Source: Candidatus Kapaibacterium sp.
GTDB lineage: Bacteria; Bacteroidota; Ignavibacteria; Kapaibacteriales; UBA2268
Direction of reading: 5' to 3'
DNA: 64,000 nt
Assembly: GCA_013414795.1 (NCBI GenBank)
Contig: CP058732.1
Coordinates: 1,587,950-1,651,949, forward strand
Shown here: positions 1-64,000 of the stretch, piece after piece
Layout of the letters: every line of letters starts with the position of its first letter
Numbering within the stretch: position 1 is the first letter of the stretch
The notes under the pieces: generated by a model
Told to the model about the DNA's origin: nothing
What the model saw: only the letters and a program-made list of their open reading frames with translations
The model's database searches: none
Program-made: the position numbers and the translations under genes

Positions 1-748
1 TAACAAGAACCTCAACAATGGCTTCTTGAATTGATGCACATAAATCATACAAATCTTGTTCGGGAATATCGTTTGGATAATTTTTTTGCAAAAAGTAACG
101 AACCGAAGTTTTTAACCCACTGAAACTAAAATCTAAATCATCGGAGTTAATTAGTCCACGAGGGAAATCGAAACGATTTGGGTTTCCCATTTTGGAAAGT
201 TTATCAATCTTTGGTCCAGCGGGATAGCCCAAGCCAAGAAGTTTTCCAATTTTGTCGAAGGCTTCGCCAGCAGCATCGTCACGGGTTGCACCAATCATTT
301 CGTATTCTACAAACGAACGAACAAGGAAAAGAGAAGTATGTCCACCACTAACGATCAATGAGATAAATGGAAAAGATAAATCTTCTCCTTCGAGAAAGCC
401 AGAATAAATGTGTCCTTCTATGTGGTCGATTGGAATTAATGGCTTGTTGAACCTCAATGAAATTCCTTTTGCATAATTCGTCCCAACGACAAGGGAACCA
501 ATCAGACCTGGTTGGTATGTGACTGCAATTCCGTCGACTTCTTCAATAGTTACGTTCCCTTGTTTGAGAGCATCATCAACAACTTTTGAAATTATCTGTA
601 TATGAATTCTTGATGCAATTTCTGGAACAACTCCCCCAAAATAATTATGCACAGTTTGGGAAGAAATCACATTACTCAGTGTTTGGTGATTTTTTATAAC
701 AGCAGCCGATGTTTCGTCGCAAGATGTTTCGATTCCTAATATTGTCAT
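1..748 (-). CDS. tsaD: tRNA N6-adenosine threonylcarbamoyltransferase TsaD (C-terminus cut by window edge)
   Basis: This gene makes the enzyme that transfers threonylcarbamoyl to A37 of ANN-decoding tRNAs in the cytoplasm, together with TsaB and TsaE. The reading frame is open to the window edge, so about 249 N-terminal codons of a protein usually near 335 residues are present. The N-terminal ATPase-fold motif GIETSCDETSAAV (residues 5-17) is clear. So are the metal-binding HIEGH (about 109-113) and the SGGHT segment (about 134). The ATG at 748-746 overlaps the TGA stop of cinA as ATGA, so the two are probably translationally coupled. tsaD is the last visible gene of a glmM-cinA-tsaD unit. 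The identification is secure; only the end is missing. Confidence 0.96.
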   Translation of the reverse strand, partial: MTILGIETSCDETSAAVIKNHQTLSNVISSQTVHNYFGGVVPEIASRIHIQIISKVVDDALKQGNVTIEEVDGIAVTYQPGLIGSLVVGTNYAKGISLRFNKPLIPIDHIEGHIYSGFLEGEDLSFPFISLIVSGGHTSLFLVRSFVEYEMIGATRDDAAGEAFDKIGKLLGLGYPAGPKIDKLSKMGNPNRFDFPRGLINSDDLDFSFSGLKTSVRYFLQKNYPNDIPEQDLYDLCASIQEAIVEVLV

Positions 749-2004
749 AGTTCTAAACCTTTTAAGAGGAAAAATAGCATTGTTAACGCAGAAGCAACGC
801 TTCTTTCTCTGTTAATTTCTCGGTCCCCACCGAATTGATGCAATTTTGCAAATGTTTCGTTGGGAGTCGATAAACCTATCCATACTGTTCCTACTGGCTT
901 TTTAGGAGTTCCGCCAGTGGGTCCAGCAATTCCAGTAATGCTAATCCCATAAGTAGAGTTGAATTTCTTTCGCACATTGTAAGCCATTTCAATCGCTGTT
1001 TCTTGACTCACCGCCCCGTACTTCGATAAAGTTTCGGTTGAAACACCTAGGTGTACTGATTTAATTTCATTGCTATATGCAATAATTCCCCCAAGGAAAT
1101 ATTTAGAACTACCAGAAATCTTTGTAAACTCCCCACCAAGCAAACCACCAGTGCACGATTCTGCGACGGCAACTGTTTCACCTCGTTCTTCGAGCATTTT
1201 GCCAACGGTTTCTGCTAATGTAACTTCGCCTTCGCCATAAACATAGTCCCCAACTTTCGAATAAATAAAACTCTTTACTTGCTCAATTTGGTGTTCTGCT
1301 AAGTCTATCGGCAAGCCTTTTGCTTCGATTCTTAATCTAACTCCTTTATACGAGGGCAAGAAAGCCAGATTTAAACCATTAAGGACAGATTCAACACCCG
1401 ACAGTTTATCGGCAAGAACACTTTCGGGAATTCCACAAGTTTGTAGAGTAACAAAAATGTGTGCTTCTTTCTTTTCTGATACAATTTTTGATTTCAGCAA
1501 AGGAAGAATATGTGTTTCCATAATAAATTTCATTTCTTTGGGTACGCCGGGCATCGAAACTAAAATTTTTCCGTTATGTTCAAATAACATTCCAGGTGCA
1601 GTACCAAATTCATTCTTCAAAGGCTTGCATTTCGAAGGCAAGTTTGCCAAATTCCGATTTCTTTCAGAAACTTCGTTTATTCCTCTTTTCTTGTAAAACT
1701 CTTTTATCCATTCCAAGACTTCTTCGTTGAAAATTAAAGTATCTTGAAAATATTTTGCTAATGTGGGTTTGGTTAAATCATCACTTGTTGGACCCAACCC
1801 GCCAGTGATTAAAACTACGTCAGATTTTTTCAGAAGGTCATCTACGCCATCAATTATTTCGTTTTGACTGTCGCCAACAACTCTGTGTTCCACAACTGTT
1901 GCGCCAACTTCAAGACATTTTTGGGCAATCCAGGATGCATTAGTATTAATGATTTGTCCAATAAGTATCTCATCTCCAATAGTTAAAATCGAAACCGATA
2001 GCAT
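745..2004 (-). CDS. cinA: CinA family protein (NMN amidohydrolase / ADP-ribose pyrophosphatase type)
   Basis: The protein has the full two-domain CinA architecture in 419 residues. An N-terminal MoaB/Mog-like domain (about 1-170) carries TGGLGPTSDD near residue 68. A C-terminal PncC-type amidase domain (about 255-415) carries AESCTGGLL near 283, followed by GAVSQETAIEMA and the GIAGPTGGT loop. The PncC half of this family deamidates nicotinamide mononucleotide for NAD salvage, and the N-terminal half has been linked to ADP-ribose hydrolysis. It lies 2 nt after glmM and overlaps tsaD by 4 nt, so it is the middle gene of a co-transcribed trio. The old name, competence-damage inducible protein, says little about function here. 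Confidence 0.94.
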   Translation of the reverse strand: MLSVSILTIGDEILIGQIINTNASWIAQKCLEVGATVVEHRVVGDSQNEIIDGVDDLLKKSDVVLITGGLGPTSDDLTKPTLAKYFQDTLIFNEEVLEWIKEFYKKRGINEVSERNRNLANLPSKCKPLKNEFGTAPGMLFEHNGKILVSMPGVPKEMKFIMETHILPLLKSKIVSEKKEAHIFVTLQTCGIPESVLADKLSGVESVLNGLNLAFLPSYKGVRLRIEAKGLPIDLAEHQIEQVKSFIYSKVGDYVYGEGEVTLAETVGKMLEERGETVAVAESCTGGLLGGEFTKISGSSKYFLGGIIAYSNEIKSVHLGVSTETLSKYGAVSQETAIEMAYNVRKKFNSTYGISITGIAGPTGGTPKKPVGTVWIGLSTPNETFAKLHQFGGDREINRERSVASALTMLFFLLKGLEL

Positions 2005-2006
2005 TT

Positions 2007-3380
2007 TTATTCCTCAAATAGTTTCTCAATCAATCTTGATATTTTGACTCTATCTTCGTCGTTTGATGTTTCGAAAATGACTCTTACCAAAGGTTCGGTG
2101 TTGGATTTTCTAATGTGAATCCATCCAAAATCGGAGTTAATTCGATATCCGTCTTCATTATTGACATCAAGCAAAGATAAACCCAATGAGTTGACAAGTT
2201 CTTCAATTTTATTTTCAATTTCTTCCTTAACCAAAAATTGACGCTTCTGCATAAAAACTTTTGGATAACCAGAGACGATTTCAGAAATTGGCTTATCCAA
2301 TTTTGCCATCAGTGACAAAATTAAAATCATTCCAACCAGAGAGTCTCGTCCATAATGACACACGGGTAAAATCACTCCGCCACTTCCTTCGCCGCCTATA
2401 ACCGCTTGGAGTTCTTTCATTTTCGTAACAACATTGATTTCTCCAACTGGTGCTCTTTCCAATTCGAAACCAAATTTACGGGCAACATATTCCGCCAGTT
2501 GTGTGGTGGAGTAGTTGACTACTACTTTATTGCTTTTGGGGTTTAAGTACTCAAGAAATAATCCAGCAGAATGAATAGCCAGTACAATTGTCAATTCTTC
2601 CCAAATTGGATTTCCAGTTTCGTCGATAATTACAAGTCTATCGGCATCGGGGTCGACTACAAATCCAATGTCTGCTTTAAATTCGCTTACTAACTTTGCA
2701 ACTTCTGTTATGTTTTGTGGATTAGGCTCTGGTGGATGGGCAAAAATTCCGTCACCATTGCAATTAATTTTAACGACTTCGCAGCCAAGTCTTTGTAAAA
2801 ATTCTGGGATAATTTTTGAACCCGAGGCGTTATTGGCATCGATTACAACTTTGTACTTTTTATTTTTTAATTTGTTAGCGATATTAGTCTCTTTAAAAAG
2901 TTGAAGATTAAATATTCGATTGAAATGATATTCGAAAGGCTCTGCGATTTCTTCTATTTGCAATGAACTTTGTTCCGAAAATCTAAAAGCAGAAGAATCG
3001 ACTATTTCAAACAGTTTGTTATTTTGATATCTGGTAAGAAATGTACCATCTTCTTGAATAAATTTTAAACCGTTCCAAATGGATGGGTTGTGAGAAGCAG
3101 TTATTGAAATTCCGCCCGAGGCTTTAAACTCCTCTACAAGTATCTGGATAGTAGGGGTTGGAACTATCCCAGCGAGTAGAACTTGACGATTTTGTGCAAG
3201 AAGGGTTCCAACAACAATTTTTTCTATCCAGAGTCCCGAAGGTCTGCCGTCTCGACCAATAACAATTGGACCCTCAGAAATGATTTCATTGAAGGAAGCC
3301 ACGTAATCAGAAATGATATTGGGAGTTAAACCTTTGCCAATCGTACCTCTTATGCCAGAAATAGACCTAATTAAATCCAT
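2007..3380 (-). CDS. glmM: Phosphohexomutase, probably phosphoglucosamine mutase
   Basis: This is an alpha-D-phosphohexomutase of 457 residues. The catalytic phosphoserine is in TASHNP (Ser96). The metal loop is DPDADR near residue 243, the sugar-binding loop is GGEGSGG, and the C-terminal phosphate-binding loop is RKSNTEPLVR near 431. The family interconverts hexose 6- and 1-phosphates. The form in this phylum, starting with a SISGIRGT segment, is usually assigned to glucosamine phosphate for UDP-GlcNAc synthesis. Specificity for glucose or mannose phosphate cannot be excluded from sequence. It starts the minus-strand unit glmM-cinA-tsaD and is divergent from the DoxX/MauE gene, with 57 nt between the two starts for both promoters. 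Confidence 0.88.
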   Translation of the reverse strand: MDLIRSISGIRGTIGKGLTPNIISDYVASFNEIISEGPIVIGRDGRPSGLWIEKIVVGTLLAQNRQVLLAGIVPTPTIQILVEEFKASGGISITASHNPSIWNGLKFIQEDGTFLTRYQNNKLFEIVDSSAFRFSEQSSLQIEEIAEPFEYHFNRIFNLQLFKETNIANKLKNKKYKVVIDANNASGSKIIPEFLQRLGCEVVKINCNGDGIFAHPPEPNPQNITEVAKLVSEFKADIGFVVDPDADRLVIIDETGNPIWEELTIVLAIHSAGLFLEYLNPKSNKVVVNYSTTQLAEYVARKFGFELERAPVGEINVVTKMKELQAVIGGEGSGGVILPVCHYGRDSLVGMILILSLMAKLDKPISEIVSGYPKVFMQKRQFLVKEEIENKIEELVNSLGLSLLDVNNEDGYRINSDFGWIHIRKSNTEPLVRVIFETSNDEDRVKISRLIEKLFEE

Positions 3381-3437
3381 ATATCTCCAAAATTTTGAAT
3401 TATCTTTTTCGTTAACATCATTTTAAAGTTTAGAACT

Positions 3438-3920
3438 ATGAGACGATACAAATATATTCAAATTTTTAGTTTTATTTTTCGAATTGTTCTAGGTGTAGTG
3501 TTTATTTATGCAGCCATTGGAAAAATCGACAATCCCTCAAATTTTTTCAAAGAGATTTCTAATTATCAACTGTTTCCAGCATTTCTTTCGCAAGTTGTGG
3601 CTATTGTGCTCCCTTGGATTGAATTACTAATTGGGGTATTTTTAATTTTTGGTTTGAGAATAAGAGCAAATTCTTTTATTAGTTTGGTTTTGCTGGTGGT
3701 TTTTACTTTATTAGTCATTTCGGCTTGGGCAAGAGGTTTAAACATTAATTGCGGGTGTTTTTCCCACACTGTTGAATATGTTGGTCTGAAAAAAGTTATC
3801 GATAATTTGCTAATGATTGTGGGAAGTCTGATAGTTTTTCTCTTCCCCGATGAACTTTTTAGCATTGAGAGATTAATTTATAATCAAAGTTCAAGTAAAA
3901 CAGAAAGTGAAATTTCTTGA
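3438..3920 (+). CDS. DoxX/MauE-like integral membrane protein
   Basis: A 160-residue membrane protein with about four hydrophobic helices. The N-terminal half has the GKI..P pattern of DoxX proteins (AAIGKIDNPSNF). A loop with a Cys pair, NINCGCF (about residues 112-118), is typical of MauE-like proteins, which are linked to thiol-disulfide or quinone redox chemistry. The partner is unknown here. The last 14 nt overlap the start of the comF gene, so the two are co-transcribed, although no shared role is evident. The family assignment is good; a specific function cannot be given. Confidence 0.8.
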   Translation: MRRYKYIQIFSFIFRIVLGVVFIYAAIGKIDNPSNFFKEISNYQLFPAFLSQVVAIVLPWIELLIGVFLIFGLRIRANSFISLVLLVVFTLLVISAWARGLNINCGCFSHTVEYVGLKKVIDNLLMIVGSLIVFLFPDELFSIERLIYNQSSSKTESEIS

Positions 3921-4623
3921 TTCTTTGCGTGATGCTTTTAATTTTATAATTGCTCCACCGATTTGCATTCTTTGCTCCAGTTTAATTGATACAAGATTAT
4001 GGGACTCAGCCCATATTTGTAAAGATTGCTTTCAACATTTGCCACCTTCTTTAAATTCTGAAACAATTCTTACTCGTTTCACCAGAAATTTCCCAGAAAG
4101 TCCAAATCCATTTAGTTTTGCATTCTCTTTGTTCGATTCCAGTAATAATCAAAAGTACCTTGAAATTATCCATTATTTAAAATATACAAAATTTAAGAAA
4201 ATAGGGTATTTTTTGGGAACAAAGTTGGGAGAACATATTTATAATGAAATTGAAAAACAGGGATTTAATATTGATTTTATCGTTCCTGTTCCAATTCACA
4301 AACTTCGAAGGAGAGAGCGGGGTTTCAACCAATCAGAGATTATTTCAGAAGCAATTAGCCAGGTGACTTCAATTCCAGTTGAATTTAATTTAATCAAAAG
4401 AAACATTTATACACAAAGCCAAACTCAACTTAATTTTGACGAGCGTAAAAAGAATGTTGAAAACGCTTTTGTTTTAGGCAAGTCTTCGAATTTCGTCCAA
4501 GGAAAGAACTTTCTTCTTGTCGACGATATAATTACAACGGGTTCAACTCTATTTAATTGTGCAAAACTGTTGAAATCCGTTGGGGCAAATGAAATGTTCC
4601 TTGCAGTTTTAACTACTGCATAA
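3907..4623 (+). CDS. comF: ComF family phosphoribosyltransferase-like protein
   Basis: A ComF/GntX-type protein of 238 residues. A Cys4 zinc-finger-like knuckle (C20, C23, C38, C41) precedes a type I phosphoribosyltransferase domain. The PRPP-binding loop VDDIITTGST lies near residues 205-214, and PVPIHKLRRRERGFNQS is the family signature in mid-protein. In naturally competent bacteria ComF helps single-stranded DNA uptake; in others the role is unknown. No other competence genes lie next to it. Its 3' end overlaps the convergent GH13-like gene by 15 nt. Confidence 0.9.
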   Translation: MKFLDSLRDAFNFIIAPPICILCSSLIDTRLWDSAHICKDCFQHLPPSLNSETILTRFTRNFPESPNPFSFAFSLFDSSNNQKYLEIIHYLKYTKFKKIGYFLGTKLGEHIYNEIEKQGFNIDFIVPVPIHKLRRRERGFNQSEIISEAISQVTSIPVEFNLIKRNIYTQSQTQLNFDERKKNVENAFVLGKSSNFVQGKNFLLVDDIITTGSTLFNCAKLLKSVGANEMFLAVLTTA

Positions 4624-6474
4624 TTTCTTAAGAACTAGATAACCGAACGGTTGAAGAATTAATTGTTCCTCGCTCGTAAGACAAAATTCTCCCAAAAGAA
4701 TCTCCGAGTTCAATAAAACTTTTTTGAGATTTTCAAACGAAAATTTTGCTTCGGTGTTTGAAAAGTTTCCAAAAACATAAAGTTCAACATCATTTGATTC
4801 TCTCGAATAGCAAACAACATATGGATTTGTTGTTTCAATTAATTTGATATGATAATTTTCGAAAGATTCTTTATCAAAGTGAAAATATGAGATGAGTTCA
4901 GAAATTGTTTCAATTAAGGATATGCAATTATCTGAATTCCAGCGAAATTCTATTGGGGAATATAAAGGTAAATTTTCTGGTGGATAAAGTGCAATTTCCT
5001 CTGGTTTAAAGCAAAGACCAGTGTTGTATGGAATTTCGTGAAAAAATTCGAAACCAGAAAGCATAAATCTAACCCCAGGCAAGAAAGCATCGAAAACAGC
5101 AACGAGTTTGTTGAATTCCATACCCAATTTTGCAGAACGAGGAGTGTTATGGGTTTCTGGTGCAAAGAAAAATGGAAGCGAGAAAGAATGATTTTCCAGT
5201 TTTTTGATTACTTCAAATAATTTTTGTGGGTCATTTTGATCAAAGAAAAAGTAACCAAGAGTTGCGTTATAGCCATCTTCTTTCGACTTTTCGGTAACAT
5301 TGAAATTTTCTTCCCAAAAAATAAAATCCTCTTTGTGTTTTCGAGCGGTAGTAATAATTTCTGAAAGTAATTCCTCGGGGATTGCATGACCCATATCAAT
5401 CATTGCTCCATCGATTCCAAAGGTATCGATATAATGCGGAATAATGCCAACTAAAAAATTCCAGAGGTCTTGCACTTTTTCGCCATTTTTAACTAATTCA
5501 TTGTCATACATTCGGATTGTGTTGTAAGCAATGTAATTAAAATTTGGATGGTTGTAATAGCGAAAGTAGGTTACATCAGTCCACAATGGCTGAAGGTCGT
5601 TTGGAGGCCAATCGGCAAAGGCAAAGGGTATGGTAACTTTGTTGCCATTTTCAAGCAAACCGACTATTCTTTCGCCTTCCTTAAAAACTTGTTTTGGAAT
5701 GGGAGTAAAAAGTGAAATATAATTTTTGTTTGGTGGAATTAAATCGGCAAAATCTTTTCTTTCGATTTTATTCAAAATAATATTCAATTCGTTTTCTGAA
5801 AATTTTGGGGGCTGATATCTATTGTTTATAAAATCATCTTCACGAATCCAATAGAACCAATCTGGATGTTCAAGAGCAAGGTCGCTGTCAATACTTGTTG
5901 TCCGAAAAACAAATTCCAATACCACTTTTATGTCCAAAATATGACAGGCTTCGACAAATGCTTTGAATTGAGTTTCTAAATCCAGTTGTAGGAAAGGTTC
6001 TCCAAGTCTGGGGTCAAGTCTATATGGATGAGTATATGCATAAGGTGAACCAAGTATCCCTTTTCTTCCATACTTACCAATTTGAAACACGGGAAGAAGA
6101 TAAATGATATCTACTCCAATCTTTTTAAGATAAGGGAGCAAAGAAATTGATTTGAGAAAAGTACCAGTTTCGTAAACAGAAGAATCTATGGGCTCAATAG
6201 AAATCCTTCCGTCGTTGTTGTGGTCAAAAGTAGTTGTATATCTCAAAAGCGTACAGTAAACAAAAGGAAAGTCCTTGCGAATTGTGTGTTCATCAGTTTT
6301 CCCATTTTTCAAAACATTGTCAATGCTTTTTAGGAAAAAATCCTTTGGTGAGATGTTGAGGAGGTCTGTGGAATACTCCTTGCCCAGCCAAATCCTTGGC
6401 AAATAGTAATTTTTTACATTTAAATTAGATTTTTCGATTTCATTTGCCAATTTTTCTAACGCTTCATATTTCAT
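4609..6474 (-). CDS. GH13 (alpha-amylase superfamily) protein with divergent active site
   Basis: A 621-residue cytoplasmic protein (no signal peptide) with an alpha-amylase type TIM barrel. Region I reads VVLEFVFRTT and is followed by EHPDWFYW, a segment that resembles the HPEWF of GlgE-type maltosyltransferases (GH13_3). A nucleophile-like Asp lies in DGAMIDMGH and an acid-like Glu in FWEENFN. Region IV reads ETHNTPR, where GH13 enzymes normally have an Asp (NHD, or NTPD in GlgE). A C-terminal beta domain follows. It may act on alpha-glucans or their phosphates, or be catalytically weak; substrate is not predictable. It is a lone gene, convergent with comF (15-nt overlap) and divergent from the TPR gene. 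Confidence 0.72.
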   Translation of the reverse strand: MKYEALEKLANEIEKSNLNVKNYYLPRIWLGKEYSTDLLNISPKDFFLKSIDNVLKNGKTDEHTIRKDFPFVYCTLLRYTTTFDHNNDGRISIEPIDSSVYETGTFLKSISLLPYLKKIGVDIIYLLPVFQIGKYGRKGILGSPYAYTHPYRLDPRLGEPFLQLDLETQFKAFVEACHILDIKVVLEFVFRTTSIDSDLALEHPDWFYWIREDDFINNRYQPPKFSENELNIILNKIERKDFADLIPPNKNYISLFTPIPKQVFKEGERIVGLLENGNKVTIPFAFADWPPNDLQPLWTDVTYFRYYNHPNFNYIAYNTIRMYDNELVKNGEKVQDLWNFLVGIIPHYIDTFGIDGAMIDMGHAIPEELLSEIITTARKHKEDFIFWEENFNVTEKSKEDGYNATLGYFFFDQNDPQKLFEVIKKLENHSFSLPFFFAPETHNTPRSAKLGMEFNKLVAVFDAFLPGVRFMLSGFEFFHEIPYNTGLCFKPEEIALYPPENLPLYSPIEFRWNSDNCISLIETISELISYFHFDKESFENYHIKLIETTNPYVVCYSRESNDVELYVFGNFSNTEAKFSFENLKKVLLNSEILLGEFCLTSEEQLILQPFGYLVLKKLCSS

Positions 6475-6539
6475 ATATACATTTCCTTTTAAAAGAGAAA
6501 AAAATAAAATTCGTCTAAAAGTTTTTATTTAAAGGAAAA

Positions 6540-8348
6540 ATGAAAATAGCAAAGTTAACAAAGATAATATTTTTGTTTTTACTCTTACCTTGTGTTTTTT
6601 CTACAATTTTCTCCCAAACCATTTTTGACGAAAAATTCAAATTGGCTTTATCTTTTGAAAAATCTGGGGATTTTGCCAAGGCGGAAGAAATTTATTCCGA
6701 AATTTATCAGCAAAACAAAAGTCGCCTCGATTTTTTCTTCGGATTAGTCCGTTGCAAAAAAGCATTGAATAAATTCAGCGAACTTATACCTATTGTTGAT
6801 GAGCAATTGAAGATTAACAAAAGTTTGGATTTATATTTGATTGCAGGGGAAGTTTATTGGGTGACTGGGAATTCAGAAAAATCTAAAGAATATTGGAATT
6901 TAGCCATAAAAACCTATCCCAAGAACGACTCAACATATATCAAACTTGCGAATTTGCAAAGCAATTTAAGGCTATTTGACCTTGCGATAGGGACTTTACT
7001 TGATGGTAGAAAAAATCTTGGAAATGAATCCTTGTTTAGCGACGACTTGATTAAACTTTTTTTAATTACAAAAAATTACGAAAAGGGTACAGACGAAATT
7101 CTAAAACAATTTGAAAAGAATAACGATTTCAACTGGGTGCAAGCGAAAATAACTTTATTCATTGACAACAAAGATACAAGAACAATTTTAGAAAATAGAC
7201 TAAAGAAAGGAAAATCTGGCTTTAATTTACAGTATAAATACCTACTTGCTTGGTTTTACTATTCAATTAAGGATTGGGAAAAGGCATTGAGTGCATACAA
7301 AGAGTATGATGAACAAACTAAATCCAATGGTTATGAAGTTTACCGTTTCGGCTACACTGCTTTAAAAGACGGTGAATATGATGTAGCAATTAAGGCTTTT
7401 GAATATGTGATTTCATTAGGTAGAAAAAGCGAGTATTTGACAAATTCAATTTATGGAATTGCAAAAGCAAGCGATTTAAAACTTTTGAATGGGGGAAAGG
7501 TACAATCTAATTTAGTACAAAATGTAGTAAAACGCTACGAGGATGTTTTGAAGGATGTTTCCAAGAATTCCGCCCTTTACTTTGAAATCAATTATCGAAT
7601 TGCTTATTTGAAAGCAGTTTATTTAGGCGATTTTCAAAACTCGGAAAAAATTCTTTTGGAAATGATTTCAAACAGATACAATCCGATGAATTTAAAAGCA
7701 AAACTACTTTTGGGAGACGTTTACTTGTATCAGAACCGATTTACCCAAGCAGAGACAAGGTATAGGGAAATATTCAATTCAAGTAAAGTCGGAAAACCAG
7801 AGGAATATTATCTTGCCATTCAAAAGTTAGGTAAAATTAAATATTACCAAGCCCAATTTGATTCTGCTCAATATTATTATTCTTTGTTGATTGAGGAAGC
7901 ACCTGGTGAAATTGCTAATGATGCTCTCGAAAAGAGTTTCTTGATTGAGAAATTCAAACAATATAATTTAGCTTTGTCCTTTCTTGCCACTGCTGAATTA
8001 AAACAGGAGATGAACAATTTAGATTCGGCAATCTTTTATTTAAATCAAGCAATTCAAAAAACAGAAGGTACAGATTTCGAAGAATACTTAACTTTAAAGA
8101 AGATAAAGTTGTATGCTGACGCAGGGTTATTTGAACTTTCTGAGAATGAAGCAAAAGATTTTTTAAATAAGTTCCAAAAATCAATCTATTTTGATGAAGT
8201 ATTGTACTTACTTGGTTTTTCGCAATTTAATCAAAATAAAACTTTGGAATCAATAAGTACTTTTACCGAATTGATAACAAAGTATCCTCGGTCTATATTT
8301 ACCCCAAAAGCCAGGGCAATCATTAACAAACTAAGAAAAGAAAGTTGA
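6540..8348 (+). CDS. Exported tetratricopeptide-repeat protein
   Basis: A 602-residue protein with a Sec signal peptide (residues 1-26, ending near FSQT, no lipobox). The rest is mostly TPR-like helical pairs. An early repeat reads KSGDFAKAEEIYSEIYQQN, and a late one resembles the YbgF/BamD type (FNQNKTLESISTFTELI). It probably sits in the periplasm or at the outer membrane as a protein-protein scaffold. It is monocistronic: it faces the GH13-like gene across 65 nt and ends 5 nt before the convergent murA. No catalytic motif is visible and the partner is unknown. Confidence 0.8.
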   Translation: MKIAKLTKIIFLFLLLPCVFSTIFSQTIFDEKFKLALSFEKSGDFAKAEEIYSEIYQQNKSRLDFFFGLVRCKKALNKFSELIPIVDEQLKINKSLDLYLIAGEVYWVTGNSEKSKEYWNLAIKTYPKNDSTYIKLANLQSNLRLFDLAIGTLLDGRKNLGNESLFSDDLIKLFLITKNYEKGTDEILKQFEKNNDFNWVQAKITLFIDNKDTRTILENRLKKGKSGFNLQYKYLLAWFYYSIKDWEKALSAYKEYDEQTKSNGYEVYRFGYTALKDGEYDVAIKAFEYVISLGRKSEYLTNSIYGIAKASDLKLLNGGKVQSNLVQNVVKRYEDVLKDVSKNSALYFEINYRIAYLKAVYLGDFQNSEKILLEMISNRYNPMNLKAKLLLGDVYLYQNRFTQAETRYREIFNSSKVGKPEEYYLAIQKLGKIKYYQAQFDSAQYYYSLLIEEAPGEIANDALEKSFLIEKFKQYNLALSFLATAELKQEMNNLDSAIFYLNQAIQKTEGTDFEEYLTLKKIKLYADAGLFELSENEAKDFLNKFQKSIYFDEVLYLLGFSQFNQNKTLESISTFTELITKYPRSIFTPKARAIINKLRKES

Positions 8349-8353
8349 AAATA

Positions 8354-9616
8354 TCAAAACTCATCTGTTGGTACACGTTCGATATCTGCCCCCAATTGTC
8401 TAAGTTTTTTATCGATAGACTCATAACCTCGGTCGATATGGTAAATTCGGATAACTTCTGTTGTACCTTCCGCAATTAAACCAGCAAGCACCAAGGCAGC
8501 GCTTCCTCGCAAGTCTGAACCCATAACAGTTGCACCAGTTAACTTTTTACCGCCGTAAACAATTGCGGTGTTATCGCTCATTTCAATTTCAGCACCAAGT
8601 CTTTGCAATTCGGGGACGTGTTTGAAACGGTCGGGATAAATAGTTTCTGTTACTTTGGAAACCCCAGTAGATTTAAGCATAAATGAGACCCATTGAGATT
8701 GCATATCAGTTGGAAAACCAGGATAAACCGCAGTAGTTATGTCAACTGGTTTGGGTGGTCCATCCATTCGTACGGTAACGCGGTCTTCGTGAATCTCAAA
8801 TTCGCAACCAGCCTCTTCCATTTTGGAAATAATTGCTGTTATATGGTATGGGTTACAGGATTCAATTGTTACACTACCTTCTGTAATCGCTCCGGCAATC
8901 AATAATGTTCCAGCCTCTATTCTATCTGGAATTACAGTTTCAGTGGCAGGATGAAGTTCGTTTACTCCTTCAATTTCAAGGACATTAGTTCCGATACCGT
9001 TGATTTTTGCACCCATTTTAACCAGGAATTTTGCCAATGCTGTGATTTCGGGCTCTATTGCAGCATTGGAAATAACAGTCGTTCCTTCTGCCAACACGGC
9101 AGCCATCATAATGTTACCCGTAGCACCAACACTTGGTACATCGAGATGAATCCTCGTACCTTTCAATTTTTCTGATTTAGCAATGACATAACCCGATTCG
9201 ATTTTGATTTCTGCGCCAAGTTTTTCAAGTCCTTTTAAATGTAAATCAACTGGGCGCGGTCCCCAAGCACATCCGCCCGGAAGAGATACTTTTGCCTGAC
9301 CAAATCTTGCTACAAGTGGACCAAGCACATAAAATGAAGCACGCATTTTTTTGACGTGCTCGTAAGGTGCCTCGAAACTGTTGATGTTACGGGAATCAAT
9401 AAAAAGTTCTCCGTCGTTAAGTTCAGAATAAATTCCCATATCGTTTAAAAGTCTGGACATTGTCCAAACATCCCGAAGATTTGGGACATTTTTTAAAGTG
9501 TAGGTTCCTGGGGCAAGTATTGTCGCTGGCATCATAGCCAAAACGCCGTTCTTCGCGCCAGAAATTTTTACTCTTCCACGAAGTTTTTTCCCGCCGTGAA
9601 TAACAAACTTTTCCAT
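8354..9616 (-). CDS. murA: UDP-N-acetylglucosamine 1-carboxyvinyltransferase
   Basis: MurA performs the first committed step of peptidoglycan synthesis, adding enolpyruvate from PEP to UDP-GlcNAc. The 420-residue length matches the family. Lys22-Asn23 (KISGAKNG) and the PEP-binding Cys116 in LPGGCAWGPRPVDLH are both present, so the enzyme should be fosfomycin-sensitive like other Cys-type MurA. The gene lies 5 nt downstream of the barrel-like protein gene on the same strand, so the two may share a transcript. It is convergent with the TPR gene. Confidence 0.97.
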   Translation of the reverse strand: MEKFVIHGGKKLRGRVKISGAKNGVLAMMPATILAPGTYTLKNVPNLRDVWTMSRLLNDMGIYSELNDGELFIDSRNINSFEAPYEHVKKMRASFYVLGPLVARFGQAKVSLPGGCAWGPRPVDLHLKGLEKLGAEIKIESGYVIAKSEKLKGTRIHLDVPSVGATGNIMMAAVLAEGTTVISNAAIEPEITALAKFLVKMGAKINGIGTNVLEIEGVNELHPATETVIPDRIEAGTLLIAGAITEGSVTIESCNPYHITAIISKMEEAGCEFEIHEDRVTVRMDGPPKPVDITTAVYPGFPTDMQSQWVSFMLKSTGVSKVTETIYPDRFKHVPELQRLGAEIEMSDNTAIVYGGKKLTGATVMGSDLRGSAALVLAGLIAEGTTEVIRIYHIDRGYESIDKKLRQLGADIERVPTDEF

Positions 9617-9621
9617 ATCAA

Positions 9622-10251
9622 CTAAAGATTAAACATATAATTCAAGCCCAAAGAAAGCGAAGCAATTCTTGGATTGTAATTTGAATCTTGGGATAATGCA
9701 CCGACGAGGAAGTAATCTGCGTGAATAAGAAAATTCAAACTTCCTACTTCGCTTTCAACAATCGGAATCGCAGCCCCAACCCGAAGTTGAAGCATAGTAC
9801 TTAAATCTTCGGTTTTTATATCATATGATAGACCTTGGGTTACTCCCCATTTACCAGAAGTAGGAATTCCCAAGTTTAATGAAATCAAAAAACTAGAAAG
9901 TTCAACACCAACCCCAAAGTTGATGTAATGAAATTCGTTGGTCCAATTAATACTTGAATTGTTGTAAAGTTTGTACTTCATATAGGCAGACAAATATGAA
10001 ATATCAGCAAAAATTTTGGTATTCGTTGTTCCTTCGAATTTGTAAGAAAACTTGGCGCCAATGTCGGGCATTTTGCTTAATTGGAAGTCATTTTTTACTC
10101 CTTGGGGTGGGTCGACAGTGTTAATACAACCTTTTCCAGTAACATAGACTCCTAACTGAAACGATGGGGTAGTTTTGACACCCCAATATTCATTTTGGGC
10201 AAAAAGAGAAATCGTTGTGAAAAGAAAAACTAATGCAACTATTTTTTTCAT
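9622..10251 (-). CDS. Probable outer-membrane beta-barrel protein
   Basis: A 209-residue exported protein with a short signal peptide (residues 1-19, SLFAQ). The remainder alternates hydrophobic and polar residues in the manner of a small beta barrel and ends in LSLGLNYMFNL, a beta strand with an aromatic near the terminus. I do not recognise a named family. It is followed 5 nt later by murA, with which it is probably co-transcribed. A porin-like or structural role is inference from topology only. Confidence 0.65.
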   Translation of the reverse strand: MKKIVALVFLFTTISLFAQNEYWGVKTTPSFQLGVYVTGKGCINTVDPPQGVKNDFQLSKMPDIGAKFSYKFEGTTNTKIFADISYLSAYMKYKLYNNSSINWTNEFHYINFGVGVELSSFLISLNLGIPTSGKWGVTQGLSYDIKTEDLSTMLQLRVGAAIPIVESEVGSLNFLIHADYFLVGALSQDSNYNPRIASLSLGLNYMFNL

Positions 10252-10341
10252 ATCATTTCCAGAATGTTAAACAACAATAGATTAAAATTGCAAATATAAG
10301 TTATCGTTTTGAAACTTTAACAAGGAAGATTTAGGATTACA

Positions 10342-11463
10342 TCAAGATAGTAAGTTTTTAAATAAATTCAGATACCTTGGGATAATTACCCTTTTGTCGA
10401 ACTTTTCAATGACAATTTCCCTTGCATTTTTTCTAAATTTCATTAAACGAGAATCATCTTTTAAAATTTGCAATGCTTTTTCAGCTAAAAGATTTGTATT
10501 GCCAAATTCAACTAAATATCCATTTACATCATTAAGAACTAATTCCTTCAAGCCACCTACATCATAGCAAACTACGGGTACACCACAACTCAATGCTTCG
10601 AGGGCAGCGAGCCCAAAACTTTCAATTTCACTAGTAAGCAAAAATAAATCTGCTATTGAGAGCAATTCGGCTATTGAACTTTGTTCACCAAGGCAATATA
10701 CATCTTTGAAAATTCCCAATTTTTTGATTTGCATTTCAATCTTTGGCATTTCTGGACCGTCACCCACAAGAATTAGTTTTGAGGGTATTTTTTTCTTTAT
10801 CTCAGAAAAAGCATATACAACATCTTCAACTTTCTTTACGGGACGAAAGTTTGAGATATGGATTAATACTTTTTCGCTTTCAGACGCAAATCTGTTACGA
10901 AGTTGAGCGTTTTCTACTCTTTTAAATTCATCTGTATCGACAAAATTGTGAATTATTTCAATCGGTTTCGAAGGCGAAAATTCACGAATTGTTGAATGAT
11001 ACAAAAATTCAGAGACACAAGTAATTGCATCCCCTTTGTTCAATGCATAACTGACAATTTTTCGGAAAGTTGGCTGGGTGCCAACGAGTGTTACATCAGT
11101 TCCGTGCAAAGTTGAAACAACTTTTACATCACGAAAATCAGATACTATGTCTTTCGCAACAACTCCACTAAAACTGTGAGGTATCGCATAATGGCAGTGA
11201 ATTATGTCTATGTTTTCGTTTTCTACAATTTCAGCAACTTTTGCTGTTAAAGTTAAAGTATAAAGCGGAAACTCGAAGAGTGGGTAGTTGACTGGGTTAA
11301 CATTATGGTAAAAAATATTTTCATTAAATTTGTTAAATCTGAACGGGGGAGAATAACTAACAATATGAATTTGATGTCCATATTCAGCAAAACCGTAGGC
11401 AAGTTCAGTGGCTATGATACCGCTTCCGCCAATTGTTGGATAGCATACAATCGCAATATTCAT
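10342..11463 (-). CDS. bshA: N-acetyl-alpha-D-glucosaminyl L-malate synthase (bacillithiol pathway)
   Basis: A GT4 glycosyltransferase of 373 residues. The N-terminus IAIVCYPTIGGSGIIATELAY matches the BshA signature, and the ESFGLAALEALSCGVPVV segment (C-terminal Rossmann domain) is the donor-binding EX7E region. BshA joins UDP-GlcNAc to L-malate, the first step to bacillithiol, the low-molecular-weight thiol used by many Firmicutes and Bacteroidota. BshB and BshC are not in the window. The start codon is only 16 nt from the divergent yigZ start. A different GT4 acceptor is possible but less likely given the N-terminus. Confidence 0.88.
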   Translation of the reverse strand: MNIAIVCYPTIGGSGIIATELAYGFAEYGHQIHIVSYSPPFRFNKFNENIFYHNVNPVNYPLFEFPLYTLTLTAKVAEIVENENIDIIHCHYAIPHSFSGVVAKDIVSDFRDVKVVSTLHGTDVTLVGTQPTFRKIVSYALNKGDAITCVSEFLYHSTIREFSPSKPIEIIHNFVDTDEFKRVENAQLRNRFASESEKVLIHISNFRPVKKVEDVVYAFSEIKKKIPSKLILVGDGPEMPKIEMQIKKLGIFKDVYCLGEQSSIAELLSIADLFLLTSEIESFGLAALEALSCGVPVVCYDVGGLKELVLNDVNGYLVEFGNTNLLAEKALQILKDDSRLMKFRKNAREIVIEKFDKRVIIPRYLNLFKNLLS

Positions 11464-11479
11464 TTATAAAATAGTAATT

Positions 11480-12118
11480 ATGAAACAAAATCTTTCGAAA
11501 AACCAGAATAAAGAAAAATCAAATTTAATAAGAACCATAGAAGATTTTGTTCAAGTTGAATATATTGAAAAGAAGTCAAGATTTATTGCACAGGCTTATC
11601 CAGTATGTTCGATTGAAGAGGTTGAAGAACAACTCAAAGTAATAAGGGGAAAATATTCCGATGCCACACACAATTGTTATGCTTACATATTAGGAATTTC
11701 AAAAGATTTGTACCGTTACGGTGATGATGGAGAACCTTCTGGTACGGCTGGAAAGCCAATTTATCAAACCATCGTGAATTTCGATTTGACTAACATTCTT
11801 GTGGTTATAACTAGATATTTCGGTGGTATTAAACTTGGTGCATCGGGGCTTGTGCGTGCTTATTCAACTGCAACAAAATTAGTATTGGAGTCAGCAAGAA
11901 TAGTTGAAAAACCAATTTTGGAAAATATTGCAATCGACTTAAGTTACAACGAGTATACAAAGGTTAAAAATATTATCTACAATAATTTTGTCGAAATCAA
12001 AGAGACTTTCTCTGATAAAGTTTTTGTTGTGGGAAAAATTCCAATGAATATTAAAGATGAGTTTGTTGAAAAAATTAATAATATCTTATCGAGGGAAATA
12101 ATTACGGGGGAAAAATGA
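11480..12118 (+). CDS. YigZ/IMPACT family protein
   Basis: A 212-residue member of the YigZ/IMPACT family. It has the conserved KKSRFIAQA start of the N-terminal domain and the signature DDGEPSGTAGKPIYQ. The family signature TRYFGGIKLGASGLVRAYS follows in mid-protein, and a ferredoxin-like C-terminal domain ends the protein. The bacterial members have no agreed function; the eukaryotic homologue IMPACT modulates translation control. Its last 4 nt overlap the panC start as ATGA, so these two form an operon. Its start lies 16 nt from the start of bshA on the other strand. Confidence 0.92.
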   Translation: MKQNLSKNQNKEKSNLIRTIEDFVQVEYIEKKSRFIAQAYPVCSIEEVEEQLKVIRGKYSDATHNCYAYILGISKDLYRYGDDGEPSGTAGKPIYQTIVNFDLTNILVVITRYFGGIKLGASGLVRAYSTATKLVLESARIVEKPILENIAIDLSYNEYTKVKNIIYNNFVEIKETFSDKVFVVGKIPMNIKDEFVEKINNILSREIITGEK

Positions 12119-12969
12119 AGATTATCACTAAAGTTGAGGAAATGCAAAAGATTTCTGAAATGCATAGGCAAAACGGGGAAAAAATTGTTTGCGTTCCGAC
12201 AATGGGTTACTTTCACGAAGGGCATTTGAATTTGATGAGAATTGCAAAAGGTTATGGGGACATAGTTGTTGTTACTTTGTTTGTCAATCCAACCCAGTTT
12301 GGTCCAAATGAAGATTTTGAAAGATACCCAAGAAATTTTCAAAGAGATATGGAATTGGCAAGTTCAGTGGGGGTTGACTACTTGTTCGCTCCAACAGTTG
12401 AAGAAATGTATCCAGACGGTTATGCGACAAAAGTGGTTGTAACGAAATACACAGACAAATTTGAAGGTGTCAAACGACCAGGACATTTTGATGGAGTGGC
12501 AACTGTTGTTACAAAATTATTTAACGCAACCAAGCCAAATGTTGCAATTTTTGGACAGAAGGATTATCAGCAAACTCTTGTGGTGAAACAGTTAGTTAAA
12601 GATTTGTTGTTCGATATAGACATTATCGTTGCTCCAATTGTTCGTGAACCAGATGGTTTGGCAATGTCTTCGAGAAATGTATATTTGTCGCCCGAGGAAC
12701 GCACAGTTGCAAATGAAATCTATAATGCATTAAACAAAGGGGTAGAAGCAATTCGAAATGGCGAAAAAAGAAGGAAACATATAAATTCTATTGTAATTGA
12801 GCATCTTCGTAAGTTCAATCAATTCTACATTGACTATGTTTCTGCGGTTAATGCAGAAAATTTTGAAGAACCCGAGGTATTCAGATCTGGTGAAAAAGTC
12901 GTTATACTCGTTGCCGTGTATTTAGGAAAAACTCGCTTAATCGACAATATGCTGGCTACTGTGCCATAG
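12115..12969 (+). CDS. panC: Pantothenate synthetase
   Basis: PanC condenses pantoate with beta-alanine using ATP, the last step to pantothenate on the way to CoA. The 284-residue length matches the family. The nucleotide-binding motif PTMGYFHEGH gives the two His residues (34 and 37); most PanC have PTMGALHxGH, so YF is a local variant. FGQKDYQQ and SSRNVYLSPEER are also present. It overlaps yigZ by 4 nt at its start and the convergent DUF1858 gene by 14 nt at its end. The coaBC gene further along the window belongs to the same pathway. Confidence 0.97.
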   Translation: MKIITKVEEMQKISEMHRQNGEKIVCVPTMGYFHEGHLNLMRIAKGYGDIVVVTLFVNPTQFGPNEDFERYPRNFQRDMELASSVGVDYLFAPTVEEMYPDGYATKVVVTKYTDKFEGVKRPGHFDGVATVVTKLFNATKPNVAIFGQKDYQQTLVVKQLVKDLLFDIDIIVAPIVREPDGLAMSSRNVYLSPEERTVANEIYNALNKGVEAIRNGEKRRKHINSIVIEHLRKFNQFYIDYVSAVNAENFEEPEVFRSGEKVVILVAVYLGKTRLIDNMLATVP

Positions 12970-13180
12970 TTTCGTTCTTCGACAATAGCATTTTATTTAA
13001 ATCGGAAATAATCTCTTCAAGTTGAGAATTTGTAAAACCTTTTGCTAAAACAACTTCCTCAACTGTTCCCCAGATTGGCTCCCCACAAATAAGAAGTCGA
13101 ATGCCCTTTTCCATCATATATGAAACGCTGTCGGGTAGAATGGTAACTAAATCCTCAATTGTTGTTTCCTTAGTTATCAT
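12956..13180 (-). CDS. DUF1858 domain protein
   Basis: A 74-residue cytoplasmic protein read from the ATG at 13180. A longer in-frame extension upstream runs through the neighbouring gene and is not credible. The sequence ITKETTIEDLVTILPDSVSYMMEKGIRLLICGEP matches the DUF1858 helical domain, which often accompanies hybrid-cluster and redox proteins and carries a conserved Cys (here in LLICGEP). The start overlaps the end of the DUF6132 gene by 11 nt, so the two are coupled. Its end overlaps panC by 14 nt. A metal- or redox-sensing role is only suggested by the family. Confidence 0.8.
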   Translation of the reverse strand: MITKETTIEDLVTILPDSVSYMMEKGIRLLICGEPIWGTVEEVVLAKGFTNSQLEEIISDLNKMLLSKNETMAQ

Positions 13181-13364
13181 CTTGTCTTTTCCTTTTTGTC
13201 GGAAATAAAAGGATTGCACCCAAAAGTATTCCCCAAAGTGTTGATATATAAGGATTGGATGTAATTGGACAACTACCACTTTTACAACCAATAAAGTAAT
13301 AGTATAAATAACCTAACAAACCCCCACCAACACCACCAAGAACAACTTTAATTAAACCTTTCAT
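13170..13364 (-). CDS. DUF6132 family small membrane protein
   Basis: A 64-residue membrane protein. A glycine-rich first helix (about 5-25) leads into the conserved IGCKSGSCPITSNPY segment with Cys27 and Cys32. A second helix (about 41-54) and a basic tail follow. This matches DUF6132, a family common in Bacteroidota with conserved Cys and NP residues and no known function. It is co-translated with the downstream DUF1858 gene (11-nt overlap), which suggests the two Cys-containing small proteins work together. Confidence 0.82.
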   Translation of the reverse strand: MKGLIKVVLGGVGGGLLGYLYYYFIGCKSGSCPITSNPYISTLWGILLGAILLFPTKRKRQDDN

Positions 13365-13387
13365 AGTAACCTCAATTTTAACCGCCC

Positions 13388-13407
13388 CCCCTCCCCGAAG
13401 GGAGGGG
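13388..13407 (-). terminator. GC-rich UUCG hairpin downstream of kbl
   Basis: A perfect 8-bp stem of C/T then G/A (13388-13395 paired with 13400-13407) closes on four bases that read TTCG on the minus strand, an especially stable C(UUCG)G tetraloop in RNA. It lies 31 nt past the kbl stop and upstream of the DUF6132 gene on the same strand. No U-tract follows the stem directly, so it may end or attenuate kbl transcription, protect the 3' end, or be an intergenic repeat. It is far more GC-rich than its surroundings. Confidence 0.5.
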
Positions 13408-13438
13408 AAATATTACTCCGCAGTTATATACGAAGGAA

Positions 13439-14680
13439 TTAATTAATTATTTTCAATTCTTTTCCAACTTTAACAAAAGCCTCGACAGCCTTTTCAATAT
13501 GGTGGGTTTCGTGGGCAGCAGAAAGTTGAACACGTATTCTATCTTTACCTCTTGGTACCACAGGGTAGGAGAATGCGATAACGTAAATACCTTCGTCGAG
13601 CATTCTGTTGGCAAATTCCACAGCAATCTCAGAGGAATTTGGATATTTGCTAAACATAATAGGAACAATGGGATGGTCGCCAGGAATAATGTCGAAGCCA
13701 GCCTCGGTCATCATCTTACGGAACATTTTGGTATTTGCTTCAAGTTTGTCGCGAAGGTATGTTGATTCGGTCAATAGTTCCAGTGCTTTCAATGTCGCTC
13801 CAACTACAGATGGAGCAAGTGTGTTCGAGAACAAATATGGTCTGGCTTTGTTTCGCATCCAATCAATAATTTCTTTCCTTCCAGAGATACAACCTCCAGA
13901 GGCACCACCAAGTGCCTTGCCAAAAGTCGTTGTTATAATGTCGATTTTGCCCATAACATTGTGATACTCGTGGGTTCCCCGTCCAGTCTTACCCATAAAA
14001 CCAGTAGCGTGGCTATCGTCAATCATTACAAGTGCATCGTATTTTTCTGCCAATTCAACGATTTTAGGCAAATTTGCGATATCTCCATCCATCGAAAAGA
14101 CACCATCTGTTGCAATTAGACGAAAACGACAACTTTGGGCTTCTTTTAAACAACGTTCTAATCCTTTCAACTCTTTACCAGTTGCAGGGTCAATGGTTAC
14201 TTCGTCGCTCATATTGTTGTGGGCATAAATCCAACGTTGGGCTTTGGAAAGTCTGATTCCATCGATTATAGATGCGTGGTTCAAAGCGTCTGTAATGATG
14301 GCATCCTCTTCGGTCATCAATGGCTCGAAGACTGCACCATTCGCATCGAAACAAGAGGAGAATAAAATTGTATCCTCGGTGCCAAGAAATTCGCTTACAC
14401 GACGCTCGAGTTCCTTGTGGATATCTTGAGTTCCGCAGATAAACCTTACGGAGGACAAGCCAAAGCCTCTGTTGTCGATTGCTTCGTGGGCTGCTTTGAT
14501 TAACTCTGGGTGTGAAGACAAACCGAGATAATTGTTTGCACAAAAATTCAAAACTTTTTTACCTCGAACAATGATTTCAGGGCCTTGTGGACTTTCGATT
14601 ATCCGTTCGTGCTTGTAAAGTTTTTGCTCTTCTAACTTTTTTAGTTCTTGGGCCAAAAAATCCTTAATCTTTCCATACAT
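13439..14680 (-). CDS. kbl: Glycine C-acetyltransferase (2-amino-3-ketobutyrate CoA ligase)
   Basis: A PLP-dependent alpha-oxoamine synthase of 413 residues. The PLP lysine lies in TTFGKALGGASGG (near residue 255), with DDSHATGFMGKTGRGT before it and NFCANNYLGLSSHPE near the N-terminus. The family makes or cleaves 2-amino-3-ketobutyrate (threonine breakdown). Close relatives are BioF, serine palmitoyltransferase and ALA synthase. The length and the HxDDSHATGF context favour Kbl. No threonine dehydrogenase lies next to it. The promoter must lie in the 116 nt shared with the divergent M16 peptidase. Confidence 0.88.
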   Translation of the reverse strand: MYGKIKDFLAQELKKLEEQKLYKHERIIESPQGPEIIVRGKKVLNFCANNYLGLSSHPELIKAAHEAIDNRGFGLSSVRFICGTQDIHKELERRVSEFLGTEDTILFSSCFDANGAVFEPLMTEEDAIITDALNHASIIDGIRLSKAQRWIYAHNNMSDEVTIDPATGKELKGLERCLKEAQSCRFRLIATDGVFSMDGDIANLPKIVELAEKYDALVMIDDSHATGFMGKTGRGTHEYHNVMGKIDIITTTFGKALGGASGGCISGRKEIIDWMRNKARPYLFSNTLAPSVVGATLKALELLTESTYLRDKLEANTKMFRKMMTEAGFDIIPGDHPIVPIMFSKYPNSSEIAVEFANRMLDEGIYVIAFSYPVVPRGKDRIRVQLSAAHETHHIEKAVEAFVKVGKELKIIN

Positions 14681-14796
14681 ATATCCCTCGCTAAAAAAAA
14701 TTTAAAACACAAATTTAATAACTATTTTTCTTTTGCTCTTTTCAAATTTTGTTTACATTTTGTAATTTAGTTTTTTAAATAAATAATGGTTTCAAA

Positions 14797-17622
14797 ATGT
14801 TACAAAAACCAACTTTCCGTTTGTTTGTATTTTTTGTTTTTATTTTTTCAACATTTGTTTTCTCCCAGCCTACGGTAAATTACAAATCCCTCGACGAAAT
14901 AATGCCAATCGACCCCAAACTAAAAGTGGGAACGCTACCAAACGGTTTGAAATATTACATTCGCTACAACAAAAAACCAGAGAAGCGCGCGGAACTAATG
15001 CTTGTAGTTAATGCTGGTGCAATTTGCGAAGACCCAGACCAAAATGGTCTTGCACATTTTTGCGAGCATATGGCATTCAATGGTACTAAAAACTTTCCCA
15101 AACAGGCATTGGTTGATTATCTCGAATCGATAGGTGTCAAATTTGGTCCCGAATTGAACGCATATACATCTTGGGACGAAACGGTTTATATGCTTCAAAT
15201 TCCAACTGATAGTCTTGACCAGTTCCAAAAAGGTTTTCAAGTTCTCGAGGATTGGGCACACCAGGTTAGTTACGACCCGACAGAAATTGACAAAGAACGA
15301 GGTGTTGTGATTGAAGAATATCGTCTTGGACGAGGTGCAGACGATAGGGTGGAACGCAAACACAATAAATGGCTCTATTATAATTCCAAATATGAAATTC
15401 ATGATGTTATAGGAGATACAAATATTATTCGAAACGCAAAATATGATGTAATTAAACGCTTCTACCAAGATTGGTACCGTCCCGACTTAATGGCTGTTAT
15501 TGCTGTTGGGGACTTTGATGTTGACCAAGTGGAAAAAATCATAAAGGAAAAATTCACACGAATTCCAAAACCTAAAAATCCGCGTAAGAGAGAATATCTT
15601 GAAATTCCATCCCACAAAGATATCTTCGTTTCGATTGCAACAGATAAGGAACTTTCATTCCCAAGAGTTGAAATTAATTTTAAAGGTGGAGAAATTAAAG
15701 AAGGAACTTACAAAAGTTATAGAGACAACTTGTTGACAAGAATTTATACCACAATGTTGGACTATCGTTTAAACGAGTATCTTCGTAAAGAAAATCCACC
15801 ATTTAAGTTTATTGCTTTTAGTGGCTTAAATCCTCTTGGTAGAAAAAATAGTACTTTTATCTTGTTTGCGGGAGCAATTGGCAACGAGGTTAATCGTTGC
15901 GTCGAAACTCTTCTTCTCGAGGCATTTCGTGCATACCAACACGGTTTCACACCGACGGAATTTGAACGAGCGAAGAAAGAAATTTTAAGAAAATATGAAT
16001 CTTTATATAATGAAAGAGAAAAGAACGAATCTATTAATTATGCTTTTGAGTATGTTAGAAACTTTCTTCGAGGAGAACCAACTCCTGGAATTGAAATGGA
16101 ATATGAACTTGTTAAGCAATGGTTACCTGATATTAAACTTGAAGAGGTGAATGCACTTTCTAAAAAATTTATTAAGAACGAAAATGCAGTTATCGCAATT
16201 AGTTTACCCGAGAGACCAGATGTTGTTGTTCCAAATGCAGATGATATCAAGAAGTTGTTTGTCGAAATTTCAAACAAAAAGATTGACCCTTATGTCGATA
16301 TTGTTCCAACAAAGCCGTTATTTAATCGAAAAGTAACCGAAGGAAAAATAGTTCAAGAGAAAGAACTCAAACAACTTGGTGCCTTGGAATTGAAACTTGA
16401 TAATGGAGCAACTGTAGTTTTAAAGAAAACTGATTTTAAAAACGATGAGATATTGTTCAATGCATATAGTCTTGGTGGTGCCTCACTTGTTCCAGATAAT
16501 GATTACATAAATGCTGTCTACTCTGCTGATGTTGTAGAAGAAAGTGGAATTGGGCAATTCAACCGAACAGAGTTGGAAAAGTATCTTTCGGATAAAAAAG
16601 TTTCCCTTTCGCCACAAATTTCAAATTACCAAGAATCTTTAAGTGGTTCTGCTTCCCCAAAAGATTTGGTGACATTGTTTGAATTAATCAATCTATACTT
16701 TACAGAACCAAGGATTGATAAAGAAGCATTTAATTCAGTCAAGAAGCAAATTTATTCGAACATAATTGATTCAAAAAATCGACCCGAAAAGGTATTTCGC
16801 GATTCGATTCAATGCTATATGTGGAATTGGCATCCACGTCGTTTGCCCTTGACAGAGGCTGACATCGAGCAATTTAATATGAACAAAATGTATGATATTT
16901 TTTTCGAAAGATTTTCCAATCCTTCCGATTTTATATTTGTTTTCGTTGGAAATTTTGATTTGGACACAATCAAGAGTTATGTTAAAAAATACATTGGTTC
17001 GATTCCTTCGAAAAATGTCAAAGAGAATTGGAAAGACGATGGAGCAGTTCCCTTCAAGAATAAAATCGATAAGCAATTCAAAAAAGGCATTGAAAAGAAG
17101 AGTTATGTTCGCTTGATTATTACTGGACCCTTTGAATGGAATTATCGTGAGAGATTCTTAACGAGAGCCTTGAACGAAGTCCTGAACATAAGGTTGCGTG
17201 AGGTTCTTAGAGAAGAAAAAGGCGGAACCTATGGAGTGGGTGCCTGGTTCCAAACCAATCCGTTTCCAAAGCAATGGTATTCGTTGAATATCACTTTTGG
17301 TTGCAATCCCGATAGGGTTAATGAATTGACCGATGATGCAATTTCCGTTTTGAAAGATGTTGGAACAAATAAACAAAAAGAGATTTACCTTAATAAAGTT
17401 AAAGAAATTCTTAAACGGGAACTTGAAGTCAATCAAAAAGAAAATTGGTTCTGGACAAATCAGATTTACTATTATTACATTAACAACGACCCCGAGGATT
17501 CTATTGAAATGTGGAAGAAGTACATCGAAGATTTAACATTGGACGATATTTTGAATACTGCAAAAAAATATATTAAGTTCGATAATTTTGCAAAATTCGT
17601 TTTGTATCCAGAAGTTCAATAA
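14797..17622 (+). CDS. Exported M16 zinc metallopeptidase (full-length, two-half form)
   Basis: A 941-residue pitrilysin-type protease with a Sec signal peptide (residues 1-24). The inverted zinc motif HFCEH gives His87, Glu90 and His91, and the third ligand region GVVIEEYRLG lies near 172. The rest contains the usual paired M16 halves. The second half (from about 520) lacks the zinc motif, as is normal. It should work in the periplasm, clearing peptides. It stands alone after a 116-nt divergent spacer and is followed 32 nt later by the purine phosphorylase gene. The two shorter M16 genes near 21-25 kb are distinct paralogues. Confidence 0.92.
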   Translation: MLQKPTFRLFVFFVFIFSTFVFSQPTVNYKSLDEIMPIDPKLKVGTLPNGLKYYIRYNKKPEKRAELMLVVNAGAICEDPDQNGLAHFCEHMAFNGTKNFPKQALVDYLESIGVKFGPELNAYTSWDETVYMLQIPTDSLDQFQKGFQVLEDWAHQVSYDPTEIDKERGVVIEEYRLGRGADDRVERKHNKWLYYNSKYEIHDVIGDTNIIRNAKYDVIKRFYQDWYRPDLMAVIAVGDFDVDQVEKIIKEKFTRIPKPKNPRKREYLEIPSHKDIFVSIATDKELSFPRVEINFKGGEIKEGTYKSYRDNLLTRIYTTMLDYRLNEYLRKENPPFKFIAFSGLNPLGRKNSTFILFAGAIGNEVNRCVETLLLEAFRAYQHGFTPTEFERAKKEILRKYESLYNEREKNESINYAFEYVRNFLRGEPTPGIEMEYELVKQWLPDIKLEEVNALSKKFIKNENAVIAISLPERPDVVVPNADDIKKLFVEISNKKIDPYVDIVPTKPLFNRKVTEGKIVQEKELKQLGALELKLDNGATVVLKKTDFKNDEILFNAYSLGGASLVPDNDYINAVYSADVVEESGIGQFNRTELEKYLSDKKVSLSPQISNYQESLSGSASPKDLVTLFELINLYFTEPRIDKEAFNSVKKQIYSNIIDSKNRPEKVFRDSIQCYMWNWHPRRLPLTEADIEQFNMNKMYDIFFERFSNPSDFIFVFVGNFDLDTIKSYVKKYIGSIPSKNVKENWKDDGAVPFKNKIDKQFKKGIEKKSYVRLIITGPFEWNYRERFLTRALNEVLNIRLREVLREEKGGTYGVGAWFQTNPFPKQWYSLNITFGCNPDRVNELTDDAISVLKDVGTNKQKEIYLNKVKEILKRELEVNQKENWFWTNQIYYYYINNDPEDSIEMWKKYIEDLTLDDILNTAKKYIKFDNFAKFVLYPEVQ

Positions 17623-17654
17623 CAAGTTTATGTATCAAAATTAGAAATGTTGGT

Positions 17655-18494
17655 ATGACTATTACAATCGATGAATTAGCAAGAAGAGTTTACGAAGCAA
17701 GAGATTTTGTTAAAACAAAAACCCAAATTAATCCGCAATTAGCAGTTATTTTGGGAACTGGGCTTCACGAACTATCCAATTACATCGAAATTGAAACAGA
17801 AATTCCTTACGAAGAAATTCCCTATTGTCCAACATCTACAGTGGAATTTCACCAAGGAAAACTTATTCTTGGAAGACTTGCGGGAAAGTCCATCGTTGCG
17901 ATGCACGGGCGATTTCATTATTACGAAGGTTACACCATTCAAGAAGTAACATTTCTTGTTAGAGTAATGAATTTGCTCGGTGCCAAAGTTCTCATTGTTT
18001 CAAATGCTTGCGGCTCGTTGACACAATACATCCCTAAAGGCTCAATTATGATTATCGACGATTATATCAATCTTTTAGGAACTAATCCCTTGATAGGCTA
18101 CAACAAAGAAATTTTTGGACCACGTTTTCTTGAAATGAGTGAACCATATTCAAAACGGCTCATTGAATTGACTGAAAAAATTGCAATGGAAGAAAAAATT
18201 AAAGTCTACAAAGGTGTTTACGCAGCGGTTCCAGGTCCCACACTCGAAACTCGAGCAGAAGCAAAATTCATTCGTTTGATAGGTGCGGATGTGGTTGGAA
18301 TGAGTACGATACCAGAAACAATTGTAGCAAGACAAATGGGGATGGAAGTTTTGGGCTTTTCAGTTGTTACTGATGATGTTTATCCAATTCCAATGCCAAA
18401 AATTAATGTTCAAGAGATTCTTGACATTGCTTCGCAAACCGATAAAGTCCTCAGTCGTCTTATCTATAAAGTCGTTGAAAAAATGGAAATTTAA
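17655..18494 (+). CDS. punA: Purine nucleoside phosphorylase (trimeric type)
   Basis: A 279-residue PNP/MTAP-superfamily enzyme that splits purine nucleosides with phosphate in salvage. ILGTGLHELSNYIE carries the phosphate loop, and MHGRFHYYEGY carries the second phosphate site. SNACGSL and a C-terminal VTDD segment (GFSVVTDDVYPI) with the purine-binding residue are also present; the Asp in place of the usual Asn in this segment may affect base preference. Length fits class I trimers. It lies between the large M16 peptidase (32 nt) and a lipoprotein gene (4 nt), so the three may be one transcript. Confidence 0.92.
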   Translation: MTITIDELARRVYEARDFVKTKTQINPQLAVILGTGLHELSNYIEIETEIPYEEIPYCPTSTVEFHQGKLILGRLAGKSIVAMHGRFHYYEGYTIQEVTFLVRVMNLLGAKVLIVSNACGSLTQYIPKGSIMIIDDYINLLGTNPLIGYNKEIFGPRFLEMSEPYSKRLIELTEKIAMEEKIKVYKGVYAAVPGPTLETRAEAKFIRLIGADVVGMSTIPETIVARQMGMEVLGFSVVTDDVYPIPMPKINVQEILDIASQTDKVLSRLIYKVVEKMEI

Positions 18495-18498
18495 TTTT

Positions 18499-19539
18499 AT
18501 GAAATTACTTTCATCGGTTTTTTGGGTTTTTATCATATTTTTGGTTTTTGGTTGCAAAAAAGAAGAGTCATTAATTGAGGGGGAAAGTCCCCCTCAATAT
18601 TTTTATATTGTAACAAGCGACCAGCCAAATACAATTAAATTGTTCGAGTTGAATTCTAAAAAAGTTGAAGTTGAGGATGTTTTTTATCTAAAAAATAAAA
18701 TTAAATTAGACCAAATTTCACAAATTGTTGAATATCGAGGTATTTTGTACATTTTTCAGAAAGAAACTTTCAAAATTACAATTGCATATGCTGATAGTTT
18801 AATTTTTATAAAGAACTTAGATTGGTCCAATGAAAAACGAAAGCCTTCGAGTATTGCTTTTGCAAATGCTACGACTGGATTTATCTCTTTTGAAAACGAC
18901 TCGATTGTTTCTGTGCTGGACCTTACTAATTTCCAAGTTGCACGTGAAATTTCTACCAAGAGCCCAATTTCGTACCTTGAAAATGTAGAACAATACATTA
19001 TCGGTTTGTCAATTTCAACTGGATTGGCAACAATCATTGATTCCCGTACTTTTTCTGTTGAAAAAGCATTTTGGGTTGGAGATTCTCCTTTATCCTGTGC
19101 TTATAGTTCAGACAAAAATACTCTTTTTATCTTGTGTGCTGGAAAAGGAAAGTACGATTCCTCGCAAGTTAAGACTAAAGCGAAAATTATAACGCTTAGT
19201 TTCCCAGATTTTAACAAAGCACTTGAAGTTGATTTAAACATTGGGAGCACATCTGCAAACGACTTGGTGCCAACGGGTCTGACTGTTTATGGGAAATATT
19301 TTGGATTTATCTCTACATTTTCTGGCTTGCTACGATTTAGCCTTTCAAATCCCTTACAAATACAAAGGTACGTTGCTGGCGAATTTTACAATCTTGTATT
19401 AGATAGCAAAAAAGAAACTTTAATCGCTCTCGCTCGAAGCGATGGTCAGACGAATTTCTTTTTAATTAATCCAGTAAATTCTGCGATTATTTCAAAACAT
19501 CTAATTAACTCAAATATTTTGCTTGTGTTTCCATTCTAA
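18499..19539 (+). CDS. Lipoprotein, probably beta-propeller-like
   Basis: Read from the ATG at 18499 this is a 346-residue lipoprotein with a lipobox ending at Cys19 (LVFGC). An in-frame start 135 nt further upstream would run through the phosphorylase gene and would hide the signal peptide, so I reject it. The mature part repeats strand-rich modules (for example KTLIALARSDGQTNFF and NTLFILCAGKGKY) like the YncE/DUF5074 propellers of Bacteroidota, but the similarity is faint. It starts 4 nt after punA. Its stop overlaps the next start as TAATG, coupling it to the GAF-SpoIIE phosphatase. Confidence 0.68.
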   Translation: MKLLSSVFWVFIIFLVFGCKKEESLIEGESPPQYFYIVTSDQPNTIKLFELNSKKVEVEDVFYLKNKIKLDQISQIVEYRGILYIFQKETFKITIAYADSLIFIKNLDWSNEKRKPSSIAFANATTGFISFENDSIVSVLDLTNFQVAREISTKSPISYLENVEQYIIGLSISTGLATIIDSRTFSVEKAFWVGDSPLSCAYSSDKNTLFILCAGKGKYDSSQVKTKAKIITLSFPDFNKALEVDLNIGSTSANDLVPTGLTVYGKYFGFISTFSGLLRFSLSNPLQIQRYVAGEFYNLVLDSKKETLIALARSDGQTNFFLINPVNSAIISKHLINSNILLVFPF

Positions 19540-21227
19540 TGAACTTTGCTACACTTTTCATAAATCTTGACTCTCTTGTTGAACTCAGTAATAAACTGAA
19601 TTCCAGTAGAAATGTCGAATTCATTCTCAATAGCGTAGTGCTAAGTTTGATGGGTAAATTAGGTTTCTTGCGTGGCGGTGCTTTTATTGTAAACTATGAA
19701 ACGAAATCGATTAACGAGGTGGTTTCCAAGGGTAGGTTCGATAGGACAATTCTTGAACAATTTTTGCAGGATATTTTCAAAGAAGAGAACTTCGACAATA
19801 TTTATTACATATCCAAAAGCCAAAATGATTTAAAAATTGCAATTCGAATCTCTGATGGAAGTCTTGTGATTTTAGTTTTTGACTCCCGAGTTAGAAAGTC
19901 CGATTTAAACCCCGAAGAAAACCATTATCTTTCTCTTGTGTTGAATATGACAGCAAATGCACTTGAAATTGCTAAGAGTTATGATATCCTTCAGAAGACA
20001 AATCTTGAATTGAGCAAAAGGAACCAACTTCTGACAACAATTTTCGAACTCAGTCGGGATTTTAGTCATCTTCTTTCGAAAGGAGAAATTGTAAATCACA
20101 TTAAATTTAGAATCTTGGGGCAACTTATGGTAACAAAATTTGCCCTTTTTTATATCGAAAATGATAAAATCGAGGAATTGGTGAATTATTTCGACAATTC
20201 CTTGCCAAATAAATTAATTGAATATTGCCTCTCATTAAACAGACTTATAGTTTTGAAAAATGCAGAGCAAGATTATCAAAACGAAATTATTGAATTTTTA
20301 AAGGAAAATGGAGTACAAATCATTTCGCCTTTGACATATCATAACCAAACCCGAGGAGCAATGCTTTTGGGAAGAAAATACATTGACAAACCCTTTACCG
20401 ATGAGGATATAAATTTTATTCAAGCACTTGGAAATACCGTAATCCTTGCAATTGAAAACAGCCGACTTTTTCAAGAAGAAATAAATAAAAAGCAAATCGA
20501 AAAGGAATTACAATTAGCATTAGAAATTCAAAAGAATTTGCTTCCGAAAGAAATACCATCCTTTAGTAAAACAGATATTTGGGGAGTAAGTTATCCTGCA
20601 AAGATTGTTGGTGGAGACTATTTCGATATCATTTTACCAGACGAAAATCATTTGTACTTTGCGATTGCAGATGTTTCGGGTAAAAGTATCCCAGCGTCTT
20701 TGCTAATGGCTAATGTACAGTCTGCACTTCGGCTTTTAGTTCGCCTTAATTTACCATTGCTTGAAATCATCAACCAAATCAATTCGATTATTTACCACAA
20801 CACGACAGCAGAAAAATTCATTACTTTTTTTCTTGGAAAATTGAACTTAGAAACATTTTGTTTAGAGTATATTAACGCTGGTCATAATCCACCTATAATG
20901 CTTACCGAAGGAACGATTCAAAAAACAAAGTTTCTATCCGAAGGTGGTTTATTCCTTGGTTTTCAAGATAGTCCGCTCGAATATGAGGTTGGAAAAGAGT
21001 ATTTGAAAAAGGGGGATTTTATTTTGCTTTATACAGATGGTGTTGTTGAATGCACAAATTTCGAAGGAAAAGAATTCAGTGTTCAAAGGCTGATTGATTT
21101 CTTAAAATCAAATTCCAATTTAAAAGCCAAATTATTTTGCGAATCATTATTTCAGCATATTTGCAAATATTGTGACAATGTTGAATTAAGTGATGATGTA
21201 TCTATTGTTGCTTTAAAAGTAAAATAA
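19539..21227 (+). CDS. GAF domain PP2C-type (SpoIIE/RsbU) phosphatase
   Basis: A 562-residue cytoplasmic signalling protein. Two GAF-like modules (about 1-140 and 160-310) are followed by a short coiled linker (KQIEKELQLALEIQKN). A SpoIIE-type phosphatase domain runs from about 345 to 560. Its metal-binding Asp residues are visible in GGDYFDI, ADVSGKS and LYTDGVVE, so it should be active. Such proteins dephosphorylate STAS anti-anti-sigma factors in partner-switching systems. No STAS gene adjoins it, but one lies near 53.5 kb. Its start is coupled to the lipoprotein gene by a 1-nt overlap. Confidence 0.9.
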   Translation: MNFATLFINLDSLVELSNKLNSSRNVEFILNSVVLSLMGKLGFLRGGAFIVNYETKSINEVVSKGRFDRTILEQFLQDIFKEENFDNIYYISKSQNDLKIAIRISDGSLVILVFDSRVRKSDLNPEENHYLSLVLNMTANALEIAKSYDILQKTNLELSKRNQLLTTIFELSRDFSHLLSKGEIVNHIKFRILGQLMVTKFALFYIENDKIEELVNYFDNSLPNKLIEYCLSLNRLIVLKNAEQDYQNEIIEFLKENGVQIISPLTYHNQTRGAMLLGRKYIDKPFTDEDINFIQALGNTVILAIENSRLFQEEINKKQIEKELQLALEIQKNLLPKEIPSFSKTDIWGVSYPAKIVGGDYFDIILPDENHLYFAIADVSGKSIPASLLMANVQSALRLLVRLNLPLLEIINQINSIIYHNTTAEKFITFFLGKLNLETFCLEYINAGHNPPIMLTEGTIQKTKFLSEGGLFLGFQDSPLEYEVGKEYLKKGDFILLYTDGVVECTNFEGKEFSVQRLIDFLKSNSNLKAKLFCESLFQHICKYCDNVELSDDVSIVALKVK

Positions 21228-21290
21228 TTATTAGCGAAACTTGTTAATAACTTTTTCGTAATTGTTATTTTTGTTAAAGGAAATGAGTTT

Positions 21291-22652
21291 ATGGGGAAAA
21301 ACTTTTTGGTTTCAATTTTCAAAGGAATTTTTTTAATCACTTTATTTGCTGGAATTATGAGTTTATATCCATTTGAGGCAAGGTCAAAGTTTAATCCAAT
21401 CAAATTTGAAATTGATTCTTTGGAAAACGGATTGAAAGTAATTTATTGCGTTGACAAGACTGCTCCAATTGTTGCAACCGTCGTTCACTACAAAGTAGGC
21501 TCTCGCGACGAAGATCCCTCGAAAACTGGATATGCCCATTTCTTTGAACATTTGATGTTTGAAGCAACTGAAAATATTCCTCGGGCTTCGATTGACAAAT
21601 ATGTACAAGAGGCTGGTGGTACTTTGAATGCCCATACCTCATACGATGAAACTGTTTATTACTTTAAATTGCCATCAAACTACTTAAATCTTGCGTTATG
21701 GATAGAATCACAAAGGATGCGTAAGTTGAAGGTCGACTCTGTTGGAGTTAACACTCAAAAAGGTGTAGTCATTGAGGAATTGAGAATGCGCTACGAAAAC
21801 CAACCGTACGGAAATATGTTAATGAAGATGTCCGAAAGGCTTTTTGGAGGTAGTTCATATGGTTGGGCAACCATCGGTTACATTGAACATTTAGAAAAAG
21901 CCACTATTGATGATTTTAAAGGATTTTACGACACATTTTACAAACCAAATAACGCAATTCTTGTTATTGTAGGGGACATCGATATTCCCGAGGCTAAGAA
22001 ACTTGTGCGTGCTTATTTTGGAATTTATCCGCCATCAGAGCCACCCAAAAGAAATCCATTTAATTTACCACCTTTAAAAGAAAATGTCGAAGAGGTTGTA
22101 AAAGACCCCAAGGCACAATTACCGGCATTATTCCTTGGCTTCCGAGGACCAAAAATTGGGGAAAAAGACTACTATGCTATGAGCATTCTCTCGGATATTT
22201 TGGCGAGCGGGGAAAGTTCCCGTTTGTACCAACGTCTGGTTGATAAAGAGCAAATAGCAGTAGCAGCAAGTATGTTCCCACTTTCCCTGGAATATGCTGG
22301 TGGGGTTATCTTCTATGCAGTGGTCCATCCAAACAAGAGTTTGAAGAAGACAAAAGAAATTATTTTTGATGAGATATCTAAGATAGCAAAGAATGGTGTT
22401 ACCGAGGAAGAATTGACAAAAGCCAAAAATATTACTGAAACACAATTTATTTCCGATAAGAAGAACGTCTTGGATAAAGCAGAAACTCTTGCAAAATATC
22501 AAGCATACTTTGGAGATCCTAAATTGATAAACACCGAATTAGATCAATATCTTGCTGTTACTAATGAAGATATTAAACGAGTCGCTCAGAAATTTCTTTC
22601 TGATGCTTATCACGTGGTTTTATTCTATCATCCAAATGGTTATTCTGATTAA
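21291..22652 (+). CDS. Exported M16 peptidase, catalytic subunit
   Basis: A 453-residue M16 protease with a signal peptide (about 1-30). The zinc motif HFFEH (His83, Glu86, His87) and VVIEELRMRYEN near 161 are intact. Short M16 proteins like this usually pair with a second M16 subunit that lacks the zinc motif. That partner is encoded 13 nt downstream. Together they should form a periplasmic peptide-degrading complex. A 63-nt spacer separates it from the phosphatase gene upstream, so it probably starts a two-gene operon. Confidence 0.92.
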   Translation: MGKNFLVSIFKGIFLITLFAGIMSLYPFEARSKFNPIKFEIDSLENGLKVIYCVDKTAPIVATVVHYKVGSRDEDPSKTGYAHFFEHLMFEATENIPRASIDKYVQEAGGTLNAHTSYDETVYYFKLPSNYLNLALWIESQRMRKLKVDSVGVNTQKGVVIEELRMRYENQPYGNMLMKMSERLFGGSSYGWATIGYIEHLEKATIDDFKGFYDTFYKPNNAILVIVGDIDIPEAKKLVRAYFGIYPPSEPPKRNPFNLPPLKENVEEVVKDPKAQLPALFLGFRGPKIGEKDYYAMSILSDILASGESSRLYQRLVDKEQIAVAASMFPLSLEYAGGVIFYAVVHPNKSLKKTKEIIFDEISKIAKNGVTEEELTKAKNITETQFISDKKNVLDKAETLAKYQAYFGDPKLINTELDQYLAVTNEDIKRVAQKFLSDAYHVVLFYHPNGYSD

Positions 22653-22665
22653 TTGAGGTGTAAAA

Positions 22666-24747
22666 ATGAAGAAATTTAGTGCAATAATTTTGTTTTTGTT
22701 AATATATTTTGCCAATATTATGAATGCAGAAGAAAAAATTGATGTTACAAAGAAACCAGAACCTCTCGCAGAAAAAGAGTTTTCTTTTCCTAAGTATATT
22801 GAAACGAAACTTTCCACTGGAATGAAGGTTTTTATAGTCGAGGACCACGAACAACCAACTTTCGGATTTCGAATATTAATTCCAGGTGGTTCAGCCTACG
22901 ATGGCGAAAAGCCTGGCTTAGCAGAGTTGGTAGCAGAAATGCTTACCAAAGGTGCTGGCAAAATGTCTGCCTTTGATATTGCAAGTAAACTCGACGGTGT
23001 CGGGGCAGAATTGAATATTTCTGCCAATCCAGACCACTTTATAATTTCTGGTTATTGTCTTGTAAAACACATTCCAGTATTGCTTGATGTTCTTTCCCAA
23101 GTAATTACAAATCCAACATTTCCAAAGGATGAGTTCGATAAGTTGAAGACACGAGTAATCTCTGGCATTAAAAGTGAAAAGTCTCGACCAATGACTGTTG
23201 CTTCCAATCTTTCGAAAAAAGTTATTTATGGCGAGAAACACCCCTATGGAATGAAAAAAACCGAAGAATCAATTCAAGCGATTACTCTTGATGACGTAAA
23301 AAATTTCTATTCGAAATTTCTTAAACCAGACCACGCAACTCTTGTAATTACTGGTGACGTAAAAGAAAAGGAAATTTTACCATACTTCGAAAAGGCATTT
23401 GCTAAATGGCAAAGAGGTAAACTTGCTCTTCTTTCTCTTCCACCGATAAAACCAGAACCATTAGGAGTTTATTTTATTGAGCGTCCCGCATCAGTTCAAT
23501 CTTCGATTGTTCTTGCGGTCCCAACTGTTGAAATAACGAATCCCGATTACGAAGCCCTGGATTTGGCTGCGAGTATAATGGGTTCCGGGTTCGCTGGTAG
23601 ACTATTCCGTACTCTACGTGAAACCTATTCCTACACTTACACACCTTTTGGCTATCAAACATCCTCAAAATTTGCTAATCGATTTGCTTGCGGGGCTGAA
23701 GTTCGAAATCAAGTAACAGATTCGGCTATTGATGTAATTAAAGAACAACTTTATCTTCTTGCAACCGAACCGCCCAGTGAGGAAGAATTAAACAGAATTA
23801 AGAAAGTAAAGGTCGGAAGTTATTTGATGTCTTTTGAAAACTCCGATTTTATTGCAAGTTTAATTCAGAATGCACATTTCTATGGAAAGCCGATTTCCTA
23901 CTTAAAAGATTATCCAAAGATTATCAATTCTATTACCCCATACGACATCCAAAAAGTAGCCAAAAAATATATGCATCCCGATAAAGCATATATTGTGGTG
24001 GTTGGTAATCCAGATGTAAAAAACAAATTAGAAAAATTTGGCAAAATATTCCTTTATGATTTGGATTTGAAACCAATTTCTGGTGAAAAGGGCAAAGTTG
24101 AACCAATTGAATTAAAGCCCGAAGAAATTATTAAAAATTACATTCAAGCACGTGGAGGAATGTCACTTGCCAATGATGTCAAAACAATAGTCATTGAAAG
24201 TAATGCAACTCTTTCCTTTCAAGGACAGACTTTAAATGGGAAAATCATTGACAAAATCAAAAGTCCATTGATGAGGCATCAATTTGTTGACTTTGGTATG
24301 TTCCAAAGTGAAGTCTGGTTGAACAAAGATAAGTCGTGGGCAAAAGTCCAGGGAAATCTCGAAGAAGTTAAGGATAGAGAACATAGCAAAAACGTCTTGG
24401 ACGTTGCAATTATGAAAGATTTTAACTTTCTTTTAGAAAACTTTAAAGCCAAAGTTCTTGGCAAACAAGGCGATAATATTCTCGTGAAATTAAAAGCAGA
24501 AAGTGGTTTTGAAGCGACTGTATATTTTGACGCTAAGACATACTTGATTAATCAAATTGAATCAACAGAAGATACCCCGCAAGGACCAATTCCTGTCACC
24601 ACAGAATATTCCAAATGGGAGAAAGTTGGGAATTTCCTCTTTCCAAGCAAAGTTAAGAATACCAATCCGATGTTTACAGTTGAACTTGAACAAAATATTA
24701 AATTGAACGAAGAAATAGGGGAAGAAGAATTCACTCCCAGCAAATAA
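22666..24747 (+). CDS. M16 peptidase-like non-catalytic subunit with C-terminal LolA-like domain
   Basis: A 693-residue exported M16 homologue. The position of HxxEH reads GLAELVAEML, so zinc cannot bind and this is likely the partner subunit. GHxxxR-like and GFAGRLFRTLRETYSYTY segments of the M16 fold are clear. After about residue 480 there is an extra domain beginning with YIQARGGMSLAND. It resembles outer-membrane lipoprotein-sorting (LolA-like) folds and may bind a hydrophobic ligand. It follows the catalytic gene by 13 nt, with GAGG upstream of the ATG, and ends 23 nt before a strong terminator. Confidence 0.88.
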   Translation: MKKFSAIILFLLIYFANIMNAEEKIDVTKKPEPLAEKEFSFPKYIETKLSTGMKVFIVEDHEQPTFGFRILIPGGSAYDGEKPGLAELVAEMLTKGAGKMSAFDIASKLDGVGAELNISANPDHFIISGYCLVKHIPVLLDVLSQVITNPTFPKDEFDKLKTRVISGIKSEKSRPMTVASNLSKKVIYGEKHPYGMKKTEESIQAITLDDVKNFYSKFLKPDHATLVITGDVKEKEILPYFEKAFAKWQRGKLALLSLPPIKPEPLGVYFIERPASVQSSIVLAVPTVEITNPDYEALDLAASIMGSGFAGRLFRTLRETYSYTYTPFGYQTSSKFANRFACGAEVRNQVTDSAIDVIKEQLYLLATEPPSEEELNRIKKVKVGSYLMSFENSDFIASLIQNAHFYGKPISYLKDYPKIINSITPYDIQKVAKKYMHPDKAYIVVVGNPDVKNKLEKFGKIFLYDLDLKPISGEKGKVEPIELKPEEIIKNYIQARGGMSLANDVKTIVIESNATLSFQGQTLNGKIIDKIKSPLMRHQFVDFGMFQSEVWLNKDKSWAKVQGNLEEVKDREHSKNVLDVAIMKDFNFLLENFKAKVLGKQGDNILVKLKAESGFEATVYFDAKTYLINQIESTEDTPQGPIPVTTEYSKWEKVGNFLFPSKVKNTNPMFTVELEQNIKLNEEIGEEEFTPSK

Positions 24748-24770
24748 TATTTTACTTTTTCTATAATGAA

Positions 24771-24797
24771 AAGCGGGCACAATCGCCCGCTTTTTTT
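24771..24797 (+). terminator. Rho-independent terminator of the M16 operon
   Basis: An 8-bp stem, AAGCGGGC paired with GCCCGCTT, with a 6-nt loop (24779-24784), is followed by a run of T ending at 24797. It lies 23 nt past the stop of the M16 partner subunit and reads on the plus strand. Confidence 0.9.
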
Positions 24798-24803
24798 GCA
24801 AAG

Positions 24804-24835
24804 ACAAAAGAAAAGGCTGGATTTAATCCAGCCTT
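24804..24835 (-). terminator. Rho-independent terminator of rpsU
   Basis: A 10-bp perfect stem (24813-24822 with 24826-24835, AAGGCTGGAT type) with a 3-nt loop. On the minus strand it is followed by a T-rich tract (TTTTCTTTTG). It sits 28 nt past the rpsU stop. The stem shares its GGCTG/CAGCC core with other terminators in this window. Confidence 0.85.
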
Positions 24836-24863
24836 AATTTATTTCATAAAAGATAAAAGTGTG

Positions 24864-25058
24864 CTACATTTCTTCTTGGGAAGCACGTCGAATGCGTCGC
24901 AAGGTCTTCAATCTTTGCATTCTTTTTTCGACAGAAGGTTTAACGTAAACAGTTTTTCGTTTGTACTCGCGAAGGATACCACTTTTTTCAAATTTCTTTT
25001 TGAATCTTCTCAATGCTTTGTCGATATTTTCATTTGATTGCAAAATTACACCTATCAA
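24864..25058 (-). CDS. rpsU: 30S ribosomal protein bS21
   Basis: bS21 binds the 30S platform next to the 3' end of 16S rRNA. I take the start at the TTG at 25058, giving MIGVILQSNENIDKALRRFK, because homologues begin MIGV. A TTG five codons upstream would use the GGGGGA tract as coding sequence, whereas that G-run fits as a weak Shine-Dalgarno for the TTG at 25058. The basic stretch RRFKKKFEKSGILREYKRK and the C-terminal RLKTLRRIRR are family features. In Bacteroidota, bS21 is linked to control of the anti-Shine-Dalgarno end. It follows the small Tudor-like gene by about 30 nt and has its own terminator. Confidence 0.93.
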   Translation of the reverse strand: MIGVILQSNENIDKALRRFKKKFEKSGILREYKRKTVYVKPSVEKRMQRLKTLRRIRRASQEEM

Positions 25059-25089
25059 TGTAAATTCCCCCAATTAATTGTTTAACAAA

Positions 25090-25494
25090 CTATTTTTGTA
25101 AATTTTCTATTAATCTTTTTTCGTTGTTTTTTTGGAATAGAACAATAATGGCGTTCATTCCGTTACTGATAGTTACTTTTTCTCGAACAATTCCGACATC
25201 TTGCCAAATCGGATGGTAAATTATGTCACCGACTTGGTAATTCTCGTGGATGTCGTATTTCTTTGCGTCTTCTATTGAAATGTTCAGCACAGCTTTGGAT
25301 TTTTCGAGTTCGTTTTCAATAAGGTCGAGATTAAGCAATTGCATCTGTCGGCTGCGCGTGCAACGAGCCCACTGCATTCGTCCTTGTGGGGTCTCGACTG
25401 GCTCGCCAACCAACTCGTGCTTAGTTTCTTTCATTACGAAAGGCGAATAGACAGTTACATATTTTGTTCTTCGAGATTTTTTAACTCTCGGCAT
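25090..25494 (-). CDS. Small basic protein with C-terminal CarD/Tudor-like segment
   Basis: I read this from the ATG at 25494 (MPRVKKSRRT), giving 134 residues; a 7-codon upstream extension is not needed. The N-terminal third is very basic (RVKKSRRTK). A segment PQGRMQWARCTRSRQMQ lies in the middle. The C-terminal 45 residues (YQVGDIIYHPIWQDVGIVREK onward) look like a small beta barrel of the CarD/Tudor type seen in RNA-polymerase and helicase partners. I cannot name the family. Its position upstream of rpsU on the same strand makes a nucleic-acid or translation role plausible. Confidence 0.72.
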   Translation of the reverse strand: MPRVKKSRRTKYVTVYSPFVMKETKHELVGEPVETPQGRMQWARCTRSRQMQLLNLDLIENELEKSKAVLNISIEDAKKYDIHENYQVGDIIYHPIWQDVGIVREKVTISNGMNAIIVLFQKNNEKRLIENLQK

Positions 25495-25580
25495 AATTTT
25501 ACAAAAATAATACAAAAAACAAATACAAAATTACAAAAAAATTTGCATTTTGCAAAATTATCTTTTTATCTATCTTTAAT

Positions 25581-26633
25581 TTATCTTTGCATAAAATCTT
25601 TCAATTCTTTAATTGTGGGTATTGGCGTTGGGTCGACACCATTTTCCATAGCAAGATAAAAACTGACCCAATCAAAAAAGTATATTGCATCAAAAAGTCG
25701 AAAAAGAAAATCTTCTTTATCGCTTTCCCATTCCACTACTTCGATTTTTTTTGAAAGAATGAGTTTTGTTGCCTCGATTCTTTTCTTGTTCTTGGGGTGG
25801 TCGTTCTTATCTTTTAGAAAGAGCACTTTGATATTATTTATCATTGACTCTGGAAAAACGTATGAATTAATTTCATTGTGATTCATTTCTGGAACGGCAC
25901 CAATGAAACACAATTGTTTGGCATTCTCTTGAATTTGGGCTTTTATACGCAATGCTACTGAAAAAAATGTTTCCTCGGTTGAATAGATAATCGGAATTCT
26001 GTCCTTTAATTTCAATGCCATATCAAATGCATCGTTATTTTGAGGTTTTGAATATTGTTCTGCTTTCTCATTTAAGAATGCCATCAAATTTTCCAGCTTT
26101 TCAATAGTTTTTTGGAAATCATAATCGAACAGCAAAGGTTTTAGAATAAGCAAAAAAAGTGTAAAAAACGAATAACCTAGCGCTTCACGTGGTTGAAGCC
26201 CGCTGGGTATTTCGACAACTGGAAAACCATCGTCAGACAAAATCTCTTTGAGCCTGCCCCCCGAGGTTATTCCAATTATATTTTGCGTGAATTGTTTAGC
26301 GTACCAATAGGCTTCGAGTGTTTCTTCTGTGTTCCCCGAGTAAGAACTAGCAATCACATTTGTGTTTGAATCAACTTTTCGCAATAGAGAATAATTACGA
26401 TTGACAAATATTTCTATGTCATTATAAGGTGAATTTCTAAAGTATGTTTGAAGTAAATCGCCAGCAATTGCAGAACCACCCATTCCAAGTAGAACAAATT
26501 TCTTGTTCTTATTTTGAAATCCTCGGCATTTCTTTGCAATTTCTATCGATTGCGTTATTTGATTTGGAAAATTTTTAAGATGCAAAAACATATTCGATTT
26601 GTCCAAAGCCTTAATTTTTTGTTCTAAATTCAT
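25581..26633 (-). CDS. SIS-domain bifunctional phosphoglucose/phosphomannose isomerase
   Basis: A 350-residue sugar isomerase with two SIS domains. LLGMGGSAIAGDLLQTY (about residues 48-64) and SYSGNTEETLEAYWYAK are the family signature. A later conserved Glu and His follow in PEMNHNEI. Members convert glucose-6-P or mannose-6-P to fructose-6-P in archaea and in bacteria that lack a classical Pgi. This may be the glycolytic phosphoglucose isomerase here, but no other glycolytic gene adjoins it. It is divergent from rodA, with 53 nt between the starts. Confidence 0.9.
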   Translation of the reverse strand: MNLEQKIKALDKSNMFLHLKNFPNQITQSIEIAKKCRGFQNKNKKFVLLGMGGSAIAGDLLQTYFRNSPYNDIEIFVNRNYSLLRKVDSNTNVIASSYSGNTEETLEAYWYAKQFTQNIIGITSGGRLKEILSDDGFPVVEIPSGLQPREALGYSFFTLFLLILKPLLFDYDFQKTIEKLENLMAFLNEKAEQYSKPQNNDAFDMALKLKDRIPIIYSTEETFFSVALRIKAQIQENAKQLCFIGAVPEMNHNEINSYVFPESMINNIKVLFLKDKNDHPKNKKRIEATKLILSKKIEVVEWESDKEDFLFRLFDAIYFFDWVSFYLAMENGVDPTPIPTIKELKDFMQR

Positions 26634-26686
26634 TCTAATCCTTTATTTTTGTATTTAAAATTGCAAAAATAGTAACTAAAAGTTGA

Positions 26687-27802
26687 ATGAAACTTTTTAA
26701 TCGAAAAATAGATTGGATTTTATTCATTTCGGTGACTGTCTTGATGATTTTCAGCCTTTCGGCGGTTTACAGTTCAAGCGCCTTTTATGCTGAATATAAG
26801 TTTGGCAATTATGAAATTTTTTTCTGGAATCACCTTCGAAATATAGTTGTTTCGTTTATCCTGATGCTTATCTTCACTTTTGTGGATTACAAAAATTGGC
26901 TAAAATTTACTAATCTTTTGCTTTATCTTTCAACTTTTCTATTATTTCTAGTCCTTATCTTTAGCATTCCAGTGAAGGGGGCTGCCCGTTGGATAGATTT
27001 AGGATTTGCAAATTTTCAACCTTCGGAACTTGCCAAACTTTCGCTTATTTTATACATTTCCAAAACTCTTTACGAGCGTTATGATTTGAAAGACGAGTTT
27101 ATGTTTGTTCCGTTCCCAATTTTCCTTTGGGTAACAATTATTTGCATTCTTATCGCTTTACAACCAAACTTTTCGACCGCTTTTGTACTTTTAATAATCT
27201 CGTTAATACTTCTCTTTATAGCCAAGATAAAAATTAAATACATTTTTCGATTTGGTATTATTCTTCTGATTCTTGGCGGGTTATATGGAGTATCTGAATC
27301 TTATAGGATGAACAGACTTATAGGCTACTTTGAACTTTTGACCTCCGATTCCCAGACTTATCTTACTTACCAGACCAACCAAGCCTTAATAGCTATAGGA
27401 AATGGTGGATTATTTGGACTTGGACCCGGAAAGACCAAACAAAGCAATTTATTTTTACCAGAATCTTATGGTGATTATATTTTTTCTATTATTGCTGAAG
27501 AATACGGATTTGCTGGAATAACGGTCGTTGCGTCTATTTTTTTAATCTTGCTTTTGCGGCTGTATCTTATTTCCAAAAAATGTCAGGATGGTTTTAGCTT
27601 TTATTTTGTTAGCGGTGTTTTTATATCTATCGGATTATTTACAGTTGTAAACGCTTTTGTAAACATTGGATTTTTGCCGACAACTGGCTTGCCAATGCCT
27701 TTTGTAAGTTATGGTGGAAGTGCTATGATGACCTATGCAATATCAATTGGCATAGTTCAAAATATTTATTCCAACATTACCAAGGAGGAAAATGATAAAT
27801 AG
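26687..27802 (+). CDS. rodA: SEDS peptidoglycan polymerase RodA
   Basis: A 371-residue multi-spanning membrane protein of the SEDS family, the peptidoglycan glycosyltransferase of the elongation machinery. The motif GAARWIDLGFANFQPSE lies near residue 103. NIGFLPTTGLPMPFVSYGGS near the C-terminus is the family signature. RodA and FtsW are hard to separate by motif alone; length and the WIDLGF form favour RodA. It works with a class B PBP such as PBP2 (not in the window) and MreB. The next gene, accD, starts 72 nt downstream. Confidence 0.9.
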   Translation: MKLFNRKIDWILFISVTVLMIFSLSAVYSSSAFYAEYKFGNYEIFFWNHLRNIVVSFILMLIFTFVDYKNWLKFTNLLLYLSTFLLFLVLIFSIPVKGAARWIDLGFANFQPSELAKLSLILYISKTLYERYDLKDEFMFVPFPIFLWVTIICILIALQPNFSTAFVLLIISLILLFIAKIKIKYIFRFGIILLILGGLYGVSESYRMNRLIGYFELLTSDSQTYLTYQTNQALIAIGNGGLFGLGPGKTKQSNLFLPESYGDYIFSIIAEEYGFAGITVVASIFLILLLRLYLISKKCQDGFSFYFVSGVFISIGLFTVVNAFVNIGFLPTTGLPMPFVSYGGSAMMTYAISIGIVQNIYSNITKEENDK

Positions 27803-27874
27803 GACATTTTCTGAAATTTTTGTATTTTTCAATTTTTAGTTGTATATTTGTTTTGTGTAAATTTATGTGTTTTT

Positions 27875-28714
27875 ATGGGATGGTTTTTAAGATCTAAGGA
27901 AAACATTGAATCGGACAAACCGAAAGAAATGCCAGATGGATTGTGGACTAAGTGTCCATCTTGTGGTGAAATAGTTTTCAAGAAGCAACTCGAAGAGAAC
28001 CTTTTCACCTGTCCAAAATGTAACCACCACTATCGAATAGGCGTATCTGAATATATTAACATAATTCTCGACGAAGGAAGTTTTGAGGAAGTGAATGCAA
28101 ATATCACTTCCGACGACCCTTTAAATTTCTTTGATTCTAAGCCCTATGTGGAACGAATCGAGCAGGCACGTTTATCTACTGGCTTCAACGAAGCATTAAT
28201 AACTGGATTAGGCAAGATTGATGGCATACCTGTTGCTGCGGGTTTTATGTGTTTCGCTTTCATTGGCGGAAGTATGGGCTCCGCGGTTGGTGAAAAATTT
28301 TATCGACTTGCTCGCATCAGTCTTGAAAACAGAGTGCCATTGATTATGGTTTGTGCATCTGGGGGAGCGCGTATGCAAGAAGCGGCTCTTTCGCTTATGC
28401 AAATGGCAAAAACCTCTGCAATACTTACTGAACTTGCTGAGAATAGTATTCCATATCTAACTATTTTGACCGACCCAACAACTGGCGGGGTAACAGCATC
28501 TTTTGGAATGCTTGGAGATATAACAATTGCAGAACCTGGGGCATTGATTGGATTTGCTGGTCCACGCGTAATAGAACAAACAATAAAAAAGAAGTTGCCA
28601 GCAAATTTCCAAAAAGCCGAATTTCTACTTGAAAAAGGATTTGTTGATATTGTTGTTCCTCGAAAGGAACTTAAATCAACTTTAGCAAGACTTATTAAAT
28701 GGTTTCTAAATTAA
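27875..28714 (+). CDS. accD: Acetyl-CoA carboxylase carboxyltransferase subunit beta
   Basis: AccD with AccA transfers CO2 from carboxybiotin to acetyl-CoA, making malonyl-CoA for fatty acids. The start is the ATG at 27875 (MGWFLRSKEN). The zinc ribbon C27-C30-C46-C49 (KCPSCGE, CPKCNHHYRIG) is intact. The crotonase-fold segments GFMCFAFIGGSMGSAVGEKF and VCASGGARMQEA are typical. At 279 residues it matches the family. An in-frame TTG 27 nt upstream is possible but has no support. Its 3' end overlaps the next barrel-like gene by 16 nt. Confidence 0.97.
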   Translation: MGWFLRSKENIESDKPKEMPDGLWTKCPSCGEIVFKKQLEENLFTCPKCNHHYRIGVSEYINIILDEGSFEEVNANITSDDPLNFFDSKPYVERIEQARLSTGFNEALITGLGKIDGIPVAAGFMCFAFIGGSMGSAVGEKFYRLARISLENRVPLIMVCASGGARMQEAALSLMQMAKTSAILTELAENSIPYLTILTDPTTGGVTASFGMLGDITIAEPGALIGFAGPRVIEQTIKKKLPANFQKAEFLLEKGFVDIVVPRKELKSTLARLIKWFLN

Positions 28715-29469
28715 AGATTGTTGTTTTACTTGCTTTGCTCATACCACTGCTATCTTTTTCGAAAGAAAGAAGAAATCCTTTTATTATTAATAACATCGAG
28801 GTTTCATACAATTTTCCAATCAATCAAGTTTCAACTTCCTTCTTCGATGCTTACAATGTTTACTCTAATTCAAATTCAAGCGAATTCACTTACAGAAACT
28901 TTCCCAGTCTATCATTGAATTTTGAAATTCCAACCGTAACAAATTTTGTTTTGAGTATTGATTGGATTTCACTTTCGTTTTCTTCCAACTTCACAAAGCA
29001 ATCAAGTTACTCATACAATACTTTTCTTCGCACTTATAGTGAAAATTTCGAATTTAACTTTCTTCCCATATCGTTGTCTTTTTTTGTGACACCATTTGAA
29101 ACCGATTTCAAAACTCAATTCCATTTCCAATTTGGAGTGTCGTACGACAAAGCCAAGTGGAATGAATTCATTAGTTCAGAGTTTGAAGATGATCCAAGAA
29201 AAGGCTTGCGAACCCTTGAAATCAGAAAGTTTTCACCATTTTTCGCCTTTGGTATTAGGAATGTCCTTCCCTTCGATATTTGGGATAAAGAGCAAATTAT
29301 GAACTTCTTCTTTTTCGAAACTAAGTTCTTTTTAATGTATCGAAATATGGATTTGTTTGCGAATGTTCCATCTATCGAGCCACTGCCAAAAAACGTAACA
29401 ATTTTACCTTTTTCTATCGTTTTAATTATTGGGGTGAACTTAAATACTAGATCGTTCTTTAACAATTGA
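28699..29469 (+). CDS. Probable outer-membrane barrel-like protein
   Basis: A 256-residue exported protein with a signal peptide (1-21, LLSFSKE). The mature part is rich in alternating aromatic and polar strands (for example FEFNFLPISLSFFVT, FHFQFGVSYDKAKW), as in outer-membrane beta barrels of Bacteroidota. I do not recognise a family. The start overlaps accD by 16 nt, so it is probably co-transcribed with accD, although the roles look unrelated. Its own promoter, if any, is not obvious. Confidence 0.65.
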   Translation: MVSKLKIVVLLALLIPLLSFSKERRNPFIINNIEVSYNFPINQVSTSFFDAYNVYSNSNSSEFTYRNFPSLSLNFEIPTVTNFVLSIDWISLSFSSNFTKQSSYSYNTFLRTYSENFEFNFLPISLSFFVTPFETDFKTQFHFQFGVSYDKAKWNEFISSEFEDDPRKGLRTLEIRKFSPFFAFGIRNVLPFDIWDKEQIMNFFFFETKFFLMYRNMDLFANVPSIEPLPKNVTILPFSIVLIIGVNLNTRSFFNN

Positions 29470-29510
29470 TTTATTAATTAACAAATGTTTCATAATTATT
29501 GGAGTGAGAT

Positions 29511-29798
29511 ATGCAAACCAAAATCACTTTTCGACATTTGAAGTCGAGACAGGATTTGCAAGAAGCAGCATTGGATGCAATCAAAAAGTTTGAACGGTTC
29601 TCCGATTTAATTTCGAGCGCAAGTGTTGAATTCACAGCAGATAGCAAAAATAAAGTTCAATTTACTCTTGTTGTCAATGGAGATACACTTATTGTCGAAG
29701 AAAGTTCTGAAGATTTTTTAAAAAGCCTTAGAGGAGCAACTGATAAGATGGTCAGACAATTAAAAAAGCATAAGGCTAAATTAATAGAACGAAATTAA
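29511..29798 (+). CDS. hpf: Ribosome hibernation-promoting factor, short form
   Basis: A 95-residue HPF/RaiA protein that binds the 30S decoding site in slow growth. The beta-alpha-beta-beta-beta-alpha pattern is apparent, ending in the basic helix RQLKKHKAKLIERN. The early ITFRHLKSRQDLQEAALDAI matches the family. Only the N-terminal HPF domain is present; the long-form C-terminal domain is absent. A good Shine-Dalgarno (GGAG) precedes the ATG, and a strong terminator follows 19 nt after the stop, so it is likely monocistronic. Confidence 0.9.
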   Translation: MQTKITFRHLKSRQDLQEAALDAIKKFERFSDLISSASVEFTADSKNKVQFTLVVNGDTLIVEESSEDFLKSLRGATDKMVRQLKKHKAKLIERN

Positions 29799-29816
29799 TA
29801 CTATCTTCTGATTATT

Positions 29817-29847
29817 GGCTGTCCAGGCAGTTGGACAGCCTTTTTTT
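29817..29847 (+). terminator. Rho-independent terminator of hpf
   Basis: A perfect 9-bp stem (29817-29825 with 29832-29840, GGCTGTCCA) with a 6-nt loop and seven T residues. It separates hpf from the redox island downstream. Confidence 0.93.
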
Positions 29848-29912
29848 ATTTAGGAAAAAACATTCTTATTCAAAAAGGTTAATTTTGAATGAGTTTTAAG
29901 GTTGGGTTTGAT

Positions 29913-30968
29913 ATGAAACGTAAAAGAGGTAATATTAAGAGAATATGGTTAATTTTTGCTTCAATGATATTTCTAATTACAAGTTGCACAGAAAATAACA
30001 ACACACCACAAACAGAACAACCAAAAGACTATTCGAAAGCGCCCAAAGGCTTCCCTCCAATTCCTTTCCCAGCGGATAATCCTTATTCCAAAGCCAAATT
30101 TGAACTTGGCAGAAGACTTTTTTATGATAGTATCCTTGTGAAAGACTATTCTTTTAAATCCTGCTCGCATTGTTTAAAGCAGGCTCATAATTTTCAAGAT
30201 AATGTACCAAACAGTCTGGGATATAACAAAATTCCCGAACCTCGAAATACAATGTCATTGACAAACGTTGCTTATTTTGATAAAATTTTTTGGGACGGAC
30301 GTGGCAAAAGAATAGAACAGCCTGCTTATCGAAGTTTGTTTTTACCATATATTTTTGCAACAGATACGAACGAACTGCAAAAGAGGTTAGAGAATCATCC
30401 AATTTACCCAAAGTTGTTCAAAGAAGCCTTTGGTGACAGTGCAAAACCTACTGCTTGGAATGTTGCTCTTGCTATTTCAACATTTGTTCGTTGCCTGGTT
30501 AGTGGAAATTCTCCTTACGATAAGTATGTTCGAGGGGACACTAATGCTCTCACAGAATCACAAAAGCGTGGTATGAAACTATTTTTCAGCGAAAGAACCA
30601 AATGCTCCGTTTGCCACAGCGGTTTCCTTTTTACGGATTTACAATTTCACAATACTGGTACAACAAATCATTATTTTGATTTTGGACGCTACTATGTTAC
30701 TGGAAAATATGAAGATAGGAATAAGTTCCTCACACCATCTTTAAGGAATGTTGAAGTATCTGCTCCGTATCTTCACGATGGAACATACAAAACTCTTGAA
30801 GAGGTCATAGAAAATTATAACCGTGGTGGTTTTCCAACAATAAACAAAGACACTCTAATCAAACCATTAAATTTGACTGACCAAGAAAAACAAGATTTGA
30901 TTAACTTTCTTAAAGCATTAACGGACTGGGAATTTCTGACAAATCCAGATTTCGCAGAGCCAAAATAA
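29913..30968 (+). CDS. Di-haem cytochrome c peroxidase-like lipoprotein, haem-1 His missing
   Basis: A MauG/CcpA-family lipoprotein. The ATG at 29913 gives MKRKRGNIKRIW and a lipobox ending at Cys25 (LITSC); an ATG 24 nt upstream is also possible. The C-terminal haem site is intact (Cys231, Cys234, His235 in KCSVCHSG). The N-terminal site reads CSHCL (Cys84, Cys87, Leu88) where the next gene has CASCH, so the axial His is lost. PYLHDGTY and the TPSLRN segment of the family are present. It may bind one haem only, or serve as an electron carrier rather than a peroxidase. It starts the redox island, 68 nt upstream of its intact paralogue. Confidence 0.88.
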   Translation: MKRKRGNIKRIWLIFASMIFLITSCTENNNTPQTEQPKDYSKAPKGFPPIPFPADNPYSKAKFELGRRLFYDSILVKDYSFKSCSHCLKQAHNFQDNVPNSLGYNKIPEPRNTMSLTNVAYFDKIFWDGRGKRIEQPAYRSLFLPYIFATDTNELQKRLENHPIYPKLFKEAFGDSAKPTAWNVALAISTFVRCLVSGNSPYDKYVRGDTNALTESQKRGMKLFFSERTKCSVCHSGFLFTDLQFHNTGTTNHYFDFGRYYVTGKYEDRNKFLTPSLRNVEVSAPYLHDGTYKTLEEVIENYNRGGFPTINKDTLIKPLNLTDQEKQDLINFLKALTDWEFLTNPDFAEPK

Positions 30969-31035
30969 ACGTTGAAACCTATATTTCAATTCTAACGATT
31001 TATTTAAATTTGAGTTTTGATTTAATTCGAGCAAG

Positions 31036-32091
31036 ATGAAAATGTCAAAATTTTATAAAATAATTATTCTTGCAATTTTTTCGGTATTACTATTACTTTT
31101 TAACAATTTTTGTTCGCAGAATTCAGTTACGACTAATTCCAGCGAAGTCGATTATTCAATTTCGCCAAAAGGTTTTCCCAAAATTCCATTTCCAAAGGAT
31201 AACGCTTATTCTTCAGCAAAGGAAAAATTAGGACGGTATCTATTTTTTGATAAAATTCTTTCAAAAGATTCGACTTTTTCTTGTGCAAGTTGTCACAATC
31301 CACGTTATGCTTTTGCAAATAATGTACCTAATCCTTTAACAATCAATCGTTTTCCTTTACCACGCAATGTTTTATCATTGGTAAATGTCGCATATAGGAA
31401 TCTTATAGGCTGGGAGGGGAACGAAATATCTTTGGAAGATGCAATATATCACGATTTCTACAGTCCACTTTTCTTCGATAACGATACCAATGAAATTTTC
31501 AAAAGATTGAGTAATCATCCCTTCTATCCTAAAATGTTCGAGGAGGCATTTGGAAAGAAAAGCAAACCATATCCATATCTTGCTGCAAAAGCAATAGCCA
31601 CTTTTGTACGTACACTTGTATCGGGAAATTCTGCTTACGACCGATATGTAAGGGGAGATTCAAATGCACTAACTGAATCACAGAAGAGAGGAATGAAATT
31701 GTTTTTTAGCGATAGAACCAAATGTTCAGTTTGCCATAGTGGTTTCCTATTTACCGACTTACAATTTCATAATACTGGAACAACAAATCATTATTTCGAT
31801 TTTGGTCGCTTCTATTCGACTGGCAAGTTTGAAGATAGGAATAAATTTCTTACACCCTCATTGAGAAATATCGAAATCACTGCTCCTTATCTTCACGATG
31901 GCACTTATCAAACCTTGGAAGAAGTAATTGAAAATTATAATAATGGTGGGTACCCAACAATAAATAAAGATACGATTTTGAAACCACTCAATCTAACGGA
32001 GCAAGAAAAAGAGGACTTGATAAATTTCCTTAAAGCCCTTACAGATTGGGACTTTTTAAACCAAGAACGATTTAAGTCTTTTGGCTACTAA
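31036..32091 (+). CDS. Di-haem cytochrome c peroxidase-like lipoprotein
   Basis: A 351-residue MauG/CcpA-family protein. The lipobox ends at Cys26 (FNNFC). Both haem sites are intact: CASCH (Cys83, Cys86, His87) and CSVCH (Cys230, Cys233, His234). In the family the C-terminal haem donates electrons and the N-terminal haem reduces peroxide, though some members instead oxidise or activate substrates. It follows its paralogue directly; the C-terminal 150 residues of the two are almost the same while the N-terminal parts differ strongly. The anchored form suggests periplasmic membrane location. The two Rieske proteins that follow could be electron partners. Confidence 0.92.
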   Translation: MKMSKFYKIIILAIFSVLLLLFNNFCSQNSVTTNSSEVDYSISPKGFPKIPFPKDNAYSSAKEKLGRYLFFDKILSKDSTFSCASCHNPRYAFANNVPNPLTINRFPLPRNVLSLVNVAYRNLIGWEGNEISLEDAIYHDFYSPLFFDNDTNEIFKRLSNHPFYPKMFEEAFGKKSKPYPYLAAKAIATFVRTLVSGNSAYDRYVRGDSNALTESQKRGMKLFFSDRTKCSVCHSGFLFTDLQFHNTGTTNHYFDFGRFYSTGKFEDRNKFLTPSLRNIEITAPYLHDGTYQTLEEVIENYNNGGYPTINKDTILKPLNLTEQEKEDLINFLKALTDWDFLNQERFKSFGY

Positions 32092-32141
32092 ATAATTCTT
32101 TTATGTACTCGTATTTATTTTGGTAAATTTAAATAAGAAAA

Positions 32142-32912
32142 TTGGTTGACAAAAATAGAAGAAAATTTCTGGAACTTGTCTTTGTTGGAACAGCAACGAC
32201 AATTCTCCCACCTCATAAATTGTTGGGATTTCTTCGACCTCAACTCAAAGAAACAGGTGACGAAATCCTTGGTATTTATGGAATAAGTCTGAATGATTAT
32301 CCAGAGTTAATACCTATTTGGGGTTCAATAAGAATTAAGATTGAAAATACTTTAATGTTTTATCCAAAAGTTATAATCGTGCACGTACCAAAAGAAGATT
32401 ACGGAGTCGACTTTATTGCAGTATCTGAAAGATGTCCGCACGAAGGTTATCCAGTGAAGGACCTGGACCCAGATTTACATCTGTTCGAATGCTCTGGTCA
32501 TGGAACACTTTTCGATGTCACTGGAAAATACGTTTGGGGTCCAGCCTCACGTGACCTGGAAAGAATTCATTTGGAATATGATGGTGATAAAACAATTTAC
32601 TTGGAAGTGGCTTTGTACCCCCTTGGCAAATTTGACGAGAAAGAACAATTTACCTTTCTGCATCAGAATTTCCCTAATCCTTGTTCCACGAGTACTATTG
32701 TAAGGTTTGGAACTGAAAGACCATCATATGTTGAAATAATCTTGATTGATTCAAGAGGAAAAATTATTAATAAACTGTTTAGCGGATTGGTCAAACCATC
32801 AGGCGAAGAAATTTTGATTGATGTTTCTGAATTAAACTCTGGTGTTTATTTTATAAAAATGAGTGTTGAGGGGAAATTCGTTTCAATTAAGAAAATGATT
32901 GTAGAGCATTGA
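32142..32912 (+). CDS. Tat-type Rieske [2Fe-2S] protein with T9SS C-terminal sorting domain
   Basis: Read from a TTG at 32142, this 256-residue protein begins with a twin-arginine leader (NRRKFLEL) and a hydrophobic stretch. The Rieske domain (about 40-160) has box I CPHEGY (Cys98, His100) and box II CSGHGTLFD (Cys117, His120). The two extra cysteines that form the disulfide in respiratory Rieske proteins are absent. From about 172 a type IX secretion domain follows (FLHQNFPNPCSTS, ending KKMIVEH). So the protein is predicted to carry a cluster out through Tat, cross the outer membrane by T9SS and stay on the surface. It is 50 nt after the peroxidase and 1 nt before the second Rieske gene. 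Confidence 0.87.
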   Translation: MVDKNRRKFLELVFVGTATTILPPHKLLGFLRPQLKETGDEILGIYGISLNDYPELIPIWGSIRIKIENTLMFYPKVIIVHVPKEDYGVDFIAVSERCPHEGYPVKDLDPDLHLFECSGHGTLFDVTGKYVWGPASRDLERIHLEYDGDKTIYLEVALYPLGKFDEKEQFTFLHQNFPNPCSTSTIVRFGTERPSYVEIILIDSRGKIINKLFSGLVKPSGEEILIDVSELNSGVYFIKMSVEGKFVSIKKMIVEH

Positions 32913-32913
32913 T

Positions 32914-33453
32914 ATGTTTATAAATTCTTCAAGAAGAGAATTTCTTCAAAAAGTTACAGATTTAGCAAAAGGTGTTGGGATTTCTCTCATCTTTCTTCCT
33001 ATAATTAGTTGTGAGAAAGATTGGATTATTCCTCCACAATTAAAAGGGGAGTTTATAGAAATTGACTTGACAAACGAAAAAAGCGATGTTCTGAACTTTC
33101 CAGTTTTAAATTTTCTTGGTTCGGGCGTTACAAAGCAATTTGAACAAATAAATTACGGAATACCTGTAATTATTGTAAGAGTGAAAAAAGAAAACAAAAT
33201 TGATGACTTTAAATGCTTTTCGGGAATGTGTACTCACGACCATTGTTTCGGTAAAGAAAAAGTTCGGGCCCCTATAAAGTTGGAAACTGTTGAGGCTAAC
33301 AAGAAAATATGTCGGGTGGTATGCACTTGCCATGGCTCTGAATTCGACTTACTGAATGGTGGTTTACCATTAAAAGGACCAGCAGAAAAGCCTTTAAGGG
33401 AATTTAAGTGTGAATTTTTCCCGGAAACTAACATTTTAAGAATTTATTATTAA
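32914..33453 (+). CDS. Tat-type Rieske [2Fe-2S] lipoprotein
   Basis: A 179-residue Rieske protein with a twin-arginine motif (SSRREFLQK) and a lipobox-like end at Cys33 (PIISC). Box I CTHDHC (Cys106, His108, Cys111) and box II CTCHGS (Cys137, Cys139, His140) are the full respiratory-type set including both disulfide Cys. This contrasts with the preceding Rieske protein. A 17-residue insert (AVRAPIKLETVEA type, about 113-135) lies between the boxes. It starts 1 nt after the previous stop, so it is tightly coupled. It is likely anchored in a membrane as an electron carrier; no cytochrome b or quinol oxidase gene adjoins it. Confidence 0.88.
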   Translation: MFINSSRREFLQKVTDLAKGVGISLIFLPIISCEKDWIIPPQLKGEFIEIDLTNEKSDVLNFPVLNFLGSGVTKQFEQINYGIPVIIVRVKKENKIDDFKCFSGMCTHDHCFGKEKVRAPIKLETVEANKKICRVVCTCHGSEFDLLNGGLPLKGPAEKPLREFKCEFFPETNILRIYY

Positions 33454-33462
33454 TTTTTAGTA

Positions 33463-33840
33463 ATGAAGTTAATTCAGTTTACAATTTTGGCTTTGTTAAT
33501 TATTTCCTGTAGTAGTTCAACCAACAACAATCCAACCGATTTTCCAGATAGTAATTTGAGTTTCAATAATCATATTCTACCGCTCTTGAGAAATACCTGC
33601 GGTTTATCATATTGCCACGGTGAAGTCTCGCCAAGCGGTAATGTCCAAATTTACGACTACTTTTCATTGATGAACTCTTACAACGGAGCATTAGTAATTC
33701 CTGGAAATCCAGATGGGAGCGTCCTTGTTCAAATTATTGAATATAAACTACCGCATAGACCTAATTTACAATGGCAATTAAACAGCAAACAGATACAAGC
33801 AATTCGAAAATGGATCGCAGAAGGTGCAAAAAACAATTAA
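33463..33840 (+). CDS. Small cytochrome-like lipoprotein with CX4CH motif
   Basis: A 125-residue lipoprotein with Cys16 as the lipid anchor (LIISC). A single haem-type motif, CGLSYCHG (Cys46, Cys51, His52), has four residues between the cysteines instead of two. Similar CX4CH proteins with ILPLLRNTC-like lead-ins occur in Bacteroidota and Planctomycetes and are often called planctomycete-type cytochromes. The rest ends with the LNSKQIQAIRKWIAEGAK helix typical of that family. It sits 9 nt after the Rieske lipoprotein. Haem binding by this spacing is not proven. Confidence 0.82.
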   Translation: MKLIQFTILALLIISCSSSTNNNPTDFPDSNLSFNNHILPLLRNTCGLSYCHGEVSPSGNVQIYDYFSLMNSYNGALVIPGNPDGSVLVQIIEYKLPHRPNLQWQLNSKQIQAIRKWIAEGAKNN

Positions 33841-33876
33841 TTTCATTAAATTGTATTTTTAAATAGGAGGAAATCT

Positions 33877-34893
33877 ATGAAAAAATCAACCACTTTTTTG
33901 TTCCTACTTTTGGCATTTGTAGTATTTTCTTGCGGTGAAAAGAAACAAATAGTTGAAATCAAAGAATTGGCTACTTACGACGATCCAATTATGGGATTCT
34001 CAATCAAATATCCAACAAATTGGGAAATTCAAAAATATCCTGGTGACCGTTTCCTTGCATTTACCACCAAAACTGTCATTAAAAGATTTAGGACATTCGA
34101 CCCTGAAGGAGAAGCAGGAGCAAAAATTGAATTGCTTGCAATTAAATTGCCCGAAGGTCAGACTATTGATTCAGTCATTGCAAAAAAACAATTCACACCA
34201 GAAACCTACTCTGCACCAACCAAAGTTGTCATCGATGGGGTAGAAGCAGTGAAACAAACTTACGAATTTCCATTAGGTGACGGTGTCTTTCACGGTGAGA
34301 TTTACTATGCCCAAAAGGATCCCCAAGTTGTCACAGTAATTTCATTCGAGGCATTTGGAAGCACTTTTGAGAATTACAAGGCTGGTTTCGACCAAATTTT
34401 AAATTCCGTTAAACTTGCATATATTCCCCAGGTTGCCCCAGATACAATAAAGAAGGTTGTCGAAGCACCCCCACCATCCTCAAATTTGATTGAATACAAA
34501 GGCGAAGGTTTTTCAATTAAAATCCCCGACAATTTTGATGTTCGCAATCCAAAGGTAGGTGGAGCGTTGAAATCATATCAATACATCGGCGAGAGAAGAC
34601 TTGATTGTGATATCCGTATTGATATTTTCGATGCATCGAAACAGAATAAACTTGACAAAATTGTTGAAGACAACAAAGCACGGCACAAAAATACTGAACC
34701 CAAACCTACGACTTTAAGCGGTGAGAAAGCATATTATTTCGAATATTCACCAATTCAAAATGTTAAAAGCCGTGTGTACTATGTAGTTCACAATAATAAA
34801 CTTTATCGTATCACAATGAATTGGTTTGTTGGAGAAGAGCAAAACTACAAACCAATCTTTGAAAAGTCGGTGAATTCTTTCAAGTTTCAATAA
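33877..34893 (+). CDS. Lipoprotein with two PsbP-like domains
   Basis: A 338-residue lipoprotein with a lipobox ending at Cys19 (VVFSC) and a strong Shine-Dalgarno (TAGGAGG) before the ATG. Two similar modules follow: one at about 32-185 (GFSIKYPTNWEIQ to FDQILNSVKLAY) and one at about 205-338 (GFSIKIPDNFDVR to FEKSVNSFKFQ). Both have the G-F-S-I/V-x-x-P-W/F opening and a F-I-L/V-N-S-F closing of PsbP-like folds. It follows the CX4CH gene by 36 nt, so it may belong to the redox transcript, but the ligand is unknown. A terminator comes after it. Confidence 0.72.
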   Translation: MKKSTTFLFLLLAFVVFSCGEKKQIVEIKELATYDDPIMGFSIKYPTNWEIQKYPGDRFLAFTTKTVIKRFRTFDPEGEAGAKIELLAIKLPEGQTIDSVIAKKQFTPETYSAPTKVVIDGVEAVKQTYEFPLGDGVFHGEIYYAQKDPQVVTVISFEAFGSTFENYKAGFDQILNSVKLAYIPQVAPDTIKKVVEAPPPSSNLIEYKGEGFSIKIPDNFDVRNPKVGGALKSYQYIGERRLDCDIRIDIFDASKQNKLDKIVEDNKARHKNTEPKPTTLSGEKAYYFEYSPIQNVKSRVYYVVHNNKLYRITMNWFVGEEQNYKPIFEKSVNSFKFQ

Positions 34894-34917
34894 ATAATTG
34901 ATTTTGATTTGAAATAA

Positions 34918-34952
34918 AAAGCAGGGTTGGTTTGCAACCCTGCTTTATTTTT
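34918..34952 (+). terminator. Rho-independent terminator after the PsbP-like lipoprotein gene
   Basis: A 9-bp core stem (34921-34929 with 34935-34943, GCAGGGTTG) extended by A/T pairs, with a 5-nt loop and a T-rich tail to 34952. It lies 24 nt past the stop codon and closes the redox-island side of the locus. Confidence 0.9.
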
Positions 34953-35012
34953 AAACTTTTTAATGTATTTTATCGTTTTCAAAATATTACTAGAATTATT
35001 TTCATTAGAATT

Positions 35013-36311
35013 ATGGTTAGAAATTGTCTTTATATAGTTGCTCTCATTTTTTTTATTTTTTACTTTCAATTGAGTGCCGAGGAAAACTTCAAGAATAAAG
35101 GGGTTACTTCTTTTTTTAAAAAAGACTACAGAAATAGCATAAAGTACTTCAATCAAGCAATTTCGAAGGGTGACTCCTCCTACGAAGTTTTTTACTACCG
35201 TGGACTTTCAAAATTATACCTGAACAATTTTGAAGAGGCAATCGACGATTTGACATTGTCAATTGGTAAAGGTGCGAATACACCCGATATTTACAACAAT
35301 CGTGGGTTGGCTTATCTATATCTTGGCGACTTCAAACTTGCCCTTGATGATTTTAACAAAGCATTGGAACTTGATTCTACTTTTGCAGAAGCATATACAA
35401 ATCGAGCAACGATTAACATTGAAATAGGGGAGTTGAAAGATGCTTTAAATGATTTAAACAAGTCCTTAAAAATTAATCCGAATAATGTTTCCACTTATTA
35501 CGAATTGGGGCGAGTTTACTATAAAATGAAAATGTTCGAGGATGCGATTAAAGCATTTGATAAATGCATTAAACTAAGGTTAAAAAACCCAAAGGTTTAT
35601 TACAATCGTGGTAATGCCTATTTTAAACTTGGTAACTACAAAAAAGCGATTGAAGACTACAATCAATGTCTTGCATTGGACTCTAATGAAGTAGATGCCT
35701 TAAACAACCGTGCTATTGCATACGAAAAACTCGGAAAAATTGACCTTGCAAAAAAAGACCGAAAGAAATTGGCTATATTATTGGGAAACGAGGATTTGTT
35801 TAAACCTATTGAAGAAATAAATTTCGTGAAAATTACAGATTCGCTTGGGGTTTTCTCTGTTGAAGTCCCCTCTCATTGGAAATTATTCCATAAAGTCGCT
35901 GAAAACTATGATGAGGTTTTAATTACACCCGAGAATATCAAATCCGATACTGATTTTTATTCAGTAGGTGTAAGGCTCTCTTACAATAAGAATATGTCCA
36001 AATTATATGGCGTTCAAACCACTGGAGAAATTTTGGATTTTTGGAGAGGTAGCGTTGAAAAAAATTCAAAAGAATATAACTACTATCGCTACTTGCAACA
36101 AAAATTGTTTACACGAGGGGAATATACGGGGAATATGTACGAAACATTGGTCCAGTATTGGCAAAATTCTCCAACTTATCAATGCTTCGAACTGGCTCTT
36201 GCAAAAGAGGATACTTTGTTCTTTGCATTCTTTCAAGCACCCGCCAACCAATTTTCTTATTTTAGGCTAATTTTCGACAAAATTATCAATTCACTTTCTT
36301 TTGTTAAGTAG
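35013..36311 (+). CDS. Exported TPR protein with C-terminal PsbP-like domain
   Basis: Read from the ATG at 35013 (MVRNCLYIVALIFF) this is a 432-residue protein. An earlier in-frame start would read through the terminator stem at 34.9 kb. After the signal peptide (about 1-20) come about seven TPR units (for example YLGDFKLALDDFNKALELDS), covering about 25-260. The C-terminal part (from about 265, LGVFSVEVPSHWKL) repeats the PsbP-like pattern of the preceding lipoprotein. This shared module suggests a functional link, perhaps in envelope assembly. Its last 8 nt overlap the convergent glycosyltransferase gene. Confidence 0.8.
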   Translation: MVRNCLYIVALIFFIFYFQLSAEENFKNKGVTSFFKKDYRNSIKYFNQAISKGDSSYEVFYYRGLSKLYLNNFEEAIDDLTLSIGKGANTPDIYNNRGLAYLYLGDFKLALDDFNKALELDSTFAEAYTNRATINIEIGELKDALNDLNKSLKINPNNVSTYYELGRVYYKMKMFEDAIKAFDKCIKLRLKNPKVYYNRGNAYFKLGNYKKAIEDYNQCLALDSNEVDALNNRAIAYEKLGKIDLAKKDRKKLAILLGNEDLFKPIEEINFVKITDSLGVFSVEVPSHWKLFHKVAENYDEVLITPENIKSDTDFYSVGVRLSYNKNMSKLYGVQTTGEILDFWRGSVEKNSKEYNYYRYLQQKLFTRGEYTGNMYETLVQYWQNSPTYQCFELALAKEDTLFFAFFQAPANQFSYFRLIFDKIINSLSFVK

Positions 36312-37428
36312 ACTTGAAAATTTGCCCTTTCCACTTAACTTTTCTATTTAAAATAGAGAAGGGTATTGTCAGTTCAACTAATAAGAAAAAGAAAACAGAA
36401 ATTGGAACATAAAAAATGTAACTTTTCTTTTTCAAGATAACTAGAGGTGGAAAAAGAAGGAGTAAATCTCCAACCATTCGAATTGCAAGTAGCAATAGAA
36501 AATGGAAAAGGTCTTCAACAATTGTGAAATAAATAAAACCAGCCCAAATAGCAAACGAAGAGAGAACGAAAATCACAGCCCGCCATCCTAAGTTCAAGCC
36601 GCCACGTGCCCAGCGATGGTGCTGTGCAAAATACTCTACAATGTTTTTAACTGGTTTTGTGTCGACAGTCGCCTCGGGGTCTATGTAATAGTGGACCTTA
36701 TATCCATTTTTGTGAAAGGCTTGTTGAAGAGCAAGGTCTTCGGTCACGGAAAATGGTATTTTCTTATAACCACCAAAGGTTTCGTAATATGATTTCCGAA
36801 ATGTTAGATTGTTTCCATAGCAACCCAATGGTTGCTTCCAACCAATTCCACCCATTGCCATTGTGTGCATATAAATCCATTCGACTGCTTGAATTTTGTC
36901 GAAAAGTCTTGAGCCAACAACGTTGGTATACGAAGTTACAAAGCCAGTTTCTACATCACTATAAAATTTCACAATTTTTTCTACCCAATTTTCTTTAACT
37001 GTACAATCGGCATCAGTAACGAAAACGATATCTCCTTTGGAATGTTCAACGCCAAAATGCAAAGCACCAGCCTTGCCAGGAATCTTTTGCTTTTGTTCAT
37101 CGTTTTCGATAGTGAGGAGTTTTAAGTTTGGTATTTCTTGTAAAAGATTTTCGACTATTCGTTGAGTGTTATCATTTGAACGGTCATTTACAACAATGAT
37201 TTCATACTTATCTTTTGGATAATTAAGTTTCTCAAATGAACTTAATGTCCTTTGTATGTTTTCCTCTTCGTTTCTGGCTGGAATTATTATCGAAACAAAT
37301 GGCTGTAATTCATTTTTAGAAAACTTGTTTGCGATTTTTCTTTCCTTAAAGAAACCAGTTATAAAAAAACAAATTCTTAAAAAATAGACTATTGAACTTA
37401 ATATTAAAATCCAGAAAGCGTTTTCCAT
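36304..37428 (-). CDS. Membrane family 2 glycosyltransferase
   Basis: A 374-residue processive-type GT2. An N-terminal helix (residues 5-25) leads into SIIIPARNEEENIQRTL, then VVNDRSNDNTQ and the DADC metal site (FVTDADCTVKENW). QHHRWARGG (near 267) matches the Q-x-x-RW motif of polymerising enzymes such as cellulose and hyaluronan synthases. Two or three C-terminal helices follow. It may build an exopolysaccharide or glycolipid. It is monocistronic, convergent with the TPR gene and divergent from the small Cys-rich gene. Confidence 0.87.
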   Translation of the reverse strand: MENAFWILILSSIVYFLRICFFITGFFKERKIANKFSKNELQPFVSIIIPARNEEENIQRTLSSFEKLNYPKDKYEIIVVNDRSNDNTQRIVENLLQEIPNLKLLTIENDEQKQKIPGKAGALHFGVEHSKGDIVFVTDADCTVKENWVEKIVKFYSDVETGFVTSYTNVVGSRLFDKIQAVEWIYMHTMAMGGIGWKQPLGCYGNNLTFRKSYYETFGGYKKIPFSVTEDLALQQAFHKNGYKVHYYIDPEATVDTKPVKNIVEYFAQHHRWARGGLNLGWRAVIFVLSSFAIWAGFIYFTIVEDLFHFLLLLAIRMVGDLLLLFPPLVILKKKSYIFYVPISVFFFLLVELTIPFSILNRKVKWKGQIFKST

Positions 37429-37552
37429 TACTAATAAATAAAAGTAAATTCAAAATTACACAAAATTAGCGACTCAAAATTTGAAATCATTTGCATATTA
37501 CTTTTGTTTTGCCTAATTTTGCTTTTTGTTTGAATTAAAAATGGAGATAAAA

Positions 37553-37729
37553 ATGCAAAACCATAAATGCAATTGCAACTGCAACGAAAATCACAATCAA
37601 AAAATATTAGATTTGAACACCCTCACACTAACCGTTCTTTGTGGTTGCAAAATAAATAGCGATAATAATTCTGATGAAATTTCAACTTTCGAACCTATAA
37701 CAGAAGAAAATCTTAATAAAAATTCCTAA
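37553..37729 (+). CDS. Small Cys/His-rich protein, function unknown
   Basis: A 58-residue protein read from the ATG at 37553, which has a clear Shine-Dalgarno (GGAG at 37543-37546, 6 nt upstream). A longer frame from 37526 has no such signal. The N-terminus has H4, C6, C8, C10 and H14 (HKCNCNCNENH). A second pair is C30 and C32 (LCGC), and the acidic tail ends NLNKNS. This spacing suggests metal binding, but I recognise no family and no neighbour gives a role. It may have its own transcript: a weak hairpin lies 31 nt downstream. Confidence 0.6.
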   Translation: MQNHKCNCNCNENHNQKILDLNTLTLTVLCGCKINSDNNSDEISTFEPITEENLNKNS

Positions 37730-37760
37730 AATTTTACTTTTAGTCTTAATCTTTTCACCT

Positions 37761-37786
37761 GGCTTTGCAAAAAGCCGATTGTTTTG
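37761..37786 (+). terminator. Weak hairpin with T-rich tail between the Cys-rich gene and rfbA
   Basis: A 6-bp stem (GGCTTT, 37761-37766 with 37771-37776) with a GCAA loop is followed by GATTGTTTTG. It could end the small Cys-rich gene's transcript or form part of the rfbA leader. The stem is short, so this is tentative. Confidence 0.4.
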
Positions 37787-37812
37787 TATTTTTGTTTTTT
37801 TAGCAAACCTAT

Positions 37813-38682
37813 ATGAAGGGATTAATACTTGCTGGAGGAAAGGGAACTCGTCTCTATCCATCAACTAATGTAATTAGCAAGCAACTTCTTCCTATTTTCG
37901 ACAAACCGATGATTTACTATCCCATTGCAACACTTATGCTTGGTGGAATTAGAGATATTGTCATAATTTCCACTCCAACTGACATTCCAAATTATCAAAA
38001 ACTTCTTGGCGATGGAAAACAATGGGGGCTTTCATTCGAGTATTGTGTCCAAGAGAAACCAGAAGGCATTGCCCAAGCATTCATTATTACCGAAGCCTTG
38101 ATTAAAAACGAAAAGGTATGTTTAATTTTGGGTGATAATCTTTTCTATGGTAAACTTGACTTTTTCAGAAATGCAATTAAAAATTTGGCTTCGGCAACTA
38201 TCTTTGCTTATGAAGTTGAAAATCCCCAAAGTTATGGTGTTGTTGTGCTCGACAAAGACAAAAAGCCCATCGATATAATTGAAAAACCAAAGGTATTTGT
38301 TTCGAAATGGGCTATTCCTGGTTTGTATTTATTTGATGAACGGGTGTCGGAGTTTGCAAAAAGATTGCAACCTTCTTCTCGTGGTGAATTGGAAATTACG
38401 GATTTACAAAAAATGTATCTTGCATTTGGTGAACTTCAAGTCGAAATCATTGGCAGGGGAATCGCCTGGCTTGATACTGGAACCCCTTCCAATCTTATTG
38501 ATGCTGCTTTGTTCATTCGAGCCATCGAACAACGACAAGGGAGGAAAATTGCTTGCCTGGAAGAAATTGCTTTAAATTTAGGTTACATAACAAAATCCGA
38601 TTTCATTAGATTTGTTGAACAAATGCCAGATTCCGACTATAAACGTTATTGTATTAAAGTCTACGAGGAACACAGTGAATAG
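37813..38682 (+). CDS. rfbA: Glucose-1-phosphate thymidylyltransferase
   Basis: RfbA makes dTDP-glucose, the first step to dTDP-rhamnose and related surface sugars. The 289-residue length fits. The nucleotide loop LAGGKGTRLYPSTN and KQLLPIFDKPMIYYPIATL are at the N-terminus. LGDNLFYG carries the metal Asp. IGRGIAWLDTGTP near 215 completes the active site. No rfbBCD follow; the next gene, overlapping by 8 nt, is a D-amino-acid type PLP enzyme, which suggests an unusual sugar or D-amino-acid decoration rather than a standard rhamnose operon. Confidence 0.95.
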   Translation: MKGLILAGGKGTRLYPSTNVISKQLLPIFDKPMIYYPIATLMLGGIRDIVIISTPTDIPNYQKLLGDGKQWGLSFEYCVQEKPEGIAQAFIITEALIKNEKVCLILGDNLFYGKLDFFRNAIKNLASATIFAYEVENPQSYGVVVLDKDKKPIDIIEKPKVFVSKWAIPGLYLFDERVSEFAKRLQPSSRGELEITDLQKMYLAFGELQVEIIGRGIAWLDTGTPSNLIDAALFIRAIEQRQGRKIACLEEIALNLGYITKSDFIRFVEQMPDSDYKRYCIKVYEEHSE

Positions 38683-39778
38683 CGTTTTTATTAAAGATAT
38701 TTGTGAACCAACACTATTAATCGACGAGACTAAATGCAAAAACAACATTGATAAGATTTTCACCAAAGTCAAATCGATGGGAATCGAATTCAGACCACAT
38801 TTTAAAACCCATCAATCAAAAGCAGTTGGAAAGTGGTTTTGGGAAAAGGGCGTAAGAAAAATCACTGTTTCTTCCCTCAAAATGGCTAAATATTTTATGC
38901 AATCCGATTGGAGAGATATTTTAATCGCTTTCCCTTTGAATATTCGGGAACTCGACGAAATTCTCATTATCGCAAAGCACATAGATTTAAAACTAACTAT
39001 TTCAGATGTTTATTCTCTGGAATTTTTAAATAGAATTTTGACTTTCCCAGTCGATGTGTATTTGGAAATAGATGTTGGTTACAAACGCTCAGGTTTTGAT
39101 ATTAATAATACTGATTTGATTTTAAAAGTTTTAAAAATCATTCAAAAGTCGAAATTTTTAAATTTTTTGGGTCTTTTGGCACACAATGGCTTGAACTATT
39201 TCGCCAAAAGTCCAGAAGAAGTTATAGAAAACAATAAATCATTTCTTGCCAAATTATTTGATTTAAAGAATCTTTTGATTTCTATGGGTTACAACCCAAT
39301 ACTTTCAATTGGCGATACTCCATCTGTTTCCATTTGTGAAGATTTCGCTGGTGTTGACGAACTTCGACCAGGGAATTTTGTATTTTACGATTTAATGCAA
39401 ACCGCTATTGGTAGTTGCACCGTGGATGATATTGCCATTTGCCTCGCTGTTCCAATTGTTGCAATGTACCCCGAACGCAACGAAGTGGTATGTTTTGGTG
39501 GGGCAGTCCATCTTTCCAAGGAATCTTTAAAGTTTGAAGATTCGGAAATTTATGGCTTAGTCGTTGATATTTTCGATGTTACCTGGTCGGGTCCAATTGA
39601 GGATTCTTATGTCAAAATGATTACTCAAGAACACTCGGTAATAAAGACAACCAAAGAGTTTTTTAGAACACATAAGGTTGGAGATTTAATTGGAATCCTT
39701 CCCGTCCACTCGTGCTTAACTGCTGATGTAATGAAAAAATACTTAAATCCGAATTCTGCTTGGCTTGACCATCTTTAG
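38675..39778 (+). CDS. D-serine dehydratase / D-threonine aldolase-like PLP enzyme
   Basis: A DSD1-like enzyme with the fold-type III barrel of alanine racemase. The GTG at 38675 is the best start: it overlaps rfbA by 8 nt and is preceded by GAGGA; an ATG inside rfbA would add 21 codons. The PLP lysine is in PHFKTHQS (Lys44). The C-terminal LPVHSCLTADV has the His and Cys that bind zinc in D-serine dehydratases. The 367-residue length fits. Substrate (D-serine, D-threonine or another D-amino acid) is not decided. Coupling with rfbA is the only context. Confidence 0.85.
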   Translation: MNSVFIKDICEPTLLIDETKCKNNIDKIFTKVKSMGIEFRPHFKTHQSKAVGKWFWEKGVRKITVSSLKMAKYFMQSDWRDILIAFPLNIRELDEILIIAKHIDLKLTISDVYSLEFLNRILTFPVDVYLEIDVGYKRSGFDINNTDLILKVLKIIQKSKFLNFLGLLAHNGLNYFAKSPEEVIENNKSFLAKLFDLKNLLISMGYNPILSIGDTPSVSICEDFAGVDELRPGNFVFYDLMQTAIGSCTVDDIAICLAVPIVAMYPERNEVVCFGGAVHLSKESLKFEDSEIYGLVVDIFDVTWSGPIEDSYVKMITQEHSVIKTTKEFFRTHKVGDLIGILPVHSCLTADVMKKYLNPNSAWLDHL

Positions 39779-39960
39779 TCTTTTTTCTCAAGCATTTCAA
39801 TCATTTTCTGAATTCTTTTCACTTTTGTTGTTTCTTTCTTTGCTTCCATTACATAATTGATATATTCTCTTTTGTGCGAGGTGGGTAATTTTATAAATTT
39901 TTCCAATATCTTTGGATTTTGTTTTAGAATTTCTTCAATTTCTTTTGGTATCGTATCCAT
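39775..39960 (-). CDS. Short YdeI/OmpD-associated-like protein
   Basis: A 61-residue protein that matches the helical C-terminal part of YdeI/OmdA family proteins (LPTSHKREYINYVMEAKKETTKVKRI). Full-length members carry a further N-terminal domain that is absent here, but small stand-alone forms are common in Bacteroidota. The family is associated with antimicrobial resistance in enterobacteria; that role need not hold here. Its stop overlaps the convergent D-amino-acid enzyme by 4 nt. A terminator downstream of the chemoreceptor lies just upstream of its start. Confidence 0.8.
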   Translation of the reverse strand: MDTIPKEIEEILKQNPKILEKFIKLPTSHKREYINYVMEAKKETTKVKRIQKMIEMLEKKD

Positions 39961-39980
39961 TCTCCAAAAATTAATTTATT

Positions 39981-40012
39981 AAAAGAGGCTGTCTTAAAAT
40001 TAAGACAGCCCC
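39981..40012 (-). terminator. Rho-independent terminator of the chemoreceptor gene
   Basis: A 10-bp stem (39987-39996 with 40001-40010, GGCTGTCTTA) with a 4-nt loop. On the minus strand it is followed by TCTTTTAATAAATT. It sits 24 nt past the chemoreceptor stop codon. Confidence 0.88.
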
Positions 40013-40033
40013 ATTCGTAATAAAAAATTCAGA

Positions 40034-43000
40034 TTAATTTCCGCCGCTACCTAAGTATCGACTCCCTTTCGTACCAAGTTTCTTTGCGTCTTTACCTTCA
40101 AGATAGGAGGTTTCTCCTTCTTTGCGCAACTTAAATCTTTCGAGCAATGTGCGAAGCATATCAGTTTGCTTTGCTAAATCTTCAGCAGATTTCGCAATAT
40201 CTTGCACTCGATTTGCGGTGTCGGAAGTTACTTGAGAAATTGAACTTACATTCTTTGCAACTTGTTCAGCAGTCGAAGATTGCTCTTCTGTTGCAGCAGC
40301 AATTTGATTTATCATATCCCAAACTTCTTGCGAACTTTGAAGGATTTCTTTCAAGGAGTTACCTGCTTTGTCTGCAAGAACAATTCCGCTGTTTACTTCT
40401 TCTGTGCCTTGCTTCATTGCTCTAACTGCTTCATCTGTTTCTTTTTGAATTCCCTTTATCATATTGGCGATTTGCTTTGTAGCCTCGGTGGTTCGTTCAG
40501 CCAGTTTACGAACTTCGTCAGCAACAACTGCAAATCCGCGTCCTTGTTCCCCAGCGCGAGCGGCTTCAATTGCAGCATTAAGAGCAAGAAGGTTGGTTTG
40601 GTCTGCAATTTCATCAATCACAGAAATAATTTCACCGATTTGCTTGCTCGATTCACCAAGCTTTTCAATCTTTTCGGCACTAGCACGAACGACCGAAGCA
40701 ATTTCACTCATTTTATTAACTGTCTGTTGAACAGCATTGCCCCCTTCAATGGCGATTTGCTTATTCCTTTCAGCCACTTCGGCAGCGCGAGTGGCTCCCA
40801 TTGCATTTTCAGATATCGTTCGGCTCATTTCTTCAATAGCGGTTGCTATTTCGTCCACCTGAGCGCTATTTTCAGCGGCAGAAGCAGCAAGAGTTTCTGC
40901 AATAGCAGAAATCTCAGCGGCAGCAGAAGCAGTTACATCGGCTGAACCGGAAATTTGCAAAAGCAAGTTACTAATCGAATCTGCCATAATATTGATATTC
41001 TCTTTCAACCTTTGAAGTTCGCCAGCATATTGCCCCAGCATACGAACTGTTAAATCACCATCTTTCATAAAGTTCATAACATTCCCCGTTTCTTGCAGGG
41101 GTTCGGCAATGTTATCAGTTGCTTGGTTAATAGTTTCGATGATTTGTTTGAACACACCTTGATGCTTGGTTGCATCGGCACGGAAATCAAGATTACCTTC
41201 TGCGAGGGCCTTCCCAAGTTTCAACGAATCATCAACAACTCTATTTATCGCGTCTATCAATAAGTTCCAGTTTACTTTTAATTTTTCAAACTCACCTTTA
41301 TAAGTCTCTGTAATTTTATCTGGAATTTCTCCTTTTGCAATTAATCCAAGATAATTGGAGGATAATGAAATCTGTCTACTTATTATTTCCAACATTTGAT
41401 TGATTTTTTCTGCAATTTGAATGTACGAACCGGTAAATATTCTTTCTTCAATTTGAACATCAAGATTTCCATTTAAAACATTACTAACAATATTATCTAA
41501 TGATTTTTCCAAATTTGCCTCATTAGTATAGTTAACCCATTGAACAACATACCCAAACTTATTTTGATTTTTATCCAAAAGGGGATTAATGGTAAGTTGC
41601 ATAATTTGATCACCAATATTAATTTTCGCAATGTGTGTGGAACGAAGGTTTTCTAAAATGGAACGATTTTTGGATGGATTTTTATGCCATTTATCAATGT
41701 GAGTTCCAAGAACCCTTGCAACTGAAAAATCTGGATAATTTTTTCTATAATCGTTTTCGTACTTGGAAAGAAACTCTACTTGTGATTTGTTTAGATAATT
41801 AATGTATCCTTGTGAATCTGCAATCATAAAATTGCCAGCAAAATCAAAAATATTACAAAAAACATCGAGAGTTTCGTTAATTCCGTTAATAAGTCGGAGA
41901 TAATCCCCTTTGTTTTCACCAATTTCTAACCTATAAGCAAGATTACCTCTTTTTGCTTCATCAACAATAGAATATATGTTATTTACTAAAGTATTTATCC
42001 TATCACGCATAGTTTTAAGTGCTATCATCAAATGATCTTCTTTGCTTCTTTCAATGATGTCAATGCTAAGATTTCCTTGGGCAACATTGGCTGCGATATT
42101 AGCAACACTGTTTAAACTATCAATTAATTGATTCAAATTATTCTTTATTTCATTGAAATCGCCTTTGTATTCATCGGTAATCTTGGGCGGTATGTCACCT
42201 TTGGAAATACGGTCTACATATTCCGCCGCCACATTTAATGGTCCAATCACTGCATCAAGCGTTCCATTGAAACCTTCGACTAACTCTCTGAAATCTCCCT
42301 CGTATTTAGAAGCGTCGGCTCGTACATCTAATTTACCTTCTTGTGCCGATTTTGCAAGGAATTTGACGTCCTCAACCATAGAACTAATGTTTTCGACCAT
42401 TTTTCTCATAGCGTTCATCAACATTGCAGTCTCATCTTTGGATTTCGTTTCAAGGTCGACGTTTGTATCTCCTTTCGAGATTCTTTCGCTAGCATCGACA
42501 GCCTTTTTAATTGGTTTGGAAATATTCCTTGAAATTACAGTAGAGAACGCAACCCCCAGTACTATACCAATCAAACCAATTGCAATCATCAAGTTTCTTG
42601 ATGTTGCGGACAGTTCTTTGCCATTTTCAACAGCTTTATTAGCAAGTTCTAATTCCTCTTTGAGAAAATCATTCACAGTCCCCAAATACTTATTTTGCAT
42701 ATCTCTGAAATCACCAAAAAGGAAATCGACGGCTTCTTTGGTTTTATTTTGATTTCGAAGTTCATATAATTTGTTTTGACCATCAATATTTTTTTGTCTA
42801 ATTTCATTAAGATTTCCCAGGTACTCTTTTTCTTTCTCAGTGGTTGCCATTTTAGAGAGTTTTTCAATCAATTGTCCAAGATTCTTTCTTGATTCGAGTA
42901 CACGATTCCATTCTTTTTCGATTATTTTGGGGTCATCTGTTAGGAGAATATTTCTGATTGCACGAGCAATTACATTTTGGTTTTCCTTAATATCATTAAG

Positions 43001-43147
43001 CAAAACAACCTTAACAAGTTGTTCATTTTTAAACTGTTCAAGATAAGTGGAAAGAGAATTCATTTGCACCGGAGCAAAAATAACAAAGGCAACGATAATA
43101 AGTAAAACAACTCCGAAAGACAGAAAAAGTTTTGATGAAATTTTCAT
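40034..43147 (-). CDS. Methyl-accepting chemotaxis protein with HAMP array and internal PAS-like domain
   Basis: A 1037-residue chemoreceptor. TM1 (about 7-27) and TM2 (about 185-205) flank a four-helix sensor with a [17 protein letters not shown] segment. After TM2 a HAMP ([19 protein letters not shown]) leads to repeated HAMP-like modules with I-S/A-K-G-D/E-x-P/L signatures ([18 protein letters not shown]). A PAS-like domain lies in the middle (about 425-545, [17 protein letters not shown]). The signalling tip is [20 protein letters not shown] (about 840-870). No C-terminal NWETF-type tether is seen. cheW lies 39 nt upstream on the same strand, so the two are one unit. Confidence 0.93.
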
Positions 43148-43186
43148 AACACTACCCGAATTTTGTTAAACATTAATCAACTTCTA

Positions 43187-43684
43187 TTAAAAATTTGAAA
43201 TAATATTGAACTCATCTTCTGTAAACATTTTTGTCAAATCTAAGAGTATAATAAGTTTATTTTCATATTTTGCAATTCCAGTTACAAATTTAGCATCGAT
43301 TTTTAACGAAGAGGGCGGCGGAGGTTCGATAGTATCCTTTGGCAACCGAAGAACCCGATTAACAAAGTCTACAATAAATCCAAACAAATGTTTTCCAAAC
43401 TCAATAACAATGAACCTTGTTGTCTTGTCAAAATCTTTGGGGGGAAGACCAAGCCTTTTTCGAAGATTGATCAATGGTATTATACTACCACGAAGATTGG
43501 TTATTCCTTCGACATAAGGAAGAGGGTCGGGCAATTTTGTAATTTCGCCCATTCGGTTAATTCCCTGGATGTTATCGATAGGAATTGCATATTCTTCATC
43601 ATCAAGAAAAAAAGACACGAGTTGTACGATTTCAGTTTTTCGTTCTGCTTTTGCAGTTAGCCCAGTTTGGGTTTTCATTACCAT
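43187..43684 (-). CDS. cheW: Chemotaxis coupling protein CheW
   Basis: A 165-residue CheW that links chemoreceptors to the CheA kinase. QLVSFFLDDEEYAIPIDNI opens the family fold, ITNLRGSIIPLINLRKRLGL is its central motif, and ENKLIILLDLTKMF closes it. It is transcribed with the large chemoreceptor downstream (39-nt gap). cheA, cheY and cheB/R are not in the window. The start is the ATG at 43684, with a second ATG two codons later. Confidence 0.95.
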   Translation of the reverse strand: MVMKTQTGLTAKAERKTEIVQLVSFFLDDEEYAIPIDNIQGINRMGEITKLPDPLPYVEGITNLRGSIIPLINLRKRLGLPPKDFDKTTRFIVIEFGKHLFGFIVDFVNRVLRLPKDTIEPPPPSSLKIDAKFVTGIAKYENKLIILLDLTKMFTEDEFNIISNF

Positions 43685-43774
43685 TCTAAAATAATTATAT
43701 TACTCAAAAGCAAAAATAATAAAAAAATCAATTTTCAAATTTTCTTTGTAGATATATTATATCAGGATGAACTT

Positions 43775-43849
43775 ATGAAGAGAAAATTAAATAAATCTTG
43801 TTATACTTTTGTAATTTTGAGTTTTTTGGGATATTGCAATGGTAAATAG
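43775..43849 (+). CDS. Possible leader peptide upstream of the CorA-like gene
   Basis: A 24-codon open frame (starting MKRKLNKSC) with a good Shine-Dalgarno (AGGA, 7 nt before ATG) overlaps the corA-like start by 11 nt. It could be a leader that couples translation of the transporter, as corL does for corA in Salmonella. The peptide has no match I know, and the hydrophobic tail (TFVILSFLGYCNGK) may be chance. It is a candidate only. Confidence 0.35.
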   Translation: MKRKLNKSCYTFVILSFLGYCNGK

Positions 43850-44759
43850 ATTTAAAATAGAGGAAGAACGTTTAGTACCAAGCCCCGATGGAAATTTGTT
43901 TTTTTTCCATGCACTTGAGGAAACAGAAAAAAGGTTCCTCATAGAAAATTTTCTAATCGATGAACATACATTGCAATCTTCCCTCGACCCCGAAGAACTT
44001 GCGAGATTGGAAATCGAACCAGAACATTATGCATTTATCATCAAAGCCCCAAAACACCACATTGCAGAAGACGACTTGCTTTTTCGTGTTCAATCTATCG
44101 GTATCTTTCTTTTCAAGGATAGGCTAATTGTTGTATCGCAAGACAAATTGATAGATTTGTTGATTTCAAAACCTTTCCAAAAAGTCACAACAATAAAAGA
44201 TGTTTTTTTCAAAATCATTTACAGTTTTATTTTGCAATTTTACAATCACTTGAACACAATCAACAAAATATCTGACGAATTAGAAAGAAAATTGAGCCAG
44301 GCACAAGAAAACAAATATTTACTACAATTATTTGCTCTTGAAAAGAGCCTTGTATACTATCACAATGCAATAACTACAAACCAATTTCTCTTGGAGAAAA
44401 TTAAATTCAATGCTACGAAGTTAAATATTACCGATGAAGAAAAGGAATTGCTCGAAGATATTCTAATCGAGAACAATCAGTGTTTACGCCAAGCAGAAAC
44501 TTATTCTTCAATCCTTGCCAGTTTGATGGATGCACGAGCCTCGATAATTGCAAACAATTTAAATGTCTTAATGAAAATACTAAACATAATAACCATTACG
44601 ATAATGGTTCCAACTTTCGTTGTAAGTCTTTTTTCAATGAATGTAACAATTCCTTTAGCAGAGTATAAATCCGCTTTCTGGATTATTTTGTCAATGTGTT
44701 TGATTTCTGCTATCGGTTTCATAATAATTTGGAATATGAAAATTAAAAAAATAAGGTAG
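43839..44759 (+). CDS. CorA-family divalent cation channel with SMN instead of GMN
   Basis: A 306-residue CorA-like channel: a cytoplasmic domain (about 1-245) with a long stalk helix (FYNHLNTINKISDELERKL) leads to two C-terminal helices (about 248-266 and 278-300). The family signature before the second helix reads SMN (Ser266-Met267-Asn268, in LFSMNVTIPL) where CorA has GMN. The family moves Mg2+, Co2+ or Ni2+; this variant may alter selectivity. The ATG at 43839 has GGGA upstream. The DUF971 gene follows after 1 nt. Confidence 0.85.
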   Translation: MVNRFKIEEERLVPSPDGNLFFFHALEETEKRFLIENFLIDEHTLQSSLDPEELARLEIEPEHYAFIIKAPKHHIAEDDLLFRVQSIGIFLFKDRLIVVSQDKLIDLLISKPFQKVTTIKDVFFKIIYSFILQFYNHLNTINKISDELERKLSQAQENKYLLQLFALEKSLVYYHNAITTNQFLLEKIKFNATKLNITDEEKELLEDILIENNQCLRQAETYSSILASLMDARASIIANNLNVLMKILNIITITIMVPTFVVSLFSMNVTIPLAEYKSAFWIILSMCLISAIGFIIIWNMKIKKIR

Positions 44760-44760
44760 T

Positions 44761-45078
44761 ATGGAACCTATTGAAATAACAAAAATTGATGGTGATAAGC
44801 TAAAAATTACTTGGCTCGATGGTTTTGTCTCTGTGATTAGTTTAAAAGATTTGCGAGACAATTGTCCTTGTGCAAGTTGTCAAGGGGAACAAGTCGGGTT
44901 TAAGAAATTTGAACCATTAAAATTAGATGTAATCAAACCTGGAACATATGAGATAGACTCTATTGAACCTGTTGGAAATTATGCGATTCAAATTATTTGG
45001 AAGGATGGTCACGACACTGGAATTTATAGTTTTGAATATCTACGCCAGGTAATGGAAAAATTTGGAACGAAGATTTAA
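44761..45078 (+). CDS. DUF971 domain protein
   Basis: A 105-residue cytoplasmic protein. The DUF971 (GBBH-like) pattern is clear: LKITWLDGFVSVISLKDLRD, then NCPCASCQGE with three Cys, and IIWKDGHDTGIYSFEYLR. Related domains occur in Mrp/ApbC-type Fe-S carriers and in gamma-butyrobetaine hydroxylase; the stand-alone form is of unknown function. It begins 1 nt after the CorA-like gene, so it is co-transcribed. It overlaps the convergent coaBC by 4 nt. Confidence 0.88.
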   Translation: MEPIEITKIDGDKLKITWLDGFVSVISLKDLRDNCPCASCQGEQVGFKKFEPLKLDVIKPGTYEIDSIEPVGNYAIQIIWKDGHDTGIYSFEYLRQVMEKFGTKI

Positions 45079-46352
45079 TTTATAATTGATGCAAGTTTAT
45101 TTAAAATTATTAACGCACAAAGATTTTTGCTCATTGGGGGAAAGTCCTCGATAAAGAGTTCATTATCACTCGCAAAGCCAAGTAGGGTAATCGTATTGAA
45201 ATTTCCACCAAATCCACTTTTTTCTTTATCGAAATAATTTAAAACAATCATATCACAATTTTTTTGAATTAGTTTTCGCCAAGCATTGGTTAAACCATTG
45301 GCTGTATCTTCCAAAGCAAAACCAACAAGCAATTGATTTTTCTTTTCTTTTCCTAAAAAGCCTAAAATATCAACTGTCCTTTGCAATTTGATTTCAAGAG
45401 ATTCAGCCCGCTCCTTCTTGAATTTCCCCGAGAAAGGCTCAATCGGGGTGAAGTCGGCAACAGCAGAAGCCATAAATACAATATCGACATCAGAATAATG
45501 CTTGGCAACTTCCTCGAACATTTCTTTAGCAGATGTAACTTTTGTCATTTCAATATTGTGGTGCAATTCTATATGTGTTGGTCCAGAGATTAGTTTTACC
45601 TGTGCACCAAGTATTTGGCATTGCTTGGCAAGTGCAAATCCCATTTTCCCAGACGAAAAATTGCTTATAAAACGAACATCATCGATTTTCTCGTAAGTCG
45701 GTCCAGCAGTAACCAAAACTTTCTTATTCGATATTCTTTGTCTTATTTCGTTTGCTTTTCCCAAGCCAATCTCTTTAAAGTAGAGATAAGTTTCGATGTA
45801 ATCCATCAACACAGGAATTTCGGGTAATCTTCCTTCACCAATCAATCCACTTGAAAGTTCGCCGTACGAAGGCGGAATGATAAATACACCATCATTTTTT
45901 AAAATTTCAATGTTCCTTTGTGTCGTAGGATTTTCATACATTGAACTATCCATTGCTGGGGCAACAAGCAAGGGAATTCCTTTGGGTAAAGCAGTGGAAA
46001 GAGTTACAAGTGCGTTATCGCATATACCGTTTGCAATTTTACCAATAGTAGAGGCTGTCGCTGGGGCAATAATCATCAAATCACAATGGTGAACAAGGTC
46101 AATATGCCAGGCACCTTTCCGTTGAATTTCCGAGTTGAACATATCAACTATGACTTCATTCCTTGCTAAATTAGAAACTGTGATGGGAGTTACAAAATGT
46201 AACGCCGCAGGGGTAAGTACTGGGTAAACTATTGCGCCTCGACGTACAAGTTCTCGAATAAGAAGCAATGATTTATAAGCAGCAATAGAACCAGTAATAC
46301 CAAGTATGATTTTTTTCCCTTCAAACACATTTATTGTTCTTGTTTCTTCCAT
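45075..46352 (-). CDS. coaBC: Bifunctional phosphopantothenoylcysteine decarboxylase/synthetase
   Basis: CoaBC makes 4'-phosphopantetheine for CoA by joining phosphopantothenate with cysteine and decarboxylating. The N-terminal flavoprotein half (about 1-190) has GITGSIAAYK, the catalytic His in AWHIDLVHH, and APAMDSSMYENP (the Asp form common in Bacteroidota, where others have PAMN). The C-terminal synthetase half has VTAGPTYEKIDDVRFISNFS and a VGFALED segment. 425 residues fits. It is alone on its strand, convergent with DUF971 and divergent from the kinase gene. panC at 12 kb serves the same pathway. Confidence 0.96.
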   Translation of the reverse strand: MEETRTINVFEGKKIILGITGSIAAYKSLLLIRELVRRGAIVYPVLTPAALHFVTPITVSNLARNEVIVDMFNSEIQRKGAWHIDLVHHCDLMIIAPATASTIGKIANGICDNALVTLSTALPKGIPLLVAPAMDSSMYENPTTQRNIEILKNDGVFIIPPSYGELSSGLIGEGRLPEIPVLMDYIETYLYFKEIGLGKANEIRQRISNKKVLVTAGPTYEKIDDVRFISNFSSGKMGFALAKQCQILGAQVKLISGPTHIELHHNIEMTKVTSAKEMFEEVAKHYSDVDIVFMASAVADFTPIEPFSGKFKKERAESLEIKLQRTVDILGFLGKEKKNQLLVGFALEDTANGLTNAWRKLIQKNCDMIVLNYFDKEKSGFGGNFNTITLLGFASDNELFIEDFPPMSKNLCALIILNKLASIIN

Positions 46353-46422
46353 TTTTGCTTTTTGAATAATTTATTAATTTACAAATTACGAAAATTGTTT
46401 TAGAAAGAATTTGATTGATAAA

Positions 46423-47817
46423 ATGGTTATTTTTAGTAAACTATTTACTCTTGTACCAGAAAGGATAAAATTCGATAGTTTTTGGATTGAAATACGAAAG
46501 AGAAACAAATGGTTAATTCATCTTCGCTATCTTGCAGTTATCTTACTTTTGTGTTTTGTTGCTGGGTCAAAAATCATTCAGAACTATGTCCCAGATATTT
46601 CGCTTCCTTACACAAAAATTTTGCTGCTAACTGGACTAATTTTCTGTTACAATTTATTATTTCACTATCTTTGGACTATATTCCCCAAAATATCTCAAAA
46701 AGTTAAAGTCCATAGTTTGCATTTTTCATTAATTCAAATTGTTTCCGACTTTATTGTATTAATTTTCTTAATCTATTTTACTGGTGGGGTAGAATCTCCG
46801 TTCAACACATTTTTTGTGTTTCATTTAATAATTGGAAGTTTGCTTCTTCCTGGACCTATTATAAGTCTAATAATGACAATGACACTAATTACTTTAATTT
46901 GTGGTTCGCTTCTGGAGTACTATCAAATAATCCCACACAATCAAATTGCGGGGATTGTTAAAACCCCACTTTACAATGACCCCTCGTATTTAATTGTCTT
47001 TTTTTCCACATTCACAATTGTCGTTTTCGTGTCTATTTACCTTGCAAATTCCATCTCAAAAGTTTTGTATGAACGTGAAAAGCAATTGTTCGAAGCCTAT
47101 AAAGAATTGGAAGAGGCTGAACGTCGCAAATCAAAGTATGTTATGACAGTTGTACACGACTTGAAGACACCAGTTTCTGCTGCTTTAACCTGGGTGGATT
47201 TAATTGCAAATAAAAGCATCGGGGAAATCCCGGAGTATCTCCTCGAACCAATTAATAGAATTAAAAATCGTTTGCGAAATGCATTAGATTTGATTTCTGG
47301 TATATTAGAAATAACACAAGTTAGGCTTTCAAGTGAGATAAACAAAGAAAATGTTGATATAAATAAACTAATTCAAGAATTATATGATAAACATAGAATT
47401 CTAATTCTGTCAAAGAATTTGGAATATCGTGTAAAATCTAATTCAGAAAATATTGTTATTTCAACTGATGAAAAACTTTTGAATCTGGCTTTGTCAAATA
47501 TTATCTCTAATGCGATAAAATACACGGAACCAAATGGGGTTATAGAAGTGAAAGTTACAGAAACTGATAAAGTGGTTGAAATTTCAATCGCAGATAACGG
47601 GATTGGAATCCCAGAAGACGATTTGCCAAAAATTTTCCAGGAGTTCTATCGTTCAAGCATTTCAAGGGCTAAAAACATTGAAGGAACTGGATTAGGAATG
47701 GCTTTAGTTAAAGAAATCATCACACGCCTTGGTGGAGAAATTTCGATTTATTCGCCTTCATATCTTGCAAGCGAAAACAGAAGAGGAACACAAGTTTTAA
47801 TAAAGTTGCCTAAATAA
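46423..47817 (+). CDS. Membrane sensor histidine kinase
   Basis: A 464-residue kinase read from the ATG at 46423 (a TTG 12 nt upstream is an alternative). Six hydrophobic helices cover about 30-210. A linker helix leads to the H-box VVHDLKTPVSAA (His near 245). N-box NLALSNIISNAIKYT, G1 DNGIGIPEDD and G2 GTGLGMALVKEI follow. No extracytoplasmic sensor domain is seen, so it may sense the membrane or a partner. No response regulator adjoins it; it is an orphan. Ferritin starts 43 nt after it. Confidence 0.92.
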   Translation: MVIFSKLFTLVPERIKFDSFWIEIRKRNKWLIHLRYLAVILLLCFVAGSKIIQNYVPDISLPYTKILLLTGLIFCYNLLFHYLWTIFPKISQKVKVHSLHFSLIQIVSDFIVLIFLIYFTGGVESPFNTFFVFHLIIGSLLLPGPIISLIMTMTLITLICGSLLEYYQIIPHNQIAGIVKTPLYNDPSYLIVFFSTFTIVVFVSIYLANSISKVLYEREKQLFEAYKELEEAERRKSKYVMTVVHDLKTPVSAALTWVDLIANKSIGEIPEYLLEPINRIKNRLRNALDLISGILEITQVRLSSEINKENVDINKLIQELYDKHRILILSKNLEYRVKSNSENIVISTDEKLLNLALSNIISNAIKYTEPNGVIEVKVTETDKVVEISIADNGIGIPEDDLPKIFQEFYRSSISRAKNIEGTGLGMALVKEIITRLGGEISIYSPSYLASENRRGTQVLIKLPK

Positions 47818-47860
47818 ATCTCATTATCAGTCGTTACTTTACTTTTAATTGGAGGAAAAT

Positions 47861-48379
47861 ATGTTAAAAGAAACAATTCAAAACGCTTTGAATGCACAAT
47901 TATCAAGAGAAATGTACTCTTCGAATCTCTATCTTGCAATGTCGGGATATTTTCAATCGATCAACCTTAAAGGATTTGCCCATTGGATGCGATTGCAAGC
48001 ACAAGAAGAAACTACACACGCAATGAAGTTCTTCGACTATATGCTCGACAGAGGAGGTCTTGTAAGTATTGGTTCAATTGATGCGCCACCATCGAAATGG
48101 GACTCACCACTTGCTGCTATGGAAGACGCATTGAAACATGAACAGTTTATTACTCAAAATATCAACGCTCTTGCAGACTTGGCAATTAAAGAAGGAGACC
48201 ACGCCACGCAAATCTTTTTGCAATGGTTCGTTACCGAACAAGTTGAAGAGGAATCCAACGTAAGCGAAATTGTCGACAAATTGAAACTAATCGGCGATTG
48301 GAAAGGGGGGCTTTTATTTATTGACAACGAATTGGCACAAAGAACTCTTGCACCAGAAAATTCTGCACAGGCAGATTAA
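47861..48379 (+). CDS. ftnA: Bacterial non-haem ferritin
   Basis: A 172-residue ferritin that stores iron. The ferroxidase residues are in place: Glu17 (REMYSS), Glu50 and His53 (QEETTHA), Glu94 (KHEQFI) and Gln127 (TEQVEEE). The start is the ATG at 47861 with a strong Shine-Dalgarno (GGAGG at 47851-47855). A longer TTG start would swallow that signal. A bidirectional terminator follows 19 nt after the stop. It sits alone between the orphan kinase and the convergent tlpA gene. Confidence 0.96.
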   Translation: MLKETIQNALNAQLSREMYSSNLYLAMSGYFQSINLKGFAHWMRLQAQEETTHAMKFFDYMLDRGGLVSIGSIDAPPSKWDSPLAAMEDALKHEQFITQNINALADLAIKEGDHATQIFLQWFVTEQVEEESNVSEIVDKLKLIGDWKGGLLFIDNELAQRTLAPENSAQAD

Positions 48380-48396
48380 TAACAAATTTATAAAAT

Positions 48397-48426
48397 AAAA
48401 AAGGCTGGATTTGTCCAGCCTTTTGT
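48397..48426. terminator. Bidirectional terminator between ferritin and tlpA
   Basis: A stem of about 11 bp (A-tract and AAGGCTGGA, loop TTTG, pairing with TCCAGCCTT and T-tract) flanked by A residues on the left and T residues on the right. It can end ferritin transcription on the plus strand and the ccm/tlpA transcript on the minus strand. Confidence 0.9.
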
Positions 48427-48441
48427 TTTTTATGTTTTAAT

Positions 48442-49077
48442 TTATTTTCTTGCCCGATTTATAGCATCAATAAAATCTTGTTTCATTCTTGCACCGACAA
48501 GGGTTTCAACAATTTTCCCTTGTTTATTAATAATGAAGGTCGTTGGAACTGCATTAATTCCACCATAAGCACGGGCAATTGATTGGTCTTTATCAATAAT
48601 GTTTAAGTATTTTATTCCTTTTTGCTTTGCAAAATCTTTTACATTAGTTTCTGCATTTACAACATCTCTTTCAAGAGTAATACCAACTACAACAAAATCT
48701 TTGGTTTCGCCTTCATTGTGAACTTCGATGAGGTCTGGTATTTCTCGTCGGCAAGGAGGACACCAAGTTCCCCAGAAATTTAAAAGAACTATCTTCCCTT
48801 TAGTGTAATCAGAAAATTTAACTTCTTTTCCGTTTTGTACCCAAACAAAATCTACAATATTTCCTGGTTTTGCAGGGGTTATGCTTTTTGGAACGAAAAC
48901 TAATGGCTCGAATTTTGGTGATTTGTCAGTAGACTCGTTAAGATTTTCGTTTTGAGAAAGTTCCGTAACTTCAACAAATTCATCTTTTGTTTCAATGTTT
49001 TCTTTGCTTTCTGAACGGCAAGAATTGAATGAGAATGCGAATAATACAATTAAAATCAATACTGCTCTGTTAAACAT
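48442..49077 (-). CDS. TlpA/ResA-like thioredoxin lipoprotein
   Basis: A 211-residue lipoprotein with Cys20 as the lipid anchor (FNSC). A linker rich in Glu, Asp and Ser leads to a thioredoxin-like domain with WGTWCPPCRREIP (Cys106, Cys109) and a cis-Pro loop AVPTTFIINKQG. ResA/TlpA proteins reduce apocytochrome c thiols outside the membrane. Its place 53 nt after ccmF supports a role in cytochrome c maturation. It could supply the thiol-reduction function often provided by CcmG and CcmH, which are not seen nearby. Transcription ends at the terminator 18 nt downstream. Confidence 0.92.
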   Translation of the reverse strand: MFNRAVLILIVLFAFSFNSCRSESKENIETKDEFVEVTELSQNENLNESTDKSPKFEPLVFVPKSITPAKPGNIVDFVWVQNGKEVKFSDYTKGKIVLLNFWGTWCPPCRREIPDLIEVHNEGETKDFVVVGITLERDVVNAETNVKDFAKQKGIKYLNIIDKDQSIARAYGGINAVPTTFIINKQGKIVETLVGARMKQDFIDAINRARK

Positions 49078-49130
49078 ACCAAAACTCCAATTAATTTATA
49101 CAAAAACAACTTGACGAAGTCAAATTCAAT

Positions 49131-51401
49131 TTATTTGCCAGCATCAACAACCAATTTTTTTTGCTTTTTGTATTTGAAGACTGCAATGATGAAACCAGCC
49201 ACGGTAAAGATAACTCCCAACCAAACCAAAATGATGAATGGTTTAATTGTAATATCAGCAACAAGCATTTCCTGTCCAAAGGAAAGTTCAACAGTTGATT
49301 GTTCCAAATTTTCTGCTGGTTCAAATTTTGTAAATCCAATTGAAAAATCCTTTGTTGGAACAAGTTTCCAAACTGGACTGAAAGAACTCGATTTCATATT
49401 AAGAATTGCGTACACAGTGTCTGGATAACTTTTTCCATCAATTATATAATTTAAAATCAAACCAAACATAAAATGGCTTTGGTTTGCGCCCATATGCATC
49501 GAACTCATATCATATCCAAGGAAAATAATTGTATCATTATCGGACCAAGGTGCTTTTAAACTTTGCCCTTTCTTCAAAGATATAGGTGGGAAGGATTCGT
49601 TGAACATAAACGACTTTGGAGCAACATACACATCTTTGGTTATATAAGTTTTTATATCTGGTTCGTAATAAGGTTGTTCGAAGTTGTTAAAATCGCTCCA
49701 ATAAACAATTGGTTTGACTATCGAATTATTATTTCCGTCTGTCATCCGAATGTGAAACTTATATTTTTCCCTATCGGTTTTCTCGATTTCAACTCGTTCC
49801 TTTTTAATTAATTGTATCTCGTAACCAAAAGCATTGGCTTTCTGTCCCTCGACCAAATGGATTGTTTGAGTTTTTTCAAGTCCCCCAGACAGCATTGCAC
49901 CGATGATTAAAAAAGAAATTCCAAGATGGGAAAGAAAGGCACCAAAGCGGAGATTACCTGTTGAAATTTTGTTATAAATTTTTTCAACATTTATGATTAA
50001 AGAAAATATTGAGGAAAAAATCAAAAATGCAAAAAGTAAATTTTGTTTAGCAAGGATAAAAAATATAATAGCCAGAATCAGAGAAGGAATAATAGAATAA
50101 TAAAGTTTTTTAAGTAATTGAGAAGTCGAAGTGTCTTTCCAATAATAAAGTAAAGAAATCGCATTAATAATAAGAATTAATATCGCAATAGGAGCCATCC
50201 ATTGATTGTAAAATGACGGTTCGAGGGCAACTTTTTTTGCACCAATAAAACCTTGGATGATGGGTAAACTTGTTCCAACAAGAACAACCACAGTACCAAT
50301 GATAAGTACAATTGTTCCAAGAATTACGAAAAATTGTCGGGAGTTGGCCTTGATTTTTTCTTCTGGCGTAGGAACTTCTTTAGTTCTAATCAAGAATAAG
50401 ATTAATGGAAATACTGCAAATATTACAAGAAAAACCAAAAGTAAAGCATTTACAATTTTACCAGGGTCTACGAAGGAGTGCACAGAAGTTTCGCTTAATA
50501 CTCCACTTCGGGTTAGATAAGTTGCGTAAAGAACCCCAAGAAAACTCAACCAAGCCAAAACAAAATTTGTTCTGATAAAACCGCCTTTAACTTTTTGTAA
50601 AAGGAGTGTATGTGCTAACGCAGTAACCAATAACCAAGGGACCAAGGAAGAGTTTTCTACTGGGTCCCAGCCCCAAAAACCACCCCAACCGAGAGTTTCG
50701 TAAGCCCAGAAGCCTCCAAGCATTATACCAAAACCCAAAACGCCAGCACCGAGCAAAGACCAAAATGCCATCGGTGTGTGGAATCGTTCATATTCTCTTT
50801 TCCAAAAACTTGCAAGAGCCAGAACGAACGGAACTGTTAACAAACTATAACCCAAGAAAAGAATTGGAGGGTGGATAGCAATCCAATAATTTTGAAGAAT
50901 TGGATTTAATCCTCTACCATCCTGGGGAACAAAATCTTTGGGTATATTTCCATCGGGAAATGATTCCCACAAATCCGCAAACGGACTTTTGAAGATTAAG
51001 ATAATAGTGATAAAAAGAATAGCCAGCGAGAAAAAGGATAGTGGCAGATAACCTAAATTGTTTTTCTTGGAATAGAAGTAAAAGGCAAAACTAATCAACG
51101 ACATCCACAAAGCCCAAAGAAGGAAAGAACCTTCTTGACCTGCATAAAATGATGAAACCAACAAAAAGAAAGGCAATTGCCGTGAGGAGTAACTCCAAAC
51201 ATAAGTAATTGTAAAATTATGCGAAAGTATATTGAACAAAAGAAAAACGGAAGAGAAAACGATTCCTAAAATTCCAGCGAAAAAGGAGATTTTTGCGAGT
51301 TTGAGAAATTTATCATTTTTTGTATTTTCTCCGAAAAGGAAGAAAAGAAACGATAAAAGCCAACCAATTGCAGAAATAATAATGAGAATTTTCCCTAACA
51401 T
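49131..51401 (-). CDS. ccmF: Cytochrome c haem lyase subunit CcmF
   Basis: A 756-residue polytopic protein, one of the haem handling proteins (HHP) that attach haem to apocytochromes. WGGFWGWDPVENSSLVPWL near residue 235 is the WWD haem loop, and the His residues that flank it are in the membrane segments (AIHPPILFLGY). A soluble insert of about 180 residues (about 545-720) precedes the last helix. It lies 4 nt after ccmE and ends the ccm genes. CcmH and CcmI are not encoded next to it, so it may act alone, as in systems with Cys-type CcmE. Confidence 0.92.
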   Translation of the reverse strand: MLGKILIIISAIGWLLSFLFFLFGENTKNDKFLKLAKISFFAGILGIVFSSVFLLFNILSHNFTITYVWSYSSRQLPFFLLVSSFYAGQEGSFLLWALWMSLISFAFYFYSKKNNLGYLPLSFFSLAILFITIILIFKSPFADLWESFPDGNIPKDFVPQDGRGLNPILQNYWIAIHPPILFLGYSLLTVPFVLALASFWKREYERFHTPMAFWSLLGAGVLGFGIMLGGFWAYETLGWGGFWGWDPVENSSLVPWLLVTALAHTLLLQKVKGGFIRTNFVLAWLSFLGVLYATYLTRSGVLSETSVHSFVDPGKIVNALLLVFLVIFAVFPLILFLIRTKEVPTPEEKIKANSRQFFVILGTIVLIIGTVVVLVGTSLPIIQGFIGAKKVALEPSFYNQWMAPIAILILIINAISLLYYWKDTSTSQLLKKLYYSIIPSLILAIIFFILAKQNLLFAFLIFSSIFSLIINVEKIYNKISTGNLRFGAFLSHLGISFLIIGAMLSGGLEKTQTIHLVEGQKANAFGYEIQLIKKERVEIEKTDREKYKFHIRMTDGNNNSIVKPIVYWSDFNNFEQPYYEPDIKTYITKDVYVAPKSFMFNESFPPISLKKGQSLKAPWSDNDTIIFLGYDMSSMHMGANQSHFMFGLILNYIIDGKSYPDTVYAILNMKSSSFSPVWKLVPTKDFSIGFTKFEPAENLEQSTVELSFGQEMLVADITIKPFIILVWLGVIFTVAGFIIAVFKYKKQKKLVVDAGK

Positions 51402-51405
51402 TTTG

Positions 51406-51792
51406 TCACCTTACTTTATTTAATTGTTCAATTTCTCCTTCATATTTTGAAGGACATTTTGTAATAATTTCGCTTGCAAGGAAGAATGTATCTTGAAGTG
51501 TTCCTTTCACAACAAACTCTGGGGCAATAGTGAAATTATTGGGTTGTGGACCATTGAAGCGAACTAACATCACTTTCCCTTTTTTATCCTTCATATAAAA
51601 TTCGAACAGGTTGGAAGAGGGATTATATTGAAATGGTAAGTTCTTTTCCAAAGTGCCAACCACTTGAACTTTTTTGTTTAATTCCTTTGCAGTTTGAAAA
51701 TCTGTGTACTCTATTGAACTTTTGTTAAAAGACAAAAGCAAAAAAGTTAGAAAAATCAAAGCAAGAACACCAATTGCTATATATTTTTTCAT
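51406..51792 (-). CDS. ccmE: CcmE haem chaperone, Cys (CxxxY) variant
   Basis: A 128-residue membrane-anchored CcmE. One helix (about 4-21) precedes an OB-fold domain. The haem-binding site of classical CcmE is a His; here the segment reads CPSKY (Cys113, Tyr117), the CxxxY variant described in archaea, some Desulfovibrio and other bacteria that lack CcmH. The ATG overlaps ccmD by 4 nt and ccmF starts 4 nt downstream. It should receive haem from CcmC/CcmD and pass it to CcmF. Confidence 0.92.
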   Translation of the reverse strand: MKKYIAIGVLALIFLTFLLLSFNKSSIEYTDFQTAKELNKKVQVVGTLEKNLPFQYNPSSNLFEFYMKDKKGKVMLVRFNGPQPNNFTIAPEFVVKGTLQDTFFLASEIITKCPSKYEGEIEQLNKVR

Positions 51793-51950
51793 TTTTCATT
51801 CACCTTGTTGTTCAACATTTTTTGAAATTTTGATTCAATTTTTGACAATTTTCTTTCAGTATTTAATAAATACCAAAACAAACCAATCCAAATGATAATT
51901 ACAATTATCAAAACAATGTAAAGTTGGTTATTTGATAAAAATTCAAACAT
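51789..51950 (-). CDS. ccmD: CcmD-like single-helix protein
   Basis: A 53-residue protein read by eye between ccmC and ccmE. It opens with MFEFLSNNQLYIVL, has one transmembrane helix (about 10-29), then a charged helix with KLSKIESKFQKM. CcmD is a small protein of this shape that helps release haem-CcmE from CcmC. Its start overlaps ccmC by 8 nt and its stop overlaps ccmE as ATGA. Sequence conservation in CcmD is low, so identity rests on size, topology and position. Confidence 0.85.
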   Translation of the reverse strand: MFEFLSNNQLYIVLIIVIIIWIGLFWYLLNTERKLSKIESKFQKMLNNKVNEK

Positions 51951-53004
51951 TTTCTTGCCTCAGTATTAATTTGTGAATTTGATTTATTCGGATTTTTAAG
52001 CTAAGAAGCCAAAAGAACAACATAGTAAAAGAAAGGAAACCGAAGGAAAACCCAAATGTTTGAAGCAAATTTAATGTTCCTTCTTGGGTGCTTAGAATTG
52101 GACCAGCATTTCCGCTATTTGCCGAGCCTGGGTGGTTTCCCGCCAGAAGTCTTGGCATTACAAATACCAAGAAGGGCACGGTTACAAATGCTACAATAGA
52201 GTAGACCGAACTCAATCTGGCTTTCATTTCAGCGTTGTCAATACTTTGTCGAAGGACAAAATATGCAAAATAAATTAGAAGCAGGACAAAAATCGAGGTT
52301 TGTCGGGGGTCCCAATTCCAGAAAGAACCCCAATTGAACTTTGCCCAAATCATTCCAGTTACTGTGGCAAGAATGGCAAAAATGGTTCCCAAAAGGGCAG
52401 AGGCAGAGGATATATCATCATCTTCAAATTTATGGTACCGAAGGTATTTAATGGAAAAGAACATTGAAATTAAGTAGGCAACAACGGCAACCCAAGCACA
52501 GGGAACGTGAAAATTCATTATTCTAATCTGTTCGCCAAGTTGAGGAACATAGGGCAAAACCAATAGAGGATTTACTGCGATAGTTTTAAGGTATTCAAAA
52601 TGTTGAGTTGTGGGGTTATATTTCACTTCAGCAATAAGTTTTTCTCCTATTTGAAATTCTTTGGGTAAATCGCCTCGAACAAACAAACTATCAAAAACAC
52701 CTTCAACTCTTGGATTTGATACGATGATTTTTGAAACAGTGGTTTTCTCGGGGTCACTGTCGAATTTCTGTATGTCGTGAACTTTAAAGTATAGAGGCCC
52801 GACGAAGTTGGGAATATTTTTCGCAACAAACTTAAGAGTTGCAAAATTTGAACCCACAAAAGGAACAAATGTCAAAAAAATCGTAACAAACATAAAGAGA
52901 ACAGACAAGAATATCCACCAAATTGGTTTTCTCCTTTGAAACGAAGGAAGGAAACCTAACACAAGACCCAAAATCACTCCGCTTCCGATAATCAATCCCT
53001 TCAT
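51943..53004 (-). CDS. ccmC: Haem-handling protein CcmC (with N-terminal insert)
   Basis: A 353-residue polytopic protein. WGSFWNWDPRQTS near residue 230 is the WWD haem loop. MNFHVPCAWVAVVAYLI and a GNHPGSANSGN loop flank it. The first 60 residues form two helices, followed by a soluble insert of about 90 residues (about 65-150), which makes it longer than classical CcmC (about 240). CcmC delivers haem to CcmE. ccmA and ccmB are not encoded next to it. The gene begins the ccm segment, 50 nt after the RsbW-like gene. Confidence 0.9.
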   Translation of the reverse strand: MKGLIIGSGVILGLVLGFLPSFQRRKPIWWIFLSVLFMFVTIFLTFVPFVGSNFATLKFVAKNIPNFVGPLYFKVHDIQKFDSDPEKTTVSKIIVSNPRVEGVFDSLFVRGDLPKEFQIGEKLIAEVKYNPTTQHFEYLKTIAVNPLLVLPYVPQLGEQIRIMNFHVPCAWVAVVAYLISMFFSIKYLRYHKFEDDDISSASALLGTIFAILATVTGMIWAKFNWGSFWNWDPRQTSIFVLLLIYFAYFVLRQSIDNAEMKARLSSVYSIVAFVTVPFLVFVMPRLLAGNHPGSANSGNAGPILSTQEGTLNLLQTFGFSFGFLSFTMLFFWLLSLKIRINQIHKLILRQENV

Positions 53005-53054
53005 TACTATTCAGCAATATTCCAAAAAGAAAACACTAAATTACAAAATTTAGT

Positions 53055-53480
53055 TTATTCTAAAATCTTCGTTAACTCCAATTTATTTGAAGGAGAATTT
53101 TTGTTTTTTGGGGTGTAATTTATTTCATCCATAATTTGCGAAATCAAAAAAATTCCCATTCCACCTTTTTGATATTTTTTTCTTATCTGTTCAATTTCGA
53201 TGGGAAGGACTTCTCGGGGGTCAAAACTTGCACCATAATCTTCAAGTGTAAAATGTATTTTGCCTTTTTCTACTTTCGAATAAATTGATATTTGCTTTGA
53301 AGAATCAAATTTATAAGAATGCTTGATAAGATTGACGCAAGCCTCTTCCAATGCAAGTGATATCTTGAATAAATTTCCCTCATCTATGTTATTTTCATAG
53401 CAGATATTTTTCACGAAATCTCGCAACTTGTCGAGTTCGTTTAAATCCGCTTTCAAGACTAATTTATATTTACCACTCAT
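53055..53480 (-). CDS. RsbW-like anti-sigma factor kinase (HATPase)
   Basis: A 141-residue GHKL ATPase. ISLALEEACVNLIKHSY is the N-box, EDYGASFDP the G1 box and KGGMGIFLISQIMDE the G2 box. Proteins of this type phosphorylate a STAS partner and, when free, bind a sigma factor or another output. It overlaps the STAS gene by 11 nt and follows the phosphatase in the same unit, so the three form a partner-switching module. The output partner is not in the window. Confidence 0.92.
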   Translation of the reverse strand: MSGKYKLVLKADLNELDKLRDFVKNICYENNIDEGNLFKISLALEEACVNLIKHSYKFDSSKQISIYSKVEKGKIHFTLEDYGASFDPREVLPIEIEQIRKKYQKGGMGIFLISQIMDEINYTPKNKNSPSNKLELTKILE

Positions 53481-53850
53481 TTTTCTTCAAATAATTATTT
53501 TTAAAATAATTTATTGCCTCATCATTGCTTTTAAGAATATCGAAAATCAGATGAAATCCCAGTAACTCAAAGATAGAGTATATCTTTTCTTTCATTTCTG
53601 CAAACTTAAAATCTCCATTTTTGTTTCGAATTTCTTCAATAAAAGCCATAAAAACACCCAGACCCGCACTACTAATGTATTCAAGGTCTTTCAAGTTAAA
53701 TATTATTCTAACAATTCCATTTTCTATAGTTTCTTTGATTGAATTTTCCAATATTGGGGCAGTGTGTGCATCCAAAATCCCACCAACAAAAATAATTTCA
53801 ACATCTTCGGTTCTTTCTTTTAAAATCTGCAATTTTTCGTTCATAATCAT
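53470..53850 (-). CDS. STAS-domain anti-anti-sigma factor
   Basis: A 126-residue STAS protein. LKDLEYISSAGLGVFMAFIEE contains the phospho-acceptor Ser of the family (YISSAG). It should be phosphorylated by the RsbW-like kinase and dephosphorylated by the SpoIIE phosphatase encoded on either side, with 11-nt and 4-nt overlaps. In its unphosphorylated form it would sequester the kinase and free its target. Confidence 0.93.
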   Translation of the reverse strand: MIMNEKLQILKERTEDVEIIFVGGILDAHTAPILENSIKETIENGIVRIIFNLKDLEYISSAGLGVFMAFIEEIRNKNGDFKFAEMKEKIYSIFELLGFHLIFDILKSNDEAINYFKNNYLKKNEW

Positions 53851-55925
53851 TTCTCCTTGTTATTAATGTATTTAACAACTAATAAAGTTATGTCATCATC
53901 AAAAATTGTTCCGTTTCTATTCACTTCTTCAATAATATTGTTTTTCAATTCAGTTGCACTATTATATACAGTTGTTTGTAGTATTTGTTTCAATTTTTCA
54001 AGTCCCAATCTTGTATCCTTTTGACCAAGCACTTCAACAAGACCATTAGTGTATAGAACAAAATACGATTCTGATTGAAGAAGTTTTTTGATTCCGCTCA
54101 ACTGCTCGGAAAAAAATTTATCGCTGACCAAAGCAAGTCCTAAACCATTGGGGTTTACAAACTCAATTGTTCCATTGCAACTGCAAATCAACGGAAAATG
54201 TCCCGCTCGGAAATATTCAAAAGTCTTGTTTTTCAAATCGAACAACAGTCCAGAAATCGTTATATGTATGCGTCTATCAATTTGATTATATAATGTTTTG
54301 TTTAAATGGCAAAACAAATTCTGAACAGAGAAATTATCTGAATTATACGAAAGAATTATTCCTTTGAGCAGAACCATATAGAACGCAGCGCTCATTCCTT
54401 TACCAGAAACATCACCAACCAGAATAAGTATTTTCTCATTATCCACCTTGATAATATCATAGAAATCACCGCCAACTTCTTCCGAGGGTTTGAAAAATGA
54501 ATCAAGTTCCAAATTGTCAAATTTGGGCAATACTTTTGGAAGGAAGTTGCTTTGGATTTCCCTTGCAATGATAAGTTCTTGTTTGTATTTTTCCTTTTCG
54601 ATGGTTTGCTTAAGAAGGTTATTCCCTTCGATGGAAATTGAAAGCGTTTCAATGTAAGAAACAAGCAAACTCAAATCGTCTTCGTCGAAGAAGTAAGGAA
54701 TTTTGTTCAAAACAACCAACTTTGCATAAATCTTGTCATTGTAGAACAGTGGAACCAGACACAAACTTTCGTAATTTATTCCAGAGGCTTTCGCATTTTT
54801 AAATAACTTATCAGATAAGGATGGCAAAATGGTTGGTTTCTCAATCCCATAAATTATTTCTTGAATTTCTTTTCTTTGAATAAAAAACTCAGCCTCTCTT
54901 TTTTCTATTTCATTTTGAGAATAAGATTTTACTTTATTGACTTTGTGGTCATCGTATAGGATTAAAAAAGAAGGAGAGCGTTTCATCGAGTTGGAGGCTA
55001 GTTCAACAATGGCGTCGTAAAGAATTTCCAGATTGTTAAAATTTCGAACAATTTTGCTTAAATATGTAAGGGTGTTGACTTCGTAAACTTTTTGTTCAAG
55101 TACTTTGGAGAAAGGAAGAGAAATAATTGCATTGTAAAGCGAACGGACGTAGGTAACTAAAAGAGAAAAACCAAGGAATTTTGAAATGTTAAGGAAAAAA
55201 GAACTTGAAAAGTAAATTCCGATTTCCTTTGTTTCGATTGAAAGAAAAGGGATAAATGCTCCAACCATTAAAAGAGAATACCAAAGAATTTGCTTTTGTG
55301 TATTTCTTGAAGAAAGTGGCAACCAATTTTTAACATTAAACGAAAAGAAAAAAAGCACCGCAAAGGTAAAAATCAAGAAATAGGTCAAGTCATTGGAGAC
55401 AACGAAATCGGGAGAATTGAAAATATGCTCTATAATTAGAAGAGTTGCATAGAGAATCAATGCAAAGTAAAGAGAAATGATTAAAGTTTTCCTATTCTTT
55501 TTTTTGCTTTGTGCAAGCCAACTGAATTGGTATGAAAGAAATATAAATGCAATTATTAATAAAAATATGAAATCCAATTCGTTGCGAATAAATTTTATAA
55601 TTTTTGCCGAAATGAACCAATTCAAAGCAACAAACACGAGGTTGAAACCCAAATAGGTCAATGTCACTAATGCAAGTGTCTTGGTATTATCAAGAAATTT
55701 TTGTCCAAATTTTGATGAGGACGTGTACTCTGTACCCTTTTGGTTCAGAAAAATAGTAATAAGCAATATAGTAAACGAAACAACCAAAAGAGTATCTAAA
55801 AAAGTCCAGAAGTGATTATACTCTAAGTTGAAAACAAAAAAAATTAGATTTGCTCCCAGATGGAATAAAAATAATAGAAATAGACCTAACCAATATAAAG
55901 GGCTAATAGATTTTTCGATTTCCAA
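53847..55925 (-). CDS. Membrane SpoIIE/RsbU-type phosphatase with GAF-like domain
   Basis: A 692-residue protein. About eight hydrophobic helices (about 10-265) are followed by a GAF-like domain (about 290-435) and a SpoIIE phosphatase domain (about 460-690). The metal residues are in GGDFYDII and VGDVSGKGMSAAF, and FDDDITLLVV lies at the C-terminus. The third site reads LYTNG where active relatives have LYTDG. The start is a TTG at 55925 with AGGA close upstream. The gene overlaps the STAS gene by 4 nt, so it should be the environmental switch of the module. Confidence 0.87.
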   Translation of the reverse strand: MEIEKSISPLYWLGLFLLFLFHLGANLIFFVFNLEYNHFWTFLDTLLVVSFTILLITIFLNQKGTEYTSSSKFGQKFLDNTKTLALVTLTYLGFNLVFVALNWFISAKIIKFIRNELDFIFLLIIAFIFLSYQFSWLAQSKKKNRKTLIISLYFALILYATLLIIEHIFNSPDFVVSNDLTYFLIFTFAVLFFFSFNVKNWLPLSSRNTQKQILWYSLLMVGAFIPFLSIETKEIGIYFSSSFFLNISKFLGFSLLVTYVRSLYNAIISLPFSKVLEQKVYEVNTLTYLSKIVRNFNNLEILYDAIVELASNSMKRSPSFLILYDDHKVNKVKSYSQNEIEKREAEFFIQRKEIQEIIYGIEKPTILPSLSDKLFKNAKASGINYESLCLVPLFYNDKIYAKLVVLNKIPYFFDEDDLSLLVSYIETLSISIEGNNLLKQTIEKEKYKQELIIAREIQSNFLPKVLPKFDNLELDSFFKPSEEVGGDFYDIIKVDNEKILILVGDVSGKGMSAAFYMVLLKGIILSYNSDNFSVQNLFCHLNKTLYNQIDRRIHITISGLLFDLKNKTFEYFRAGHFPLICSCNGTIEFVNPNGLGLALVSDKFFSEQLSGIKKLLQSESYFVLYTNGLVEVLGQKDTRLGLEKLKQILQTTVYNSATELKNNIIEEVNRNGTIFDDDITLLVVKYINNKEK

Positions 55926-55942
55926 CTCTTCCTAAAAAAAAT

Positions 55943-56362
55943 TTAACTACGAAGTTGTTCATTGTAAAGTTTCAAAAAGGCTTCATAAATTTGGTCTCGA
56001 ACTTTTCTATAAACGGACATAACTTCCTCTTCGTTACCCTTAGCCTCGGCGGGGTCTTCGAAACCGATGTGAAGACGATGTTTAACCTCTCCAGTAAAAA
56101 CAGGACAAGTTTCTTTTGCATTGTCGCAAACAGTAATCACATAATCAAACTGTTTATCCAAGAAAATTGCAACGTCTTTTGGATATTGCTTGGAAATATC
56201 TATCCCGAGTTCTTGCATTGCTTTCACTGCGAAAGGGTTAATCTTTTCCGCTGGATTTGTTCCAGCAGAGTAAACTTCCAGCCCAGAATCGAAGGATTTT
56301 AGAAAACCTTCAGCCATTTGGCTTCTGCAAGAATTTCCAGTGCAAAGAACAAGTATTTTCAT
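55943..56362 (-). CDS. arsC: Arsenate reductase, thioredoxin-coupled type
   Basis: A 139-residue ArsC of the low-molecular-weight phosphatase fold. The P-loop CTGNSCRS (Cys7, Cys12, Arg13) and the Cys79/Cys86 pair in [10 protein letters not shown] are present. Such enzymes reduce arsenate to arsenite, using the Cys relay and thioredoxin. No arsB, arsR or acr3 adjoins it. Its start overlaps umuC by 4 nt, and the RsbU-like gene follows 17 nt downstream. A minor protein tyrosine phosphatase role cannot be excluded. Confidence 0.9.
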
Positions 56363-57672
56363 ACTCCCTTCCTATTGTTAAAAAAAGAATGATTATCAAG
56401 ATTTATTGTAAGAATATCATCCCAGGAAGTTGTAAAGTGTTCGGATAGATGTTCCTGCTTCATTTTCCACTCTTTTTGAACTCCTTGTGCAGAAAATTTA
56501 ATAATGCCTTTCCCATACTTTTTGTTCAACTTATCGTAAACTTCCATAAGTTTAAAAACTTTTTCTCGGTTTAATTTGTCGAAAAGATTGAATTGAAATG
56601 AATCTTCGGAATTTAAGCCTGCGAAGAGGATACCAACACGTTTGTAACGATAACCTTCTCGATAGATATCTTTAAGCAGTGCGTATCCATATTTAATAAG
56701 TTCACCTGTGAAGTTCGTTGGAACTGGTAGCCGAATAAATTTGCTTCGAAAATATTGAGGCTCCTTTAAATTGAAAGGATTTGTTGCAACAAAAACTCCC
56801 ATAATATTTGCCACACTTCTTTGTTTTCGCAATTTCCTCGCACATTCATCAATGTAAGAAGAAAGTGCATTGAAAAGCACGAAGAAATCAGTTTGTGGTT
56901 CTCCAAAGGACTTTTGCGAGCCAACAGATTTGCGTGGTGCTGGTTCTTCATCAATATCAAGACACTTTTCACCACGCAACTCTTTGACAATTCGCAACCC
57001 AACAATAGTAAGATGTTTCTTTACCCAATCGTCTGGCGCATTAGCAAGTTCCAACGCAGTATTGATTTTGTGTTTGCGAAGGAAATTGGTGTAGGCTCTA
57101 CCAATTCCCCAGATGTCTTCTATATCAAATGTAGAAAGTGCTTCTTTAATTTCTTCTTTTGTGTTTAAAACACAAACACCACTGCTTTTTTTTGCTTTCT
57201 TTGAGGCAACTTTTGCAAGAACTTTTGTAGGGGCAATTCCGAGCGAAATAGGTATTCCAGTCCACTTTAATACTGTAGTTCGAACATTCATTCCGTAGTC
57301 GTAAAGTTTCTTCGAGTCGTTGCCAACCCAAGCAAGACGAGAAAAATCAAGGAAGGCTTCGTCAATGGAATAAATTTCAATGCTTGGAGTAAAAGTTGCA
57401 AGCGTGTTCATAACTCGCTCGGACATATCTCCGTAGAGTGTGTAGTTCGAGGAAAGGGCAATTACATTGTTCTTTTCAAGGAATTCTTTGAATTTAAACA
57501 ATGGTGCCCCCATAGGAATTCCAAGAGCCTTGGCTTCTTCCGAGCGGGCAACAATACAGCCATCGTTATTCGAAAGCACTACTACTGGTCGGTTCTCGAG
57601 TTTCGGATTAAAGACCCTTTCGCAGGAAACGTAGAAATTATTGCAATCTGCAAGAGCAATCATAGTTGACAA
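56359..57672 (-). CDS. umuC: Translesion DNA polymerase V catalytic subunit
   Basis: A 437-residue Y-family polymerase. [18 protein letters not shown] carries the first catalytic Asp. [11 protein letters not shown] near 102-112 carries the second Asp and Glu. [17 protein letters not shown] is the helix-hairpin-helix part, followed by the little-finger domain. With UmuD it forms Pol V, which copies damaged DNA. umuD precedes it by 11 nt on the same strand. arsC overlaps its end by 4 nt. Confidence 0.95.
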
Positions 57673-57683
57673 GAAAAATCAGA

Positions 57684-58133
57684 TTATGGTTTATGAATTA
57701 CAAAAGTAACAATACCCCAAACTTTAAAATCTTGAAATTGGGTAACTTTTATTGGTTTAAAATTGCCATTTTCTGGGGCGAGAAATAGTTCATCGTTCTC
57801 GACGTGTAACCTTTTAACTGTAAATTCACCATCAATAACACAAACGGCAATGTCTCCGTTCTTTGGTTCGACCGCTCTGTCGACAATTAAAATGTCCCCG
57901 TCGTGTATCCCAGCATTTATCATCGAATTACCTTGAACTCGGACGAAAAAAGTTGCGGTTGGATGTTTGATTAAAAACTGATTCAAATCAAGTTTTGGTT
58001 CAAGATATTCATCGGCGGGGGACGGGAAACCAGCAGGGACAGAAAATCCAGCAAAATTCAATTCGACCTTGGTTTCGAGGCTGGGCGAGTAGAAAATCAA
58101 TTCTCTATTGCTATGTATTTTCCTAAGTTGCAT
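57684..58133 (-). CDS. umuD: Translesion regulator UmuD (LexA/S24-type peptidase)
   Basis: A 149-residue UmuD taken from the ATG at 58133. A TTG 39 nt upstream would give 162 residues. The Ala34-Gly35 cleavage site lies in VPAGFPSPADEY. The catalytic pair is Ser70 (QGNSMINAG) and Lys107 (FTVKRL). RecA-assisted self-cleavage activates Pol V. It lies 11 nt upstream of umuC. I see no clear LexA operator in the short gap after mutA, so the regulatory site may lie further upstream. Confidence 0.93.
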   Translation of the reverse strand: MQLRKIHSNRELIFYSPSLETKVELNFAGFSVPAGFPSPADEYLEPKLDLNQFLIKHPTATFFVRVQGNSMINAGIHDGDILIVDRAVEPKNGDIAVCVIDGEFTVKRLHVENDELFLAPENGNFKPIKVTQFQDFKVWGIVTFVIHKP

Positions 58134-58196
58134 TTTCTTCCACCACTCAACTAAGTTTTTATAACGAAACAATAAGTTGATAATTATAAAATAAAT

Positions 58197-60200
58197 CTAA
58201 ATTCCAATAAGCAATTTGTAAAATCTATTCAACATTTGAACGATATCAGATTTCAGATGGATAAACTCATCCACACCGACCGATTTGAAAAATTCAACTT
58301 CGGTTTCCGAAGGCAAACCAGCCAAAACATTAATTGTCAAAGGCTTCGATTTTTTAATTAAAGCAGAAAGTTGCGGAACAAAATCGGGATACTTTTCATT
58401 GTTCGAACAAAAAACAACAATTTGTGGTTGTGTTTCGTAGAACTTTTGAAAAGCCTCCTCGACCGTATTAAGACCATTCGGAACCAAAACATCGAAACCG
58501 CCAACTCGGAGAAAATCGTTTGCAAAGTCAACTCTGTCACGATATTCGCTAACATTTCCAAATGGGATAAGAAGAACTTTGGGCGGGGCTCCGAATTTTT
58601 GCTCGTATTGATAGGATTTTGCTCGAATTTCCTCGAAAACTTCTGCTTCTCGAAAGACATATAAAGGTTCGACAGAATAAAGATGATTAGAAAAAATTTC
58701 TGGATTTATTATTTGGTGAAGAAACATTTTCTCTTCAGGTTTTGTAGTCGACTGGGAGGAACTTTCCCTCGACTTAACATTACTTTTTTCAAGAACAACT
58801 TTGTAGTCAATTTTTTCGCTTATATCTTCTTTAAATTTATCATCTGGATTGGGAAAACGATTTGTTCCAACGAGGATTTCTTCACGGCGAGCCAGTTTGT
58901 TCATTCTTTTGTTTTTCATCTCATTGATTTGGGATTGAATGGAAGAGTTTTTTACATTTTCGAAGAATCCACCACTCTTTTCAATCTCTTTGAAAAGTTC
59001 CAATGCACGCAAAGAAAGTTCTTTTGTCAAATTTTCAAGATAGCAAGATCCACCAAGTGGGTCTATAACTTCCGAAAGGAAATGCTCTTCTTTAAGAACA
59101 AGTTGGGTATTTCTTGCATTACGGAAGGAAAACTCACTCGTGGGTGAGGAAAAATAATCATATGGAGTAACTTCAATGTAATTGGCGGAAAAAAGTATTG
59201 CATTGAGCACTTCCGCAGTATTTCGTAACATATTCACATAGGAATCCAAGCGACTTTTATTGCGTTTATTTGTTACGGCATAAATTGGAATTTCAAGGTT
59301 TTTGATTTCAACTTCGAAACTCTCAATAATCTTTGCCCAAAGAAGACGAAAAGCCCGAATTTTTGCAATATTCAAGAAAATATCACTCCCAATCGAAAAT
59401 TTAAAAAGATTCTGTCCCAGAAGTTCTTCTACAGTAAAGTCATCTTTAATCAATCCTTTTAAATACTCAACTGCAAGATTAAGTGTAAAGGCAATTTCTT
59501 GGACAGCATTTGCCCCAGATTCGAAAAATATTGTTCCATCAATTACAAGAGTTTTGAAATTTGGCAAATGAGTTTTTGCATATTTTACTGTTCGAAGAAA
59601 GTAACTATTCAAGTAAAAATCAAAATCTACAAGTTTACCTTTTTGAAGAAAATCGAACAAAGTTGGATTACATATTGAACCAGAAATATCTTTCTTATCA
59701 ATTCCGTGTTTTTCTAAAAATGACACAAAAAGCGTTAGTAATTCAAAGGGATAATTAGTTTCAAAATGGATTTGGGTGGTTTTCAGGTCGACATTCTTGA
59801 AAAGTTCCTCAAAATCTAAAATCGTATCAAGGACTACACCTTTGGGTTTTTCGAAATCGTAGTTAAAATGCTTAATTGAAAAGCCGTTTGCTCCCTTTTC
59901 TAACTCATTGTTTATTATGGTATTCGCTTCAAGTGGATACGGTGTCTCAATTCTTTGAATAATTGCCCAAGGTTGAATACGATTGCTCTCGATCTTCGAG
60001 GAACGGAGAAAATAGGGGAGACCAGGAAATTCATTGGTAAATACGTCTGGTCGGTCTTCGTTTGTGTAAATAGGTTTGACATTAATATCTTCGTATAATA
60101 TTGTATATAGTTTTTCTAATGGTTTTCCTTTTAAGGCTTTTTCTGCCTCCTCTTTCCATTGATTAAAATTCGGGGCTTCGAATTCAGCGAAAAAATCCAT
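58197..60200 (-). CDS. mutA: Methylmalonyl-CoA mutase small subunit
   Basis: A 667-residue small (beta) subunit read from the ATG at 60200 (MDFFAEFEAPNF). The N-terminal barrel has the family opening NFNQWKEEAEKALKGK and a SPTSEFSFRNARNTQ segment. The C-terminal flavodoxin-like part reads FGNVSEYRDRV where cobalamin-binding subunits have DxHxxG, so it does not bind B12 itself. The catalytic large subunit usually follows directly; here umuD does. The enzyme links succinyl-CoA and methylmalonyl-CoA in propionate metabolism. The plus-strand ATP-grasp gene diverges from it across 138 nt. Confidence 0.9.
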   Translation of the reverse strand: MDFFAEFEAPNFNQWKEEAEKALKGKPLEKLYTILYEDINVKPIYTNEDRPDVFTNEFPGLPYFLRSSKIESNRIQPWAIIQRIETPYPLEANTIINNELEKGANGFSIKHFNYDFEKPKGVVLDTILDFEELFKNVDLKTTQIHFETNYPFELLTLFVSFLEKHGIDKKDISGSICNPTLFDFLQKGKLVDFDFYLNSYFLRTVKYAKTHLPNFKTLVIDGTIFFESGANAVQEIAFTLNLAVEYLKGLIKDDFTVEELLGQNLFKFSIGSDIFLNIAKIRAFRLLWAKIIESFEVEIKNLEIPIYAVTNKRNKSRLDSYVNMLRNTAEVLNAILFSANYIEVTPYDYFSSPTSEFSFRNARNTQLVLKEEHFLSEVIDPLGGSCYLENLTKELSLRALELFKEIEKSGGFFENVKNSSIQSQINEMKNKRMNKLARREEILVGTNRFPNPDDKFKEDISEKIDYKVVLEKSNVKSRESSSQSTTKPEEKMFLHQIINPEIFSNHLYSVEPLYVFREAEVFEEIRAKSYQYEQKFGAPPKVLLIPFGNVSEYRDRVDFANDFLRVGGFDVLVPNGLNTVEEAFQKFYETQPQIVVFCSNNEKYPDFVPQLSALIKKSKPLTINVLAGLPSETEVEFFKSVGVDEFIHLKSDIVQMLNRFYKLLIGI

Positions 60201-60338
60201 AATAATTCGCAAATGTTAAAAAAACAAAATTAAATAAGATGATTTATAATTAAGCAATTTTAAAACAAATATAGCAATGTTTATTAGAATAAATATTTCA
60301 AAATTCATTAATTTGCAATTTATTTATTCGAGGGTAAA

Positions 60339-61268
60339 ATGAAAAAAATTGGAATTTTTTGTGGTGCGGATATTTCATTTCCTTTGTCGTTAATTGATTA
60401 TATAAACTCGAAAGAAGAAGATGTGACCGCCGAGTTAGTGAAAATTGGTGCTTATCGAATAGATGATAAATTAAACTATGATATTATTTTCGACAGAGTT
60501 AGTCAAAGTGTTCCAATGTACCAATCCATTCTCAAATCACTCTTTGCAAAAGGTAAAATCGTAATTAACAACCCATTCACAAGATGCTTGGAAGATTACT
60601 TTTTTCAACTTTCTCTTGCTAAAGATTTAGGATTGAACATTCCCGAAACTGCGATTATTCCGACTAAACAACATCCAATAGGCACAACTTCCGAAACTTT
60701 TCAAAATCTGATTTACCCATTGGATTGGTCTGAACTGTTTGATTATATTGGATTTCCAATGTTCGTTCGAATGAATTTGCTAAGTAGTGAAAATCTTACT
60801 TATAAAGTTTATAATCCAATGGAATTTTTCTCTGCCTACGATAATTCTGGAAGCAGACAATTGGTGGTACAAAAAGCCTACGACTTCTCCAATTACTACC
60901 GTGCATTTATTATAGGGAAGAAAAATATAAAAATATTTACTTATGATATAACTAAGCCATTAGTTTCGAGGTACTCAAAAGACAATTCTACCTTATCACC
61001 TTCCCATCGAAAAGAAATTGAATCAGTTGCAACAAAGTTGAGCGAATTATATAATCTTGACTTCAATACTATCGATTTTGCCGTTTTTGATGGTAAAATT
61101 TACATTTTAAACTTTTATAATACTGCTCCAAAGATTGATACAATTATTTTTGATACTGATGAGTACCAGTGGTTTGTTTTTACAACTGGAGATTTCCTTC
61201 TTTCCGTTCTTGATAATCCCCAAGATTATCTTCGAACATCAAGATGGCACACGGTTTTTAGAATTTAA
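60339..61268 (+). CDS. ATP-grasp-like protein, substrate unknown
   Basis: A 309-residue cytoplasmic protein. The opening KKIGIFCGADISFP and then VINNPFTRCLEDYFFQLSLA resemble the pre-ATP-grasp and ATP-grasp regions of RimK-like ligases. The final third (LNFNTIDFAVFDGKIYIL) fits the metal-binding strands, ending in the LNFYNTAPKIDT-type NxxP motif. The start has GAGGG upstream. The role may be a peptide or amino-acid ligation. It is followed 14 nt later by the M28 peptidase and the hydrolase, suggesting a small peptide-related operon. Confidence 0.72.
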   Translation: MKKIGIFCGADISFPLSLIDYINSKEEDVTAELVKIGAYRIDDKLNYDIIFDRVSQSVPMYQSILKSLFAKGKIVINNPFTRCLEDYFFQLSLAKDLGLNIPETAIIPTKQHPIGTTSETFQNLIYPLDWSELFDYIGFPMFVRMNLLSSENLTYKVYNPMEFFSAYDNSGSRQLVVQKAYDFSNYYRAFIIGKKNIKIFTYDITKPLVSRYSKDNSTLSPSHRKEIESVATKLSELYNLDFNTIDFAVFDGKIYILNFYNTAPKIDTIIFDTDEYQWFVFTTGDFLLSVLDNPQDYLRTSRWHTVFRI

Positions 61269-61282
61269 TTTAAGGTGATAAT

Positions 61283-63106
61283 ATGATAAAATTACTTTGG
61301 AAATCACTACTTCTTACTTTTATTTTTTATTACTTCGCCTTTTCGCAAAAAGCAACAAGCGATGAAGCCTTAAAAATTGCAAATTACGTTCGATTTCTTG
61401 CCTCGGACGAACTCGAAGGACGCTATCCTGGAACAGCCGGAAATTACAAAGCCGCCGACTTTATCGAGTCGAAGTTTAAGGAGTTTGGCTTGCAACCAAT
61501 TTCTGGTTCATATCGACAAACTTTTCCTTTCCCAGTGGCATATAAATTTTCTGATAAAAATTCAGTTGTGTGGGAAAAATTGATTGAACGCCCCGGAATT
61601 CCTAAAGAAATGTGGAAAAGCATACCTAAAAAATGGAACAACGGAGTAGAATACCAACCACTTCCAATTTCTGAAAACGGAACAGTAACGGGCGAGGTCG
61701 TCTTTGCTGGGTACGGGATTACTGCAAAGGATATTGGCTATGATGATTATGAAGGAATAGATGTTAACGGAAAAATAGTCATTGTTTTGATTGATTCAGC
61801 CGAAGGTCAACCAAAAGACGAAAGATTCATTCCATATTCGAAGATGAGTTACAAAGCGATGAATGCCCGTGAGCACGGAGCAATTGGTATCATATTTGTG
61901 AAAGTGCAAAGCGACTCTGCAAACGTGTTCTTCCCGCTAAAAGTTTCGACTTTTCACAAACCTTCGGGGATAATTGCAATTCAGGCGCAAAGGACTGAAA
62001 TTGCAAAGTTTTTCCCCAAAAATGCTAACTTGTATCCAACCGAAATGGAAATGCAAAAGACGAAAAAGCCGAAAAGTTTTTTGATTCCCGACACAAAAGT
62101 TACTATTTCAGTTGATATAAGTAAGGAAACAGTTGAAGTGCCAAATGTTTTTGGATTGATTCCGGGTACAGACCCAAAACTTTCGAAAGAATATATTGTA
62201 ATCGGAGCACATTTCGACCATCTTGGTTGGGGTGGCGAAAATTCACTTTATCGTGGGAAAACACCCGCAATTCACAATGGAGCAGACGACAATGCCTCTG
62301 GCGTTTCTGCAATTCTTTATCTTGCTGAATATTTTGCTAAGAATCCTTTGAGAAGGTCCGTTATTGTAACTGCATTTAATGGGGAAGAGGAAGGAATTCT
62401 TGGCTCTAATCACTTTGTCAAAAATTCACCTGTTCCCATTGAGCAAATCGTTTTAATGCTCAATTTCGATATGGTAGGACGAATGAAGGAAAACAAATTA
62501 AATGTTTTTGGAACTGGCTCTTCGACCACTTTCGATAAAGTGATTGACTCGGTTGCAGTCCTCGATTCCCTAATTCTTACTAAAGGATCCGAAGGATATG
62601 GTCCAAGCGACCATTCTTCGTTTTATTCTGCAAAGATACCCGTGCTTTTTATGTTCACTGGCGCCCATAGCGATTACCATATGCCAAGCGACGATGCAGA
62701 AAAAATTGATTGCGATGGAATATTAAAAGTTACCAGCTTTGCTAAAAAAATCCTCGACCGCTATGGTAATTCAAACGAGAAACCCGATTATATTTACACG
62801 CCAGTAGAAAAGAAAAATGGAAAAGATAACGCCCCAGGTTACGCAAAAGTTTGGTTTGGTATAGTTCCAAATTTTGAAGATAACCCTCTTGGGTTGAGAA
62901 TTTCGGGGGTCTCCGCTGGCAGTCCAGCAGAAAAGGCTGGCTTGCAATCCGATGATATTATCACCAAATTTGGTGGCAAGACTGTGAAAAACTTACAAGA
63001 CTTAACATATATTCTTCGTGAATTCAAACCCAATGACATTGTGGACGTGGTAGTTATTCGACAAGGTAAAGAAATCGTATTTAAAGTAAAACTGGTTGGC
63101 AGATAA
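61283..63106 (+). CDS. Exported M28 metallopeptidase with PA and PDZ domains
   Basis: A 607-residue protease with a signal peptide (1-22). The catalytic M28 domain has the five zinc ligands in GAHFDHLG (near 308), GADDNASG (near 335), GEEEG (near 368), NFDMVGR (near 396) and DYHMPSDD (near 465). A PA-like insert (about 130-215) is visible. The C-terminal PDZ domain (about 520-607, GVSAGSPAEKAGLQSDDI) is typical. It is an aminopeptidase-like enzyme for extracytoplasmic peptides. An alpha/beta hydrolase gene follows 4 nt after its stop. Confidence 0.93.
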   Translation: MIKLLWKSLLLTFIFYYFAFSQKATSDEALKIANYVRFLASDELEGRYPGTAGNYKAADFIESKFKEFGLQPISGSYRQTFPFPVAYKFSDKNSVVWEKLIERPGIPKEMWKSIPKKWNNGVEYQPLPISENGTVTGEVVFAGYGITAKDIGYDDYEGIDVNGKIVIVLIDSAEGQPKDERFIPYSKMSYKAMNAREHGAIGIIFVKVQSDSANVFFPLKVSTFHKPSGIIAIQAQRTEIAKFFPKNANLYPTEMEMQKTKKPKSFLIPDTKVTISVDISKETVEVPNVFGLIPGTDPKLSKEYIVIGAHFDHLGWGGENSLYRGKTPAIHNGADDNASGVSAILYLAEYFAKNPLRRSVIVTAFNGEEEGILGSNHFVKNSPVPIEQIVLMLNFDMVGRMKENKLNVFGTGSSTTFDKVIDSVAVLDSLILTKGSEGYGPSDHSSFYSAKIPVLFMFTGAHSDYHMPSDDAEKIDCDGILKVTSFAKKILDRYGNSNEKPDYIYTPVEKKNGKDNAPGYAKVWFGIVPNFEDNPLGLRISGVSAGSPAEKAGLQSDDIITKFGGKTVKNLQDLTYILREFKPNDIVDVVVIRQGKEIVFKVKLVGR

Positions 63107-63110
63107 ATTT

Positions 63111-63956
63111 ATGGTTCGTTTAGATAGATTTGAACTAGTTATCTCAGGAAACGACAAGATAACAGGTGATATTAGGTTCAGAGAAATTATTGAGAAGAAG
63201 TTACCCATTGTTGTAATTACACACGGATTTACTGGGCACAAAGATTGGGGATTTTTACCGTATTTTGCTGAAGAACTTGCCAAATCGGGTTTCATTGCGA
63301 TTACCTACAATTTTACAACAGATTGCATTGACGCAGAAAAGGATTGGTTTACCAATGTCGATAAATTCGCCACTTTTACAATTTCGCAAGAAGTCAATGA
63401 ACTTAAACTTCTGGTTCAACATTTAATTGACAAAACTATATTAAGTGACGAATTGAAGGATTTTGCTGATTCTTCAAAAATATATTTAATTGGACAATCA
63501 CTTGGCGGGGCTATTTCAATAATTTTCGCTTCCCAGAATCAAGTTGTAGAGAAAATTGTCCTTCTTGGGACCGTCGGAACATTGTTCCGTTACACTAAAC
63601 GCCAAGTAATAGAATGGGAAAAAAATGGGGTTTGGCATTTCACTAATACTCGAACTGGACAGGAGTTGAAAATTAATTACTCATATTACAAAGACCTAAT
63701 AGAAAACAACTATTATTTAGAACGGTTTCTGGAAAGGATTCAAGTTCCAACTTTATTCATTCATGGGACGGAAGATTTAACAGTTCCCGTTAACGAAATT
63801 GAACGCTTCATCAAAAAAGCAAAAAATCCATTTGTTGAATTGAAACTAATAAAGAACACTGGCCATACATTTGGTATTGAACATCCATTTGCCCATTCCA
63901 CATCTGCATTAGAGCAAGTAATTGTTGAAACAATCAATTTTCTGAAAAATGACTAA
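63111..63956 (+). CDS. Alpha/beta hydrolase (possible peptidase or esterase)
   Basis: A 281-residue cytoplasmic hydrolase read from the ATG at 63111. GQSLGGAISII holds the nucleophile Ser, HGTEDLTVP the acid Asp and NTGHTFG the His. VITHGFTGHKDWGF holds the oxyanion HG. The family is broad (esterase, thioesterase or peptidase) and the substrate is unknown. Start codon is 4 nt after the M28 peptidase stop, and the end overlaps the next start by 8 nt, so it is in the same unit. Confidence 0.88.
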   Translation: MVRLDRFELVISGNDKITGDIRFREIIEKKLPIVVITHGFTGHKDWGFLPYFAEELAKSGFIAITYNFTTDCIDAEKDWFTNVDKFATFTISQEVNELKLLVQHLIDKTILSDELKDFADSSKIYLIGQSLGGAISIIFASQNQVVEKIVLLGTVGTLFRYTKRQVIEWEKNGVWHFTNTRTGQELKINYSYYKDLIENNYYLERFLERIQVPTLFIHGTEDLTVPVNEIERFIKKAKNPFVELKLIKNTGHTFGIEHPFAHSTSALEQVIVETINFLKND

Positions 63957-64000
63957 GAGAACCTTTCTAATTTTGAGTTTACTTTCATTGTCTCTCTTCT
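63949..64000 (+). CDS. Start of an exported protein (cut by window edge)
   Basis: An ATG at 63949 overlaps the hydrolase stop by 8 nt. The first 17 codons read MTKRTFLILSLLSLSLF, a typical signal-peptide start. Nothing more can be said, because the window ends. It is probably the next gene of the same transcription unit. Confidence 0.6.
   Translation, partial: MTKRTFLILSLLSLSLF

Follow-up and report, generated by a model that had tools for sequence, protein, structure and literature searches.

The window analysed here, a 64,000-nucleotide stretch of a Candidatus Kapaibacterium sp. genome, encodes a Rieske protein that, as read from its sequence, carries an export signal at each end, a Tat-type leader at the N terminus and a type IX secretion system (T9SS) sorting domain at the C terminus, and both signals are conserved among its relatives. 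These features make it quite probable that the protein is exported folded and loaded with its cluster, first by Tat and then by T9SS, and that it forms, together with IorB-like and ArrAB-like enzymes, a small group of such cargo. On this route, the [2Fe-2S] cluster would be loaded into the protein in the cytoplasm, the folded protein would cross the inner membrane via Tat, the type IX machinery would recognise the C-terminal domain and carry the protein over the outer membrane, and PorU would cut off the tail and anchor the protein at the surface, by analogy with other type A cargo. We infer the dependence on Tat, the passage of the loaded protein and its surface location from these signals. 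The preliminary description of this DNA had put forward the combination of Tat and T9SS, and at the level of sequence that hypothesis is supported by an invariant RR pair, by the profiles that recognise the tail and by a survey of leaders.

A Rieske domain between two export signals

The gene had been placed correctly at 32142-32912, which we read as a single open frame on the plus strand, with TTG as the sole standard start codon from the upstream stop up to the RR pair. Its product consists of three parts, an NRRKFL leader, a Rieske domain and a C-terminal domain that starts near FLHQNFPNP:

32142..32912, plus strand: Rieske protein of 256 aa (TTG start) with a Tat-type leader and a predicted T9SS type A C-terminal domain
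32142..32228, plus strand: leader, residues 1-29, with RR at residues 6-7 (32157-32162)
32262..32618, plus strand: Rieske [2Fe-2S] domain (PF00355), residues 41-159, with ligands C98, H100, C117 and H120
32643..32909, plus strand: C-terminal T9SS type A sorting domain, residues 168-256 (scores above cut-off with both PF18962 and TIGR04183)

The leader reads VDKNRRKFLELVFVGTATTILPPHKLLG; its end at residue 29 is a guess with no cleavage-site prediction behind it. The hydropathy of the leader peaks at 1.75 over 12 residues and at 1.17 over 19 residues. The Rieske cluster site is complete, as had been described from the letters, with C98-P-H100 followed by C117-S-G-H120 and by a G-P-A loop at 133-135, and PF00355 matches the domain at 28.5 bits (Pfam cut-off 20.3).

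For the C-terminal segment, the preliminary description had claimed a T9SS sorting domain and proposed a check against T9SS profiles. That check, run here, upholds the claim: the tail scores 41.0 bits with PF18962 (Pfam cut-off 27) and 35.3 bits with TIGR04183 (NCBIfam cut-off 23; 36.7 bits in the genome search), and the model of the tail resembles the C-terminal domain of PorU. The predicted structure was built on 30 sequences and has a mean pLDDT of 83, the leader and the linker 160-167 being poorly resolved. Its residues 38-159 match the Rieske domain 8hn2_A (Z 13.7) and AioB 1g8k_B (Z 12.4), and its residues 168-256 match PorU 1055-1157 (6za2_A; Z 11.2, rmsd 2.0, 26% identity over 87 residues). 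Since unrelated beta-sandwich domains score Z 10.6-11.0 against the tail model, this fold supports the profile result and is no stand-alone proof. The list of structural matches was mostly occupied by the Rieske domain, so that the absence of a family from it carries no meaning. By its tail, we thus provisionally file the protein as a variant of T9SS type A cargo, from which it would differ in having a Tat-type rather than a Sec-type leader and an Fe-S passenger.

AioB, the small subunit of arsenite oxidase, is a Tat-type Rieske protein, and it provides the best relatives of the Rieske part among PDB sequences. The aligned stretch of NT-26 AioB has no cysteine pair around the cluster, and the same holds for the window protein. 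In contrast to AioB, the window protein has a T9SS tail, and no AioA was recognised beside its gene. Membership of the AioB family itself was rejected (TIGR02694, 34.7 bits against a cut-off of 95.65).

Conservation of both signals and alternatives to the Tat-T9SS route

We searched the Rieske part in the genomes of 149 relatives, own genome included, and found 52 matches (E <= 1e-6) in 43 of them. The homologue set used below consists of the best-scoring 30 of these 52, window protein included; it spans seven families, and the remaining 22 matches lie outside it. We chose the starts of the homologous ORFs ourselves, taking the last ATG before the RR where one was present and setting three by hand, a choice without effect on the aligned RR. 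Identity to the window protein within the set ranges from 21 to 68%, and R6, R7, C98, H100, C117, H120, G133, A135, G234 and Y236 are invariant in 30/30. Every one of these best 30 has the RR pair before a short weak core as well as the four cluster ligands, and F9 and L10 are kept in at least 90% of the aligned sequences. PF00355 calls the Rieske domain in 28 of the 30, and the tail is recognised by TIGR04183 in 27 and by PF18962 in 28.

We examined the leader against those of other putative T9SS cargo in the same genome, a survey that the preliminary description had suggested. TIGR04183 matches the genome at 105 places; the starts of all 105 frames were fetched, and a simple rule, which asks for a hydrophobic stretch near the N terminus and a start ahead of it, identified a leader in 95. 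Among the ten frames that yielded no usable leader, two stretches were too short, and the others lack a start or a hydrophobic stretch within 401 bases. An RR pair stands in the n-region of 7 of the 95 leaders, and only two of these combine it with a weak core: that of the Rieske protein stands at 1.75 and that of a molybdenum hydroxylase at 1.90. Strong cores (2.32-3.32) accompany the RR in the remaining five, unlike in the Rieske protein, and an RR arisen by chance was set aside on this ground. For the 88 leaders that have no RR the median core is 2.76, with two at or below 1.95; core strength alone is thus indecisive, because these two equal the weakness of the two Tat-type ones.

The same survey bears on a rival explanation, in which the window protein has a Sec leader with an incidental RR, and the apoprotein crosses unfolded and gains its cluster elsewhere or never. 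The RR pairs beside strong cores are in its favour, as is the fact that Tat leader models miss most of the best 30 homologues (TIGR01409 finds 4 and PF10518 finds 2, and neither model matches the window protein). We nevertheless consider a Sec leader improbable: the RR is invariant at identities down to 21%, the core is weak relative to the median of the other leaders, and Rieske clusters are inserted in the cytoplasm. A leader that scored as purely Sec was the outcome that the preliminary description had named as counting against it; what was found is a leader unlike those of most tail proteins of this genome, and the twin-arginine claim holds, with a weak h-region. We call the leader Tat-type on the combined basis of its invariant RR and weak h-region, the cofactor of the protein and the presence of tat genes.

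Parts of the machinery that such a route would need are widespread among these relatives. TatC was found in 144 of the 149 genomes and SprA in 148 (147 over the cut-off), own genome included in both cases, with an SprA score of 740 bits. Our genome also holds two TatA/B/E-type genes and a PorU at 773 bits. TIGR03517, used for GldM, matched neither this genome nor any control, and PF12081 gave one sub-threshold GldM match in it, at 22.5 bits (cut-off 25).

A further rival takes the leader for a signal anchor that stays uncleaved, like that of bc1-type Rieske proteins, and would make this an inner-membrane protein whose tail serves another contact or nothing. Bacterial bc1 and b6f Rieske proteins (QcrA, PetC) do carry an RR leader, and classical Rieske subunits retain it as a Tat signal anchor; moreover, the window leader shows no clear cleavage site and no obvious AxA. 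Membrane anchors usually reach 1.6 over 19 residues, a value that none of the 30 leaders attains (best 1.52), and an uncleaved anchor is therefore unlikely. Two observations point the same way, namely the conservation of tail residues across these best 30 of 52 sequences, and the finding that no cytochrome b gene was recognised among the ORFs listed for 25-41 kb of the window. The window protein shares with the bc1 and b6f proteins the Rieske fold, the cluster ligands and the G-P-A loop, and differs from them in its weak short leader, the lack of a membrane anchor and the T9SS tail. Membership of their families was rejected, both on profile scores (TIGR01416 21.4 against 97.4; NF045928 29.1 against 250) and for want of an anchor-strength leader in the 30 sequences. 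We rate the signal anchor as low as the Sec leader.

The remaining rival accepts export by Tat and regards the tail as a relic on an ordinary periplasmic electron carrier. Its support comes from the same-genus copy L013, whose tail lacks the PNP motif, and from the wider phylum, of which we sampled 395 genomes and found a Rieske match in 227. Thirty loci were fetched from this sample, eight of which are genes already in the homologue set. Three further loci combine RR and a tail, one from a further family of the same order (L243, PF18962 40.8 bits, cut-off 27) and two with sub-threshold tails, L230 from the same class and L231 from another class (21.4 and 21.5 bits). No tail was found in the other 19 of the 30 fetched; the 15 of these 19 that were listed are 145-210 codons long, and 12 of them have RR and the other 3 RK. 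Against a relic, all 30 aligned sequences retain the tail (27-28 by profile), as does L243, the model of the tail folds as expected, and in the ArrAB-like complexes described below the tail that is missing from one subunit stands on the other. We regard this as the least probable of the three rivals, and return to Tat followed by T9SS as the preferred reading.

A tree built from only the Rieske domain places 32 rows with a tail on one side of a single branch, so that tail distribution requires 1 change, against 17.9 when shuffled; the support of this branch is weak (75/86, 77% of bootstraps). Rows were Rieske domains cropped by motif, L243 and the 185-codon frame of L231 being left out. The fusion of tail and Rieske domain likely has an old single origin. 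In one locus, L165, tandem Rieske ORFs (4992-5771 and 5947-6747, minus strand) both have RR leaders; the end of the first ORF looks tail-like by eye and gave no PF18962 match at E 0.01.

Neighbouring genes and a possible redox role

The gene lies among further putative redox proteins:

29889..30968, plus strand: MauG/MbnH-like probable lipoprotein with one CxxCH, its first motif being CSHCLK (PF03150 131.7 bits)
31036..32091, plus strand: MauG/MbnH-like probable lipoprotein with two CxxCH (PF03150 140.6 bits; TIGR04039 265.3, cut-off 362.85)
32914..33453, plus strand: second Rieske protein (PF00355 30.8 bits), with an SRREFL leader ending in a lipobox-like IISC and no T9SS tail
33463..33840, plus strand: probable small lipoprotein containing CGLSYCHG, a C-x4-C-H motif (PF07635 18.5, cut-off 22; NF047812 19.9, cut-off 100)

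The lipobox in the second Rieske leader is our own reading. Neither MauG/MbnH-like neighbour could be admitted to the MbnH or MauG family (TIGR04039 263.8 and 265.3 against 362.85; TIGR03791 180.7 and 189.5 against 443.85). The first haem site of 16 aligned MauG/MbnH-like rows is CxxCH in 8 and CSHC[LM]K in 8. The C-x4-C-H motif of the small protein is present in 5/5 same-genus copies and may represent an unusual haem site.

Within its own family, 11 other loci were compared: MauG/MbnH-like genes precede the Rieske gene in 8 of the 11 (two show none and one stretch starts too close), and in 10 of the 11 it is followed by a second Rieske gene whose leader has RR and ends like a lipobox. MauG/MbnH-like genes were found in 0 of 11 loci of other families; in seven of these 11, from four families, the Rieske gene stands directly after a NuoE-like gene (PF01257 in 7/7; L162, L163, L164, L165, L166, L167 and L169). 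In L231 (genome G232, from another class), the RR Rieske frame with the sub-threshold tail adjoins a second RR Rieske frame with a lipobox-like end, a pairing like that in the window.

We tentatively propose that the protein might be the outer, surface-exposed member of an electron relay in the envelope, as a carrier working with the Rieske lipoprotein and the MauG/MbnH-like haem lipoproteins, although other roles are together likelier. Because the neighbourhood changes between families, this redox role is the least certain part of our reading. The neighbourhood does not settle the function of the protein.

Molybdenum enzymes with the same signals

The combination of a Tat-type leader and a T9SS tail appears to be no one-off, as it recurs by sequence in two molybdenum enzyme families of this lineage. 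The following features are from our genome:

L151 5998-8406, minus strand: IorB/XdhA-like molybdenum subunit with a Tat-type leader and a T9SS tail
L151 8357-8800, minus strand: IorA-like [2Fe-2S] protein of 148 residues, leaderless, overlapping the IorB-like gene (PF01799, PF00111)
L150 4462-8714: ArrAB-like Mo/Fe-S complex

In the IorB-like protein taken whole, the tail scores close to the cut-offs (TIGR04183 24.5, cut-off 23; PF18962 26.4, cut-off 27). The leaderless [2Fe-2S] protein that overlaps its gene matches what is expected for IorA. A search for IorB-like proteins gave 32 matches in 26 genomes; of the 16 matches whose loci were read, all have RR, and in 14 both PF18962 and TIGR04183 recognise the tail.

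In the second family, the two signals are carried in our genome by different subunits. One of its 105 tail matches, L150 7024-8115 (34.9 bits), has no leader and is an ArrB-related 4Fe-4S subunit (240 bits against a cut-off of 450). The gene before it encodes an ArrA-like subunit (1070 bits, cut-off 1600; 940 bits to PDB 6cz7) with a Tat-type leader and no tail, and the gene after it is TorD/NarJ-like. Molybdenum enzymes of the DMSO reductase, ArrAB and IorAB type are exported through Tat by hitchhiking. The ArrAB-like complex resembles them in the RR on A, the leaderless Fe-S subunit B and the adjoining TorD/NarJ-like gene, and differs from them in also having one T9SS tail, on A or B.

We compared this locus with six others (L200, L201, L202, L203, L204 and L205), the comparison being confined to the seven closest B subunits, which are 60-69% identical to ours. 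Each of the seven loci (7/7) has exactly one T9SS tail per complex, placed on B and not on A in our genome, G002 and G049, and on A and not on B in G036, G011, G018 and G009. Subunit A has an RR leader in 6/6 loci with a readable start (that of G011 is cut by the contig end), and subunit B has a leader in 0/7. Identity between A subunits is 80-82% within the B-tail group, 62-73% within the A-tail group and 57-61% between the two; since the tail groups coincide with the sequence groups, we count one switch of tail position rather than seven independent events. Comparing the tails of three A subunits with those of three B subunits gives identities of only 26-32%, and for this reason we make no claim that a tail was transferred between A and B. 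In L200, a T9SS-tail-like protein (297-1115, minus strand) that combines a Sec-type leader with the CxxCH motif CGECH may be a surface c-type haem protein; such a CGECH protein with a tail-like end and a Sec-type leader is also found in our genome near C1:1038602.

The simplest reading of these loci is that one tail per complex suffices and that A and B leave together, in which case T9SS would pass an assembled, cofactor-loaded pair. Since A bears the Tat signal and either A or B the T9SS signal, the assembled complex should cross both membranes. We somewhat favour the broader proposal that T9SS in this lineage is an exporter of assembled, cofactor-loaded complexes delivered by Tat, one clade having the signals split between A and B and the other having both on A, so that in the split clade only the AB pair would cross both membranes.

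The published rule is different. A 2022 review gives the Sec signal of T9SS substrates as a rule in the part covered (PMC9127263), in agreement with the remark of the preliminary description that T9SS cargo uses Sec, and the covered part of PMC9251779 likewise presents T9SS cargo as Sec-delivered, with SprA passing folded proteins. One general statement, in PMC10925705, holds that effectors exported by Sec or Tat may continue via T2SS, T5SS or T9SS, and the portion of that text covered gives no Tat example for T9SS; PMC4804311 and PMC5445135, as far as covered, name Sec and Tat only in general terms. Among the matches listed in our search, which extended to neither subscription journals nor bioRxiv, no paper reported Tat-delivered T9SS cargo in its title or the start of its abstract. 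What appears to be new here is a candidate T9SS type A cargo with a Tat-type leader, the cargo described in the covered parts of PMC9127263 and PMC9251779 being Sec-delivered.

Sec-delivered cargo can hardly bring a cytoplasmic cofactor with it, because it crosses the inner membrane unfolded. If the proposed route is true, delivery by Tat followed by T9SS lets these bacteria display molybdenum and Fe-S enzymes on the cell surface, and the tail of the ArrAB-like complexes would extend the Tat piggyback to the outer membrane. With such cargo one could test directly what size and what degree of folding T9SS accepts in a passenger, and the ArrAB-like pair, the same complex with its tail on either subunit, would offer a natural experiment.
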